A stretch of DNA of 52,962 nucleotides, from assembly GCF_004138395.1 (NCBI RefSeq), contig NZ_PRLM01000004.1, forward strand, positions 1 through 52,962, read 5' to 3'. Below the pieces are notes generated by a model. The model saw only the letters and a list, made by a program, of their open reading frames with translations, was not told the DNA's origin and did no database searches. Shown one piece after another: positions 1 to 52,962 of this stretch. Each line of letters opens with the position of its first letter. Positions within the stretch are counted from its first letter, which is position 1. This DNA comes from Candidatus Nanosyncoccus alces. GTDB taxonomy: Bacteria > Patescibacteriota > Saccharimonadia > Saccharimonadales > Saccharimonadaceae. Position numbers and translations under genes: made by a program.

Positions 1-142
1 CTTTCGTTTCCCCTAGATGCAAGGCATCTAGGCGGAAATGGAGGTTCTCTTTTTTGCCTAGATTTCTGGCGCCATAGCGCCAGAAATCAGAAGGAGAGAG
101 AAGAGGAAAGTTCGTAGCCTTGCGCTTTTTCCCAAAGTACGA
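1..142. other. Non-coding left edge with two strong hairpins
   Basis: No gene is seen here. Positions 12-20 and 24-32 form a 9-bp stem that extends outwards to 7-11/34-38 with one bulge. Positions 61-72 and 77-88 form a perfect 12-bp stem with a 4-nt loop. Neither is followed by a clear T-run, so they may belong to the 3' part of a transcript that begins outside the window. Confidence 0.5.
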
Positions 143-148
143 TATAAT
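143..148 (+). promoter_or_regulatory. -10 box for tRNA-Asp
   Basis: TATAAT lies about 9 nt before the mature 5' end of tRNA-Asp. No convincing -35 is visible. Confidence 0.6.
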
Positions 149-157
149 AAAGAAGCT

Positions 158-234
158 GGATTCGTAGCTCAGTTGGTTAGAGCGCTGCCCTGTCACGGCA
201 GAGGTCGCGAGTTCGAGTCTCGTCGGATCCGCCA
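158..234 (+). tRNA. tRNA-Asp (GTC)
   Basis: Full cloverleaf. The acceptor GGATTCG pairs with CGGATCC (one G-U pair), the D-arm holds AGCTCAGTTGGTTAGAGC, the anticodon GTC is at 192-194 in loop CTGTCAC, and the T-arm has GTTCGAGTC. The discriminator is G and the CCA end is encoded. Confidence 0.97.
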
Positions 235-237
235 AGA

Positions 238-260
238 TAGTCCCTTTGGGACTAATTTTT
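238..260 (+). terminator. Rho-independent terminator after tRNA-Asp
   Basis: TAGTCCC (238-244) pairs with GGGACTA (248-254) around a TTT loop and is followed by ATTTTTG. Confidence 0.8.
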
Positions 261-322
261 GTTTGCCATTTTGTAGTAATAAAATAAAACTTTTATGCTA
301 AAATCATAGAAACAGGAGGCTA

Positions 323-1204
323 ATGGAAAACGAACTGTCAAACAGTATAAAACAAGTTACAGAACCAGAAGAAACACCAACCATAAATCTGCAAAATCAA
401 GCAACCAAATCAACTAAGTCTACCAAACCATTAATTATTATTCTCGCTATTCTTTTTGCCCTGTCATTGGGTACCGCTGCTGTATTCGCTTATTTATATT
501 TCAGCAATAACTCTCAAACACTGGCCAGTACCCCAAATACCACGCCAGAGATTACCGAGCCTACCGAACCCGAAAATGAACCAGAAGCCAATACTGTGTC
601 CATAGCTCAAGTCGAATCATTATTAAGGGACAAATACAAGTTCGACGCCCGAGAAACAGTATTTATCGACGGATGGCCTAGATATATAGAAAAATTAAAT
701 CAAGCAGATAAAATTCTCTTTACGATTTATCAACTCTGGGATAATGGCATACCGGCTGCTGTTCAAAATATTTCATTTGATGACTTCAATAATACTTACG
801 TTTACTATTTTGGCAGTACTGAGCCACTAGAGAAAAAAGATTATCAACTTGATTCTGTTATCTCTAAAATCATTTATCGTCCAGAAAACGATAGCTTTGA
901 CATTTATTTCCCAGATGGGATAGGCGGAGTTTCTTTTACTAGATTGTTGAGCAAAGTGAATAATGTTACTGCCACAAAAGATGGTTTCAAGGCCACAATT
1001 TTAGCAGTTACGATAGACTCTAGAGTTCAGCAAGACGCAGAAGAATTTTTAGGCAAATCCAGCCAGGGGGATGGAAAATGGTTTTACGAAATAATCATGG
1101 CTGATGATGTTCTGGAGGAAATTCGCGACAGCCTCTCTGCCTATGAGTTTAATTTTGTCAATGACGACGATGAATATAAATTAGTTTCCATTGAGAAAAT
1201 CTAG
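323..1204 (+). CDS. Single-pass membrane protein of unknown function
   Basis: A 293-aa protein I do not recognise. A polar N-terminal segment of about 35 residues is followed by one hydrophobic helix (about residues 37-60, rich in I/L/A/F). Next comes a Thr/Pro/Glu-rich linker (about 65-90) and then an acidic domain of about 200 residues. With positive charges before the helix, the large domain is probably outside the cell. The start is supported by a full Shine-Dalgarno sequence AGGAGG (314-319), unlike the leaderless genes nearby, with a -10-like element around 294-302. It stands alone between tRNA-Asp and rpsU. The architecture fits a tethered surface protein, but no enzymatic motif is visible. 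Confidence 0.85.
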   Translation: MENELSNSIKQVTEPEETPTINLQNQATKSTKSTKPLIIILAILFALSLGTAAVFAYLYFSNNSQTLASTPNTTPEITEPTEPENEPEANTVSIAQVESLLRDKYKFDARETVFIDGWPRYIEKLNQADKILFTIYQLWDNGIPAAVQNISFDDFNNTYVYYFGSTEPLEKKDYQLDSVISKIIYRPENDSFDIYFPDGIGGVSFTRLLSKVNNVTATKDGFKATILAVTIDSRVQQDAEEFLGKSSQGDGKWFYEIIMADDVLEEIRDSLSAYEFNFVNDDDEYKLVSIEKI

Positions 1205-1240
1205 CCTGCATCACCTCTTGCCATATCTCTAAACCTGTGA

Positions 1241-1246
1241 TATAAT
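1241..1246 (+). promoter_or_regulatory. -10 box of rpsU, leaderless-type spacing
   Basis: TATAAT ends 10 nt before the rpsU ATG and no Shine-Dalgarno sequence lies between them. Confidence 0.6.
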
Positions 1247-1256
1247 ACACCTCAAT

Positions 1257-1475
1257 ATGGCTATTAAAGTTACTAGAAAAGATCAGGGCGAGGCGAACGA
1301 AAACATCATTCGTCGTTTCAACCGCAAAGTTCTCCAGAGTGGCATGATGCCTCTTAAGAAGTCGCAAATGCGTTTTAGCAAACCTATCTCTAAACGCGAG
1401 CGTCGCTTAAAGGCTATTATCCGCGAAGCCCGCAAGGCCGAAAAGACCGAGCGAATCAAGCTAGGACTAAAGTAA
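1257..1475 (+). CDS. rpsU: 30S ribosomal protein bS21
   Basis: A 72-aa basic protein with the bS21 pattern: the segment NENIIRRFNRKVLQSG near residues 14-29, then a Lys/Arg-rich helical tail (SKRERRLKAIIREARK). bS21 binds the small subunit near the 3' end of 16S rRNA and helps mRNA docking during initiation. The start is the first ATG after the TATAAT at 1241-1246 and there is no ribosome-binding site, so the mRNA is predicted to start at or within a few nt of the ATG. It is transcribed alone and closed by a terminator at 1475. Confidence 0.93.
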   Translation: MAIKVTRKDQGEANENIIRRFNRKVLQSGMMPLKKSQMRFSKPISKRERRLKAIIREARKAEKTERIKLGLK

Positions 1476-1501
1476 AAATCACCCCGAAAGGGGGATTTTT
1501 T
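1475..1501 (+). terminator. Rho-independent terminator after rpsU
   Basis: CCCC-GAAA-GGGG stem (about 1482-1493) with flanking AAAAATC and GATTTTTT. It begins at the rpsU stop codon. Confidence 0.85.
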
Positions 1502-1531
1502 ATGCTATAATAAACCCGAAAGGAAAACATA

Positions 1532-2125
1532 ATGATTATTCTATTTGGTTTAGCGGGTTCAGGTAAAGGTACACAAGGTCGCGCCCTTGCAGAAATTTTT
1601 GGTTGGCGCTGGCTTTCGGTGGGTGAGGCTATTCGCCAAACCAACGAATATGACGATATCATTAACCAAGGCAATATGATCCCGGATGCTGACGTCATCA
1701 AAATGATGGGCAAACAAATCGCCAAAGCCGAAGCTGAAGGGTTTGATGTAATTTTGGACGGCTATCCGCGCGATGCGGTCCAGACCAAATGGCTACTAGA
1801 CAACATGCCGGAAAAGCTCGACGGAGCTATCATCCTAGAAGTACCAAAGGAAGAATTATTAGAGCGTCTGGCTCTTCGTGGCCGCGATGATGATAAAGAG
1901 CGTGCTAGTATTGAACGTCGCTTTGCTATCTATGAACAAAATATTAGTTCAATCTTACCTTTGCTTGAAAATGCCAATATCCCAATTAAGCGTATAAACG
2001 GTGTAGGCAAAGTAGAAGAAGTTACCGATCGGCTTATAGGGGTGACAAAAGAGTTAAACGCGAATGCAACCGAACAAGAAAGCGACGTCAACGGTGGAGA
2101 AATCGAGCGTAGCTATGGTGAATAA
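1532..2125 (+). CDS. adk: Adenylate kinase, short-LID type
   Basis: A 197-aa nucleoside monophosphate kinase (ATP + AMP to 2 ADP, cytosol). It has the P-loop GLAGSGKGTQ at residues 6-15, the AMP-binding DGYPRD near 76-81, and Arg residues in LALRGRDDD and ERRFAIY. The region between the last two is short, so this is the form without a zinc LID domain. The start follows a TATAAT (about 1506-1511) and an AAAGGA at about 1520. The tail overlaps map (map ATG at 2115, adk stop at 2123-2125), so the two are probably translationally coupled. Confidence 0.92.
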   Translation: MIILFGLAGSGKGTQGRALAEIFGWRWLSVGEAIRQTNEYDDIINQGNMIPDADVIKMMGKQIAKAEAEGFDVILDGYPRDAVQTKWLLDNMPEKLDGAIILEVPKEELLERLALRGRDDDKERASIERRFAIYEQNISSILPLLENANIPIKRINGVGKVEEVTDRLIGVTKELNANATEQESDVNGGEIERSYGE

Positions 2126-2891
2126 AGAAACCGCCGATGCCAAGACCTTACAAGAGAAAATCACTGCCATGCGTGAAGGTGGCAAAATCCTTGGGAACCT
2201 TTTGAGAGATCTCAAGAATTATGTAAAGCCTGGCATGACTGGCAAAGAAATCGACGCTTGGGTCCGGCAAGAAATCACGAGGCGCGGTGCCGGTGTCGCT
2301 TACGACATGCTAGAAGAAGAATTTCCCGGGGCTATTTGTATTTCGGTAAACGACGCCTTGGTTCACGGCGCTCCTACCGACGAGCCTCTCGAAGAAGGCG
2401 ACAAAGTCTCCTTTGATCTGGATGTCTACTATAAAGGGTATTTTACTGATTCTGCTTTTACTATGATTGTTGGCGAAAAGGCTAACCCTGCCGTGAAAAA
2501 GATGATCCAAGTCACGGAGTCTTCCATGTGGGAAGGTATCGAACAGGTAAAACCTGGCGCTCATATCGGCGACATCGGGCACGCCGTAGAAAAGGTTTTA
2601 CGCAAAGGTCATCTCGGTGTGATCGAAAATTACATCGGCCACGGTATTGGCAAAACTATGCACGAAGCTCCTGAAGTCCCTAACTATGGTAAAAAAGGCC
2701 ACGGCTACAAACTAGTAGAGGGCGACACCATCTGTATCGAGCCAATGTCTTGCCTTGGTAAGCCGACTAACTACGTGGACAAAGACAGCAATTGGACCGT
2801 TCGTATGAAAGATGGCTCCATCGGCTGTCACTGCGAACACACGATTTTGGTTACTGCAGACGGCTACGAAGTTTTGACCTTGCCCGACTAG
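2115..2891 (+). CDS. map: Methionine aminopeptidase type I
   Basis: Removes N-terminal Met from nascent proteins. All metal ligands and the catalytic His can be read: DALVHGAP (His), FDLDVYYKGYFTDSA (two Asp), GHGIGKTMHEAP (His), CIEPM (Glu) and HCEHTILVT (Glu). I chose the ATG at 2115, which overlaps the adk stop and puts MREGG about 20 residues in, as is usual for the family. An in-frame ATG at 2064 would add 17 residues lying inside adk. A GGTGGAG at 2093-2099 is rather far from 2115 (15 nt), so the start is not fully settled. With def (21970) it makes up N-terminal protein processing. Confidence 0.93.
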   Translation: MVNKETADAKTLQEKITAMREGGKILGNLLRDLKNYVKPGMTGKEIDAWVRQEITRRGAGVAYDMLEEEFPGAICISVNDALVHGAPTDEPLEEGDKVSFDLDVYYKGYFTDSAFTMIVGEKANPAVKKMIQVTESSMWEGIEQVKPGAHIGDIGHAVEKVLRKGHLGVIENYIGHGIGKTMHEAPEVPNYGKKGHGYKLVEGDTICIEPMSCLGKPTNYVDKDSNWTVRMKDGSIGCHCEHTILVTADGYEVLTLPD

Positions 2892-2925
2892 CCCTTCAAG
2901 GATACCAACAGATAAACATTAGTGA

Positions 2926-2931
2926 TATAAT
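2926..2931 (+). promoter_or_regulatory. -10 box of the ABC exporter operon
   Basis: TATAAT ends 7 nt before the ATG at 2939, with no Shine-Dalgarno sequence between. Leaderless-type spacing. Confidence 0.6.
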
Positions 2932-2938
2932 TAAGCTA

Positions 2939-4678
2939 ATGTTTAAGAGCTATTGGCGGAACTACAAAAAGTATTGTCAGGTAGTAGAACCCAGCAAGTG
3001 GCTGCTAGGTATTTATTTTGCTATTGCTTTGATTTGTTACGCTTGCGATATTGCCAGGCCATTTGTAGCGTCTTTTATTATTGGAGCCTTGATGAACCAA
3101 GACGCCGACGCTACCTATCTATATATTTTGATCTATTTTTGCGTTTCGTTTGGGTATCGGGCGGCCGAATTTGCCACCTGGAGACTCTATTCTAAAGAAT
3201 CTGGCCGGGATTACCTCATTCTGCACGACAAAATTTTCAACAAAATTATCAACATAGATAGCAATTTTACGCGTGAAGTCAAAAAAGGTCGTTTTATGAA
3301 CACTATCAACGACGACTTATTTAATGTCAGCGAGATTGGCACTTACACTATTGAACTGTTTCTAACGACAATACAAGTTCCAGTTATCTTAATTATCGTA
3401 GGATCATATAATATCGTAGCTGCAGTGCTGATTTTAATTTCTATGATACTTTACTTTATCGTTTGCGACCGAGCGGATCGTAAATTCAATACCTTGTGGG
3501 AGAAAAAACGCGAAGAGGATGACAACTATAGCAATCTGATAGGCCAAGTTGCCGATGGCCTGCAAGAAGTCAAATCCTTTAATATGCTGCCCAGGCTACG
3601 TAGAAAATTGAGCATTATCCAAAATCGCTACAGTGCATACTACAAAAGGGAACGACGCTACCGTAGAATTTGGGGCATTGATTCAAAATTCATCTATTAT
3701 GGTTTTCAAACTTTATTGTATATAGTTTTAGCGACATTTTTAATAAATGGCAAAATAGAATTAAACGTATTGATCATGATCATTGCTTATCATGAAGACA
3801 TTATTAATTCTTATGTTGGCGAAATGATTAGTTGGATAGATGACATTCGTACGCGACGCATCTCCCTAAATAGAATTGAAGATATCCTAAACTATCGTCC
3901 AAAAAAAGAAATCGAATTTGGTCGTACTGGTATCGAAAAACTCAGAGGCGAAATCGAATTTAAAAATATTACCTTGAAGTTGGACCAAAAGAAAATCATC
4001 AACAACTTATCTTTAAAAATTAAACCGCACGAAGTAATAGCAATTGTTGGACCACCCGGGGCAGGCAAGACGATGATTTTGGATATGTTGCTTAGATTGC
4101 AACAGCCCACAAAAGGAAAAATTTTGTTAGATGATATTAACATCAATGAATTTTCGCGGGAGATTTATACTTCTTCAGTGGCCGTAGCAAATCAAGTACC
4201 GTTCGTTTTTAATATCTCAATTCGGGATAATTTGGGGTTTGCTAACACCGACATCAAAGCGCAAATCAAAGCCTGCAAAACGGTGGGGATCCATGATTTT
4301 ATCGAAACTTTGCCTCAAGGTTACAATACGATTTTACGAGAGAATGCCTCTAACGTATCTGGCGGGCAAAAACAAATGATTTCAATTGCACGTACGATCC
4401 TCACTAACGCAGAGGTTTTATTGCTAGATGACATTACTACCTCACTAGATCCAGACACTGCGACATTCATTCCAAAATTAGTTGAAAAATTAAGGAAAGA
4501 CCATACAGTAATAATGGTCACCAAGAAACCAGAACTAATGACTACGGCCGACCGCATCGTCGTTTTGAACCAGGGTAAAGTCGAAGCTATTGGTACGCAC
4601 AAGGCTTTAATCCGAAAAAACGAGACTTATCGTATGTTGCAATTCGCTTCTTCGAGCAGGAGGTCGCGCAATGCTTAA
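2939..4678 (+). CDS. ABC exporter subunit with degenerate ATPase site
   Basis: A 579-aa half-transporter: an N-terminal transmembrane domain (about residues 1-320, roughly six helices) followed by a nucleotide-binding domain. Walker A is GPPGAGKT (371-378), signature VSGGQ (473-477) and Walker B VLLLDD. The position of the catalytic Glu is Asp498 and the H-loop His is replaced by Lys529 (VTKKPEL). This is the pattern of the non-catalytic half of heterodimeric exporters such as TM287/288 or BmrCD. The start at 2939 is preferred because the promoter at 2926 lies downstream of an earlier in-frame ATG (2792) that sits inside map. The next gene encodes the partner and overlaps its stop. Substrate unknown. 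Confidence 0.9.
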   Translation: MFKSYWRNYKKYCQVVEPSKWLLGIYFAIALICYACDIARPFVASFIIGALMNQDADATYLYILIYFCVSFGYRAAEFATWRLYSKESGRDYLILHDKIFNKIINIDSNFTREVKKGRFMNTINDDLFNVSEIGTYTIELFLTTIQVPVILIIVGSYNIVAAVLILISMILYFIVCDRADRKFNTLWEKKREEDDNYSNLIGQVADGLQEVKSFNMLPRLRRKLSIIQNRYSAYYKRERRYRRIWGIDSKFIYYGFQTLLYIVLATFLINGKIELNVLIMIIAYHEDIINSYVGEMISWIDDIRTRRISLNRIEDILNYRPKKEIEFGRTGIEKLRGEIEFKNITLKLDQKKIINNLSLKIKPHEVIAIVGPPGAGKTMILDMLLRLQQPTKGKILLDDININEFSREIYTSSVAVANQVPFVFNISIRDNLGFANTDIKAQIKACKTVGIHDFIETLPQGYNTILRENASNVSGGQKQMISIARTILTNAEVLLLDDITTSLDPDTATFIPKLVEKLRKDHTVIMVTKKPELMTTADRIVVLNQGKVEAIGTHKALIRKNETYRMLQFASSSRRSRNA

Positions 4679-6449
4679 ACACGGTTACTATCTTAAGTTT
4701 GCGCAGCGTTTCTTCGCTCTCAAGGTAACAAAGAAGAGTTACATAACGCATTTAATAATATCAGCGACCCTTAGAACGTTCTCGTTCCTTCTGATTCCAC
4801 TTACGGCATCAGAGGTTATTAAAGGCTTAGAAGACCAAAACTACCAGTACACCTTTTTTGCGATTGGTTTGTTTGCGGCAAGCGCAATTTTGTATATAAT
4901 TTGTCATCGTTATAATTACTGGGCATATTATATTAACGCAAATAGCATCCACAACGTTTTGCAACAAAAAATCCTAGACAAAATTATCGAGTTTGATGTC
5001 TGTTTTTCGGCCGGCGTCTCTAAATCAACTTTAATTAGTACAGCCTTTCGAGATGTTGACCGAGCGCGGCAGGCTCCGGATCAATTATGTGATGCCGTAG
5101 TCCTGGTTTTTGGCATTCTAATTAGTACTATTATTCTATGCGTAGTTGATCTAAGAATAGGCCTGATTGTTTTGAGCTTGCTAATCCTCTCGTTTATTGA
5201 TTTTATGCATCATACCAAAAAACGCGATAAGTTTATGTCCACGATGCTTGACTATTCCGACGAATTATCGGGGCTCTACTCGCAGATGATCGACGGCTAC
5301 AAAGAAGTGCAGACACTAAATTTGGAAGAAAACCTTTCTGAATATCAAAAGAAATTCAAATTTATTTGGAATAAACAATATCGCGCCCAGAGATTTCACC
5401 GTGATTTTGCTGCATCGGTCACCCCACTTCTCGTGGGCATTGGCCGAATATTGATCTACTTAATCTCGGCCGGCTTAATTTTAAATGGTGAGTATGATAT
5501 AGCGGTATTAGTGTTGGTAATTGGGTATTATGAAGATATCATTGATAAGTATGACGAAATTTGTGACAATATCGACAACATTTCGCGTAGCTACGTAGCG
5601 ATAGATCGGTTGTACCGTTTGTTGCACTACAAAACCCCACAGGCAATTGAATTCGGAGAAGATAAAACCGACAAAATCAAGGGCACAGTGGAACTAAGAA
5701 AAGTAAGCTTTGATTATAAAGAAGCCCCCAAGACTTCACCGGACGGTACAGTTTTGGCGCCACTAGTCCAAAAACATTCTGGCCTCAAAGATGTCTCGCT
5801 CACGGCGGAGCCAGGCAAACTAACAGCGATAGTTGGCAAATCTGGTTCAGGTAAGTCTACTATTTTTCGTCTACTCCTCAGATTTTATAAATTAGAAAAT
5901 GGTGAAATTTTGCTGGATGAAAAGAGTATTTATGACTACACAGAAGACGTTTATGCAAACAACGTGAGTCTAATGTCCCAGAAGCCATTTATCTTTGACA
6001 TGACGATACGCGAAAATCTAAGTCTAATAGACAGCAACCACGAACATCAAATTGCTGCCTGCAAAAAAGCCGGTATTCACGATGATATTATGAAGTTACC
6101 TAAAGGATACAACACGGTTTTAGAGCGAGACGGTAATAATTTATCTACCGGGCAAAAGCAACTGCTATCTTTGGCCAGGATACTACTTTCTAAATCTGAA
6201 GTTTTACTATTTGATGAGGTCACTTCTTCACTAGATAGTTCTACTACAGACAAAGTGATGACCTTGCTCAAGAAAATTAAGAAGAACCACACCGTTATCA
6301 TGATCACTCATAAACCAGAATTAATGCGTGTTGCCGACCAAATCATCGTCATAGACAAAGGCAAAATTGTCGGCAAAGGGAAACACCGAGAGTTAATGCA
6401 GGGCAACAAAGTTTACCAAAGCTTGCAAAAGATATATCAAGAGCAGTAG
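4671..6449 (+). CDS. ABC exporter subunit with consensus ATPase site
   Basis: A 592-aa half-transporter partnering the gene at 2939. The transmembrane domain occupies about residues 1-330 and the nucleotide-binding domain the rest. Walker A is GKSGSGKST (389-397), Walker B VLLFDE with catalytic Glu516, and H-loop His547 is present. The signature is altered to LSTGQ (491-495) instead of LSGGQ. In a heterodimer that altered signature would face the degenerate Walker motifs of the partner, so the two deviations fall in the same site. It starts at an ATG overlapping the upstream stop (ATGCTTAA), with a strong AGGAGGT at about 4660-4666. Likely an exporter of a peptide, lipid or drug-like molecule. 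Confidence 0.91.
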   Translation: MLKHGYYLKFAQRFFALKVTKKSYITHLIISATLRTFSFLLIPLTASEVIKGLEDQNYQYTFFAIGLFAASAILYIICHRYNYWAYYINANSIHNVLQQKILDKIIEFDVCFSAGVSKSTLISTAFRDVDRARQAPDQLCDAVVLVFGILISTIILCVVDLRIGLIVLSLLILSFIDFMHHTKKRDKFMSTMLDYSDELSGLYSQMIDGYKEVQTLNLEENLSEYQKKFKFIWNKQYRAQRFHRDFAASVTPLLVGIGRILIYLISAGLILNGEYDIAVLVLVIGYYEDIIDKYDEICDNIDNISRSYVAIDRLYRLLHYKTPQAIEFGEDKTDKIKGTVELRKVSFDYKEAPKTSPDGTVLAPLVQKHSGLKDVSLTAEPGKLTAIVGKSGSGKSTIFRLLLRFYKLENGEILLDEKSIYDYTEDVYANNVSLMSQKPFIFDMTIRENLSLIDSNHEHQIAACKKAGIHDDIMKLPKGYNTVLERDGNNLSTGQKQLLSLARILLSKSEVLLFDEVTSSLDSSTTDKVMTLLKKIKKNHTVIMITHKPELMRVADQIIVIDKGKIVGKGKHRELMQGNKVYQSLQKIYQEQ

Positions 6450-6479
6450 CTCAAATTTCGAGAAAACGAAAAATAGTGT

Positions 6480-6485
6480 TATAAT
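6480..6485 (+). promoter_or_regulatory. -10 box of ftsA
   Basis: TATAAT ends 6 nt before the ftsA ATG. Leaderless-type spacing. Confidence 0.6.
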
Positions 6486-6491
6486 AAGCTT

Positions 6492-7727
6492 ATGGATAAC
6501 GACAAGCGCTTTGTTACTGGCTTAGATGTGGGTACGGAAAATATCCGCGCCGTCATTGCTTCGGTGGATAAAGACGGCCACTTAGCCGTAGTCGGCTACA
6601 ACGAAGGTAAATCCGCCGGTATGCGAAAGGGTGTTCCCGCTAATCTTGCCGGTCCTGCCAGCGCTATCGACAAAATGCTTGGTGAGGCTGAACGCATGGG
6701 TGGCTATGATGTCCGCAACGCTTATGTTTCTATTAATGGCTCCAGCATTTTATCTACTCGTACCGAAGGTATGATTGCCGTTGGCACGGTAGAACACGAG
6801 ATCAACGGGGAAGATTTGGATCGCGTTGAAGATGTCGCCGTATCTGGTCGTATCCCAGCCAACCGTGATGTTCTGGATGTAGTTCCGCTAGAATATGCCC
6901 TGGACGGCCAAGGGGGAATCAAAGACCCACTCGGTATGTCTGGTGCCAGGTTAGAAATGCGCGCTTGTGTGGTCTCCGCTCTCACTCCGAATTGTGAAAA
7001 TCTCAAAAAAGCCACTGCCGCCGCTGATGTCCAGGCCGAAAGGCTAGTTCCTAGCGTAATTTCCGCCGCCAAAGCTGTGCTCTCTGACCGCCAAAAGGAA
7101 AACGGCGTTGCCGTAATAGATATGGGTGCCGCTACAACTTCGGTTGCGGTCTACGAAGAGGGTGACCTACAATACGTTGGCGTGGTTCCAGCCGGATCCA
7201 ATAATGTCACCAATGACCTCGCTATCGTCCTTGCCATTGATCCTAGCCTTGCCGAGGAGATCAAACAACGTTTTGTTACTGGCAATTTCGATACCGAAAA
7301 ATCTCCCGTCATCAAAATTGGCCGGGAAGGCAAAGATGAACGTGTTTTCGACCGCAAAGAAGTAGAAGAGGTCGTAAAAGCCCGCCTCGACGAAATATTT
7401 GGCGAAATTCGTAAAAAACTCAAGGCTGCCAAATATGACCAGCGTTTGCCGGAGGGAATTATCTTAGTAGGCGGTGGTGCCAAGATGCGTGATATCGATC
7501 TTTTTGCTAAAAAATCCCTTGAGGCTGCCGTCAAAATCGGCACCCCGAAAGGGCTTGGTGGCGTGTCTGACGCCATAGAAAAGCCCGAATTTGCCACTGC
7601 CGTAGGCCTAGCTATGCTTGCTGCCGAAGAGGGCCAATACACTCCAGTTGGTGGCAAAAAGGCTAAAAAGGGCCTTAAAATGCCAAAAACGCCCGGTTTG
7701 CTGAAAAAACTCTTTTCAAAATTCTAG
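6492..7727 (+). CDS. ftsA: Cell-division protein FtsA
   Basis: A 411-aa actin-fold protein that tethers FtsZ to the membrane. It shows the ATPase phosphate motifs GLDVGTENIRAVIA (near 10-23) and VIDMGAATTSVAVYEEG (near 207-223), and the adenosine motif ILVGGGAKM (near 325-333). The C-terminus is a basic amphipathic helix (GLLKKLFSKF), the usual FtsA membrane anchor. The ATG lies 6 nt after TATAAT and has no Shine-Dalgarno sequence. ftsZ follows, but a Fic gene on the other strand separates them, so they are not co-transcribed in the usual way. Confidence 0.94.
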   Translation: MDNDKRFVTGLDVGTENIRAVIASVDKDGHLAVVGYNEGKSAGMRKGVPANLAGPASAIDKMLGEAERMGGYDVRNAYVSINGSSILSTRTEGMIAVGTVEHEINGEDLDRVEDVAVSGRIPANRDVLDVVPLEYALDGQGGIKDPLGMSGARLEMRACVVSALTPNCENLKKATAAADVQAERLVPSVISAAKAVLSDRQKENGVAVIDMGAATTSVAVYEEGDLQYVGVVPAGSNNVTNDLAIVLAIDPSLAEEIKQRFVTGNFDTEKSPVIKIGREGKDERVFDRKEVEEVVKARLDEIFGEIRKKLKAAKYDQRLPEGIILVGGGAKMRDIDLFAKKSLEAAVKIGTPKGLGGVSDAIEKPEFATAVGLAMLAAEEGQYTPVGGKKAKKGLKMPKTPGLLKKLFSKF

Positions 7728-7754
7728 TTTCCGCCAACTTTACTAGAGAGTTGA

Positions 7755-8324
7755 TTACTCGTCAAATAACCTATGAACATCGTACTCAGACTGCTCTTCG
7801 TAATCGTATGAAGATTGAATCCCCTTCATATAGACTTCTCGGTCATCGATGTCTTGCGTCAGAGCTGATTCTAGTAAGGTCCTAATTTCTAGATCATTAA
7901 TTGGCGAACGCTCCATTGCTGAAAGATATTCTTCTTTACCAATTTTGGACCAATCTACGCACTTACCTAGTCTTTTTTTCAAGATTTGGTCTAACCAAAT
8001 ACGAGTTGCCCTACCATTACCTTCACGGAATGGATGCGCCACGTTCATTTCCACATATTTTTTTACGATTTCATCAAAACTATTCTCTGGCAGGTTATCA
8101 ATTGTTTTTAGCGTGTCGCTTAAATATATTACTGGCGCAAAACGAAAGTTTCCCTTAGCTAAGTCAACATCACGAATTCGCCCAGCGAAATCAAAGACAT
8201 CTTGAAAAAGGAATCGATGAATCTGCTGTAGCCCCTTGGTGGTGCCCACCTCAAACTCATTAATTCTGCCACTGTCATACAACTCCACGGCGCGCTTTTT
8301 GCTAGCCAGCTCTTCGTTTTTCAT
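7755..8324 (-). CDS. Fic-domain AMP-transferase, class III-like
   Basis: A 189-aa Fic protein. The active motif HPFREGNGRATR spans residues 97-108, with catalytic His97 and a complete HxFx(D/E)GNGRxxR pattern, so it is predicted to move AMP from ATP to a target protein. The C-terminus has S172-Y-D-Y-E176-E, matching the SxxxE core of the C-terminal inhibitory helix of class III Fic proteins. The usual following Gly/Asn is Glu, so autoinhibition by Glu176 is inferred. It lies opposite to and between ftsA and ftsZ. Its promoter is a TATAAT (8331-8336, minus strand) 6 nt before the ATG. No separate antitoxin gene is visible. The target is unknown. Confidence 0.9.
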   Translation of the reverse strand: MKNEELASKKRAVELYDSGRINEFEVGTTKGLQQIHRFLFQDVFDFAGRIRDVDLAKGNFRFAPVIYLSDTLKTIDNLPENSFDEIVKKYVEMNVAHPFREGNGRATRIWLDQILKKRLGKCVDWSKIGKEEYLSAMERSPINDLEIRTLLESALTQDIDDREVYMKGIQSSYDYEEQSEYDVHRLFDE

Positions 8325-8330
8325 ATCTTT

Positions 8331-8336
8331 ATTATA
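8331..8336 (-). promoter_or_regulatory. -10 box of the Fic gene
   Basis: TATAAT on the minus strand ends 6 nt before the Fic ATG. Leaderless-type spacing. Confidence 0.6.
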
Positions 8337-8404
8337 ACATAATGCCCCTTGATTTTCCCATAGAATAGATATATACTAATACTATATTAAAGCGAGGATA
8401 AATT

Positions 8405-9559
8405 ATGCCAGAGGTAAAACCGACAGAGGTGGAAAGCAAAGCCAGTATTAAAGTTGTAGGAGTCGGCGGCGCCGGCGGTTCCGCTGTGGAACGGATGAAA
8501 GAAGTAGGCCTCTCTGGTGTAGAATTCGTCGCCATCAACACTGATGCACAGGCCTTGCATCACTCACCTGCCGACACTAAAGTCCACATTGGCAAAGGCC
8601 TCGGTGCTGGGGGCGACCCAGAAAAAGGTCGTGAAGCCGCCGAAGAAGGCAGAGAAGCAATCGAAAAGGCTCTAGACGGCGCTGATATGGTATTTATTAC
8701 TCTTGGGGCTGGTGGCGGTACTGGTTCTGGTGCTGGTCCTATTGTAGCAGAAGAAGCTCGTAAAAAGGACATCCTCACCGTAGGCGTAGCCACCAAGCCG
8801 TTTACTTTTGAAGGCGCTCGCCGTCGCGCTAATGCCGACCTCGCTATTGACAAGCTTGCTCGCCAAGTAGATGCACTCATCACCATTCCAAACGATCGCT
8901 TACTTCAAACCATTGATCCTCGCACTCCACTCCTCGAAACTTTCAAGATTGCCGACGACGTCCTTCGCCAAGGCGTTCAAGGTATCTCCGAACTTATTAC
9001 CGAGCATTCACTTATCAACCTAGACTTCGCCGACGTCAAAGCCATTATGAAAAACGCCGGCTCCGCCCTCATGGGTATCGGCCGTGCTTCTGGTGAGAAC
9101 CGTGCTGTTATTGCTGCACAACAAGCTGTAGAGTCGCCACTAATTGAGGTAAAGATTGAGGGTGCCCGTGGTGTGCTCTTCAGCGTGGCTGGTGGCTACG
9201 ATATGTCTATGAGCGAAATCCAAGAAGCTGCCGAAGTCATCACTGGTGCCGTTTCGCCAGATGCCAATATTATCTTTGGTGCTTCTATCCGCCCAGAGCT
9301 CGAAGACGAAATCGTCGTTACTGTGGTAGCTACTGGTTTTGACTCTGATTATTACAATGAGCCCGAGCCAGAGCTAGAGACCACTAGCTTTAAAGACGAA
9401 AAGCCCGCTTCTGAACCCAAAGATTTTGCCTTAGAGAACAAATCCAACATGTGGGACTCTATCAAGAATGAGCCCGAGCCAGAGCCTGTAGCTAGCGACG
9501 ACGACATGGATGTTCCACCATCCCTGCGCGAGCGCCTAAAAGGCAAGAAAAGGAAATAA
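8405..9559 (+). CDS. ftsZ: Cell-division GTPase FtsZ
   Basis: A 384-aa tubulin homologue that forms the division ring. It has the GTP-binding loop VGVGGAGGSAV (about 18-28), the tubulin signature GAGGGTGSG (101-109) and the synergy-loop NLDFADVKAIM with catalytic Asp. A disordered acidic linker (about 320-366) ends in a conserved tail VPPSLRERLKGKKRK, the peptide that binds FtsA. The start has a Shine-Dalgarno GCGAGGA (8391-8397), so this gene is not leaderless. nrdR follows after 20 nt, probably in one transcript. Confidence 0.96.
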   Translation: MPEVKPTEVESKASIKVVGVGGAGGSAVERMKEVGLSGVEFVAINTDAQALHHSPADTKVHIGKGLGAGGDPEKGREAAEEGREAIEKALDGADMVFITLGAGGGTGSGAGPIVAEEARKKDILTVGVATKPFTFEGARRRANADLAIDKLARQVDALITIPNDRLLQTIDPRTPLLETFKIADDVLRQGVQGISELITEHSLINLDFADVKAIMKNAGSALMGIGRASGENRAVIAAQQAVESPLIEVKIEGARGVLFSVAGGYDMSMSEIQEAAEVITGAVSPDANIIFGASIRPELEDEIVVTVVATGFDSDYYNEPEPELETTSFKDEKPASEPKDFALENKSNMWDSIKNEPEPEPVASDDDMDVPPSLRERLKGKKRK

Positions 9560-9579
9560 CTTACCAAAAGGAGACGCGG

Positions 9580-10029
9580 GTGGAACGAAAATTTCGTATC
9601 GGAGACAGCAAAGTTCTAGAGAGCCGCGAGACGGGGGACGGTCGCTTGATCCGCCGCCGCCGGGAGTCTAGCGACGGCCATCGCTTTACTACCTATGAAC
9701 GAATTGAAATGCCTCCACTTACTGTAACTAAACGTAGCGGCAATAAAGAAATCTACGATCGCGACAAGCTATTATTAGCTGTCAAGCGCAGTGTCGGGAA
9801 GTTTTTTAATTCTGAATTAGAAGTAGAAGATGTCGTCAACCGCGCATCAGACATACTGTACGGCTATGGCATCGACCAAATTACTTCGAAACAAATCGGC
9901 GAAGCCGTCCTCGACGTATTGGCTGAAGTAAACGAGGTTGCTTACGTTCGTTTCGCCTCGGTCTTTCGTGAATTTAAGACTCTAGAAGATTTCGAAAATA
10001 TTTTAAAGGAACAAAAAAGGAAAAAATAA
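9580..10029 (+). CDS. nrdR: NrdR-like repressor lacking zinc-ribbon cysteines
   Basis: A 149-aa homologue of NrdR, the ATP/dATP-sensing repressor of ribonucleotide reductase genes. The ATP-cone (about 47-135; TVTKRSGNKEIYDRDKL to AYVRFASVFREFKT) is well kept, as are the linker motifs IRRRRE and RFTTYER. Normal NrdR has four zinc-binding Cys (CPxC and CxxC). None is present here, and the second pair is replaced by SSDGH with one residue deleted. The start is GTG at 9580 with AAAAGGAGA just upstream, and no ATG is available. It may have lost zinc-dependent DNA binding or adopted another fold. Confidence 0.88.
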   Translation: MERKFRIGDSKVLESRETGDGRLIRRRRESSDGHRFTTYERIEMPPLTVTKRSGNKEIYDRDKLLLAVKRSVGKFFNSELEVEDVVNRASDILYGYGIDQITSKQIGEAVLDVLAEVNEVAYVRFASVFREFKTLEDFENILKEQKRKK

Positions 10030-10032
10030 TTT

Positions 10033-10287
10033 ATGCGGGTGGTATGCATTTATCGCGACAATCAAGATTACTCTCGTGCTGTCAACGAATGGCTCGAAAA
10101 CTTTCGCCGCCAAACCGGTCGAGAGATAGAAACTATGGACCCAGATAAGAATATTAGTTTTTGTGAAACCTACGGCGTAGTAGAGTACCCCACTATTTTA
10201 GCACTGGGCGAGATGGGCGACGTCCGCGCTTCTTGGCGTGGCCGCGATTTGCCACTCATCAACGAAGTTTTATACTATATGATATAA
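10033..10287 (+). CDS. Small thioredoxin-fold-like protein without CxxC
   Basis: An 84-aa protein. The pattern beta strand MRVVCIYRD, helix, then VEYPTILAL (a candidate cis-Pro loop) followed by a strand and a terminal helix resembles a thioredoxin fold. The CxxC active site is absent (one Cys near residue 5 and one in SFCETYG). A redox role is therefore doubtful and a binding role is possible. It begins 3 nt after nrdR and is probably co-transcribed. Its stop codon sits inside the -10 box of the mscS promoter. Confidence 0.65.
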   Translation: MRVVCIYRDNQDYSRAVNEWLENFRRQTGREIETMDPDKNISFCETYGVVEYPTILALGEMGDVRASWRGRDLPLINEVLYYMI

Positions 10288-10288
10288 T
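10283..10288 (+). promoter_or_regulatory. -10 box of mscS, overlapping the upstream stop codon
   Basis: TATAAT contains the TAA (10285-10287) of the preceding gene and ends 6 nt before the next ATG. Confidence 0.6.
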
Positions 10289-10294
10289 AAACAT

Positions 10295-11095
10295 ATGCAA
10301 TTAGTAGAAGATATTATTAGTAACACCTGGTTCCAACGCGCTTTTTGGTCAATCATCGTAGTTCTACTTAGTCTACTAATTTACCACGTTATTTCTAGGT
10401 TTCTTACCGCTAAGGAAAAAAGAAGCTCCAAAATCATGAGCAACAAAAAGAACAAAACGCTTATTCGAATGCTAAAAAGCATAGTTGCTGGCACCCTCAG
10501 CATTATTACGGTTTTAATGGTGCTAGAAATCTATGGAGTCAATGTTACTTCTATGCTAGCCGGCGTCGGGATTGCTGGTATCGTTATTGGGTTTGCTTTG
10601 CAGGATTCATTAAAAGATATTATCCGCGGCTTCGTTATTGTCTCAGATAATTACTATGAAATCGGCGATGTTATCAAATTTGGTGACAATCTCGGCCCAG
10701 TAGTCTCGGTTAGCCTACTTACTACCAAAATCCAAGATATCAACACTATGAATATTGTTTCTATTGCCAATCGCAATGTCGATAAGGTAGAGGTAGACCC
10801 AGGCTATATTTATATCCCAATCCCCATGCCATACGAGCTAAAAGTAGAAAAAGCCGAAGAAATTATGCATGAAATAGTCAAAAATCTGCAAAAACAAGAA
10901 AGAATTGCCACCGCTGCCTACCAGGGAATCACTAAATTTGACACCTCTGCGCTCGACTATCAAGTAGCTGTCACCTGTGATCCTACAGATCGCCTCCAGG
11001 CTCGTCGCGATGCTCTCTGTGCCATCTACACCACCATGGAAGCCCACAAAATCCACGTTCCCTACACCCAGCTTAATCTCCACCAGAAGAAATAG
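10295..11095 (+). CDS. MscS-family mechanosensitive channel
   Basis: A 266-aa small-conductance mechanosensitive channel that releases solutes on osmotic downshock. There are three N-terminal helices: about 13-32, 62-84, and the Gly/Ala-rich pore helix MLAGVGIAGIVIGFALQ at about 88-104. The pore helix is followed by the MscS signature DSLKDIIRGFVIVSD, a beta domain and a C-terminal alpha/beta domain. The size matches the family core. The start is leaderless-type (TATAAT 6 nt upstream). Confidence 0.88.
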   Translation: MQLVEDIISNTWFQRAFWSIIVVLLSLLIYHVISRFLTAKEKRSSKIMSNKKNKTLIRMLKSIVAGTLSIITVLMVLEIYGVNVTSMLAGVGIAGIVIGFALQDSLKDIIRGFVIVSDNYYEIGDVIKFGDNLGPVVSVSLLTTKIQDINTMNIVSIANRNVDKVEVDPGYIYIPIPMPYELKVEKAEEIMHEIVKNLQKQERIATAAYQGITKFDTSALDYQVAVTCDPTDRLQARRDALCAIYTTMEAHKIHVPYTQLNLHQKK

Positions 11096-11129
11096 GCTTT
11101 TAACGTTTTATTTTATCTACCAAATATGG

Positions 11130-11304
11130 TATACTAAAAGAAAGCATCTGAGCAGCTATCACCTGCAAGCTGGCGGAAGAAAGGTAATCCCCGATTAGAC
11201 CCGCTCGTGAATCCGCGTAAGAGATAAATTAAGCGCCGGCAAGAACCGGAAATTGGATGGTACCGCTCCCTAAGAGTTCCAATGGCAGAACCATTGGATT
11301 TTTT
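11130..11304 (+). promoter_or_regulatory. T-box riboswitch (Ile) controlling ileS
   Basis: The promoter -10 is TATACT (11130-11135). A short stem I (CAGCT 11153-11157 with AGCTG 11168-11172) presents ATC, an Ile codon, at 11158-11160. The T-box bulge TGGTACC is at 11258-11264; TGGT would pair with the ACCA end of uncharged tRNA-Ile. The antiterminator pairs ATTGGA (11252-11257) with TCCAAT (11278-11283). The same TCCAATGG (11278-11285) can instead pair with CCATTGGA (11291-11298), followed by six Ts, as a terminator. The two helices share bases, so this looks like transcriptional attenuation. The very short stem I resembles the ultrashort ileS T-boxes of Actinobacteria, which usually act on translation. 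Confidence 0.92.
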
Positions 11305-11319
11305 AATAAAAGGAGCAAA

Positions 11320-14280
11320 ATGAAATATCAAGCCGGGCAAAGAAGAAAAGCCATAGAATACGAAAAAGCCATTGCCGAGTGGTGGAAAAAGAACAAAATT
11401 TTTGAACAATCAGTAGAGAATCGCCCAGTTGATAAGTCTTATGTTTTTTATGATGGCCCGCCATTCATCACTGGTTTGCCGCATCACGGTACACTCCTTA
11501 GTTCCATCGTTAAGGATGTTGTCCCGCGCTACTGGACCATGCAAGGCTACCGAGTAGAACGCAAATGGGGTTGGGATTGCCATGGCCTACCAGCAGAGAA
11601 CTTCGTTGAAAAGCAACTTGGCATTACCGATCGCCGTGACATTGGTACCAAATGGAGTTTAGAGGATTACATTATCAAAGCCCGTGAATCTATGGTCGCC
11701 AATTCTGAAGCCTGGCGCAGTACCATCGAACGCGTTGGTCGCTGGGTAGATTTTGATAATTGCTATCGCACCATGAATAAAGATTTTATGGAATCTGTTT
11801 GGTGGGCGTTTAAACAGCTCTACGTTGCCGGCAAAATCTACGAAGGTCGCAAAGTTTTGATGTACGATACCAAATTTGCCACCCCAGTGTCCAAAGCTGA
11901 AGTCACCATGGATAACGATGCCTATCAAACCGTTACTGACCCTTCCGCCTATGTGAAGTTTAAACTAAAAGGCTCCGACGAGTATCTCTTAGCCTGGACC
12001 ACTACTCCATGGACCTTGCCAGCCAATATGTGTTTAGCCATCAACCCAGATTTGGATTACGGTGTATATAATGTAGATGACGAGAAATGCATCGTCGCTT
12101 TAGAACGTGCAAAAATTTTGTTCAAGGATATCAAACCCGAAAAAGCGTTCAAAGGCAAAAGCCTAATCGGTAAAGAATACGAGCCCATTATCAAAGTAGC
12201 CGACGGTCTTTATGATCTTGGCCTACGCGGCGATAAAGGCACAGTGGCTCGCAAAGATACCTATACTGTATTGCCGGGTGATTTCGTCTCGGCCGAAGAT
12301 GGTACTGGCATTGTTCATATTGCTCCTGCCTACGGCGAAGACGATTACGCTCTGTCTCAACAATATGAAGTGGACTTTGCTGATGTGCTAGATGAAAATG
12401 GCTATTATTTACCCGAAATGGCCGAAGAATTGCATAAACTTGGCGTGCGTGACACCGACGAAGCCGGCATCCAAGCTTGGGCTGGCAACAAATTTATTGC
12501 CAAAGTTCTAGAAGAAAAGGGAATTATCTATAAGATTGAGTATATCCAACACGAATATCCTTTCAACCCGCGCAGTAAAGAGCGCATCATGTACCGTGCT
12601 TTTCCATCCTGGTTCTTTGATGTCGAAGGCCAAAAACCTTTGATGCTTGCCGAAAACGAAAACATTCATTGGTTCCCAGGCTACCTTAAGCATGGCCGCT
12701 TTGCCAAGAACATCGAAGCTGCGCCAGATTGGAATTTGTCTCGTGACCGTTTCTGGGCTACCGCTATGCCAGTTTGGAAGGGTGATAAAGGCAGCATTAG
12801 GGTAGTTGGTAGTTACGCTGAACTTAAAGAGCTCTCTGGCAAAGAACTTGAAGACTATCATCGTCCTTGGGTAGACGAAATCGAGTTCGACATCGATGGC
12901 GAACACTTTACCCGTATCGAAAAAGTGCTTGACTGCTGGTTCGAATCTGGCTCTATGCCGTTCGCGCAGCTGCACTATCCTTTTGAAAACAAGGAAAAAT
13001 TTGAACGCAATTATCCTGCTGACTTCATTGTGGAATATGTCGGCCAAGTCCGCGCCTGGTTTTACTATGTCCACGCTGTAAACACTACCTTGGCCGAAAT
13101 CGGCGCCTTTGGTAAAAAGGCCCAGGCCGGCGCCAAAAACGCTTATAAAAATGTAATTACTACCGGTACTTTAGCGGGGAACGATGGCCGCAAAATGAGT
13201 AAATCTCTCGGCAACTACACCGACCCGAACGCCCTGATGGACCAATATTCCGCTGATAGTCTCCGTTTCTTACTGCTTAGTTCGCCGGTCCTCTCGGGCG
13301 AAGATTTTGCCCTGCTAGATAAAGACGTCTCCGACGTTAACCGTAAACTAGCAATGATTTGGAACGTCTACGATTTCTTCACTACTTACGCTGAGGTTGA
13401 AGGTTGGGATAACGAGAAAGCTTGGCAGCCAGCCTCCCACAGTCTATCTGCCCTAGAAAATCCGCTAGACCGTTGGATTTTGTCGCGCCTTCATCAAGTC
13501 AAGGCAGAGATTATTGCCGGCATGGCCGAATATAACCTTCCAAAGGCTCTCGAGGGAGTTTTGCCATTCATCGACGATCTTAGCAACTGGTTCGTACGTC
13601 GTAGCCGCCGCCGTTTCAATAAAAACGACGACTCGTCAGATAAAGCCGAAGCGTTCTGGACTCTCTACACGGTTTTAACCAAAACGGCCGTCGTCTTGGC
13701 GCCATTTGTACCGTTCCTGTCTGAGGAACTTTACCAAAAAATGACCGGTTCGGACAGCTCGGTACATTTACTGAACTATCCACAAAATACCGAAGTAGAC
13801 AGCGAGGTATTAGAACAAATGGCTCGCACCCGTAGTATTATCACCGATGCTCTAGCCTTACGTATGCAAAAATCCGAAACCGAGCAGCAAATCAAAATCC
13901 GTCAGCCTCTCGCTAAGTTAACCTACCCTGGCGAAAAGCTACCAGAGTTCTACGAACGAATTATTGCCGAAGAGGTTAACGTTAAGTCTGTCGAAAATGG
14001 GGAAGAACTTTCCCTGGATAAAACCCTCACCGAAGAGTTAAAAATGGAAGGCTACGCGCGTGAACTCATCCGCGCCATCCAATCTGCTCGTAAACATGCC
14101 GGCCTCCAGGTTGACGACCAAATCAAGCTTTCGTTGTCCACGGAACTACCAAGAGATTATGAAGATCTAATTAAGGCAGAGGTAAATGCCATTGAAGTCT
14201 CTCAAGACCAAAATTACGCTCACGATGAAATCGCTAAAATCAACAGCGAAAATATCACAATCTCGTTAGAAAAAGTGTAG
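11320..14280 (+). CDS. ileS: Isoleucyl-tRNA synthetase, eukaryote-like type
   Basis: A 986-aa class I synthetase. It has the HIGH-type motif GLPHHGTLLSS (near residue 49), WGWDCHGLPAE, the editing-domain stretch AWTTTPWTLPAN and GRKMSKSLGN (KMSKS). The Cys in WDCHGLP and the overall pattern match the eukaryote-like IleRS2 group, which family knowledge links with natural mupirocin insensitivity. I infer this from motifs only. I chose the ATG at 11320 because it follows AAAGGAG (about 11309-11315). The longer open frame from 11257 would start inside the T-box. It is controlled by the T-box just upstream. Confidence 0.96.
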   Translation: MKYQAGQRRKAIEYEKAIAEWWKKNKIFEQSVENRPVDKSYVFYDGPPFITGLPHHGTLLSSIVKDVVPRYWTMQGYRVERKWGWDCHGLPAENFVEKQLGITDRRDIGTKWSLEDYIIKARESMVANSEAWRSTIERVGRWVDFDNCYRTMNKDFMESVWWAFKQLYVAGKIYEGRKVLMYDTKFATPVSKAEVTMDNDAYQTVTDPSAYVKFKLKGSDEYLLAWTTTPWTLPANMCLAINPDLDYGVYNVDDEKCIVALERAKILFKDIKPEKAFKGKSLIGKEYEPIIKVADGLYDLGLRGDKGTVARKDTYTVLPGDFVSAEDGTGIVHIAPAYGEDDYALSQQYEVDFADVLDENGYYLPEMAEELHKLGVRDTDEAGIQAWAGNKFIAKVLEEKGIIYKIEYIQHEYPFNPRSKERIMYRAFPSWFFDVEGQKPLMLAENENIHWFPGYLKHGRFAKNIEAAPDWNLSRDRFWATAMPVWKGDKGSIRVVGSYAELKELSGKELEDYHRPWVDEIEFDIDGEHFTRIEKVLDCWFESGSMPFAQLHYPFENKEKFERNYPADFIVEYVGQVRAWFYYVHAVNTTLAEIGAFGKKAQAGAKNAYKNVITTGTLAGNDGRKMSKSLGNYTDPNALMDQYSADSLRFLLLSSPVLSGEDFALLDKDVSDVNRKLAMIWNVYDFFTTYAEVEGWDNEKAWQPASHSLSALENPLDRWILSRLHQVKAEIIAGMAEYNLPKALEGVLPFIDDLSNWFVRRSRRRFNKNDDSSDKAEAFWTLYTVLTKTAVVLAPFVPFLSEELYQKMTGSDSSVHLLNYPQNTEVDSEVLEQMARTRSIITDALALRMQKSETEQQIKIRQPLAKLTYPGEKLPEFYERIIAEEVNVKSVENGEELSLDKTLTEELKMEGYARELIRAIQSARKHAGLQVDDQIKLSLSTELPRDYEDLIKAEVNAIEVSQDQNYAHDEIAKINSENITISLEKV

Positions 14281-14369
14281 TTTATAAGAAATTTTTGTCA
14301 GCACAATGAGATTTAGACCAGATTTTTGGACGTTGTTTTTTTGCAAAGCTGATAAAAATTTCGTATAAA
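14281..14369 (+). repeat. 22-bp imperfect inverted repeat downstream of ileS
   Basis: Positions 14281-14302 and 14348-14369 are complementary at 20 of 22 positions (one A-G mismatch, one G-U in RNA), separated by 45 nt. It begins right after the ileS stop codon. The loop contains two T-runs. It could be a large 3' hairpin protecting the ileS mRNA. Confidence 0.75.
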
Positions 14370-14417
14370 CTACCACTGTATATTTGACAAAAATGATATT
14401 TTTAAGCATAAATACTA

Positions 14418-14446
14418 TTGACAAAATCACACATGTGTGCTATACT
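14418..14446 (+). promoter_or_regulatory. Strong sigma70-type promoter with palindrome in spacer
   Basis: TTGACA (14418-14423), a 17-nt spacer, then TATACT (14441-14446). The spacer holds the perfect 12-bp palindrome CACACATGTGTG (14428-14439), a plausible operator. Confidence 0.8.
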
Positions 14447-14517
14447 CAAGACAAGTTAGAAAATAAAATAAAAATTCTAACAAACAAAAATAAAAATCAA
14501 CAAAAAAGGAAAACAAA

Positions 14518-14742
14518 ATGACAGAAACTATCAAATTACCAACCAAAGTGATCAACTCTGATTGGAAAGACGACACCGTAGATTACGAAACCTACGGCAC
14601 CCCAAAACAAGAAATGGAATATATTTCGCCTGACGCAATTTCAAAAGAGAGTATCGAGAGAATTAAGGCCCGCAAGTTAAATCACGCTCGTGGCCGCAAC
14701 GTACTTAGTATATTCAGCAAAAACGAAAAAATTACAGCGTAA
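14518..14742 (+). CDS. Small soluble protein of unknown function
   Basis: A 74-aa polar protein I do not recognise. It has no membrane helix and no Cys. The N-terminal part is acidic and rich in Tyr/Thr (DWKDDTVDYETYGT). The C-terminal half is basic (IERIKARKLNHARGRNVL). It is preceded by an A-rich leader of about 70 nt that can form GTTAGAA/TTCTAAC, and an AAAAAAGGAAAA ribosome-binding site. It has the strongest promoter among the protein genes here, suggesting high or switchable expression. Its 3' region runs to a strong terminator at 14872. Confidence 0.75.
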   Translation: MTETIKLPTKVINSDWKDDTVDYETYGTPKQEMEYISPDAISKESIERIKARKLNHARGRNVLSIFSKNEKITA

Positions 14743-14871
14743 TACAATTCATAGATAAGTCAAAAGTCAAAGTTTTCCAAAAGAAAGGACAAGCCAATGT
14801 AAGACAAATCCCATAAACTTTAAGAGAAAGGAATCGCCTATAAGATAGACATCACCAGAAGCCATAAATTA
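14743..14871 (+). other. 3' region with start-stop mini-ORF
   Basis: No ordinary gene. AAAGGAC (about 14785-14791) precedes ATG-TAA (14797-14802), a minimal start-stop unit. A second GAAAGGA lies near 14825. The sequence AGCCATAAATTACA (about 14860-14873) recurs in the structured transcript at 42029-42042. Confidence 0.5.
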
Positions 14872-14908
14872 CATTTAAAAACCGAACATCATGTTCGGTT
14901 TTTAAATG
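14872..14908 (+). terminator. Perfect 18-bp inverted-repeat terminator
   Basis: 14872-14889 and 14891-14908 are perfectly complementary around one base. The stem centre is ACCGAACAT/ATGTTCGGT with flanking A-run and T-run. It ends the 74-aa gene transcript and could work in both directions. Confidence 0.85.
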
Positions 14909-15007
14909 CCCAGGAAAGTCGGCCAATCATACAATAAAAGTTGACCTTAAAAAAAGGTTATGTTAAACTGAAGCCAGAAAGGTCTACATTATTAAATAAA
15001 AAATACC

Positions 15008-15337
15008 ATGGATGAATATCTTATCGATCGAGAAATTTTAGAACAATTTGTCGACGAACTCATGAAACAAAAACCACTGCCAGCCAGCACTGCAGAAGAA
15101 CTCAATACTCTGAGAGAGAAAAATATCAAAGCTCTTGATGACCAGATTGCTAAAGCCGTCTTCGGCAGTTTAACGGCTCCGCAACTAGAAGAAATCAATA
15201 AAATTCTTGACAGTGGCGAAGAAAAACCCGAAGTTTTTCAAGAATTTTTCCAAAACGCTGGTGTAGACCTACAAAAAATTACTAGCGAAACGATGACTAA
15301 ATTTAGTGAACAGTTTTTAGGAGGTCAAAATGCCTAA
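15008..15337 (+). CDS. Small helical protein, DUF5663-like
   Basis: A 109-aa acidic, alpha-helical protein with no signal peptide. It reminds me of the DUF5663 family seen in CPR genomes (helices around EELNTLREKNIKALDDQIAK and TAPQLEEINKILDSG), but I cannot confirm this. A promoter TTGACC-17 nt-TAAACT lies at about 14941-14969. The next gene starts 8 nt before its stop after AGGAGGT, so the two are translationally coupled and the product may act with that membrane protein. Confidence 0.7.
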   Translation: MDEYLIDREILEQFVDELMKQKPLPASTAEELNTLREKNIKALDDQIAKAVFGSLTAPQLEEINKILDSGEEKPEVFQEFFQNAGVDLQKITSETMTKFSEQFLGGQNA

Positions 15338-16997
15338 TCCAGAAGCCCCAGAATTTAATAGCAGTACGACAAGTTCCGGCGAATTCACCAGCGAAACTCC
15401 TCGTTACATCAACGAAGAGCGCGGTGAGAAGGCCAACAATACCGTGATTAACGAGAAAAAAGCAGAAAATGCTGCCACCGGCGAAAGGCAATATACCAAG
15501 GCTGAGCAAGCTCGCATCGACGAACTAGTTTCCCGGTACCAAGAACTCATAGGTATAAGTCAAAGAATGAAAGAGAACATTGCGGCAAAAGAGCAAGCCA
15601 GCGCGGGCGGGGAGCAGTCACCAGAAGATCCTACAACCCCAGAGGATAACCCCGCATCTTCAGAGCAACAACCATCACCAGAAAATCTCCAAAGTACGAT
15701 TGAAAAAGCCAAGAAAAACCGTGGTCTGAAAGGGGTGTTGATTGCTACGGTATCGTTAGTCTTGGCTGGGATAATCGCTGCCGGTACCTGGGCAATGTTC
15801 CATCTCAACGGCGACAAGAATAAGACTAATCTGCCAGATCAACCCATTTCTACAGAAGCATTTGACGCTACTCTCGGGGGAGGGGAAAACCAAGAAGCCA
15901 AAGGCATCTATGATGGTTATGGCGAAAAAGGTATGTGGTTATCCGAGAATAAGGGTGGTACTTATGACTTTGCGTCTGCCAAGGAGACTGCCGAAGCTTG
16001 CGACGACGACGAATGTGAAATGATGAAATATACTTCACGAAACCAAGTTGAAAGTTATGCCGACTACATTGCTAACCTTCCTGAAGAGTTGCAACCGGAA
16101 GGGTTTAAAGGCCTTACCATCTTGGAAGCTGAGAAAAAACTTGAAAGCCTCCCCGACGAGGAATATGACGCTATCAAACAACAATTTGACGGCATCATAG
16201 ACGGAGCCTTTACTCGCGATGTTACGCTTGATGGCGACTACCATAACTCTTATATGCGTTTGATTGACCCTTCAAAGCCGGCTACTCACGACAACATGGA
16301 ACTAGTCGAATGCACTACCCATGAAAGCGGCACTAGAGCCGTAGAGTTATACTGGACCGACGACGGTACTGCCTATGGTAAGGTTATTGGTACCATGACA
16401 GTCAAAATAACACGTGACGATAATGGCAATATTATTGGCGGTTGTATGCAGGTCGTCAACCCAGTCGGTACTCATTCCAATATTTACACCGGTATGAGTA
16501 CAGTCACTGACAACCCGACCCCTGGGAACCCTACGACTCCAAGTAATCCTACCCCGGATAATCCTACTCCAGATAAACCTGACACGCCAACCGAGACTAT
16601 CAAGCCAAAAGACCCCAATAACCTCATTCGTATTGACGAACAAATCCAAGAAGACATTGCAGAAGATATCGGCACAGACGAAGTTCGTGTTACTCCTAAC
16701 CCGGGTGTTAGCGATAACGACATCACAGACAGACCGTCATCGGATGACTACCAGGGTACTAGCCCAGATATTGTTCAAAACGACGATTCCAGAGAAGCTG
16801 AACCAGTTCAAGACCAAGTTAGCCCAGAGAATAACTATAGCGAAGATCGTGGCGGGGCTAATGCCGACGAGTACGCCCCAGTCCAAGATGATCAAGCTAC
16901 TCAAGATGCCGCTGACGCTGCCGAAATTCCAGTTGATGAAGCTCCAACTGGCGGTACAGAATTAAACGATATTTTAGGTGAACTAGGAATAAACTAA
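15330..16997 (+). CDS. Large single-pass surface protein, unknown function
   Basis: A 555-aa protein. About 135 polar N-terminal residues precede one membrane helix (about 136-160), and an exported region of about 390 residues follows. That region contains a compact part (about 180-385) and then a Pro/Thr repeat stretch (NPTPDNPTPDKPDTPT, about 395-425). Next comes the segment DPNNLIRIDEQIQEDIAEDI (428 onward), also found in the protein at 37079, and an acidic disordered tail. The start has a strong AGGAGGT (15319-15325). It sits between a small helical protein and an LPNTG surface protein, which suggests a cell-envelope operon. Function not recognised. Confidence 0.85.
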   Translation: MPNPEAPEFNSSTTSSGEFTSETPRYINEERGEKANNTVINEKKAENAATGERQYTKAEQARIDELVSRYQELIGISQRMKENIAAKEQASAGGEQSPEDPTTPEDNPASSEQQPSPENLQSTIEKAKKNRGLKGVLIATVSLVLAGIIAAGTWAMFHLNGDKNKTNLPDQPISTEAFDATLGGGENQEAKGIYDGYGEKGMWLSENKGGTYDFASAKETAEACDDDECEMMKYTSRNQVESYADYIANLPEELQPEGFKGLTILEAEKKLESLPDEEYDAIKQQFDGIIDGAFTRDVTLDGDYHNSYMRLIDPSKPATHDNMELVECTTHESGTRAVELYWTDDGTAYGKVIGTMTVKITRDDNGNIIGGCMQVVNPVGTHSNIYTGMSTVTDNPTPGNPTTPSNPTPDNPTPDKPDTPTETIKPKDPNNLIRIDEQIQEDIAEDIGTDEVRVTPNPGVSDNDITDRPSSDDYQGTSPDIVQNDDSREAEPVQDQVSPENNYSEDRGGANADEYAPVQDDQATQDAADAAEIPVDEAPTGGTELNDILGELGIN

Positions 16998-17016
16998 GGG
17001 TGAGGGAAAGGAAACT

Positions 17017-18414
17017 ATGAAAAACACCACACTCAAAAATAAATTAAGTATATTAGGATTAGCTGCTGCGTCATTTGGCTTTAGTATCTTTAATATCCAG
17101 TCAGCACTCGCTTGGGGCCCACAGCGTGATACCTTCACTATGGAAACCCCGGCTACTTACCCGACTTTCAACTCGATCACTAACAATCCTACCATTGGTG
17201 ATGAGCGCGACTTTGTGCGTGTCGGCGAGATTGATGCCAAGGTCACTGACCTTCAAAACGAAGTTATTGTCGTGCCAGGCCGGCAATATCTAGTCTACAT
17301 TTATTTCCACAATAACGCCTCGGCTACTTTTAACGATTCTGCTCACAACAATTCTGGCGTAGCTTTACGCACCCGCATGTCCTCAGCTTTTTCCACTGTG
17401 CTAACGCCATCTAACAAGGGAACTATTTCGGCTACTATCACGGCCGACAATTCCAACCCTGGCTCAGTCTGGGATGAAGCCTACATGACCACATCTACCG
17501 ATAAAGTTCTATTGCGCTATGTTGCAGGCTCCGCCAAAATTTACAATGATTGGAAAGCTAACGGTTCAGTTATGCCGTCTAGCCTGTTTACCGAAGAAGG
17601 TACTTTACTTGGACTTAACTCCTTAAATGGTGTAATCCCCGGTTGCGAGGAATACCACGGTGTAGTCACTTATGTACTTCAAGCGGAAGAACTTGGTGGT
17701 TCTATTGATAAAACAGTTTCAAAAGATGGCATTAACTTTGGCGAAAGCGTCAATCTTGCTCCCGGCGAAGAAGCTATCTTCCAATTAACTATTGCCAACA
17801 CTGGCGATATAGCCCTTACTAACGCCACTATCAAGGACACCCTCCCGGCTGGCCTTACCTTAGTCCCAGGTAGTGTCAAGCTTCGCGCTAATGAATCCAC
17901 GACTTGGGATCAATTATCCGACAATATTTTCGGCACTGGCTATAATCTTGGCACTATCGGCACTGGTAACACCGTGTATATTCAATACAAAGTCACCGCT
18001 GGTACCGACTTTGATTGTACGGGTACCGAACTTACCAACAACGCTACGCTTACTTATGATAGCGAAACAACGTCTGGTGATACCAAATCTGATTCTACTA
18101 CCATCACCGTCAAGAAAACCGACTGTGAGGAGCCGGACGTCCCGCTAGATAACTGTGAAACTAACCCAGGTCTTGAAGGCTGTAGCACCCCAGAGAAGAA
18201 CTGTATCACCAATCCCGAGATGGAGGGCTGCCAAGAGCTCCCTAATACTGGCCCAGTAGAAATCATTATGGCCATTGTTATTATCACTGGCATTGGTGGC
18301 GGAGGATATTATCTCTATCGTACGCAAAAGACCTTGAAGACTGTTAAGGATTCAGTTTCCGGTAAAGACACTCCTGGCCAAGGCTCTTCCCAAAAACCAA
18401 ATGATATGGTATAA
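17017..18414 (+). CDS. LPNTG surface protein with DUF11-type repeat
   Basis: A 465-aa exported protein. The signal peptide (about 1-32) ends near QSALA-W. Then comes a beta-rich domain (about 33-230), and a DUF11-like domain (about 235-370; APGEEAIFQLTIANTGD, LPAGLTLVPGSV). A Cys-rich spacer (CETNPGLEGC, CITNPEMEGC) follows, then LPNTG at 408-412, a membrane helix (about 413-434) and a charged tail of about 30 residues. This is the architecture of sortase-anchored proteins in Gram-positives, though the post-helix tail is long. No sortase gene is in the window. AAAGGA precedes the start. Likely faces the environment or the host cell. Confidence 0.88.
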   Translation: MKNTTLKNKLSILGLAAASFGFSIFNIQSALAWGPQRDTFTMETPATYPTFNSITNNPTIGDERDFVRVGEIDAKVTDLQNEVIVVPGRQYLVYIYFHNNASATFNDSAHNNSGVALRTRMSSAFSTVLTPSNKGTISATITADNSNPGSVWDEAYMTTSTDKVLLRYVAGSAKIYNDWKANGSVMPSSLFTEEGTLLGLNSLNGVIPGCEEYHGVVTYVLQAEELGGSIDKTVSKDGINFGESVNLAPGEEAIFQLTIANTGDIALTNATIKDTLPAGLTLVPGSVKLRANESTTWDQLSDNIFGTGYNLGTIGTGNTVYIQYKVTAGTDFDCTGTELTNNATLTYDSETTSGDTKSDSTTITVKKTDCEEPDVPLDNCETNPGLEGCSTPEKNCITNPEMEGCQELPNTGPVEIIMAIVIITGIGGGGYYLYRTQKTLKTVKDSVSGKDTPGQGSSQKPNDMV

Positions 18415-18415
18415 T
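18410..18415 (+). promoter_or_regulatory. -10 box of rplU, overlapping the upstream stop codon
   Basis: TGGTATAAT (extended -10). TATAAT contains the TAA stop (18412-18414) of the LPNTG protein gene. rplU follows after a 24-nt leader. Confidence 0.6.
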
Positions 18416-18439
18416 AGACCGAGTTAATCAAGGAATAAT

Positions 18440-18748
18440 ATGAAGAAAGCAGTTATCCTCGTAGGTGGGAAGCAATATCTCGTCGAGGAAAAAGAGACCC
18501 TACGGGTGGACCTCCTCCCGGAAGGCACCAAAGAGCTCGAAACTGACGCTTTGCTTCTTATTGACGGTGATAAGACCACGGTTGGCACTCCGACAGTAAA
18601 AGGCGTGAAGGTTTCAGCAAAAGTAGTCACGCCCGAGCTAAAAGGTGACAAAGTTCGCGTTATTCGCTACAAAGCTAAAAAACGCGTCCACAAAGAAACT
18701 GGCCACCGCCAGAAATACTCCGAAATTGAAATTACCAAGATCGGTTAA
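18440..18748 (+). CDS. rplU: 50S ribosomal protein bL21
   Basis: A 102-aa protein with the bL21 pattern: AVILVGGKQYLVEE at the start, a beta-barrel core, and the basic C-terminal signature IRYKAKKRVHKETGHRQKYSEIEI. It binds 23S rRNA. An AAGGAA precedes the ATG. rpmA, the usual neighbour, is not next to it; parA follows after a terminator. Confidence 0.94.
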   Translation: MKKAVILVGGKQYLVEEKETLRVDLLPEGTKELETDALLLIDGDKTTVGTPTVKGVKVSAKVVTPELKGDKVRVIRYKAKKRVHKETGHRQKYSEIEITKIG

Positions 18749-18750
18749 AC

Positions 18751-18776
18751 AAAATAAGCCCTCCGGGGCTTATTTT
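18751..18776 (+). terminator. Rho-independent terminator after rplU
   Basis: AAAATAAGCCC pairs with GGGCTTATTTT around TCCG. Confidence 0.85.
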
Positions 18777-18780
18777 ATGT

Positions 18781-18786
18781 TATAAT
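18781..18786 (+). promoter_or_regulatory. -10 box of parA
   Basis: TATAAT ends 9 nt before the parA ATG, with no Shine-Dalgarno sequence between. Confidence 0.55.
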
Positions 18787-18795
18787 ATAAGCATT

Positions 18796-19572
18796 ATGAG
18801 TGCGAAGGTAATATGTGTGACTAACCAAAAAGGCGGTGTGGGCAAAACTACTACTGCGGTAAATCTTGCATATTATCTAGCCAAAGACAAGAAAAAAGTC
18901 CTACTTGTAGATTTTGATCCTCAGGGCAATGCCACCTCTGGACTTGGCGTTGAAAAAACCGACAAGAATGCTCTGGGCACTACCATGACGGACGTAATTC
19001 TTGGCGCTGCCCCACTAGCGCAAGCTATTCATCCTACCAAATATAAGAATTTCGATCTAGCTCCTGCCACTCCAGAGCTCGCTAATGCCGAGGTAGAGAT
19101 TACTGGCATGCAGAAAAAATTTGTTCGTTTGCGTGACTGCTTACGCACTGTAACGAATGACTACGATTACGTTATCATTGATCTTCCTCCTTCTCTTTCT
19201 CTCCTTACTGTCAACGGCATGATCGCTTCAAATTATCTCTTACTTCCAGTCCAAACCGAATTTTATGCCCTAGAAGGCGTAGCTCAACTTCTAGAAAGCA
19301 TGAAGCTTGTCATGAAGCAGGCCAATCCTAGTCTTAAGCTTCTCGGTGTACTTGCTACTATGTATGACAAACGCACTAGCCTTTCTGCTCAAGTTTTTGA
19401 AGAGATCAAAAAATACTTCAAAGACCTAACCTTTAAAACTACCATCCCACGTAATGTCCGTGTAGCCGAAGCTCCGTCTCATGGTGTACCAGTAGGAGCT
19501 TATGACAAATTCAGTAAGGGAGCTAAAGCTTATAAAGAATTTACCAAGGAAGTATTAGAAAGGACAAAATAA
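18796..19572 (+). CDS. parA: Chromosome-partition ATPase ParA (Soj)
   Basis: A 258-aa deviant Walker ATPase. The motif KGGVGKTTT (12-20) includes the signature Lys. Walker A' is VLLVDFDPQGNAT and Walker B VIIDLPPS. It forms ATP-dependent dimers on DNA that move ParB-bound origins. parB begins 2 nt after the stop. The start has a leaderless-type promoter. Confidence 0.94.
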   Translation: MSAKVICVTNQKGGVGKTTTAVNLAYYLAKDKKKVLLVDFDPQGNATSGLGVEKTDKNALGTTMTDVILGAAPLAQAIHPTKYKNFDLAPATPELANAEVEITGMQKKFVRLRDCLRTVTNDYDYVIIDLPPSLSLLTVNGMIASNYLLLPVQTEFYALEGVAQLLESMKLVMKQANPSLKLLGVLATMYDKRTSLSAQVFEEIKKYFKDLTFKTTIPRNVRVAEAPSHGVPVGAYDKFSKGAKAYKEFTKEVLERTK

Positions 19573-19574
19573 AT

Positions 19575-20420
19575 ATGGCAAAAGGTTTAGGTAGAGGTTT
19601 TGAAAGTCTAATTCCTACTGAATTGATTGACGAAGAATTCGATATTACTGCTGCAGAAGATAAGAAAGACAGCGAACTAAAAGAGCTCAAAATTTCCGAC
19701 ATTATCCGTGATGAAAATCAGCCACGCCATGAATTTAGTAAAGAAGCTATCGAAGCTCTCGCTGCCTCCATCAAAGAACACGGCGTGTTGCAGCCTATTG
19801 TCGTCACCAAAGAAGACGGTAAGTACAAAATCGTCGCTGGTGAACGTCGTTGGCGCGCATCTAAAATTGCCGGCCTAGACAAAATTCCCGCGATTATCCG
19901 CACACTAGACAGTCAGAATCGCCTCGAACTCTCCATCATAGAGAACGCCCAGCGTGAAGATCTTAATGCTATTGAGCTGGCTACTGCTTATGCCAAACTT
20001 AAAACTCAGTTTAACTTGTCCTCTAAGGACATTGCTGCCAAAGTGGGGAAGAGTGAGGCCTCTATTCAAAACACTATGCGCTTACTTAATCTCCCCGATG
20101 ACGTTAAGAAAATCATGGTTAAAGAAAAGCTGTCCGAAGGAGTGATGCGGCCTCTCGTTTCCGCTGACGAGAAAACTATCAAAAAAGTCTTACCCAAAAT
20201 CATCAAGGAAGGCTGGACTGCTCGCAAAGCAGAACGCTATTTTGCTGATAACAAGAAAAAATCTTCTGCAAACCTGGTTAAGCGTGATGCTTATCACAAA
20301 GAAGAAGACGCGCTTAGTGCCAAATATAACGCTGTAGCCCGTATCTCTGGCCGTAGCCTTACCTTTCGTTGTAGAACTGAGGAAGATCTTAAATCACTAA
20401 TTAAAAATTTATCCAAATAA
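19575..20420 (+). CDS. parB: Chromosome-partition protein ParB
   Basis: A 281-aa CTP-dependent DNA clamp. The N-terminus MAKGLGRGFESLIP resembles the segment that stimulates ParA. Then come the ParB/Srx box with VAGERRWRASKIAG (CTP-binding GERR), IIENAQREDLNAIELATAY, a helix-turn-helix near 150-180 (SSKDIAAKVGKSEASIQN) and a C-terminal dimer domain. It forms an operon with parA. I did not find a TGTTTCACGTGAAACA-like parS site in the window. Confidence 0.94.
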   Translation: MAKGLGRGFESLIPTELIDEEFDITAAEDKKDSELKELKISDIIRDENQPRHEFSKEAIEALAASIKEHGVLQPIVVTKEDGKYKIVAGERRWRASKIAGLDKIPAIIRTLDSQNRLELSIIENAQREDLNAIELATAYAKLKTQFNLSSKDIAAKVGKSEASIQNTMRLLNLPDDVKKIMVKEKLSEGVMRPLVSADEKTIKKVLPKIIKEGWTARKAERYFADNKKKSSANLVKRDAYHKEEDALSAKYNAVARISGRSLTFRCRTEEDLKSLIKNLSK

Positions 20421-20453
20421 CCCTACTTGGCATTATATTTTCATTAGAGATGT

Positions 20454-20459
20454 TATAAT
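20454..20459 (+). promoter_or_regulatory. -10 box of relA/spoT
   Basis: TATAAT ends 6 nt before the ATG at 20466. Leaderless-type spacing. Confidence 0.6.
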
Positions 20460-20465
20460 GAAAAT

Positions 20466-21953
20466 ATGAAGCCTGCTACTGACACGAAGAAATCTTCTGA
20501 ACGCATAAATCATGCTATAGATGTAGCTAAGCAGGCTCACGAAGGTCAGTTCCGCAAAACCGGCGAGCCATATATTATTCACCCATTGGCCGTAAAGAAA
20601 ATCCTAGAGGAATGGGGGATGGACGAGGACACTCTCATCGCTGGCGTCTTGCATGATACCGTAGAGGATACTAGTCTTACTCTAGATGATATCCGTAAAG
20701 AATTCGGAGAATCCGTGGCCTTTTTGGTAGATGGTGTTACTAAACTCTCTAACGCTCGCACCGGTATGCGCGATATTGATACCTATCTTCCCGCCACAAA
20801 AGACAATTTTCTCCGCTTGATGATCGCCTTAGGCGACGATATCCGCGTTCTTATCATTAAGCTGGCAGATCGTCTACATAACATTCGCACCCTTTCTGCT
20901 CTCCCGCCAGATAAACAAAAGAAAATCGCTAAAGAAACTCTCGAAATTTTTGCACCCCTAGCAGACCGACTCAATATGGGCCAACTCCGGGTAGAGTTAG
21001 CCGACCTTTCCTTCAAGTACGTGGACCCGAAGCGCTTTAATGAGCTCAAAACCCTCATCGCCAAACACAATAAATCTGCCGAGAAATCACTCCAAAAAAT
21101 TGAATCCGAAATCACTACTGCTCTAAAAAAAGAAAAAATCAAGTTTGAACTCTCCGGCCGTGTGAAGTCTGTTTACTCCCTTCACAAAAAACTCGCTAAG
21201 CACAACCAAAACATCAACGAGATTTACGATCTTACCGCTTTGCGTGTCATCGTTGAAGATATTACCGATTGCTACCTCACCTTAGGCGTAATTCACTCTC
21301 TTTACAAACCGATGGGTGGCCGTATCAAAGATTATATCGCTATGCCCAAGCAAAACGGCTACCAATCTCTCCACACTACAGTTATCACTAAGGATAAACA
21401 TGTGGTAGAGTTCCAGATTCGCACTCGTGAAATGCATGAATATGCTGAACGCGGTTTGGCTGCTAGCTTCTACTATAATGAGCAAAAACTTACCGAAAAC
21501 TACAAAAAAGGGAAGATCGAACATTTGCCAACCAACCTTCTCTGGATTACCGAGCTCCAAATGACCGCCGCCAAGCTTCGTGAGGGCAAAAAAGTAGACT
21601 TGAAAAAACTCAAACTCAATCTCTTCGCCGACAAAATCTTTGTCTATACTCCCAAGGGCGATATTATAGATTTGCCCGCCGGCGCTTTGCCACTAGATTT
21701 TGCCTACCGCTTGCATTCCGAAATTGGCGACCACGTGGTGGGCGTCAAAATCAATGGGAAGATGAGCAATCTGAACAAAAAATTAGAACAGGGCGACATT
21801 GTCGAGATTCTTACCTCTAAGAACCAGAAGCCGAATACTTCTTGGCTAGACCGTATTATCACTGCCCACGCTCGCCAAAAACTCCTCCATCGCCTCAACC
21901 GCTCTGCCAGCCCAGCAGAACCCAAAAAATCCCGCAAGCCTCGCAAGAAATAA
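20466..21953 (+). CDS. rsh: Bifunctional (p)ppGpp synthetase/hydrolase, short form
   Basis: A 495-aa Rsh enzyme. The HD hydrolase domain (about 1-170) holds GVLHDTVEDT and KLADRLHN. The synthetase domain (about 215-330) has RVKSVYSLHKKL, GRIKDYIAMPKQNGYQSLHTT and EFQIRTREMHEYAE. The TGS domain follows (about 385-450, KIFVYTPKGDIIDLPAGA). The C-terminal helical, zinc-finger and ACT domains of full-length Rel (about 730 aa) are missing, and the protein ends in a Lys/Arg-rich tail. Ribosome-sensing through the missing domains is therefore unlikely in the usual form. Both catalytic domains look intact. Confidence 0.92.
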   Translation: MKPATDTKKSSERINHAIDVAKQAHEGQFRKTGEPYIIHPLAVKKILEEWGMDEDTLIAGVLHDTVEDTSLTLDDIRKEFGESVAFLVDGVTKLSNARTGMRDIDTYLPATKDNFLRLMIALGDDIRVLIIKLADRLHNIRTLSALPPDKQKKIAKETLEIFAPLADRLNMGQLRVELADLSFKYVDPKRFNELKTLIAKHNKSAEKSLQKIESEITTALKKEKIKFELSGRVKSVYSLHKKLAKHNQNINEIYDLTALRVIVEDITDCYLTLGVIHSLYKPMGGRIKDYIAMPKQNGYQSLHTTVITKDKHVVEFQIRTREMHEYAERGLAASFYYNEQKLTENYKKGKIEHLPTNLLWITELQMTAAKLREGKKVDLKKLKLNLFADKIFVYTPKGDIIDLPAGALPLDFAYRLHSEIGDHVVGVKINGKMSNLNKKLEQGDIVEILTSKNQKPNTSWLDRIITAHARQKLLHRLNRSASPAEPKKSRKPRKK

Positions 21954-21969
21954 CTATAGATGCAAAAAC

Positions 21970-22563
21970 ATGAATAAAGTTATTCAAAAAACTATCAAAC
22001 ATGACGAAGCATATTTACGTCAAATTTCCAAACCAGTTTTATTTGAAGATCCAAATCTCGCAGGCGACATTAATTTGCTCAGACAATTTTGTAAAGACAG
22101 CAATAATTGCTTGGCTTTAGCTGCTGTGCAAGTCGGTGTTCCTAAAAGAATTATTTATCTAAAGAACACAACGTTGGCCCTTTATGATAAAGATAAATCT
22201 TATAACGAAGCAAAAATTCTGATAAATCCCAAAATTATCTCTCGGAAAGGAGCTGCTAAGTTTTGGGAAGCTTGCGTGAGTTGCCTAGACTACACAGGCC
22301 TAGTTTGTCGGCCGTACCAGATGAAAATTGAGTACTACGATCAAAGAGGTAATAAACATCTCAAAACCCTGACAGGCTTTGAATCTACAGTAGTGGCGCA
22401 CGAGATAGACCACTTAGACGGTGTGTTACATATAGATATAGCAGAAGAAATTTTGCGAATGGACAAAGAAGAACGCAAAATTTTTCGGAAAGACCATCCG
22501 TACGTGGTAATTTCTAAAACTTGTGATTATAAGGAGCCGACGCCACGGATCTACAAGGTATGA
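21970..22563 (+). CDS. def: Peptide deformylase
   Basis: A 197-aa metalloenzyme that removes the formyl group from new proteins. Motif I is CLALAAVQVG (47-56), motif II EACVS (100-104, usual form EGCLS, so Gly is Ala) and motif III HEIDH (144-148). The Cys and two His metal ligands are all present. Its end overlaps the next gene by 4 nt (ATGA). The start is less certain: the ATG at 21970 has no Shine-Dalgarno sequence, and a short ATG frame precedes it at 21960. Confidence 0.9.
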   Translation: MNKVIQKTIKHDEAYLRQISKPVLFEDPNLAGDINLLRQFCKDSNNCLALAAVQVGVPKRIIYLKNTTLALYDKDKSYNEAKILINPKIISRKGAAKFWEACVSCLDYTGLVCRPYQMKIEYYDQRGNKHLKTLTGFESTVVAHEIDHLDGVLHIDIAEEILRMDKEERKIFRKDHPYVVISKTCDYKEPTPRIYKV

Positions 22564-23618
22564 AGAACATAGCCAATCTCCCCAGCCCTGGTATTACCAA
22601 TTACATACCACACTCCAAAATCCAAGAATTTTTTAATGTTTTAGAGCCAAACTTTCCGACTTGGCTTTCTGAATATATCAATACTCCAGAAATGCTGCAT
22701 CAGCAATATATTAGCACCACTTGTGGCACTATCTATTCTAACCTTTTTGAATCAGATTTTTTCTACTCCAATCTAGATCATTCTGTTGGCGTGGCACTGA
22801 TTGTTTGGCATTTTACTCACGATAAAAAGCAGACTCTAGCTGGCCTATTTCACGATATCGCTACACCTACTTTTAAGCATTGCATAGACTTTATGAATGG
22901 AGACTATATGACGCAAGAAAGTACCGAAGATCTCACTACCCAAATTATTGAGAATTCGCTAGAAATTACTGCCTTACTTTCTCGTGACAAGATCAAAATC
23001 TCCGAAGTAGATAATTATCATCTTTATCCTATTGCCGACAACGACACGCCCAAGCTAAGTGCAGACCGCCTAGAATATTTCTTAGCCCATGGCATCTTCA
23101 CCTATCGAACTATCGATTTTGACCAGGCCAAGATATTTTATCGAGATATTGAAATTGAAAAAGATAAACAAGGCGTGCTAGAGCTTGGATTCAAGACCAA
23201 AAAAATTGCACGAGATTTTATTCGGAATGTTTGTATGCTATCGACCATTTTTCATGAAAATCGCACGCGGTATTCTCTGCAATTTCTGGCGGATATCCTG
23301 AAGAAACTAAACGTTGCCGGATGCATCAGTAAAACAGACCTATACAAATTAAAGGAAAGCGAAATTACAGACATTATTAAACAATCCAAATATAGTGATG
23401 CGTTTGATGAATGGCGTAATGCTAGATCTATAAAAGCTTCAAACACTCAACCAAAAAATACGTATTATATCCGTCACCCGGCCAAAATCCGCTATGTTGA
23501 CCCGCTTTGCCGGGGAGCCAGGATGTCCGAAGCTTGTCAACTTGCCAAGCAAATGATTGACGAAAACCTCTCTTACGATATGAGCCAGTATGTGTATCTA
23601 GACAATGTTATAATATAG
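22560..23618 (+). CDS. HD-domain phosphohydrolase, specificity unknown
   Basis: A 352-aa HD-superfamily protein. The metal-binding order is visible: His in NLDHSVGVA, His-Asp in AGLFHDIATP, and Asp in SADRLEYF. The rest is alpha-helical. It starts inside the def stop (ATGA overlap), so it is coupled to def. Its stop codon is adjacent to the next gene's promoter. It could act on a nucleotide or phosphoester; nothing in the sequence fixes the substrate. Confidence 0.85.
   Translation: MKNIANLPSPGITNYIPHSKIQEFFNVLEPNFPTWLSEYINTPEMLHQQYISTTCGTIYSNLFESDFFYSNLDHSVGVALIVWHFTHDKKQTLAGLFHDIATPTFKHCIDFMNGDYMTQESTEDLTTQIIENSLEITALLSRDKIKISEVDNYHLYPIADNDTPKLSADRLEYFLAHGIFTYRTIDFDQAKIFYRDIEIEKDKQGVLELGFKTKKIARDFIRNVCMLSTIFHENRTRYSLQFLADILKKLNVAGCISKTDLYKLKESEITDIIKQSKYSDAFDEWRNARSIKASNTQPKNTYYIRHPAKIRYVDPLCRGARMSEACQLAKQMIDENLSYDMSQYVYLDNVII
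23609..23614 (+). promoter_or_regulatory. -10 box of the YfbR-like HD gene
   Basis: TATAAT ends 7 nt before the ATG at 23622 and lies inside the end of the upstream gene. Leaderless-type spacing. Confidence 0.55.
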
Positions 23619-23621
23619 ACC

Positions 23622-24251
23622 ATGAGCAAACAGCAAAATATTCTAACTTATTACGCAATTTGCAATAAGCTAAAAGACACCATCCGTACTGGCTGGAAAA
23701 AATGGAACGTTCAAAGACCGCGTCTTGAATCTGTCGCCGAACATGTCTATGGTACCCAAATGCTCGCGCTAGCCATATATTCAGAGTATGGCTATGACAT
23801 TGACATCACGAAAGTCATTTTTATGCTTGCTATTCATGAAATCGGTGAGACTGCTATTGGCGACTTTACGCCTTTTAGTATTCCACATGAAGAGAAAGAA
23901 CGCCTTGAACACGAAGCCGTCCATAAGGTTCTTGCTGGGCTCATCAAGCATAACGATATTGAAAAATATTTCCTCGAGTTTGACGCTCACGAAACGGCAG
24001 AATCTAAATTCGCCTACCAGTGTGACAAACTAGAAGCCGAGTTGCAAGTTAAAATATACGATGAAGAGAGATGTGTCAATCTCCAAGATTTACCAGATAA
24101 CGAAGTTACGAGCAATGCAGAAGTCCAAGAACTTATTAAGAATTATCCATGGCCTGAAGCTTTCGCAATTTATGACCGTAAGCTTGTCGGCTACGATCAA
24201 AATTTCCTTGAAATTAGTGAATACGCCGTCAAGCATAAAGTTATTCAATAA
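23622..24251 (+). CDS. YfbR/HDDC2-like HD hydrolase
   Basis: A 209-aa HD protein. The pattern ESVAEHVYGTQMLALAI, AIHEIGETAIGDFTP and YQCDKLEAELQ matches the YfbR-like 5'-deoxynucleotidase group, which hydrolyses dNMPs. The leader is essentially absent (leaderless-type promoter). It is the second HD protein in a row after the gene at 22560, but from its own promoter. Confidence 0.85.
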   Translation: MSKQQNILTYYAICNKLKDTIRTGWKKWNVQRPRLESVAEHVYGTQMLALAIYSEYGYDIDITKVIFMLAIHEIGETAIGDFTPFSIPHEEKERLEHEAVHKVLAGLIKHNDIEKYFLEFDAHETAESKFAYQCDKLEAELQVKIYDEERCVNLQDLPDNEVTSNAEVQELIKNYPWPEAFAIYDRKLVGYDQNFLEISEYAVKHKVIQ

Positions 24252-24277
24252 AAAGCTCGTCCCCGCCATTAAATCCA

Positions 24278-24312
24278 TAAAAATCACCAGACCTAAAGGT
24301 CTGGCAATTTTT
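24278..24312. terminator. Bidirectional terminator between HD gene and tRNA-Thr
   Basis: CCAGACC (24287-24293) pairs with GGTCTGG (24298-24304) around TAAA, with A-run before and T-run after, so it can serve both converging transcripts. Confidence 0.8.
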
Positions 24313-24313
24313 A

Positions 24314-24389
24314 TGGAGCCGATGGCAGGGATCGAACCTGTGACCTGCTCGTTACGAATGAGCTGCTCTACCAACTGAGCTACATCGGC
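24314..24389 (-). tRNA. tRNA-Thr (CGT)
   Basis: Minus-strand cloverleaf. The acceptor GCCGATG pairs with CATCGGC, the D-arm is AGCTCAGTTGGTAGAGC, the anticodon CGT is at 24354-24356 (loop TTCGTAA), and the T-arm is GTTCGATCC. CCA is encoded. The anticodon stem's last pair appears as A-C. The discriminator is T. Confidence 0.93.
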
Positions 24390-24439
24390 ACCCAGTGCTA
24401 AACTACATCAGCTAAACTCTGACAGCCAGCACTTGCTAA

Positions 24440-24445
24440 ATTATA
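24440..24445 (-). promoter_or_regulatory. -10 box for tRNA-Thr
   Basis: TGGTATAAT on the minus strand (extended -10), about 50 nt before the mature tRNA, back to back with the promoter of the plus-strand operon. Confidence 0.55.
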
Positions 24446-24485
24446 CCACATTTATGATATAATCAGAATAACTAAGGAGAAAATT

Positions 24486-25076
24486 ATGTCTAAGGTGGAA
24501 ATTATTAAACGTCCTGTAGAAAGGCTCGGCTGGGACCTTAAAAAATCTGCGTGGTCGGCTGCTATTGAATCTCTAATAATTATGTTCCTCGGTATTTTGT
24601 TCGTCGCTTGGCCAGATATCACTGTGGTAGTTGTGGCTAATGTTCTCGGTGCCGTCTTTATCGTTAGCGGTATTTATCAAATTATCAATTATTTTGTGGT
24701 TAAAGGACAAAATGACTTCTTCAACAATGGCCTACTTACGGGCGTAGTGGCGTTACTGATTGGTATCGCTGCTATCGTAATCGGTGAAGACATCGCCAAT
24801 ATTTTCCGTATTATTATCGGCATCTGGATGATTTACGAATCTTTAGTACGTGTTAATACTTCCATTAAACTCCACGCTACCGGAGTTAAAGTTTGGAGTT
24901 ATATTTTGATTATCGCCCTAGTGATGCTAGCTTTGGGAATTTTTGTTACTTTCAACACCGGTGCTGTCGTGCAACTTATCGGCTGGATGATGATCTTGAC
25001 TGGCATCGTCGGTATTGTTGGCGACATCATATTTATCCAGCAGATTAATACCGTTATAGAAAAGCTTACCAAGTAA
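24486..25076 (+). CDS. DUF308/HdeD-like membrane protein
   Basis: A 196-aa protein with about six membrane helices arranged as three hairpins (for example IESLIIMFLGILFVAWP and YILIIALVMLALGIFVTF). The repeated Gly/Pro-containing hairpins match the HdeD/DUF308 family, whose role is unclear (acid resistance in E. coli HdeD). TATAAT is at 24458-24463 and AAGGAG at 24474-24479. It is first in an operon with a membrane protein, a glycosyltransferase and an AraC-type regulator. Confidence 0.82.
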   Translation: MSKVEIIKRPVERLGWDLKKSAWSAAIESLIIMFLGILFVAWPDITVVVVANVLGAVFIVSGIYQIINYFVVKGQNDFFNNGLLTGVVALLIGIAAIVIGEDIANIFRIIIGIWMIYESLVRVNTSIKLHATGVKVWSYILIIALVMLALGIFVTFNTGAVVQLIGWMMILTGIVGIVGDIIFIQQINTVIEKLTK

Positions 25077-25077
25077 T

Positions 25078-25443
25078 ATGAGACTTACCTTCAAAGAAGA
25101 CATTATTAAGATCTACCAAACCGAACGTGGCGTTTTAATTTTGATGATCCTTAACCTCTTAATCTCTATTGCTCTATTAATTTTTTCTCTTATCAATCTT
25201 AACCCCAACAGCGCCGTGGTAAAAGTTGGCTACGGCGACATCGGTGGGTATCGTGACGGGTCTTGGACGGATATGCTGGCTTTCCCACTACTTGCAGCAA
25301 TTTTTGGCATCTTACATAATTTACTGGCACTTCGTATCTTTCATAAGCGTGGTAGTGGTATGACTAAGTTCTTTCTTATCATAACTGCTGCCCTCATTGC
25401 TGGGACGTTTTTGGTACTAATTCGCCTTCTCGGAGAAAGCTAG
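25078..25443 (+). CDS. Three-helix membrane protein, unknown function
   Basis: A 121-aa protein with three predicted helices (about 17-40, 66-86 and 97-118) and a polar loop between the first two (VKVGYGDIGGYRDGSW). I do not recognise the family. It begins 1 nt after the DUF308 gene's stop and ends 2 nt before the glycosyltransferase gene, so it probably works with that enzyme. Confidence 0.8.
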   Translation: MRLTFKEDIIKIYQTERGVLILMILNLLISIALLIFSLINLNPNSAVVKVGYGDIGGYRDGSWTDMLAFPLLAAIFGILHNLLALRIFHKRGSGMTKFFLIITAALIAGTFLVLIRLLGES

Positions 25444-25445
25444 TA

Positions 25446-27071
25446 ATGCGTAGAAATCTAGAAATCCCCCAGGGTAAACGCACTAAATTATATCGTTTCC
25501 TTGAGATTCTTCCCGGGGCAATCTCATATGGTGCCATAATCCTGTTGTTCATTTTGTCTTTAATTGATCCGGTGCTGGGCGCAGTTTATTTGTTTGCCCT
25601 CATCGCTAGTACTTTAGTGAAAGCTGTAGGCGTGGCTTACCGCACGGTTCAAGGCTACGAAGTTATTAAGCGTGCCGGGCGAGTTGATTGGCACAAACGA
25701 GTAGAAGATTTGTCTCATCCTCACGAGGCTTTTGAGCGCCTGCGCGATGATGACAATAAAAGCTACCACTTTGATGAGCATATCGAAAATCTCAAGATGA
25801 TGGCAGCAATGGGGAAGGAATACCCTAACCCAGACAAAATTTATCATGTAGTAATCATGACTGCCTATAATGAAGGCGAAGATGTCTTAGGCCCATCTAT
25901 CGAGGCAGTGCAAAACACCACCTTTCCCAATGATCGCATTATCTTTGCTCTCGCTTATGAAGAGCGAGGTGGGGAAGCGATAGAACAAACTGCCAAGCAT
26001 CTCAAAGCTCAATATAAGGGCGTTTTCCGCGATTTTCTTTTAGTCAAACATCCAGCTAATCTTTCTGGCGAGGTAGTTGGTAAGGGGCCCAATCTTACCT
26101 ATGCTGGCAAAGCTGTTGCTAGATACGTTGAAGAAAAACATTTGCCAGTAGAAAACATTATCGTTACATCCCTGGATAGCGATAACCATATGGCGTCTAA
26201 ATACCTAGATTCCGTTGCCTACGAATTTATCACCCACCCCAACCGTCAACGCCTCAGCTACCAGCCAGTTTCGCTGTTTATGAACAATATTTGGGACGCT
26301 CCCGCTCCCACCCGTGTCATCGCCGTCTCCAATTCGTTTTTTAATGTTATTTCTACTATGCGTCCCCACACTTTACGCAACTTCGCTTCTCATTCACAGC
26401 CTTTACAAGCTCTAGAAGCCATGGATTTCTGGAGCAAGCGCACTATCGTAGAAGACGGCCATCAATACTGGCGCAGCCTTTTCTTCTTTTCAGGCGACTA
26501 CTCAGTGTTACCAATTCGTATACCTATTTATCAAGATGCCGTTATGGACGATACCTTTTGGAAAACAGTCAAAGCGCAGTTTATACAAGTTAGACGTTGG
26601 TATTATGGTGCATCAGATGTAGCTTACGTCGGCTCGAGGCTATTTGTTAAAAGTGGCCAACGCATCATGCCGTTTTGGCAACTATTTCCCAAATTTTGGC
26701 GTCTGTTAGACGGCCACATCACACTTGCCATTATGGCGCCACTTATTACTTTCGGCGGTTGGGTCCCCATGATTATGAATCTTTCATCTCATACTATGGT
26801 GGCTTACAACCTTCCTAACATAGTTAGCGTCATTGAGACGGTTGCTTCTATCGGTCTACTTATTACAGTTTTGGTTTCTTTCCGTATGCTACCTAAACGT
26901 CCCGCTCGCTATCGTAAAGGGCGAAACATTCTAATGATAATCCAGTGGATTTTAATGCCGATCACATCTATCCTCTACCAATCTGTTGCTGCCTACTATG
27001 CTCAAACTCGTTTGATGCTTGGTAAATATATGGAAAAGTTCGACGTCACTCGCAAAGTCATCAAGAAATAA
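25446..27071 (+). CDS. Membrane glycosyltransferase, GT2 family
   Basis: A 541-aa processive-type GT2 enzyme. Two N-terminal helices (about 20-65) precede a cytosolic GT-A domain with VIMTAYNEGED, TSLDSDNHM (DxD-type Asp), a candidate acceptor-side Glu-Asp in IVEDGHQYW, and QVRRW (QxxRW). At least three C-terminal helices follow (about 430-520). Such enzymes assemble or export a polysaccharide or glycolipid from a sugar nucleotide. The product is unknown. The stop overlaps the start of the AraC-type gene (TAATG). Confidence 0.88.
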   Translation: MRRNLEIPQGKRTKLYRFLEILPGAISYGAIILLFILSLIDPVLGAVYLFALIASTLVKAVGVAYRTVQGYEVIKRAGRVDWHKRVEDLSHPHEAFERLRDDDNKSYHFDEHIENLKMMAAMGKEYPNPDKIYHVVIMTAYNEGEDVLGPSIEAVQNTTFPNDRIIFALAYEERGGEAIEQTAKHLKAQYKGVFRDFLLVKHPANLSGEVVGKGPNLTYAGKAVARYVEEKHLPVENIIVTSLDSDNHMASKYLDSVAYEFITHPNRQRLSYQPVSLFMNNIWDAPAPTRVIAVSNSFFNVISTMRPHTLRNFASHSQPLQALEAMDFWSKRTIVEDGHQYWRSLFFFSGDYSVLPIRIPIYQDAVMDDTFWKTVKAQFIQVRRWYYGASDVAYVGSRLFVKSGQRIMPFWQLFPKFWRLLDGHITLAIMAPLITFGGWVPMIMNLSSHTMVAYNLPNIVSVIETVASIGLLITVLVSFRMLPKRPARYRKGRNILMIIQWILMPITSILYQSVAAYYAQTRLMLGKYMEKFDVTRKVIKK

Positions 27072-27856
27072 TGGATAAACTAAATAAAGTTATCAATTAT
27101 ATTGAACGTAACCTAGACAGGCAAATCTCGCTGCATCATCTTGCCAGGATCGCCGGCGTCAGCCAAGACACCTTACCACGCATTTTTATATTTTTGACTC
27201 ATATGTCAATGTATGACTATATCCGCAAGCGACGTCTTTCCAAGGCTTATGAAGATCTTAGAAATACTAGACTCAGAATTATTGATGTCGCTCTCAAGTA
27301 TGGCTATAACTCCACTGCCACTTTCTCGCGTGCTTTCAAGAAAGAGTTTAGCCTCACTCCACTTCAGGCTCGCAAAAGCCGTAAACGCATCACAATTTTT
27401 CCTAAGCTCTTGTTCCAGGGTGATACCCACCCAGATAGTGGTTTAGAAGCAGAAATCATAAATATCCCAACTACCACACTCTACGGAGCTATGGTTGTCA
27501 GTGATGACTACGATGGCTTATTATATAAAATCCGGTGTCTATATAATCAACTTCGTGCCAAGGGTCAATATCAAAATTGGGATAAGATTGGCCGATACGG
27601 CGTTTACTACACCGACAAGTCCCATTGCTATTTTGCCGGCACCAAGCATAAGGATGTTGGTCTTATGGAGTTTCGCCTGGCAGGGGGCAGATATGCTGTT
27701 TTTCACCTCAATTCTCGTCAGCAGAAGGCAATCTTAAAGTTAGAAGAAAGAGTCTATAAACAATGGCTGCCGGCCACTAACTTTATGGTCGGAAAAGGCC
27801 TCAACTTTGAACTTTATCACTCAAATGGCGTAGATTTGTATTTTTCTATCCGATAA
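27071..27856 (+). CDS. AraC-type regulator with GyrI-like domain
   Basis: A 261-aa protein. It has an N-terminal AraC/XylS double helix-turn-helix (about 1-105; SLHHLARIAGVSQDTLPRIF, DVALKYGYNSTATFSRAFKKEF) and a C-terminal GyrI-like ligand-binding domain (about 118-261). This domain order (DNA binding first) is that of Rob and SoxS-like activators with small-molecule or drug sensing. It is last in the glycosyltransferase operon and may regulate it. Confidence 0.87.
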   Translation: MDKLNKVINYIERNLDRQISLHHLARIAGVSQDTLPRIFIFLTHMSMYDYIRKRRLSKAYEDLRNTRLRIIDVALKYGYNSTATFSRAFKKEFSLTPLQARKSRKRITIFPKLLFQGDTHPDSGLEAEIINIPTTTLYGAMVVSDDYDGLLYKIRCLYNQLRAKGQYQNWDKIGRYGVYYTDKSHCYFAGTKHKDVGLMEFRLAGGRYAVFHLNSRQQKAILKLEERVYKQWLPATNFMVGKGLNFELYHSNGVDLYFSIR

Positions 27857-27906
27857 TTTTGACATATATCGCACGCCAAATATCAAAATTCTAGATAACA
27901 ACATGT

Positions 27907-27912
27907 TATAAA
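27907..27912 (+). promoter_or_regulatory. -10 box of the C45-type hydrolase gene
   Basis: TATAAA ends 6 nt before the ATG at 27919. Leaderless-type spacing. Confidence 0.5.
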
Positions 27913-27918
27913 TAGGTC

Positions 27919-28941
27919 ATGTTAAAATTCACTGGTACCTACTACGAATTTGGCGAGTATATTGGTCGCCAGCTTATCGAGAACAATCACGATTTCGCCG
28001 TGGATATGAATGACAATATTATGCGCCGCCAGCTCAAAGTCTATCAAAAATATTACCCAGAAATGCTAGAACAGGCTAAGGGAATTGCTCACGTTACTAG
28101 ATTGCCAGAAAAACAAGTTATTTATAATGAAATTGCCACCCACCTAGAAGCTAGGAAACGTCGATTAGCTGCCAAAAAGGGCTGTACTATTTTTGCCGTT
28201 CGTCAAGGTAGGCAAGTTTTTATCGGTCGCAATTATGACTGGATGCCGCGTGTCCGGATGATTTTTGAAAAATGCGATGTTAATTTAGCAGGGAAATATC
28301 GCTACTTCGCCTTTAGTGATCAGAGTACTTGGCCTGGTCATCTTGGACACAAAACCTGGGAATATGCCACCGAAGACGCCATCAACCAGCACGGTCTCTA
28401 TATTGGCTTAACCTTCTCTCATATAGATAGATGGGCTTACGGGGTGGATTCGCTACATATTTTGCGATATATCGCCGAACATTGCCGCACCACAAAAGAA
28501 GCATTAACGGCGTTTCGTAAAATTCCGGTCAACTGTGCACAGAATTTCCTGATCGCCGACAAGACTGGCGACATGACTATAGTCCAGCATTATGCTCATG
28601 GTTTTGAAGTCGTTCGTCCTGATCAGCGCGGAGTTTTAATTCTTACCAACCACGCCCTGACTCCTAAAATCCAAAAACTTGATAAAGTTCGTCAAGATAA
28701 CCCTGTCCATGACACTTATGTGCGCTACGCCGAAGCCGAGCAGTTAATCACTTGCCAGCTTAAAGGGATTAACAATAATACTGAATTCCAGTTTACTGAC
28801 ATTTGGCCTATCCTCCGACGTTCACATTATGTATACAATGAAGAGACTATCTGGTCTCTAGCGTTAGAGCTTTCTTCTGGCCGTTACAACCTATACTACG
28901 ACACTGCTATGGGCCAAGAACAAGAGAAATTTGGTTTTTAA
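27919..28941 (+). CDS. C45-type NTN amidohydrolase/acyltransferase
   Basis: A 340-aa protein resembling the peptidase C45/linear amide hydrolase group (acyl-CoA:6-APA acyltransferase-like). The candidate nucleophile Cys is in KKGCTIFAV (near residue 88), followed by the family-type GRNYDWMP and later INQHGLYIGLTFSH and AQNFLIADKTGD. Members usually self-cleave just before the Cys to expose it. There is no signal peptide, so it is cytosolic. The substrate is unknown; an amide of an acyl or amino acid is likely. Confidence 0.8.
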   Translation: MLKFTGTYYEFGEYIGRQLIENNHDFAVDMNDNIMRRQLKVYQKYYPEMLEQAKGIAHVTRLPEKQVIYNEIATHLEARKRRLAAKKGCTIFAVRQGRQVFIGRNYDWMPRVRMIFEKCDVNLAGKYRYFAFSDQSTWPGHLGHKTWEYATEDAINQHGLYIGLTFSHIDRWAYGVDSLHILRYIAEHCRTTKEALTAFRKIPVNCAQNFLIADKTGDMTIVQHYAHGFEVVRPDQRGVLILTNHALTPKIQKLDKVRQDNPVHDTYVRYAEAEQLITCQLKGINNNTEFQFTDIWPILRRSHYVYNEETIWSLALELSSGRYNLYYDTAMGQEQEKFGF

Positions 28942-28956
28942 TGATATCATATTAAT

Positions 28957-29550
28957 ATGAAGCTTGAGATTGAGGCTGTCTTTTGTGGCATCGACAAGAA
29001 TAAAATCCGCGAAAAATTACGATCCCTCGGCGCTAGGCTTATTGTTCCTGAGCGCAAAATGGTCCGTACGGTTTTTCATTTACCGCACAACCCAAAGCAT
29101 TGTTTTGCGCGTGTTCGTGACGAGGGCGACAAGATTGTAGTAACGTACAAAGAATTTGATAACGATAGTGCTACTGGCGTCAAAGAAATTAATCTCATAG
29201 TCAACGACTATGAAGACGCAGTAGAACTTTTACGAGTTCTTGGCCTTCATGAAAAATCCTACGAGGAATCTATGCGTGAAACCTGGGAACTGGACGGTGC
29301 TGAAGTTTGTATCGACACTTGGCCATGGATCCCCACTTATGTCGAGGTCGAAGGCACCTCTGTAGAAAACATGACGGCCGTTTCTCAGAAATTGGGCTTC
29401 AACATGGAGAATGCTCTCTACTGCAGCGTGGGGCATATCTATGAACTCTATTATGATGTCAAAGAAGAAGATATCAATGCTGGTCTGGATCATTGGGATC
29501 ATATCGAATTTGTCCCCCTGCCAGATTGGCTAGCCGACAAAAAGAAATAA
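28957..29550 (+). CDS. CYTH-domain protein (CyaB/ThTPase-like)
   Basis: A 197-aa CYTH (triphosphate tunnel) protein. Charged strands line a tunnel: FARVRDEGDKIVVTYKEF, ESMRETWELDGAEVCIDTWPWIPTYVEVEG. The usual N-terminal ExExK reads EIEAV here, so the Lys is replaced. Members hydrolyse triphosphates or act as adenylate cyclases. TATCAT ends 6 nt before the ATG. It lies just upstream of tRNA-Val. Confidence 0.82.
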   Translation: MKLEIEAVFCGIDKNKIREKLRSLGARLIVPERKMVRTVFHLPHNPKHCFARVRDEGDKIVVTYKEFDNDSATGVKEINLIVNDYEDAVELLRVLGLHEKSYEESMRETWELDGAEVCIDTWPWIPTYVEVEGTSVENMTAVSQKLGFNMENALYCSVGHIYELYYDVKEEDINAGLDHWDHIEFVPLPDWLADKKK

Positions 29551-29591
29551 TACTTCCGAAAAACTCAATTCTATGATATAATATGCAATAC

Positions 29592-29668
29592 GGGTGATTA
29601 GCTCAGTTGGCTAGAGCGTCTCGTTTACACCGAGAAGGTCGGGGGTTCGAGCCCCTCATCACCCACCA
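29592..29668 (+). tRNA. tRNA-Val (TAC)
   Basis: Acceptor GGGTGAT pairs with ATCACCC, D-arm AGCTCAGTTGGCTAGAGC, anticodon TAC in loop TTTACAC, T-arm GTTCGAGCC. Discriminator A and encoded CCA. The last 18 bases recur at 29761-29778. Confidence 0.97.
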
Positions 29669-29778
29669 GGGATTAAAGAAAGGGCCGCAGGCTCTTTATT
29701 TAATCCCTGATAAATATGGCTCGAGCCCAGGGTTCGCACCGAGCGAAGCGAGGTTCCTCCGCCCCTCATCACCCACCA
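29651..29778 (+). repeat. 18-bp direct repeat of the tRNA-Val 3' end
   Basis: GCCCCTCATCACCCACCA occurs at 29651-29668 (end of tRNA-Val) and exactly at 29761-29778, 110 bp apart. Resemblance extends upstream: CACCGAG lies near the start of both roughly 41-base stretches. It looks like an attachment-site scar or a decayed tandem tRNA copy. Confidence 0.8.
29669..29707 (+). other. Long hairpin directly after tRNA-Val
   Basis: GGGATTAAA (29669-29677) pairs with TTTAATCCC (29699-29707), with an inner AAGGGCC/GGCTCTT stem around GCA. It touches the CCA end, so it may guide 3' processing. There is no T-run after it. Confidence 0.6.
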
Positions 29779-29805
29779 TAAGCCCGCTAGGGTTTATTTT
29801 TTTTG
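29778..29805. terminator. Terminator after the tRNA-Val repeat
   Basis: ATAAGCCC pairs with GGGTTTAT around GCTA (one G-U pair), followed by a run of Ts to about 29804. It overlaps the end of the FNT gene on the other strand. Confidence 0.75.
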
Positions 29806-30390
29806 TTCAGTATTTTTCCTGCACCACCCCCACGCTGCAATCGCCCCTACGAAATTGCCCGCCGCACATAATAAAATTGTCCAACTAAAATCTACTGCTA
29901 CGCCCATTGTAATTACATTGGCGATCGAGTGTTGAAACCCGCAAAAAATAAACAAGGGCACCCCTAGTAAAATCCCTAAACTTGTCCCACGTCTGTACAA
30001 CTCTACCGCAAGATACATAATCACTCCACACATCACGGATTTTAAGAAGAACTCTAAACTCACGCCCCAACTCGCTACTTTTGCCTCAGCCACCCCCACA
30101 ATCGTTGCATCAAATAAGCTAAATATCACCCCAATTGCATATCCGCATACCAGATTAACTAACAAAATTGTCGCCAAATCAGATACCCTGATTCCGTCTT
30201 CCACCAAAAACCCACATTTGCCAGTAAAGAGGTTTAGCCCAAGTACGCATACACCTAGCAGCCCGAAGGCAAACAGAAATGGCCCTACTGGCTCGCCAAT
30301 CTTTAATAAGACGAAATCTCCCAGGCCGATTAGGAGGCTCGCAGCTGCCGATAATCGTACGAGATCAAAATAATGCCAGAATTTTTTCAT
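29794..30390 (-). CDS. Small formate/nitrite-type (FNT) channel
   Basis: A 198-aa membrane protein with about six helices. FNT features are LFTGKCGFLVEDGI after helix 2 and GFQHSIANVITMG, resembling the FEHxxAN motif. Normal FNT proteins are about 260-290 aa, so loops and termini are trimmed. It may pass formate, nitrite, lactate or a similar anion. The ATG at 30390 is chosen because GGAGG stands just before it on the minus strand; an upstream TTG would add 4 residues and overlap that site. Confidence 0.8.
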   Translation of the reverse strand: MKKFWHYFDLVRLSAAASLLIGLGDFVLLKIGEPVGPFLFAFGLLGVCVLGLNLFTGKCGFLVEDGIRVSDLATILLVNLVCGYAIGVIFSLFDATIVGVAEAKVASWGVSLEFFLKSVMCGVIMYLAVELYRRGTSLGILLGVPLFIFCGFQHSIANVITMGVAVDFSWTILLCAAGNFVGAIAAWGWCRKNTEQKK

Positions 30391-30558
30391 AATTACCTCC
30401 AAATTATCCCAATTATACTAAAAATAAGACAGAAATAAAAACATAAACATTTTAAAATTTTAGTTAATGAGACATTTGTCGCATTAAACCAAATTTCGCA
30501 AAATTCGCCCCCACTAACCATGATAAAATCACCCCAGAAGGAAAGGAGCGTTATTTTA

Positions 30559-31230
30559 ATGCTAAAAATTGTAGTTTTTGATAGTGGCTACGGCGGGGAA
30601 TTGTTCGCGGACTATTTGCAAGAGAATATCCCCATCGTAGATATTATTAGGGTGATAGACTGGCGCAACTCCGATAAGATTTTAGCTAAGCCCAGCACTG
30701 CCCGTCAGGCCGCGGAGAAGGCCGTCCTCCCTTATATCGGGAGGGTAGATCTGATCATTTTTGCCAATTATTTGTTGTCTATTACGAGTCTAAAATATTT
30801 TCAGCGCAAATATACTGGCCAAAAATTCCTCGGTTTAACCCTAAAAATCCCAGATTGCCAGTCCAAGTGCAGTACACTCATTCTGACTACCAAAGCCGTC
30901 TCCAGGACCATAAGTTATCGTAACTATATTTTTCACCTCAAATGTCATACTAAAACTATAACTCTAGATGCCTGGCCTGGCAAAATAGATGACGGGGAGC
31001 TAACCGATGACGATATCTCTATGGCGCTCAAAACTCTCCTGCTAGGAGAAAAGAACCAACCAAAGAACATTATCCTTGCTTGTTCTCAATTTAATGATAT
31101 TAAACCTACCCTTCGGCATTATTTTGGCAATAAAGCCAAAATCTACGACAGCTTCGACGACACCTTGCGAGAAGCATGCAAAATTCTCCGAATTCGTGGA
31201 GGAATAGGTAAGAAAAAGAAACGTAGCTAA
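30559..31230 (+). CDS. Glutamate racemase-like protein missing one catalytic Cys
   Basis: A 223-aa protein with the Asp/Glu racemase layout: VFDSGYGGELFADYL (residues 6-20, as in MurI FDSGxGG) and IILACSQFNDIKPTLRHYFG (171-190, as in LGCTHYPLL). The second catalytic Cys is kept (C175). The first, normally in CNTAS, is replaced in IFANYLLS (A69). Racemisation needs both, so activity is doubtful; it may be a regulator or a one-base enzyme. The ATG at 30559 follows AAAGGAG; an in-frame ATG at 30520 lies upstream of that site. Function otherwise unknown. Confidence 0.7.
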   Translation: MLKIVVFDSGYGGELFADYLQENIPIVDIIRVIDWRNSDKILAKPSTARQAAEKAVLPYIGRVDLIIFANYLLSITSLKYFQRKYTGQKFLGLTLKIPDCQSKCSTLILTTKAVSRTISYRNYIFHLKCHTKTITLDAWPGKIDDGELTDDDISMALKTLLLGEKNQPKNIILACSQFNDIKPTLRHYFGNKAKIYDSFDDTLREACKILRIRGGIGKKKKRS

Positions 31231-31310
31231 CACAGGCTCCAGAGCCCCGTTGTTGATTTTTTCCTCTCTATAAATTATAATATATTGGTAATTTAAAGAA
31301 AGGATAAAGC

Positions 31311-33047
31311 ATGGAAAATGTAGAAAAAATGAGACATACTTTAAGCCACGTGCTTGCTGCCGCGGTGCAGGAGCTTTATCCTACTACAACATTTGGTATC
31401 GGACCAGCAATAGAAAATGGCTTTTACTACGATATTGATTTTGGCGATACCAAAATTTCCGACACCGATTTACCCAAAATAGAGAAAAAGATGCGCGGCA
31501 TTATTGCTCGTAAACTACCAATGACTAAACGTGTAGTTTCTAAAGACGAGGCCCTAAACTGGGCACACGAGCGCAACCAGACTTATAAAATCGAGTTAAT
31601 TGAAGATCTACCGGACGGGGAAGAGATTTCTTTTTATGACCTAGGCGATGTCTTTACTGACCTCTGTAAAGGTCCGCACGCTGAAGATACCTCTGAACTT
31701 GGTGCCTTTAAACTTACTCGTATTGCCGGGGCCTACTGGCGAGGCGATGAAAAGAGGGAGATGCTCACTCGTATCTACGGCGTAGCTTTTCCTACTGAAG
31801 AAGAACTACAGGATTACCTCAAAAAACAAGAAGAGGCCAAAGCCCGCGACCATCGCAAACTCGGCAAAGAGCTAGATTTGTTCTGTTTTTCTGATTTAGT
31901 CGGCTCGGGACTACCATTATTTACCCCACGCGGCACGATTTTGCGTGACTTACTTAATGATTTTACTCAGGGTTATCGTTTGAAGAACGGCTACAAAAAA
32001 GTTTGTATTCCGCATATTGCCAATGTAGACTTATATAAAACTTCCGGTCATTATGAGAAATTCCCAGAGATGTTACAGCTTGTCTCTCAAGAAAGTGGTG
32101 ACAATCTAGCCATTAAACCGGTCTCTTGTCCACATCATTCACAGATTTTCGCGAGCTCACCACGCTCCTATAAAGATTTACCAATCAAATACCTTGAAAC
32201 TACTATGGTTTATCGCGACGAGCGCAAAGGCGAGCTTGGCGGCCTCTCACGCGTTCGTGCTATCACCCAAGACGATTCGCACGTCTTTTGTACTGAGGAT
32301 CAAATTGGCGATATTTTCGGCGAGCTAATCGCCGCGGCCAAAGATCTATATCAGAAGATTGATATGAAATTACGTCTTCGCCTTTCATTCCGCGATGATG
32401 GCGATGGCTATATTGGTACCCCAGAAATGTGGGAGAAAGCTCAGAATGCCATCAAGGAGATGGCTGATAAGTTTGAGATGGATTATTTTATCGGTGAAGG
32501 CGAAGCCGCCATGTACGGCCCTAAAATGGACTTCATGGCAGTAGATGCTTTGGGGCGCGAATGGCAACTAGCTACCGTGCAGCTAGATTATGCTATGCCG
32601 GCTCGCTTCCATTTGGAATATACTGACGTCGATGGCGCCAAGAAGACTCCAATTATGGTACACTGCGCCCTGATTGGCTCTATTGAACGCTTCATGAGTG
32701 TATATTTGGAACACACTGCCGGCTGGTTGCCAATGTGGTGCGCTCCCGAGAATGTCCGCATCCTTACCGTAAACGATCAGGTTGCAGATTATGTTAAAGA
32801 AATCACTGATATCCTAAACGGCGTAGAGTTAAATAGTCCGCTTTCGCACAATAAAATCCGTTACACGGTGGACGATTCGGCTGACTCACTCGGAAAGAAA
32901 ATCCGCCGCGCTACTAGTATGAAAATTCCAGCCGTCCTAATTGTTGGGCCAAAAGACGTTGAGGAAAAGGTGGTATCCGTACGTTTGCGTGACAGAGAGG
33001 AAAAAGTTGCGCTAAGTAATCTCGCCGAATTTCTATGTCAACTATAG
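31311..33047 (+). CDS. thrS: Threonyl-tRNA synthetase without TGS domain
   Basis: A 578-aa class II synthetase. The N-terminal editing domain (HTLSH near residue 10, CKGPH near 117) is present, but the TGS domain that precedes it in most bacteria is missing. The catalytic core has the zinc ligands in VSCPHHSQ, QDDSHVFC and VHCALIGSIERF. An anticodon-binding domain forms the last roughly 100 residues. TATAAT is at 31276-31281 and AAAGAAAGGA at about 31295-31304. It heads a five-gene run to 35483. Confidence 0.95.
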   Translation: MENVEKMRHTLSHVLAAAVQELYPTTTFGIGPAIENGFYYDIDFGDTKISDTDLPKIEKKMRGIIARKLPMTKRVVSKDEALNWAHERNQTYKIELIEDLPDGEEISFYDLGDVFTDLCKGPHAEDTSELGAFKLTRIAGAYWRGDEKREMLTRIYGVAFPTEEELQDYLKKQEEAKARDHRKLGKELDLFCFSDLVGSGLPLFTPRGTILRDLLNDFTQGYRLKNGYKKVCIPHIANVDLYKTSGHYEKFPEMLQLVSQESGDNLAIKPVSCPHHSQIFASSPRSYKDLPIKYLETTMVYRDERKGELGGLSRVRAITQDDSHVFCTEDQIGDIFGELIAAAKDLYQKIDMKLRLRLSFRDDGDGYIGTPEMWEKAQNAIKEMADKFEMDYFIGEGEAAMYGPKMDFMAVDALGREWQLATVQLDYAMPARFHLEYTDVDGAKKTPIMVHCALIGSIERFMSVYLEHTAGWLPMWCAPENVRILTVNDQVADYVKEITDILNGVELNSPLSHNKIRYTVDDSADSLGKKIRRATSMKIPAVLIVGPKDVEEKVVSVRLRDREEKVALSNLAEFLCQL

Positions 33048-33784
33048 TTATCCTGGGCCCCACTGGGTCCGGTAAGACCGGCGTTTCTATCAAAATCGCT
33101 CAAACCATCGGTGGCGAAATTATCTCTGCTGACAGCCGCGCTATCTATAAAGGTATGGATATAGGTACCGCCAAACCTACCGTAAAGGAAATGGACGGTG
33201 TGCCACATTACGGGTTAGACCTAGTAGAACCTGGTGAAAGATTTACCGTAGCTGATTGGAAGGTTTACGCTGAAACCAAAATAGCCGAAATTAAAGCGCG
33301 TGGTAAAGTTCCAATCGTTGCCGGTGGTACTGGGCTATACATCGATGCCTTGATTTACGACTATCACTTCAAGGGCCCTACCGGCGCCAAGATCGGCGAT
33401 TTTGAACAAAAAAGTTGTTCAGACAGAACAGAGGTAAAAGGTGATTTTCTCGTCATTGGAATTAAATGGCCTTCCGAAGTTTTAAGGGAAAGATTAAGAC
33501 AGCGTATTGATGCTATGTTTTCGCCGGAGCTTTATCAAGAGACCAAGGACTTAGTAAAGAAATATGGTTGGGGCAACCAAGCAATGAAAAGTGATATTTA
33601 CGAATACGCGTGGAAATATTTGAACGATAAGCTCACTTTAGAAGAAGCCAAAGAACAATGTTTTTATGAAGATTGGCATTTAGCCAAACGTCAGATGACG
33701 TGGTTTAAACGTAATCCAGAAATAATTTGGCTGGCGCTTGAAGAAGTTTATCCATATGTGTTAAAATATATACATAATGAGTAA
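33035..33784 (+). CDS. miaA: tRNA dimethylallyltransferase (short form)
   Basis: A 249-aa MiaA that adds the isopentenyl group to A37 of tRNAs reading UNN codons. P-loop GPTGSGKTG (8-16), the conserved SADSRAIYKGMDIGTAKPT, PHYGLDLVEP, AGGTGLYIDAL and the C-terminal KRQMTWFKRNP are present. At 249 aa it is shorter than the usual 300 or more, with the central insertion domain reduced. It overlaps thrS by 13 nt and the next gene by 8 nt. Confidence 0.93.
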   Translation: MSTIVILGPTGSGKTGVSIKIAQTIGGEIISADSRAIYKGMDIGTAKPTVKEMDGVPHYGLDLVEPGERFTVADWKVYAETKIAEIKARGKVPIVAGGTGLYIDALIYDYHFKGPTGAKIGDFEQKSCSDRTEVKGDFLVIGIKWPSEVLRERLRQRIDAMFSPELYQETKDLVKKYGWGNQAMKSDIYEYAWKYLNDKLTLEEAKEQCFYEDWHLAKRQMTWFKRNPEIIWLALEEVYPYVLKYIHNE

Positions 33785-34382
33785 AGAAACTAACACGCCA
33801 ACAGAAAAATTATTCGGGTCCAAAACTCGCGCCAAACTCTTAAGGCTATTCTTCGAAAATCCTGAAAAAAGTTTTTATGTTCGCGAGATGACTAGAGTAA
33901 TAGACGAGCAGATTAACTCGGTCCGGAGAGAACTACTTAATCTTGAAAGTATTGGTATTATCAAAAATGAAACTTTTGATAATAAAGTTTATTACTCGGC
34001 CAACAGCAAACACCCGTTTTATCGTCCAATGATCGATATTTTTTCGAAAAAAATTGATACAGCTCGCGAAAAGGACGTTAAAGAAACTACATGGGAAGAA
34101 TACTGTCGTCCAGTCAAAAATTATCTAAAAGGTCTCATTGTTACTAATCGTCTACCTGGCCAAGACGGCATAGACCTTTTAATTGTCGGCAATGATAAAA
34201 CCAAAAAACTTACCCGCTGGGCTGAAGTTATCGAAAAGAAACAAGGAAAGCCCATCAATTATGTAATCATGTCTCCAGATGATTTTTCTTATCGCAAAAG
34301 TGTGCGTGATCGATTCATCGCAGAAATCTTTGAAATGGAAATTACCGAAATCATCGACCCGGAAAAAATAATTAAAGAATAG
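33777..34382 (+). CDS. Winged-helix regulator with C-terminal domain
   Basis: A 201-aa protein. The N-terminus (about 1-85) is a winged helix-turn-helix (TRAKLLRLFF, FYVREMTRVIDEQINSVRRELLNLESIGII). The C-terminal half, LLIVGNDKTKKLTRWAEVIEKKQGKPINYVIMS, recalls a nucleotidyltransferase-like fold with no clear catalytic triad. Such pairs are common in CPR genomes and their role is unknown. TAAAAT lies 9 nt before the ATG, inside miaA. Confidence 0.75.
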   Translation: MSKETNTPTEKLFGSKTRAKLLRLFFENPEKSFYVREMTRVIDEQINSVRRELLNLESIGIIKNETFDNKVYYSANSKHPFYRPMIDIFSKKIDTAREKDVKETTWEEYCRPVKNYLKGLIVTNRLPGQDGIDLLIVGNDKTKKLTRWAEVIEKKQGKPINYVIMSPDDFSYRKSVRDRFIAEIFEMEITEIIDPEKIIKE

Positions 34383-34390
34383 GAGCAAGG

Positions 34391-34837
34391 ATGTTTGAAA
34401 TTGAAAGCAAATCTCCAGACGAGATCACTATTATCACCAAAAAGACCACCATTAAGTTTAATACTGCAGATGCCATCATTGACGCAAATTTACCCGTCGG
34501 CAACATTGTTGGCTCAGGCGAATTCGAAATCGGTGATGCTACCATCCGCGGTATTGCTACCGAGAGTGGTAAGACTATTTATGACGTAGAAGTTGGCGGT
34601 GTTCATACTGGTATCATCGGCGGGATAGAAGAAAATCTAGACGACATCGTAGCCGATATCCTCTGCACTTCATCTGTTCGGGCCATCCGCGAAATTGAAC
34701 CAAAACTAATCATAGCTATGGGCAACGTGGACGGCATGGTAGCGGATCTTAAGCTTACTGCTCGTACAGAGAAGAAACTTAAAGTCAAGAATCTGGATAG
34801 CCTTCCGGCTACTAAAGAAGTGGTGGTGTTAAATTAA
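34391..34837 (+). CDS. Degenerate metallo-beta-lactamase-like protein
   Basis: A 148-aa beta-rich protein. The segments VGSGEFEIGDATIRGI and TIYDVEVGGVHTGIIGGIEE resemble the MBL-fold proteins seen in CPR genomes, but HxHxDH is absent, so metal binding is unlikely. AGGAGCAAGG precedes the start. It lies between a regulator and a membrane protease with 1 nt before the latter. Confidence 0.6.
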   Translation: MFEIESKSPDEITIITKKTTIKFNTADAIIDANLPVGNIVGSGEFEIGDATIRGIATESGKTIYDVEVGGVHTGIIGGIEENLDDIVADILCTSSVRAIREIEPKLIIAMGNVDGMVADLKLTARTEKKLKVKNLDSLPATKEVVVLN

Positions 34838-34838
34838 G

Positions 34839-35483
34839 ATGAATCTTAATTTTGGCTATATTGTCATCATCTTAGCTATTGTACTTTTTTCGGTGGTTCT
34901 GCATGAACTCTCACATGGAATTGTAGCCTATTGGTTAGGAGACCATACCGCTAAGGATGCCGGTCGCCTCACTTTTAATCCTATTAAACACATAGACCCG
35001 TATATGTCTATTCTGGTGCCGGTTGTACTATATATACTCGGTGCGCCAGTTTTTGGCGGAGCTAAACCAGTGCCGGTGAATTATCGTAATCTCAAAGGTA
35101 AAGAATGGGGAATGGCACTCGTGGCTTTCGCGGGCCCATTCACCAACTTTCTCTTAGCCCTTACCTTCTTTTTGATCGGCCACTTTACTGGTCTGCTCGC
35201 TGGTAGCGGCGGTGCAATTTGGCGTTTTGTCTTTACCGAACTCATTTATGTAAACCTCGGCTTTATGATTTTTAACCTTATCCCTATTCCGCCTCTAGAC
35301 GGCTCGCGCATACTCTACGCCATCGCTCCAGACGCCTTTCGCAATGTTCTGGCCTCTATGGAACGTTACGGTATTATCATCGTCTACTTCTTAATTTTCT
35401 TTTTTGGTGAAATTTTTTCTCACCTTATGGTGAATGGCATGAACGGTGTACTGGACTTCTTCTACTTTCTAGTAGGACGCTAG
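34839..35483 (+). CDS. Site-2 protease family (M50) membrane protein
   Basis: A 214-aa zinc metalloprotease embedded in the membrane. Helix 1 carries HELSHG (zinc-binding HExxH, near residues 22-27) and the later motif NLIPIPPLDGSRIL supplies the third ligand Asp. There are about five or six helices and no PDZ domain. Members cut membrane proteins to release regulators or clear signal peptides. It is last in the thrS operon; the partner is unknown. Confidence 0.9.
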   Translation: MNLNFGYIVIILAIVLFSVVLHELSHGIVAYWLGDHTAKDAGRLTFNPIKHIDPYMSILVPVVLYILGAPVFGGAKPVPVNYRNLKGKEWGMALVAFAGPFTNFLLALTFFLIGHFTGLLAGSGGAIWRFVFTELIYVNLGFMIFNLIPIPPLDGSRILYAIAPDAFRNVLASMERYGIIIVYFLIFFFGEIFSHLMVNGMNGVLDFFYFLVGR

Positions 35484-35488
35484 TATGG

Positions 35489-35494
35489 TATAAT
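35489..35494 (+). promoter_or_regulatory. Extended -10 promoter for the NUDIX-RNase H leader
   Basis: TGGTATAAT. The transcript start is predicted near 35501, where the structured leader begins. Confidence 0.6.
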
Positions 35495-35500
35495 TAAATT

Positions 35501-35648
35501 AGCCTTACTGGCGACATGATTTTCCTGAATAATCATGTTTTAGGGATTTCGTGGCTTACACCCGTGGGTGTATCGCATAAGATTTTACCCACCTTGTATA
35601 TATTACGGGGAAAACAGGCTGGTGAGGCTTTTACGATAAGAGGTGGGA
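35501..35648 (+). promoter_or_regulatory. Structured 148-nt leader, possible riboswitch
   Basis: The predicted RNA start (35501-35512) pairs fully, with three G-U pairs, with 35618-35629 as a closing helix. Inside are ACATGATT/AATCATGT (35514-35521 with 35531-35538) and TACACC/GGTGTA (35557-35562 with 35567-35572). CCCACCT (35588-35594) is the exact complement of AGGTGGG (35641-35647), which overlaps the translation start region of the next gene. I do not recognise the class. Confidence 0.6.
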
Positions 35649-36497
35649 ATGAAACAGAGAATTCGCGTAGTTGGTTTGATTAAAAACGAAGAAGGGGTAT
35701 TGGTTTTCAAGCGTAGCCGAGGCCGTAGTGACGCCCCGGTTTTTTGGGAGCTTCCCACTGGTAAAATTAAATTTGGCGAACAGCCCGAAGAAGCCATGGT
35801 TCGCTCGCTTACGGAATATACTGGTTTAAATGCTTCACAGATTAAGCTCAAAGATGTAATTACCTTTCTGGCTCCCGAAGGGTCTAGCCAGCTCAGCAAT
35901 CTGTATATTATTTATGAGCTTGGTATAAGTAACCCGGTAAAGCCCACACCGCAAGATCGCTACACAGCCTATAAATTCGTCAAAGATTTCACTGCCTCTA
36001 GTGTTCGTCTCAATGAAACCAGCATGTCAGTGCTCGAAATTGAAGAGGGTAAAGTTACTCCAGGTCGTATTTCACCCCGCGATACTGCAAACAGCGTCAT
36101 CATTAGCGTAGACGGTGCTTCTCGCGGCAACCCTGGTCCTTCCGGTATTGGTTACTGCATCCATGATAACAATGGCAAGATTACAGAACGCAGAGGCGAA
36201 TTTATTGGTTTTGCTACTTCACGCATGGCTGAGTATTACGCCATGAGAAAAGGCATTGAACGCGCTATCGAACTCGGATACAAGTCTGTTCGCTTCATCT
36301 CAGATAGCCTGATGGTGGTAAATCAACTAAACGGCATCTTTCATATAAAAAACCAGGACATTATCCCCGTCTATAAAGATATCCAGAAAAAAATAGAGAA
36401 TTTCGACGCAGTGTCATTCACTCATGTCCCTCGTAGCAAAAATATGATTGCTGATTCTGAGGCTAACGCCGCTATAGATGAAACATTACGGAAGTAA
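35649..36497 (+). CDS. NUDIX-like domain fused to RNase HI
   Basis: A 282-aa fusion. Residues 1-130 are NUDIX-like. The box starts at G38 and keeps E44, R52, E56, G59 and L60, but the Glu after R52 is Ser53 and the Glu after E56 is Tyr57, so two of three metal ligands are lost. Residues about 150-282 are an RNase HI domain with all four acidic residues (D155, E195, D219, D269). It likely cuts RNA in RNA-DNA hybrids while the NUDIX part binds a nucleotide or RNA. The ATG at 35649 has AAGAGG at 35638-35643; GTG at 35643 is an alternative. Confidence 0.88.
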   Translation: MKQRIRVVGLIKNEEGVLVFKRSRGRSDAPVFWELPTGKIKFGEQPEEAMVRSLTEYTGLNASQIKLKDVITFLAPEGSSQLSNLYIIYELGISNPVKPTPQDRYTAYKFVKDFTASSVRLNETSMSVLEIEEGKVTPGRISPRDTANSVIISVDGASRGNPGPSGIGYCIHDNNGKITERRGEFIGFATSRMAEYYAMRKGIERAIELGYKSVRFISDSLMVVNQLNGIFHIKNQDIIPVYKDIQKKIENFDAVSFTHVPRSKNMIADSEANAAIDETLRK

Positions 36498-36513
36498 TCC
36501 TAGTTTATATGTT

Positions 36514-36519
36514 ATAATA
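36514..36519 (+). promoter_or_regulatory. -10 box of rnpB
   Basis: TATAAT ends 3-4 nt before the predicted RNA region; the RNA start is near 36523-36526. Confidence 0.65.
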
Positions 36520-36522
36520 TAG

Positions 36523-36857
36523 GGGAGCCTGAAAGGCGACCGCTTTTCATAAGAGGAAAGTCCGGGCAACGCAGAGCAGGGTAGTCGCTAACAGCGACCG
36601 TCCGTAAGGATAGGGAAAGTACCACAGAAACAATACCGCCCCTTTAGGGGTAAGGGTGAAAAGAGTGAGGTAAGAGCTCACAGCGCGCTGTAGCGATACG
36701 GTGCGGAGGCAAACCCTACCTGTTGCAAGGAGCACTATACACCTTCGCTCGAGGATGTGCGCTCACCGCTAGAACGTTATAGCAATGTAACGTCAAGATA
36801 GATGGTCGCCAACCATATATTATATATGGTTACAGAACCCGGCTTATAGACGGCTCA
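36523..36857 (+). ncRNA. rnpB: RNase P RNA
   Basis: Catalytic RNA of RNase P. Family signatures are GAGGAAAGTCCGGGC near the 5' end and ACAGAACCCGGCTTATAG near the 3' end. The 5' GAGCC (36525-36529) pairs with GGCTC (36852-36856) to close helix P1. The length, about 335 nt, and layout fit bacterial type A. It has its own TATAAT and is followed by a terminator. Confidence 0.95.
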
Positions 36858-36863
36858 ATATCA

Positions 36864-36891
36864 AAATCTCTCCCGAAAGGGAGATTTTTTG
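36864..36891 (+). terminator. Terminator after rnpB
   Basis: TCTCCC-GAAA-GGGAGA stem followed by TTTTTT. Confidence 0.8.
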
Positions 36892-36908
36892 ATATTTTGA
36901 AAATATGC

Positions 36909-36914
36909 TACAAT
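36909..36914 (+). promoter_or_regulatory. Promoter of the pseudoknotted leader
   Basis: TGCTACAAT (extended -10). The predicted start near 36920 coincides with the first base of the closing helix. Confidence 0.55.
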
Positions 36915-36919
36915 GTAAA

Positions 36920-37039
36920 TGTCTACATCAAATAATATATTTTTCGAACTTGCCTAAGCAGAGAACGGCAACCGTTCGAAAAAATGATAGCTTAGGCTCA
37001 TTATTTGGTGTAGACAGCCGAGAACGGTTGTCGTTTTTT
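36920..37039 (+). ncRNA. Pseudoknotted leader or sRNA with terminator
   Basis: Closing helix: 36920-36936 with 37000-37016 (17 pairs, one G-U). Inside, TTTTTCGAAC (36940-36949) matches GTTCGAAAAA (36974-36983), and GCCTAAGC (36952-36959) matches GCTTAGGC (36990-36997). These are interleaved, so both together would make a pseudoknot. GAACGG/CCGTTC (36963-36968 with 36972-36977) competes with the first pair. The 3' end GACAGCCG-AGAA-CGGTTGTC (37013-37032) plus a T-run is a terminator. An alternative pairs 36965-36976 with 37023-37034. I do not recognise it. Confidence 0.65.
37013..37039 (+). terminator. Terminator at the end of the leader
   Basis: GACAGCCG pairs with CGGTTGTC (one G-U) around AGAA, followed by GTTTTTT. 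It shares GACA with the closing helix of the leader, so the two may be alternatives. Confidence 0.75.
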
Positions 37040-37078
37040 ATGTAAGCGACGAAATAATAATAAAATAAAGGAGGTAAA

Positions 37079-37774
37079 ATGAACCACAATTCATTTCCAA
37101 GTGGGGAGCAAACCCCTGCCCATCAAGATGACGGGGATGCCGCCGAATTTCCATCATTCGAAGAACATATTAAATCAATGGATACCGAGAATCTAACACG
37201 AATAGATAACAAAATTGGCCGAGATATCGCAAAAAATTTGGACACAGAAAAAATTAAATTCGACAGATCCTTAGAGCAAACATCAAAGTCTCCAGATTAC
37301 AGAAAAGATAAAGATGGGAACGTTTACTTTGGTAAGATTGGCGATACTATTGTCTTCGGAGAAACAAAACATACTCGTAAAGTGGATGATTTTCCCCACG
37401 AGACCAATGAAGAAGATTATGATAACTCCGTCGTTGGTATCAGAACTGATGACGGCAATCAATACTATATCTCGCAAGGAGTTTTTCTGGATCATGGCAA
37501 TGACAAAAAAGTAGATTTATTGAAAAGAAGACAAGACGACCCGAATTATCGCTTTCCAAGCATTACCATAGGGGAACCGCTGCCGTACAATTCGATCGCC
37601 AGGGATATACCAGAAGGAACAAATATTGGTATCGTTACAGAAGTAGTTTGCCTTGGCGAAGCTCCCTCAACGTCCCCAAACGAAAACAAAACCAAAAAGG
37701 ATATTCAGGAGTATATTGCTAACGAAATCAAACAGAGCGAAACTGCAAAGCGAATCAGGCATATACAACATTAA
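37079..37774 (+). CDS. Soluble acidic protein of unknown function
   Basis: A 231-aa hydrophilic protein with no signal peptide or membrane helix. Residues 35-61 (DTENLTRIDNKIGRDIAKNL onward) match a segment of the surface protein at 15330. The middle part (about 85-130; FGKIGDTIVFGETKHTRKVDD) and DGNQYYISQGVFLDHGND suggest beta strands. It has one of the best Shine-Dalgarno sequences in the window (AAAGGAGGT, 7 nt before ATG) and lies behind the pseudoknotted leader, so expression is probably regulated. Confidence 0.78.
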   Translation: MNHNSFPSGEQTPAHQDDGDAAEFPSFEEHIKSMDTENLTRIDNKIGRDIAKNLDTEKIKFDRSLEQTSKSPDYRKDKDGNVYFGKIGDTIVFGETKHTRKVDDFPHETNEEDYDNSVVGIRTDDGNQYYISQGVFLDHGNDKKVDLLKRRQDDPNYRFPSITIGEPLPYNSIARDIPEGTNIGIVTEVVCLGEAPSTSPNENKTKKDIQEYIANEIKQSETAKRIRHIQH

Positions 37775-37790
37775 GCAAAGAACGACACAA

Positions 37791-37816
37791 AAAACCGCCC
37801 GAAAGGGCGATTTTTT
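37791..37816. terminator. Bidirectional terminator
   Basis: CGCCC-GAAA-GGGCG stem with AAAAAAC before and ATTTTTT after. It lies between converging genes at 37079 and rpmB. Confidence 0.8.
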
Positions 37817-37830
37817 GATAAAACAATAAT

Positions 37831-38058
37831 TTATTTACTCGCTTTTTTCTCGGCACGAGCCTTTGGTGATTCAATTAGACCCTTTTTCTTCAAAGTACGA
37901 AGTGCCGATGTAGACACGTTGCACTTAATCTTCTGGCCATTAATAATCAAAGTCCGCTTCGAGACATTTGGTTTAAACACCTTGCGAGTATGGCGTTGGG
38001 AGAACGACACATTGTGGCCGTACATCTTACCCTTGCCGGTAATTTCACAAATTGCCAT
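37831..38058 (-). CDS. rpmB: 50S ribosomal protein bL28
   Basis: A 75-aa basic protein: MAICEITGKGKMYGHNVSFS, RHTRKVFKPNVSKRTLII and KCNVSTSALRTLKKKG match bL28. It lies 1 nt after rplT in the infC-rpmI-rplT-rpmB cluster; bL28 is not usually in that cluster. The four-Cys zinc form is not present (single Cys residues at C4 and in IKCNVS). Confidence 0.92.
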   Translation of the reverse strand: MAICEITGKGKMYGHNVSFSQRHTRKVFKPNVSKRTLIINGQKIKCNVSTSALRTLKKKGLIESPKARAEKKASK

Positions 38059-38059
38059 C

Positions 38060-38407
38060 TTATTTCTCCTTTACCGTATTAACGATTGCCTTAAACGCCT
38101 CAGGATTATTGACTGCTAAATCTGCCAAAACTTTACGATCTAGGTTGATGTTTTTGGCTTTCATCCCAGCAATCAACTGCGAGTAGGAAACACCAAGCTC
38201 GCGCGAAGCGTTATTGATGCGGGTAATCCATAGCGCCCTAAGATCGCGCTTTTTGTTGCGACGATCGCGATAGCTGTATTGCAAAGCCTTAATCACGCCC
38301 TGCTTACCCAAGCGGTAACTACGAGTGCGAGCGTGTTGCATCCCCTTAGCAGCTTTTAAAATCTTCTTGTGTTTCGCGTGCGCCGCGACACCTCTTTTAA
38401 CTCTCAT
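38060..38407 (-). CDS. rplT: 50S ribosomal protein bL20
   Basis: A 115-aa basic helical protein with [41 protein letters not shown]-type bL20 features. It binds 23S rRNA early in assembly and in other bacteria represses its own operon. It sits 2 nt after rpmI. Confidence 0.95.
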
Positions 38408-38409
38408 GA

Positions 38410-38604
38410 TTAAACCCCCAACGCTTTCTTAATATTCTTATTGATTTTGCCATTGATAGTAGCAGCAGTTTTCATGTTGCGCTTCCTGGCTTTAGACTTT
38501 TTTGCGAGAATATGATTCCCGAACGCCCGCTCACGCACCAACTTGCCAGAACCGGTAATCTTGATCCGCTTAGCGGTACCTTTATGCGTCTTTAACTTTG
38601 GCAT
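38410..38604 (-). CDS. rpmI: 50S ribosomal protein bL35
   Basis: A 64-aa protein: [20 protein letters not shown] and a basic tail with [12 protein letters not shown] match bL35. The start has AAAGGAAAA upstream on the minus strand. Confidence 0.95.
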
Positions 38605-38713
38605 AATAGTTTTCCTTTTTATTGGTTAATATTGCTTATGGCTAATCTGTTTCTGTAAAATTTACAACAACGCATAGCCTAAAGTTCAATCGGGAAGCCG
38701 TGGAAGTAGGAAA

Positions 38714-39232
38714 TTACTTCTTCCGTACTTGTGCCGATAGGTTACGCCCGTTCATTTGCGGCTTGCCTTCCATGACGATGCCTTCACCCAGTAAATCAAC
38801 CACTTTATTTAGCAAATCTTGGCCGATCTCTTTGTGCGCCATTTCGCGCCCACGAAAAATTATTAAAATTTTTACTCGGTCGCCGTCGTCTAGGAACCCA
38901 CGCATCTTACGGACTTTAATGTTAAGGTCATTGTCGCTAATTTTTAGGCCAATCTTCATCTGTTTTAGCTCGGATTGCTTTTCACGAGCTTTCTTCCGAT
39001 TCTTGGCTTCTTCTTTCATCTTCTGGTACTGGTATTTACCCCAGTCGATGATCTTAACGACCGGTGGGTTGGCATTAGCGGCGATTTCCACTAAGTCCAC
39101 CCCCTGCTCGTTCGCGAGAATCTGGGCCTCTTTGCTCGACATAATGCCAAGCTGCTCTCCACTAGCACCAATTACGCGCACCTCTGGATAACGGATTTCC
39201 GAATTGAGGCGGGTGCGTGATGTAGTTTTTAT
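38714..39232 (-). CDS. infC: Initiation factor IF-3 with non-AUG start
   Basis: A 172-aa IF-3: RTRLNSEIRYPEVRVIG and GEQLGIMSS (N domain), VDLVEIAANANPPVVKIIDWGKYQYQ (linker), and a C domain with VKILIIFRGREMAHKEIGQ. The promoter (TGGTATAAT, 39269-39274 minus) lies downstream of the only in-frame ATG (39317-39319). After the transcript start there is no in-frame ATG, GTG or TTG before the conserved region. AAGAAAGGA precedes ATC-ATA; ATA at 39230-39232 has 5-nt spacing and is preferred, with ATC (39233-39235) as the alternative. This would keep IF-3 autoregulation by rare start codon. Confidence 0.9.
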   Translation of the reverse strand: MKTTSRTRLNSEIRYPEVRVIGASGEQLGIMSSKEAQILANEQGVDLVEIAANANPPVVKIIDWGKYQYQKMKEEAKNRKKAREKQSELKQMKIGLKISDNDLNIKVRKMRGFLDDGDRVKILIIFRGREMAHKEIGQDLLNKVVDLLGEGIVMEGKPQMNGRNLSAQVRKK

Positions 39233-39268
39233 GATAGTCCTTTCTTCTCTTGAATTAACCTGGTGATA

Positions 39269-39274
39269 ATTATA
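39269..39274 (-). promoter_or_regulatory. Extended -10 promoter of infC
   Basis: TGGTATAAT on the minus strand; transcription predicted from about 39262, leaving roughly a 30-nt leader. Confidence 0.65.
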
Positions 39275-39327
39275 CCAAACTTTATGCAAAAATACAAGAG
39301 CAATATGGGTGGGGAACAACGTTAAAT

Positions 39328-40842
39328 TTACCGTTTCCTATAGGTCAAAGCTTCGGCTAAATGTTGGGCTGAAATTTTATCGGTTCCAGCTAAATCTGCA
39401 ATCGTCTGTGCCACTTTAATGGTTTTAAAATATGATCTAGCCGAAAGGCTTAAACTCTCCGAAGCCCCAGCTAGTAGCTTCTCGGCCGCAGGTTCCATTT
39501 TGAACAGCTTAGTCACTTGGAAGCTAGACAGGGAACTATTGTAAACTCCATCCCGCCCATACCGGGCTTTTTGTCTCCTGATTGCCTCTGTTATATTATT
39601 TTTTACAACACTATGTTCGCTAGCTTCATCTGGCAAGTCTTTTAGCAAATCCGTATTGTCTACCTTTTCGACATTAATATTCATATCTATCCTGTCAAAC
39701 AACGGTCCAGATAGCTTCTTCTGGTAATTTTGAATTTGCACTTCGGTACACTTGCATTCATGGGCGGGATCACCCAGATATCCACAAGGGCAAGGGTTCA
39801 TTGTGGCTACTAGCATGAAATCCGCTGGATAGGTAGTCTTATGGTTTGCCCTAGAGACGGAAATTTCTTTATCTTCTAAAGGCTGTCGCAATGCCTCTAA
39901 TACAGAGCGTTGAAACTCTGGTATTTCATCTAAAAACAAAATCCCTTTATGTGCTAGGGAAATTTCCCCTGGACTGGCCGCTGCCCCACCGCCAATTATA
40001 GAGGTAGCACTCGCCGTATGGTGAGGGTTACGAAACGGTCTAACCCCCACTATCTCATCTTTAGATATTCCAGCAATAGAGTAAATTTTAGTAATGTCAA
40101 TTTTTTCCGCTGGGGTTAACTCTGGTAATAAGTTCGCTGCTGCCTTAGCTAGTAAAGTTTTACCGGCCCCTGGTGGCCCAGAGATTAAAATGTTATGATG
40201 TCCGGCAATCGCAATTTCTAGTGCTCGCTTCGCGAGTTTTTGTCCTCGAATGTGGTCCAATATCTCACCCGTAAGACATTTCGCAACCCTTTTGTGGTTA
40301 ACACCAGCATCACTAGCTACAGGGGGTGCTATTTGGCCTTTTAGAGCCAAAAATAGACCTCGCAGCGTATCTACGCCGTAAATGTTTATTTTGTCTACCA
40401 ACGAGGCCTGAGTTAAGTTTCTCCTTGGTACGTACATTTCAGTATATCCGGCGTCTCGTGCAGCCTCGACTACGTTTATAATACCTTTTACTGGCCGTAT
40501 TTCGCCATTCAGTGATAGTTCACCCACAAACATCTTGCCAGCTACATCTCCTTTGATTAACTGGTTTGAGAGCACTAATACCGATAACGCTATTGGTAAA
40601 TCTAGATATGCTCCGTCTTTCAAAAGTTCTGCTGGCGCTAGACTAATCGTCACTTTTTTATCAGGGAAAAAGAACCCAGAGTTCACTAGCGCACTACGCA
40701 CGCGCTCTTTTGCCTCACTGACGGTTTTATTGGCCATGCCAACGATATTAAACGCCGGTAACCCCCTATTCATGTCCCCCTCGACTTCTACTAGTTTGCC
40801 CCCGAAGCCGTAGGGGATTGCAGAATGAATTTTAGCGATCAT
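39328..40842 (-). CDS. comM: ComM/YifB-type Mg-chelatase-like AAA+ ATPase
   Basis: A 504-aa protein: an N-terminal ribosomal-S5-like/Lon-like domain (VEGDMNRGLPAFNIVGMANKTVSEAKERVRSAL), then an AAA+ domain with Walker A GPPGAGKTLL, FRNPHHTASATSIIGGG, Walker B ILFLDEIPEFQRSVLEALRQP and MNPCPCGYLGD (zinc-ribbon type Cys), then a C-terminal lid (LSLSARSYFKTIKVAQTIADL). ComM drives branch migration during natural transformation. It points to DNA uptake competence. Placed after infC on the same strand. Confidence 0.95.
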   Translation of the reverse strand: MIAKIHSAIPYGFGGKLVEVEGDMNRGLPAFNIVGMANKTVSEAKERVRSALVNSGFFFPDKKVTISLAPAELLKDGAYLDLPIALSVLVLSNQLIKGDVAGKMFVGELSLNGEIRPVKGIINVVEAARDAGYTEMYVPRRNLTQASLVDKINIYGVDTLRGLFLALKGQIAPPVASDAGVNHKRVAKCLTGEILDHIRGQKLAKRALEIAIAGHHNILISGPPGAGKTLLAKAAANLLPELTPAEKIDITKIYSIAGISKDEIVGVRPFRNPHHTASATSIIGGGAAASPGEISLAHKGILFLDEIPEFQRSVLEALRQPLEDKEISVSRANHKTTYPADFMLVATMNPCPCGYLGDPAHECKCTEVQIQNYQKKLSGPLFDRIDMNINVEKVDNTDLLKDLPDEASEHSVVKNNITEAIRRQKARYGRDGVYNSSLSSFQVTKLFKMEPAAEKLLAGASESLSLSARSYFKTIKVAQTIADLAGTDKISAQHLAEALTYRKR

Positions 40843-41006
40843 ACGCTTTAGCTACCATGACAATATTAAATTTTCAACCCCCGGCTTCAAGCCCATGCTT
40901 ATTTTAGCCACGGTTTAACCGAAAAACAAACAATGGACAATTTCAGAACATGAAAATGCTTGTGGAAAACTCGCTAAAAAATACAAAAAATTGTTCAAAA
41001 AATGTA
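40843..41006. other. AT-rich spacer upstream of comM
   Basis: No gene seen. It holds the comM upstream region (minus strand) and a single DnaA-box-like TGTGGAAAA around 40969-40977. Confidence 0.4.
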
Positions 41007-41035
41007 TTGACATTAGCATTTTTTCGCGATATTAT
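41007..41035 (+). promoter_or_regulatory. Strong promoter for a small RNA
   Basis: TTGACA (41007-41012), a 17-nt spacer and TATTAT (41030-41035), preceded by an AT-rich tract. Confidence 0.8.
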
Positions 41036-41041
41036 AGAGAT

Positions 41042-41160
41042 AGCTTTTGAATAAAAAAATTATTCAAAAGGTCAAAACAAAAATTTAGCCAAAATAACTC
41101 CACACTCTACAAAGCAGGCCGGTTTTCCTCGCAGTTACCGGCCTCTTTCTATGGTTTTTA
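41042..41160 (+). ncRNA. Candidate small non-coding RNA
   Basis: The transcript predicted from the promoter at 41007 has no usable ORF. A perfect 11-bp hairpin sits at its 5' end (41044-41054 with 41060-41070). An AGGCCGGT/ACCGGCCT stem (41116-41123 with 41137-41144) followed by pyrimidine-rich sequence may be the terminator. The middle is A-rich and single-stranded. I do not recognise the family. Confidence 0.55.
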
Positions 41161-41244
41161 AAAGTATAGTCTGCACGTTTTGCGAACGAGACCACAGCCA
41201 GTCGCCTAGACAAAGCGCCTTCGCTACTTTCCGCAAACTCTAGA

Positions 41245-41276
41245 ACAAAAATACGAGAGCAAGCTCTCGATTTTTA
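41245..41276. terminator. Bidirectional terminator, 3' of tmRNA
   Basis: CGAGAGC (41254-41260) pairs with GCTCTCG (41263-41269) with AAAAATA before and ATTTTTA after. It ends the tmRNA transcript on the minus strand. Confidence 0.75.
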
Positions 41277-41326
41277 GTTTTACAAACTCGCTTAGAAAGA
41301 AACTACGTTTTTCCTCGCTCTTTCCG

Positions 41327-41680
41327 TGGTGGAGCTGGGGGATACTGCCTCCCCGTCCGTACTGTCACAGGGTTGTGATTCTACGCACATAGTTTTCTGT
41401 TTTATCTTGGCACACATTGCTAGCTGCAGAAAACGAAACTAACAATAGCCATAGCTAATTTTCGAATTATTTCTCGCTAATTAAATAACCTTATCTCCGT
41501 TATATAATAATCCTAGCCCTACGGAGTCTTGAACCAGAACCAGCCTATAAATAAATTAGGCATAAGCCGGCATGTATGCAACATGCGCGGTTTTTGTGTT
41601 TTTTACACTTATTAATACTTACGGTATTCAATCGGCACGCCTCACAACTGTTAACAATTCGTCTAAGCTTTGTCAGCCCC
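41327..41680 (-). ncRNA. ssrA: tmRNA
   Basis: A 354-nt transfer-messenger RNA that rescues stalled ribosomes. The 5' end GGGGCTG pairs with 3' CAGCTCC (one G-U), followed by ACCA. GAGGCGTGCCGA near nt 39-50 matches the conserved tmRNA 5' segment. The tag frame ends in AYMPAYA-stop; the stop TAA is at 41556-41558 (minus). Read back, the frame is VKNTKTAHVAYMPAYA, with the resume codon uncertain (GTA at nt 75 to GCG at nt 93). The T-stem GGGGA/TCCCC closes an unusual loop GGCAGTA. The -10 is TATAAT at 41691-41696. Confidence 0.9.
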
Positions 41681-41690
41681 AACTAATCTC

Positions 41691-41696
41691 ATTATA
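41691..41696 (-). promoter_or_regulatory. Extended -10 promoter of ssrA
   Basis: TGGTATAAT on the minus strand, 10 nt before the mature 5' end. Confidence 0.65.
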
Positions 41697-41783
41697 CCAT
41701 AAACCCCATCTAAGCACAACTTGAACCAAGCTTCAACGGTCGGGTCGACACGAATATTGCAAAAATAAAACATCAAAATAGCT

Positions 41784-41810
41784 AAACTGTTGTTAATTTT
41801 ACAACAGTTT
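41784..41810. repeat. Perfect 10-bp inverted repeat
   Basis: AAACTGTTGT (41784-41793) and ACAACAGTTT (41801-41810), 7 nt apart. It lies about 75 bp upstream of the 41885 promoter; operator or hairpin. The right half resembles 42440-42453 and 43242-43256. Confidence 0.65.
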
Positions 41811-41884
41811 GTACAAAAATTTAGAACAGGGAATAAATAGATAAAATGTTGTAGAAAATACTCTAAAAAAGTTGAACAAATCTA

Positions 41885-41913
41885 TTGATTTTTTATAATT
41901 TTTATGCTAATAT
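41885..41913 (+). promoter_or_regulatory. Promoter of the structured transcript
   Basis: TTGATT (41885-41890), a 17-nt spacer ending in TGC, then TAATAT (41908-41913). Confidence 0.7.
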
Positions 41914-41919
41914 CAAGAC

Positions 41920-42311
41920 AGTCGAGATGACTAAAACAAAAACTAAAAACAAAAGGAAAGCATGAAGAAGAAGAGATTCAAAGCTAGAAATAAACCATAA
42001 AGCTTGGCGGGCGAAAAGGTAATTTCTAGCCATAAATTACAAATAGGAATTACCTAGAGCTCCGCCAAAAGACCACAAAGGTCAAAGACGTAGAGCGCGC
42101 AGTCAAATCTTTCATTAGCACCTTCCATAAAGCAAACCATAAACCAGAATGAAAGAAAACGGCAGCAAGGACAATGCTTCACCTAGCGTGAAGCGGTCAA
42201 TAGGGAAAAGCGGATCAGGGGTTGCGGCCAATAGTTGTGTTTATAAGAGTCGGATAACCCCCCGCCCCCCACAAAACATAGATAAACACTTGGGGGCTTA
42301 CCAGTTTTGTG
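41920..42311 (+). ncRNA. Long structured transcript, possibly novel RNA
   Basis: Begins with an A-rich leader and a 12-codon ORF, then folds. TTGGCGG (42004-42010) pairs with CCGCCAA (42062-42068). Inside, AGGTAATT (42017-42024) can pair with AATTACCT (42048-42055) or, as GTAATTT, with AAATTAC (42034-42040). Then GACC/GGTC near 42071, GCTTCAC/GTGAAGC (42176-42182 with 42188-42194), GCCCCC/GGGGGC and CACAAAAC/GTTTTGTG near 42264-42311. No larger ORF fits the region to 42325. Not recognised. Confidence 0.55.
41962..42000 (+). CDS. 12-residue basic leader peptide
   Basis: ATG at 41962 follows AAAAGGAAAG; the peptide is MKKKRFKARNKP. Half its residues are Lys or Arg. The switchable hairpins begin right after its stop, as in attenuators. 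It could also be a chance ORF. Confidence 0.4.
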   Translation: MKKKRFKARNKP

Positions 42312-42312
42312 T

Positions 42313-42318
42313 TACAAT
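42313..42318 (+). promoter_or_regulatory. -10 box of the small membrane protein gene
   Basis: TACAAT ends 7 nt before the ATG at 42326. Leaderless-type spacing. Confidence 0.5.
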
Positions 42319-42325
42319 ATTGGTT

Positions 42326-42679
42326 ATGAAACATAACCGTGTTGTTATTATCGTTAGCATAGTTGGACTCGCAGCTTTACTAAGTATGCTAGGATTCACA
42401 TCTCCGACGGAAATTGGACCGTTCGGAGTTTTATTATTTTTTACAACAGTTTATTTAGTGGCATTTGGAATAATTACGCTTATCATGCAAAGTTTTATGT
42501 ATCTAGCATTCAAAAAAGACACTTTTCGCGGCAAAGATTACCTTTACTCTGCAGTACTGGCGTTTGGGCCGATCATGTTCCTGATGGCATGCTCTTTTGG
42601 TGCTATTAACCTCTGGACTACAGCGTTGATCTGTTTGTTTATATTTTTGGCAGAATTTCTAGTAGCAAAACGCATCTAG
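42326..42679 (+). CDS. Small membrane protein, unknown function
   Basis: A 117-aa protein with about four membrane helices (about 6-22, 27-55, 67-88 and 90-112) and a short charged loop (KKDTFRGKDY). Not recognised. The ATG at 42326 is preferred because the TACAAT box is 7 nt upstream. An in-frame ATG at 42149 would add 59 polar, Cys-containing residues that read through the structured RNA. It precedes the protein at 42697 and the conjugation-type ATPase. Confidence 0.72.
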   Translation: MKHNRVVIIVSIVGLAALLSMLGFTSPTEIGPFGVLLFFTTVYLVAFGIITLIMQSFMYLAFKKDTFRGKDYLYSAVLAFGPIMFLMACSFGAINLWTTALICLFIFLAEFLVAKRI

Positions 42680-42684
42680 TGTGA

Positions 42685-42690
42685 TAAAAT
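42685..42690 (+). promoter_or_regulatory. -10 box of the gene at 42697
   Basis: TAAAAT ends 6 nt before the ATG. Leaderless-type spacing. Confidence 0.45.
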
Positions 42691-42696
42691 AAGCAT

Positions 42697-43224
42697 ATGG
42701 ACTATGGTCAGAATGGGCAATCGGACAGTAGAATCGCAAATTCTGATCTTTTTGCTTCCGGCCTTACAGAGGGTGCCGGTGTAGCTCCAGAATCCTCCAA
42801 CCCAGACACCAACGAAAGTCTCCATGCCGACGACGCCTCAATTTCTTGGCAGCGCAACCCTCAGGAAGTCGGCAACAAACTTATAGGCCTATCTAGTAAT
42901 TATGACAAGGACCGACAAGGCGATCAGTATCCACCCAGCGTTGAGCTCGGCGTAATTGAGCCTACCATGCCTCCGGGTGCAACTGAAGAACTCAATCCAG
43001 AAATCATCGATCAAACTAAAGCCATAGAACATAGTTTTGATAAAACCGTAATTAAGACTGACGACAGACTAGACCCCGCCGCTCTTAAAGAAATAAACGC
43101 AGCTAGTAGTCGACTCGACCACACCGGGGACATCGCCGACTTTTATGATGCTGCCAGAAACATGACTATCGCAAATCTCACCAATTCGTTTGGCAACAAT
43201 TCGGCATGGAAGGAAGACGTATGA
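42697..43224 (+). CDS. Acidic soluble protein of unknown function
   Basis: A 175-aa acidic, mostly disordered protein (Asn/Ser/Asp-rich). The C-terminal half is more helical (DPAALKEINAASSRLDHTGDIADFYDAARNM). No signal, membrane helix or catalytic motif. Not recognised. It ends 109 nt before the conjugation-type ATPase and could be its partner. The stop is TGA, showing UGA is a stop codon here. Confidence 0.68.
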   Translation: MDYGQNGQSDSRIANSDLFASGLTEGAGVAPESSNPDTNESLHADDASISWQRNPQEVGNKLIGLSSNYDKDRQGDQYPPSVELGVIEPTMPPGATEELNPEIIDQTKAIEHSFDKTVIKTDDRLDPAALKEINAASSRLDHTGDIADFYDAARNMTIANLTNSFGNNSAWKEDV

Positions 43225-43333
43225 TCTGTACCTGTTTTAGTATTTTTTACAACAGTCTAGGACTAACAGCTAAACCGTGTTGCCTAGTTAGGTTATTTAG
43301 TAATACGTTTCTTGAAGAAAGGTATCGGGACTA
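43225..43333 (+). other. Intergenic spacer before the ATPase gene
   Basis: 109 nt. It contains GTATTTTTTACAACAGT (about 43241-43257), a near match to sequence inside the gene at 42326, and an AAAGG at about 43318. Confidence 0.4.
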
Positions 43334-46063
43334 ATGGAACCTTGGGTGGTGGTACTCGTCGCAATTCTAGCAATCGGCGTTATCGCCGCGATTTTTGGTG
43401 GCACTCGTATCTCTAAACTTCGCAGAGCTAAAAAATACGAGCGTGGCCTCAAGATGGTACCACTTTTAATCCACCTACCACCTACTACCGATGATATTGA
43501 GGCTAGCGGTCGTGATAAGCGCGACATTGCTAATGAAGCAATCTCTAAAGCACAGGTGATGTACTCAATCCTCTCTTCTACTATTACTAAAGGACTTAAG
43601 ACCAAACTCTACGGACAACGCCATTTTTCTCTGGAAATTATAGCCAAGAACGGATTTATCAAATACTATGCGATAGTTCCGGCGGTTCTTAAAGAGACGG
43701 TACGCCAAGCTGTGCAGTCGGCCTATCCCACCGCTCGCCTCGAAGAAAAACGCGAAGACAACATTTTTAAGGGTGGTGCCGGTGTTGAAGCCGTAGCGGG
43801 AGCCGAACTTACTTTAAGTAAAGACTTTTACTATCCAATTGCTACTTATGAAGATACCAAACGCGATGCTCAAATGGCTATTCTGAACGCGCTCTCTAGT
43901 GTGGGTAAAAACGAAGGCGCTTCCGTACAAATTTTATTCCGTCCTGCACAAAAAAATTGGTCAGAAAGTGCCAAACAATACATCGAAAACATGCAAAAAG
44001 GCAAAAAGAAAAAGACTATTGGGTCCGGAATTGGCGATTTTGCCATGGATCTGATTCGGGCCCCTTGGGAAGTACCTGGTGAGCACGAAAAACATGAACA
44101 GGAAACTATAACTAATATTAAACAAGACGAGATTACGGCCATTACCAATAAAATGCGTTTTCCAGCTTTTGAAACCTTGATTCGTGTTATAGCCAGTTCC
44201 GAAAATAAACCCCGCTCAGAAGCGATTGTGGGCGGTATCATCTCGGCCTTTTCTCAGTTTAACTCGCCAGAGCTCAACGGCTTCAAAGTTAATACCTTTA
44301 AAGATCCTAAAAAACTCGCTATTGACTATACTTTTAGATTTTTCCCACTCCGGATGCGCTCAAATATCCTTAATAGTGTGGAGCTAGCTTCTATTTTTCA
44401 TCTGCCGGAACAAACTTCTATTCCTAACTCCCAGGTTGAACGTCAGCTCACCAAACAAGTAGACGGTCCAGCTCGGCTAGCTACCGAAGGTGTATTTTTG
44501 GGAACCAACGAATTCCGTGGCACCCAAAAAGCTATCTATCTTGACGAGAAAAACCGCCGTCGCCATATGTATGTCATTGGGCAAACCGGTATGGGTAAAT
44601 CTGTCTTTCTTGAAAACATTGCCTTCCAAGATATGTGCGATGGCCGTGGTTTTGCCTTTATCGACCCCCATGGCGATGCCGTAGAAGCCCTTCTTCAACG
44701 TGTGCCAGAGGAACGTATTGACGACGTGATCTACTTCGACCCGGCCGATATTGAACACCCGGTCGGCATGAACATGTTTGAATTTACTACTGCCGATCAG
44801 AAAGATTTCATTGTACAAGAGGGAATTAGTATGCTCCAATCCTTATTTGACCCCAATAACCAAGGCTTCTTTGGCCCTCGTGGCCAGCACATGTTCAGAA
44901 ATGCGGCTCTTCTTCTGATGAGTGACCCTGCCGGCGCTACCTTTATTGACATCCCTCAGTGTTTCACTGATGCCGAATTTGTTAAATCTAAACTTAAGTA
45001 TGTCACAGACAAAGCCGTTTACGATTACTGGACTAAAGAGTTTCCAGCTTCTCAGAAGAGTAACGATGCTGGGGAAGTTATCACTTGGTTCTCTAGCAAA
45101 TGGGGGCCCTTCATCTCTAATACCATTATGAGAAATACTCTCGGACAGGTAAAATCCGGCTTTAATATCCGCGAAATCATGGACAATAAAAAAATTTTCC
45201 TGGTTAACCTTTCCAAGGGGCGTCTCGGTGATATCAATGCCAACCTTCTCGGTATGATTTTTGTCATGAAGTTTCAGCAGGCCGCCATGAGCCGTCAAGA
45301 TATTCCAGAAGAGGAACGTCAGGATTTTTGTCTTTATGTAGATGAGTTTCAGAATTTCGCTACTGATAGCTTCGAATCTATTCTTTCGGAAGCTCGAAAA
45401 TATCGCCTTAACCTTATCGTAGCCAACCAGTTCATGACTCAGCTTACCGAGAAAATTCGGGAGGCGTTACTTGGTAACGTCGGCACCATTATTTGTGGCC
45501 GTATCGGTGTAACAGACGCAGATTTGATGGTGAAAGCCTTTACTCCCACTTTTACCGCCGAAGATCTCACTAAGACTCCCAATTTCTCCGCTGTGGCTAA
45601 GGTGATGATGTTCGATATGCCATCCGCTCCTTTCACAATGAAATTACCCGCTCCGATGGGGGAACCAAACGAGGAGTTAATGGATAGCCTAAAGGCCTAT
45701 TCTGCTACTAAGTTTGGCAAAACTCGCGCCGAAGTAGAAAAAGAAATCCAGGATCGTTGGAGCGCCGCCGAAAAGGCTAAAAAGGCCGAAACTTCAGAAA
45801 TTGCGCCAGAGCCTCCTAAAAGCCCCACAGACGCGACGTCTGCTAAAAATGGTAAGAATACTAGCTCCGCGCCTAAAACTGCTCCAGCGGCCCCAAAATC
45901 GTCTAAAAAAGGCTTTTTAGACGACTGGATCGCTAAAAATCCTACCCCCGCCCCAAAATCGCCTGAACCAACTCCGACCCCCACGCCAGTAAACACCCCA
46001 GACTCCACCCCGGAACCAGAACCAAAATCACGGCCAGACGAAGCTGTGTTTAGAGTCCGCTAG
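43334..46063 (+). CDS. VirD4/TraC-like conjugation-type ATPase
   Basis: A 909-aa protein. One N-terminal helix (about 5-23) is followed by a region of about 400 residues and then a RecA-like motor with Walker A IGQTGMGKSVFL (about 414-425), the box FAFIDPHGDAV, and Walker B FCLYVDEFQNFATD, then a catalytic-type Gln/Arg segment (LIVANQFMTQL). A Pro/Lys/Thr-rich tail (about 780-909) follows. This resembles the type IV secretion coupling or DUF87-type ATPase found widely in Saccharibacteria. It may power DNA or protein transfer, or a pilus. An AAAGG precedes the start. Confidence 0.88.
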   Translation: MEPWVVVLVAILAIGVIAAIFGGTRISKLRRAKKYERGLKMVPLLIHLPPTTDDIEASGRDKRDIANEAISKAQVMYSILSSTITKGLKTKLYGQRHFSLEIIAKNGFIKYYAIVPAVLKETVRQAVQSAYPTARLEEKREDNIFKGGAGVEAVAGAELTLSKDFYYPIATYEDTKRDAQMAILNALSSVGKNEGASVQILFRPAQKNWSESAKQYIENMQKGKKKKTIGSGIGDFAMDLIRAPWEVPGEHEKHEQETITNIKQDEITAITNKMRFPAFETLIRVIASSENKPRSEAIVGGIISAFSQFNSPELNGFKVNTFKDPKKLAIDYTFRFFPLRMRSNILNSVELASIFHLPEQTSIPNSQVERQLTKQVDGPARLATEGVFLGTNEFRGTQKAIYLDEKNRRRHMYVIGQTGMGKSVFLENIAFQDMCDGRGFAFIDPHGDAVEALLQRVPEERIDDVIYFDPADIEHPVGMNMFEFTTADQKDFIVQEGISMLQSLFDPNNQGFFGPRGQHMFRNAALLLMSDPAGATFIDIPQCFTDAEFVKSKLKYVTDKAVYDYWTKEFPASQKSNDAGEVITWFSSKWGPFISNTIMRNTLGQVKSGFNIREIMDNKKIFLVNLSKGRLGDINANLLGMIFVMKFQQAAMSRQDIPEEERQDFCLYVDEFQNFATDSFESILSEARKYRLNLIVANQFMTQLTEKIREALLGNVGTIICGRIGVTDADLMVKAFTPTFTAEDLTKTPNFSAVAKVMMFDMPSAPFTMKLPAPMGEPNEELMDSLKAYSATKFGKTRAEVEKEIQDRWSAAEKAKKAETSEIAPEPPKSPTDATSAKNGKNTSSAPKTAPAAPKSSKKGFLDDWIAKNPTPAPKSPEPTPTPTPVNTPDSTPEPEPKSRPDEAVFRVR

Positions 46064-46074
46064 GATATTTATGT

Positions 46075-46080
46075 TATAAT
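46075..46080 (+). promoter_or_regulatory. -10 box of iscU
   Basis: TATAAT ends 7 nt before the ATG at 46088. Leaderless-type spacing. Confidence 0.6.
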
Positions 46081-46087
46081 CTTGACC

Positions 46088-46489
46088 ATGAACGAAGGGC
46101 AAGATTGGATTTATACCGATACCGTAAAAGACCACTTTTTGAACCCGCGCAACTTCCTTATGGGCGACGAGAGCAAGTTTGAGTGCGACGCTACCGGTAT
46201 AGTAGGTAACCCTATCTGTGGTGACCAGATGAAAATGTTTATCAAAGTTGACCCGATAACCGACAAAATCACCGACCTACGCTGGAAGACTTACGGTTGC
46301 GCTTCAGCCATCGCTTCTACCTCAGCGCTTTCCGAACTTGCTAAGGGGAAGACTCTAGACGAAGCCCTCAAGATCTCTGCCGAAGATATTGATAACTACC
46401 TTGGGAAACTCCCCAAGCACAAGTTTCATTGTTCTGTTTTGGGCCACGATGCGTTAAGGAACGCTATCGAGAATTATCGGCAGCAATAG
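46088..46489 (+). CDS. iscU: Iron-sulfur scaffold IscU/NifU-N
   Basis: A 133-aa scaffold on which Fe-S clusters are built. All ligands are present: C44 with D46 (GNPICGDQM), C71 (YGCASAIAS), and H114-C115 (KFHCSVLG). ATG at 46088 is chosen over the TTG at 46082 because of the TATAAT 7 nt upstream. Its last 26 nt overlap the 3' end of iscS on the other strand, so the enzyme and scaffold converge. Confidence 0.93.
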   Translation: MNEGQDWIYTDTVKDHFLNPRNFLMGDESKFECDATGIVGNPICGDQMKMFIKVDPITDKITDLRWKTYGCASAIASTSALSELAKGKTLDEALKISAEDIDNYLGKLPKHKFHCSVLGHDALRNAIENYRQQ

Positions 46490-47618
46490 TGCTAATTTGT
46501 TGTAGTCTTTCAATAATTCCTGGCAACACCCGCATTACCGCCTCTACGTCTTCCTTGGTATTTTCTAACCCAAAAGAGAACCGTATCGAAGAATGCGCCA
46601 CCTCGGCATCCCCAGTTTTTGCCATTAGTACGTGTGATGGCTTAGTGTCTCCGGCCGCACAGGCTGAACCAGTAGAAACCACTATCTCCTCTGCATCTAG
46701 ATATAACTGGATAGATTCACCTTCCGCTGCCTGAAAAGATGCGTTTAAGATATTTGGTAGGGAGACACCCGGTGTTAAGTCTGTATTAAGCGAGCTTCCT
46801 GGAATCTCGGCTAGGATTCTCTCAGCCAGCTCATCCCTTAAATCACGTATTGTAGTGTCGTATTTCTTCCAGGTTTTTTCTCTTAAAACATATTCTAATG
46901 CCGCACCAAACCCTACAATACCCACCGTGTTATAAGTGCCACCTCGCCGTTTATTTTCCTGATTACCTCCGATAATCAAAGGTTTCAAAGGCACCCCTTT
47001 TCGTACATATAGCGCCCCCACGCCCACTGGCCCGCCTATTTTATGCGCGGAAAATGTCGCATAGTCCGCCCCTAACGCTTTCACATCTATCGGCATTTTA
47101 CCTAGCGCCTGGGTTAGATCAGAATGCACGTAGGCACCTTTTTTTACTGCTACTAGTGGCTTCCCCCAACCATTCTTCTTATCAAACATTTCTGGACAAT
47201 CTATGACCTTATCTCTACCGGCCCGCTCTACTACCCCAGCCAAATTCAAAACTTCTCCAATTTCGTTATTTACTAGCATATAAGAGTATAATTTTGGCAA
47301 TTTTTCACCCCTATATTCTTGCGCCGTCTCTATAATAGAATGATGTTCCAGAGGCGAAGTCTCTATTTGATGCCCCTCAAAAGTGCGGATTACAGTATTA
47401 TTGCTCTCTGACGCCCCCGAAGTAAAAATAATCTCTTCTGGCTCAGCATTTATCAGTCGCGCCAGTAATTCGCGCGTATGTTCTATTTGGTTCATTGCTA
47501 AATGTCCAGGGGTATGCAGGGCTGATGCGTTAGCAAAAAACCGCGTTTCCGCCTGGTGCATTGCCTTCATTACTTCAGGTAACAGCGGGCTCGTTGCTGC
47601 ATAGTCTAAATAAACCAT
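46464..47618 (-). CDS. iscS: Cysteine desulfurase
   Basis: A 384-aa PLP enzyme that takes sulfur from cysteine for Fe-S clusters and tRNA thiolation. The N-terminal YLDYAATSPL, the PLP Lys in SAHKIGGP, and the active Cys in STGSACAAG are present. TATAAT (47625-47630, minus) ends 6 nt before the ATG at 47618; GTG at 47624 is an alternative. Some conserved NifS segments (the histidine SPLEHHS and DLTQALGK) are visible. Confidence 0.94.
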   Translation of the reverse strand: MVYLDYAATSPLLPEVMKAMHQAETRFFANASALHTPGHLAMNQIEHTRELLARLINAEPEEIIFTSGASESNNTVIRTFEGHQIETSPLEHHSIIETAQEYRGEKLPKLYSYMLVNNEIGEVLNLAGVVERAGRDKVIDCPEMFDKKNGWGKPLVAVKKGAYVHSDLTQALGKMPIDVKALGADYATFSAHKIGGPVGVGALYVRKGVPLKPLIIGGNQENKRRGGTYNTVGIVGFGAALEYVLREKTWKKYDTTIRDLRDELAERILAEIPGSSLNTDLTPGVSLPNILNASFQAAEGESIQLYLDAEEIVVSTGSACAAGDTKPSHVLMAKTGDAEVAHSSIRFSFGLENTKEDVEAVMRVLPGIIERLQQISTIAADNSR

Positions 47619-47624
47619 GCCCAC

Positions 47625-47630
47625 ATTATA
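47625..47630 (-). promoter_or_regulatory. -10 box of iscS
   Basis: TGGTATAAT on the minus strand ends 6 nt before the ATG at 47618. Confidence 0.6.
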
Positions 47631-47697
47631 CCACGCTTGAATTTTTCGCCCTTAAGGTGTATATTAGAGAGGTATATTAAGAAGAGGTATAACAAAA

Positions 47698-49683
47698 ATG
47701 GCTGACAAAGCGGGAGATTACGACTCGTCAGAAATTCGGGTACTAGAGGGCCTCGAGCCTGTCCGTTTACGCCCTGGCATGTATATCGGTTCTACCGGTT
47801 ACGATGGCTTGCATCACCTTATCAAGGAAATCGCTGATAACTCTATCGACGAAGCTATCGCGGGCTACGCAAACAAAATTGATATCACTATCCTAAAAGA
47901 CGGCGGCGTCCGTATCGACGACAACGGCCGCGGTATCCCTGTAGACATCCATCCCAAAACTGGTAAATCCACTCTAGAGACGGTTCTTACCGTGCTTCAT
48001 GCTGGCGGTAAGTTCGGCGACGGCGGTTACAAGGTCTCATCTGGCCTACACGGTGTAGGCTCCTCAGTAGTAAATGCCCTTTCTACCCATATGGTAGCCG
48101 AAGTTTACCGCGACGGTAAATCTCACCATATTGAGTTTGATGTCGGTAAGCCCACTTCTGAGCTAAAGATCACCAAGGGCACTCCGCGTAATTCTGGTAC
48201 CTCTATTACTTTCTATCCCGACCCCTCTATCTTTAAAGAAACCACCACTTTTGACTATAACTGGGTATCTAACTACGCCCGTCATCAGGCCTATCTTACC
48301 AAGGGCATCCTAATCACCGTCACAGATGAACGTACCGGTGCCCACGAAGCTTTCTACTTTGAGGGCGGTATCAAAAGTTACGTCAAACGCCTCAATAATG
48401 GCAAAGAAGTCCTCTCTGATGATATCTTCTATGTAGACAAGCAAATCGGTGACTCGGCTGTAGAAATTGCTTTGCAATACAACGACAGCTACGCCGAGAC
48501 CATGAAACCTTTTGCTAACAACGTTCTTACCCCAGATGGTGGCATGCATGTAGTTGGTTTTCGCACCGGCCTTACCCGCACGGTGAACGATTACGCCCGC
48601 AAAAACGGTCTTTTGAAAGAGAAAGAAGACAACTTAACAGGGGACGACATCAAAGAAGGCCTCACCGCTGTTATCTTGGTAAAACTGCCCGATCCTCAGT
48701 TTGAAGGTCAGACCAAAAACAAGCTTGGCAACCCAGAGGTCCGCGGCTATGTAGACAAGGTAATGACCGAATATTTCGGCTATTATCTAGAAGAAAACCC
48801 CGCCATTGCTAAAAAAATCGTCAACAAAGCCACTCTCGCTGCCCGCGCTCGCAAAGCTGCCCGCGCCGCCAGAGATAACGTCATTAGAAAAGGCGCCTTT
48901 GAGGGTCTAAACTTGCCATCTAAACTCGCCGATTGTTCTAGCCGCAACAGGGAAGATTGCGAACTCTTCATCGTAGAGGGTAACTCTGCCGCTGGTTCTG
49001 CTAAGGAAGGCCGTAATCCGCAAATCCAAGCTATCTTGCCCCTTCGCGGTAAGGTACTAAATACCGAACGTGCCCGCCTAGATAAAATGCTCGCCAACCA
49101 AGAGCTCGTCTCTCTGATTAAAGGCCTCGGCGTAGGCATCGGGGAACAGTTCAATATAGATGGTCTGCGCTACGACAAAATTATCTTCATGACTGATGCC
49201 GACGTCGACGGTCTTCATATTGCCACTTTGCTTATGACTTTCTTCTTCCGCTATATGCCTCAAGTAATAGAGACAGGACATGTTTACTTAGCTAAACCAC
49301 CTCTGTTTGGTTTAATCAAAGGCACCGGTAGTACCCGCAAGATAGATTATCTCTACGACGAAGTTGCTCTAGAAAATAAATTAACCGAGAAAATTGAAGA
49401 ACGTCGCAAAAACGGTACCAAGATCGACGAATCTGGAGAGCGCTTTAAGCAAGCTGGCTACACCGCCCAGCAGCGCTTTAAGGGTCTAGGCGAAATGGAC
49501 GCTAAGCAACTTTGGGAAACCACGATGGACCCAGAAAACCGCATCCTAGTCCAGGTACACATCGATGATGCTGAAAAGGCTGACGCAGTATTCACGAAGT
49601 TAATGGGAGACCAGGTCGACCTCCGCAAAAACTTCATCCAGGCCGGCGCTGCTAGCGTGGATTTGGATGATCTAGACTTCTAA
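47698..49683 (+). CDS. gyrB: DNA gyrase subunit B
   Basis: A 661-aa ATPase subunit of gyrase. GHKL motifs (EIADNSIDEAIAGYA, DNGRGIPVDIHPKTG, SSGLHGVGSSVVNALS), a TOPRIM Glu in FIVEGNSAAGSAKEGR and the DADVDG metal motif are visible. In TOPRIM the canonical EGDSAGGS reads EGNSAAGS: N429 stands where E. coli has D426. R450 stands at E. coli K447. The product is complete. AGAAGAGG precedes the start. It is 9 nt upstream of gyrA, co-transcribed. Confidence 0.96.
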   Translation: MADKAGDYDSSEIRVLEGLEPVRLRPGMYIGSTGYDGLHHLIKEIADNSIDEAIAGYANKIDITILKDGGVRIDDNGRGIPVDIHPKTGKSTLETVLTVLHAGGKFGDGGYKVSSGLHGVGSSVVNALSTHMVAEVYRDGKSHHIEFDVGKPTSELKITKGTPRNSGTSITFYPDPSIFKETTTFDYNWVSNYARHQAYLTKGILITVTDERTGAHEAFYFEGGIKSYVKRLNNGKEVLSDDIFYVDKQIGDSAVEIALQYNDSYAETMKPFANNVLTPDGGMHVVGFRTGLTRTVNDYARKNGLLKEKEDNLTGDDIKEGLTAVILVKLPDPQFEGQTKNKLGNPEVRGYVDKVMTEYFGYYLEENPAIAKKIVNKATLAARARKAARAARDNVIRKGAFEGLNLPSKLADCSSRNREDCELFIVEGNSAAGSAKEGRNPQIQAILPLRGKVLNTERARLDKMLANQELVSLIKGLGVGIGEQFNIDGLRYDKIIFMTDADVDGLHIATLLMTFFFRYMPQVIETGHVYLAKPPLFGLIKGTGSTRKIDYLYDEVALENKLTEKIEERRKNGTKIDESGERFKQAGYTAQQRFKGLGEMDAKQLWETTMDPENRILVQVHIDDAEKADAVFTKLMGDQVDLRKNFIQAGAASVDLDDLDF

Positions 49684-49692
49684 GGAGAAAAT

Positions 49693-52260
49693 ATGGAAGA
49701 CGATAAGAGTAAAAATAACCAAAATGTAGACCCTGAAGAATTATCTTCCGAGGACCGTAAGCTTGAGCGAGCGCCCTCGAGTGTGTCCGAGGGAGATGAT
49801 TCTGAAGGGTCTAACACTATTGTTGATGGTATCGAGCGCCGTGGCGTCGAAAACACCATGGAGGAATACTTCCTGAAGTATTCCATGTCCGTTATTATTG
49901 ACCGCGCACTCCCTGATGTCCGCGACGGCCTCAAGCCCGTAAACCGCCGTATTCTCTACACGATGAATAAAAACGGCTGGAAAGCCCCCCATGCTACAGT
50001 GAAATCCGCTCGTATCGTCGGTGACGTCATGGGTAAATACCACCCACACGGCGACTCGTCTATCTACATGGCAATGGTTAACCTCGCCCAGCCTTGGAAA
50101 ATGCGCTACACTCTGATAGAAGGCCAGGGTAACTTCGGTTCAATGGATGGCGACGAACCAGCCGCTTACCGTTACACCGAGGCTCGTATGGATAAGGTTG
50201 GCGCCGAACTTCTCACTGATATAGAGAAAGACACCGTAGATTTCCGCGACAACTTTGACGGTACCGAACAAGAGCCAGTAGTATTGCCGGCCGCTTTGCC
50301 AAACATTCTCTTAAACGGCCAGATGGGTATCGCCGTAGGTATGGCTACCAATATCCCACCGCACAACCTTGGCGAGCTAGTAGATGCCACCGTTGCCCAG
50401 ATAGATAACCCGGAAATTGCCCTAGATGAACTAATGAAATACGTCAAAGGCCCAGATTTTCCAACCGGTGCCGAAGTTTACGGGGGCGCCCCAATGCGCC
50501 AAGCTTACGCCACCGGTAAAGGCTCTGTCGTTATCCGCGCCGTCACTAATATTGAAGAGCGCAAAAATGGCCGCTACAACATCGTAGTTACCGAAGTTCC
50601 TTACGGCATGAGTAAAGAGGGCTTTATCGAGAAAGTTCGCGAGCTTGTCTTATCTAAAAAATTAGATCACATTGCCGATGCTCGTGACGAATCCGCCCGT
50701 GGTAAAATCCGCATTGTAGTAGAACTCAAAAAAGATGCCTTCCCAAAAAAGATTTTAAATCAGCTCTACAAGATGACTGGCTTGCAGACCGCTTTTCACT
50801 ACAACATGCTAGCTCTAGTAGACGGTGTTCAACCGCGTATCTTAGGACTAAAGGAAATCTTAGGTGAATTCATCAAGCACCGCCAAAAGGTTGTCCGGCG
50901 CCGTACCGAGTTTGAGCTGAAAAAAGCCAAAGAGCGCGCTCATATCTTGGAAGGTTTGAAGATCGCTCTAGATAATATTGACGAAGTTATCAAAGTCATC
51001 CGTTCATCTTACGATGACGCCGATAAACAATTGATGAGCAAATTTGGTCTTTCAGAAATCCAGGCCAACGCTATCTTACAGATGCAACTTCGCCGTTTGC
51101 AAGGTCTAGAGCGCGACAAAATTGAAGAAGAATTAAAGCAGCTTCATGAGCTTATCGCCACGCTCGAAGCTATCCTTGCCGACGAGAACGAAATTCTACG
51201 CGTCATCAAGGAAGAGCTTATCGCCCTCAAAGATAAATATGGTGACAAGCGTCGTTCCAAGATTATCAATCACGAAGTTGGTAAATTCTCCGAAGAAGAA
51301 CTCATCCCAGAAGAGGAGAGTGTTATTTTGCTCACCTCCGAAAACTATATGAAGCGCGTACCACAGACCGATTTCCGTAAACAGAATAGAGGTGGCAAAG
51401 GTAAGCGTGGTATGACTACCAAAGAAGAAGACGTCATCGCTCAGATTCTTACTGCCAATTCGCACGACTTCTTACTTTTCTTTACCAACCAGGGAAGATT
51501 GTTCCGCATGAAAGCTTACGAAGTGCCCCAGGCTTCTCTCGCCGCCAAGGGTACTGCCGCTGTTAACATGCTCAATATGCACCCAGAAGAGAAAATCACT
51601 GCCATCATCAAACAGGGTGACGCTGGCGCTAACGGTTACCTCTTCATGGCTACCAAGAAGGGCACTATCAAAAAATCTGCAATCAAAGACTTCTTTAACG
51701 TCCGTAGCAACGGTCTGATTGCCATTAAGCTAGACGAAGGTGACGAACTCAAATGGGTCCAAGAAACCACCGGCGAAAACGACATCGTTATTAGCACCTC
51801 TGCTGGCCAGGCCACTCGGTTCAACGAAAAAGAAGTTCGCGCCATGGGTCGCGCTGCTATGGGAGTGCGTGGTATGCGCCTCCGCCCGAAGGACGAAATT
51901 GTCGGTATGGATGTAGTAACTGATCCTAAGCAAAAGCTCATCGTGGTATCCGCCAACGGTTACGGCAAAGCCACCCTAGTTTCTAACTTCCCACCACACA
52001 AGCGAGGCGGTGTGGGCATTAAGGTAGCTGCTGTTACCGAAAAGACCGGCCCGATTGTGGCAGTTCATACTCTAGATCCACTCGCCAAAGAAGTAATTAT
52101 GATGTCTACCAAGGGCCAGGCTATCCGCGTAGCGATGAAAGAGATCCCGACGCTCGGCCGTGCTACCCAGGGTGTTCGCATCATGAAAATGAGTGAAGGC
52201 GACAGCGTAGCTTCCATTGGAATAGTTTTGCCAGAAGAAGAGCAAGATAAACCGGCTTAA
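49693..52260 (+). CDS. gyrA: DNA gyrase subunit A
   Basis: An 855-aa cleavage subunit. A polar, acidic N-terminal extension of about 45 residues precedes the winged helix; the active Tyr is in [10 protein letters not shown]. The C-terminal beta-pinwheel carries the GyrA-box-like [10 protein letters not shown], which marks gyrase rather than topo IV. The QRDR loop reads [10 protein letters not shown] (117-126): Ser122 matches E. coli S83 and Met126 replaces D87. AAGGAG precedes the ATG. Confidence 0.96.
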
Positions 52261-52295
52261 ATTTCAAGAAACGTGACAAAAATTCAAAAAAAGTA

Positions 52296-52324
52296 TTGAC
52301 AAAAAACCCGGACTGCGATAAGAT
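52296..52324 (+). promoter_or_regulatory. rRNA operon promoter
   Basis: TTGACA (52296-52301), a 17-nt spacer and TAAGAT (52319-52324), with an A-rich upstream tract that could act as an UP element. It lies about 200 nt before the 16S start. Confidence 0.8.
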
Positions 52325-52330
52325 GGTATC

Positions 52331-52524
52331 AGTCTAAAGCTGCGAGTAGTTATTTTAACAGTCTTTGGAAATATTTTAACAATTTAGTTGTGCAATTAAT
52401 CATCGTCAGTTTATATTTTATGTTGAGTTTTATCTTAGCAAAGCTAAGTATAGTTCTTCGCGTTCTCTGAAAAGAAACTAAAGTTTCTTTTCTCTCGAAC
52501 GCTTGAACAATCAAACTAAACACT
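52331..52524 (+). promoter_or_regulatory. rRNA leader with processing hairpin
   Basis: Two TATTTTAACA-like boxA candidates (about 52351 and 52371). GCGTTC (52460-52465) pairs with GAACGC (52497-52502) over GAAAAGAAAC/GTTTCTTTTC (10 bp), a strong hairpin just before 16S that could be an RNase III-like site or leader structure. Confidence 0.6.

Positions 52525-52962
<438 letters not shown>

Follow-up and report, generated by a model that had tools for sequence, protein, structure and literature searches.

RNA leader of the attenuator type, predicted to fold either into an intrinsic transcription terminator or into a pseudoknotted structure that disables it. Situated at the start of the mRNA of a 231-aa protein gene. 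Member of a structured-RNA family of the Patescibacteria, of which 115 distinct copies were collected, in front of different, mostly membrane-protein genes. Almost all copies are from Saccharibacteria, with further copies in other Patescibacteria families and in two viral contigs. The leader is best interpreted, with good confidence, as a leader-peptide-less transcription attenuator with a pseudoknotted antiterminator; termination and read-through are inferred without transcript data. No Rfam 15 family gives a credible match over the element at gathering or permissive thresholds, and no description was found in the open-access literature searched, although this does not prove that the family has not been seen before. 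The window, the whole stretch analysed, comprises 52,962 nucleotides of contig NZ_PRLM01000004.1 (assembly GCF_004138395.1, Candidatus Nanosyncoccus alces, genome of 727 kb).

Structure of the leader

Located between the RNase P RNA, which has its own terminator, and the 231-aa gene. Followed by genes assigned, from the sequences, to ribosomal proteins L28, L20 and L35 and IF-3 on the other strand. The window also carries a tmRNA gene with a modest Rfam score (77.5 bits). Folding energy of positions 36918–37042 is −41.7 kcal/mol, against −22.4 ± 3.3 for shuffled sequences (z = −5.8; 0 of 200 shuffles as good). The five pairings of the preliminary description, namely a closing helix (P1), two interleaved helices (P2 and P3), a competing hairpin and a terminator (T) sharing bases with the closing helix, are confirmed. 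The competing hairpin AACGGCAACCGTT lies in the loop. The key element was missed in that description: the P2 loop (L2) pairs over 18 nt with the terminator loop, the terminator 3′ half and the U-tract (P4). P4 and T are mutually exclusive. The central competing helix is P4, not the local hairpin. The reading as a switch-like leader or regulated attenuator of an unnamed class is supported.

Features of the leader and its surroundings in the window
Position	Strand	Feature	Observation
36524–36861		RNase P RNA	
36860–36893		terminator of the RNase P RNA	
36910–36915	+	−10-like box TACAAT	preceded by TG (extended −10); expected transcription start about 36920
36920–36936	+	P1, 5′ arm	pairs 37000–37016; 17 nt, 94% complementary
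36940–36949	+	P3, 5′ strand	pairs 36974–36983, 10/10; proposed anti-antiterminator, accessory
36952–36959	+	P2, 5′ arm	pairs 36990–36997, 8/8
36960–36977	+	L2, antiterminator strand in the P2 loop	family consensus AAAnGGGCanCC; pairs 37022–37039 (P4)
36974–36983	+	P3, 3′ strand	overlaps the last 4 nt of the P4 strand
36990–36997	+	P2, 3′ arm	
37000–37016	+	P1, 3′ arm	last 4 nt (GACA) are also the start of the terminator stem
37013–37020	+	terminator stem, 5′ strand (T5′)	terminator 37013–37032, followed by GTTTTTT
37022–37039	+	P4, 3′ strand	terminator loop, T3′ (37025–37032) and U-tract (from 37034)
37068–37075	+	Shine-Dalgarno (SD) site	AAAGGAGG
37079–37774	+	controlled gene, 231 aa	no Pfam match; conserved N-terminus with PSFEEH motif
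41327–41680	−	tmRNA gene	

Distribution and covariation of the family

A nucleotide search of 100 relatives gave mostly short chance hits and three clear homologues, one of them in another family. Further copies were added by a terminator-based pattern search. In the resulting 16-sequence alignment, ranked by complementarity alone, the best helix is P4 (191 of 192 cells paired). Covariance model R2 hits 108 of 394 genomes of the family at E ≤ 0.001, with up to six copies per genome. Model R3 hits 30 of 380 genomes spread over the phylum, including many other families. The leader in the window scores 109 bits against the family models R2/R3 (E 2e-21 in the genome), but is one of the model's own sequences. 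Named records that match the terminator pattern and pass an architecture detector (P1, P2, P4, T and T-tract geometry only) are mostly Saccharibacteria, some labelled Nomurabacteria or Patescibacteria. In this genome the detector finds five good copies (score 108 or more): in the window, on contig C2 near 77425 (−), on C5 near 10800 (−), and on C6 near 228365 (+) and near 50288 (−). One weaker candidate (81) is also found; no hits on the reversed genome, one hit of score 78 on a Markov-resampled genome. The 115 copies remain after removal of duplicates and two false ones.

A second subfamily has a nearly invariant terminator GCGACTAAGTAAATAGTCGC and a matching loop, but freely varying P1 and P2. 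Occurs in about 11 genomes of the genus (loci L271–L287), including the C2 copy near 77425 (−) and the C6 copy near 228365 (+) of this genome. Most of it is missed by R2 and R3; it was found by the detector and a pattern search. Pattern hits in Arenibacter, SAR324, Bacillus and others failed the detector, and R3 found nothing in 14 of 16 such genomes. Two termite-gut MAGs labelled Oscillospiraceae had hits (loci L251, L288–L291), one near a mobilisation gene and a DNA methyltransferase, possibly owing to binning contamination or transfer out of Patescibacteria. One viral copy (L269, about 7500–7980, IMGVR_UViG_3300028591_000632) lies on a phage contig with tape measure, major head and portal proteins; it is compact, with almost no P1–P2 linker and hence no P3, and is accompanied by a 114-aa gene, reading against the structural genes like a moron. 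Locus L268 is a second viral copy. Viral hits L267 and L270 show only the terminator-like pattern.

In an alignment of 84 sequences fitted to P1 and P2 only, P1 is paired in 98.9%, P2 in 90.9% and P4, not used by the model, in 99.7% of cells. Changes on both sides are present in 494 cells, against 138 ± 13 in shuffles; sliding the partner by one to three columns reduces pairing to 35–43%. P4 carries a G·U wobble at one position (alignment columns 118/246) in 79 of 84 sequences, exactly where the terminator strand has A-U, so L2 mimics the terminator 5′ strand but with one weaker pair; this looks like tuning of the competition. The terminator itself covaries: 6.04 of 7 pairs, against 5.48 ± 0.04 (0 of 2000 permutations). 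The 115 copies were collected partly by a detector that demands P1, P2, P4 and T; the unbiased counts are those of the 16- and 84-sequence alignments and of the terminator test. At the orthologous RNase P – leader – gene – L28 locus of two relatives (L076 and L077) the leader is kept, P1, L2 and T are nearly unchanged, and P2 is replaced by a different, fully complementary sequence. The preliminary description's own test, compensatory change and retention of the repeats in relatives, is thereby passed.

A TATAAT-like hexamer (5 of 6 or better) ends a median 6 nt before P1 in 106 of 115 copies, against 26% in shuffles, so the 5′ arm of P1 begins at the expected +1. An SD-led ORF starts within 150 nt in 108 of 115 copies, a median 38 nt after the U-tract begins. 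The downstream genes share no pathway: small membrane proteins, pilin-like and surface proteins (by inspection of the sequences), TM2 and bacterial-PH domain proteins, many unknowns. Among products of 100 aa or more, 78% have a predicted membrane segment, against 32% of background ORFs (crude hydropathy, background from this genome only). The only two of 632 ORFs of this genome with an N-terminal FEEH[MI]-like motif both follow a copy, although the motif was chosen after seeing them. Recurs behind copies in other species; an N-terminal PSFEEH[MI]-like motif is shared by the window gene, L210:5492–6082 and downstream genes in L285, L272, L275 and L184, the rest of the proteins being unrelated. 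Between the window gene and its orthologue only about the first 40 residues align (67% identity); the remainder has been exchanged, as in polymorphic secreted proteins.

Proposed mechanism and alternatives

The nascent RNA is proposed to form P1, and P2 inside it. L2, single-stranded, then captures the loop, 3′ half and U-tract of the terminator as they emerge, so the terminator hairpin cannot form and RNA polymerase reads into the gene. If L2 is unavailable, being bound in P3 or by a factor yet to be found, the terminator forms at the cost of about 4 bp of P1 and transcription stops. T5′ overlaps P1 by 3–5 nt in most copies; T costs P1 about 8.6 kcal/mol and is worth only about −1.2 net, while P4 leaves P1 intact and its helix averages −26 kcal/mol (pseudoknot entropy cost and folding kinetics not included). 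P4 extends a median of 4 nt into the terminator loop and 2 nt into the U-tract, so it can start pairing before the terminator stem is complete. Read-through is therefore inferred to be the default, and termination to need L2 to be blocked. The thermodynamics alone would make the leader nearly always read-through, so the off state needs a trigger, which was not identified. P3 covers the end of L2 that meets the terminator loop. Own J12/L2 pairs are more complementary than mismatched pairs across the family (13.45 against 11.29 ± 0.28; 0 of 5000 permutations). However, P3 is clear in only a minority of copies, is absent in the orthologues L076 and L077, and has no room in the two viral copies. 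P3 is at most an accessory lock, and a trans factor is likely for others.

ALTERNATIVES. A metabolite- or ion-binding riboswitch, in which P1 and the P2/P3 H-type pseudoknot form an aptamer whose ligand stabilises P3 and frees the terminator, is unlikely. Outside the switching strands almost no nucleotide is conserved (strong conservation only at AAA, GGC and C of L2, GG..GTC and the T-tract), P3 is absent in many copies, the downstream genes share no pathway and Rfam gives no match. A stand-alone terminated small RNA, its 3′ end locked into the P2 loop for stability and the downstream gene incidental or with its own promoter, is slightly less likely still. It would agree with the own promoter and terminator and with inclusion of the U-tract in P4. 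However, the SD-led ORF, often 20–30 nt after the start of the U-tract and in the same orientation in every case, leaves little room for another promoter, and the coevolved antiterminator is pointless if termination is constitutive. A 5′ mRNA-protecting structure with constitutive read-through is very unlikely: P1 starts at the expected +1 and the P1/P2/P4 fold is the computed ground state, but the retention by covariation of a terminator stem conflicting with P1, with a U-tract in every copy, is not explained. A MITE-like mobile element, suggested by inverted ends, several copies per genome next to unrelated genes and two viral copies, is largely refuted, since conservation continues past the repeats into the terminator, promoter and SD keep fixed positions, P1 and P2 differ wholly between copies with pairing kept, copies within this genome are not near-identical, and copies nearly always point at a gene.

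Almost nothing is known about gene regulation in Patescibacteria; according to a 2024 review, the mechanisms governing differentiation between host-attached and free cells "remain completely unknown" (PMC11665869). The family gives a genome-readable regulon enriched in envelope proteins and a mechanism testable in cultured, transformable Saccharibacteria. The loop-to-terminator antiterminator would also be an unusual, portable expression platform. It is possible, but only tentatively proposed, that the family is a phylum-wide one in which a hairpin loop, through a short toehold in the terminator loop, knots up the terminator, a third strand (P3) or a factor covering the toehold. It would serve as a shared switch for envelope proteins and for PSFEEH-motif proteins, possibly exported effectors, during the host-attached versus free life stages, and would have been captured by phages.

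Comparison with known systems

T-box leaders: similar in the terminator/antiterminator choice in a 5′ leader; differ in that no T-box sequence (0 of 115 copies) and no Rfam T-box match are found here, and the copies are not in front of synthetase or amino-acid genes. H-type pseudoknot riboswitches (preQ1-II, SAM-II): similar in the closing helix and pseudoknot in a short 5′ leader; here no conserved aptamer core, no Rfam match, unrelated downstream genes, and the pseudoknot partner is the terminator itself. RAT/antiterminator elements of the BglG/LicT family: similar in that the antiterminator overlaps the terminator and competes with it; RAT appears to be a local hairpin stabilised by a PTS-controlled protein, while here the antiterminator is long-range and pseudoknotted, and no protein is known. 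Leader-peptide attenuators of the trp type: similar in the alternative pairings over one terminator, 1:2 (here P3), 2:4 (here P4) and 3:4 (here T). Differ in the leader peptide, an SD-led leader ORF being present in only 5 of 115 copies and absent from the copy in the window, in the antiterminator, which here is a hairpin loop pairing across a closing helix and including the U-tract, and in the controlled genes, here mostly for membrane and unknown proteins instead of biosynthesis.
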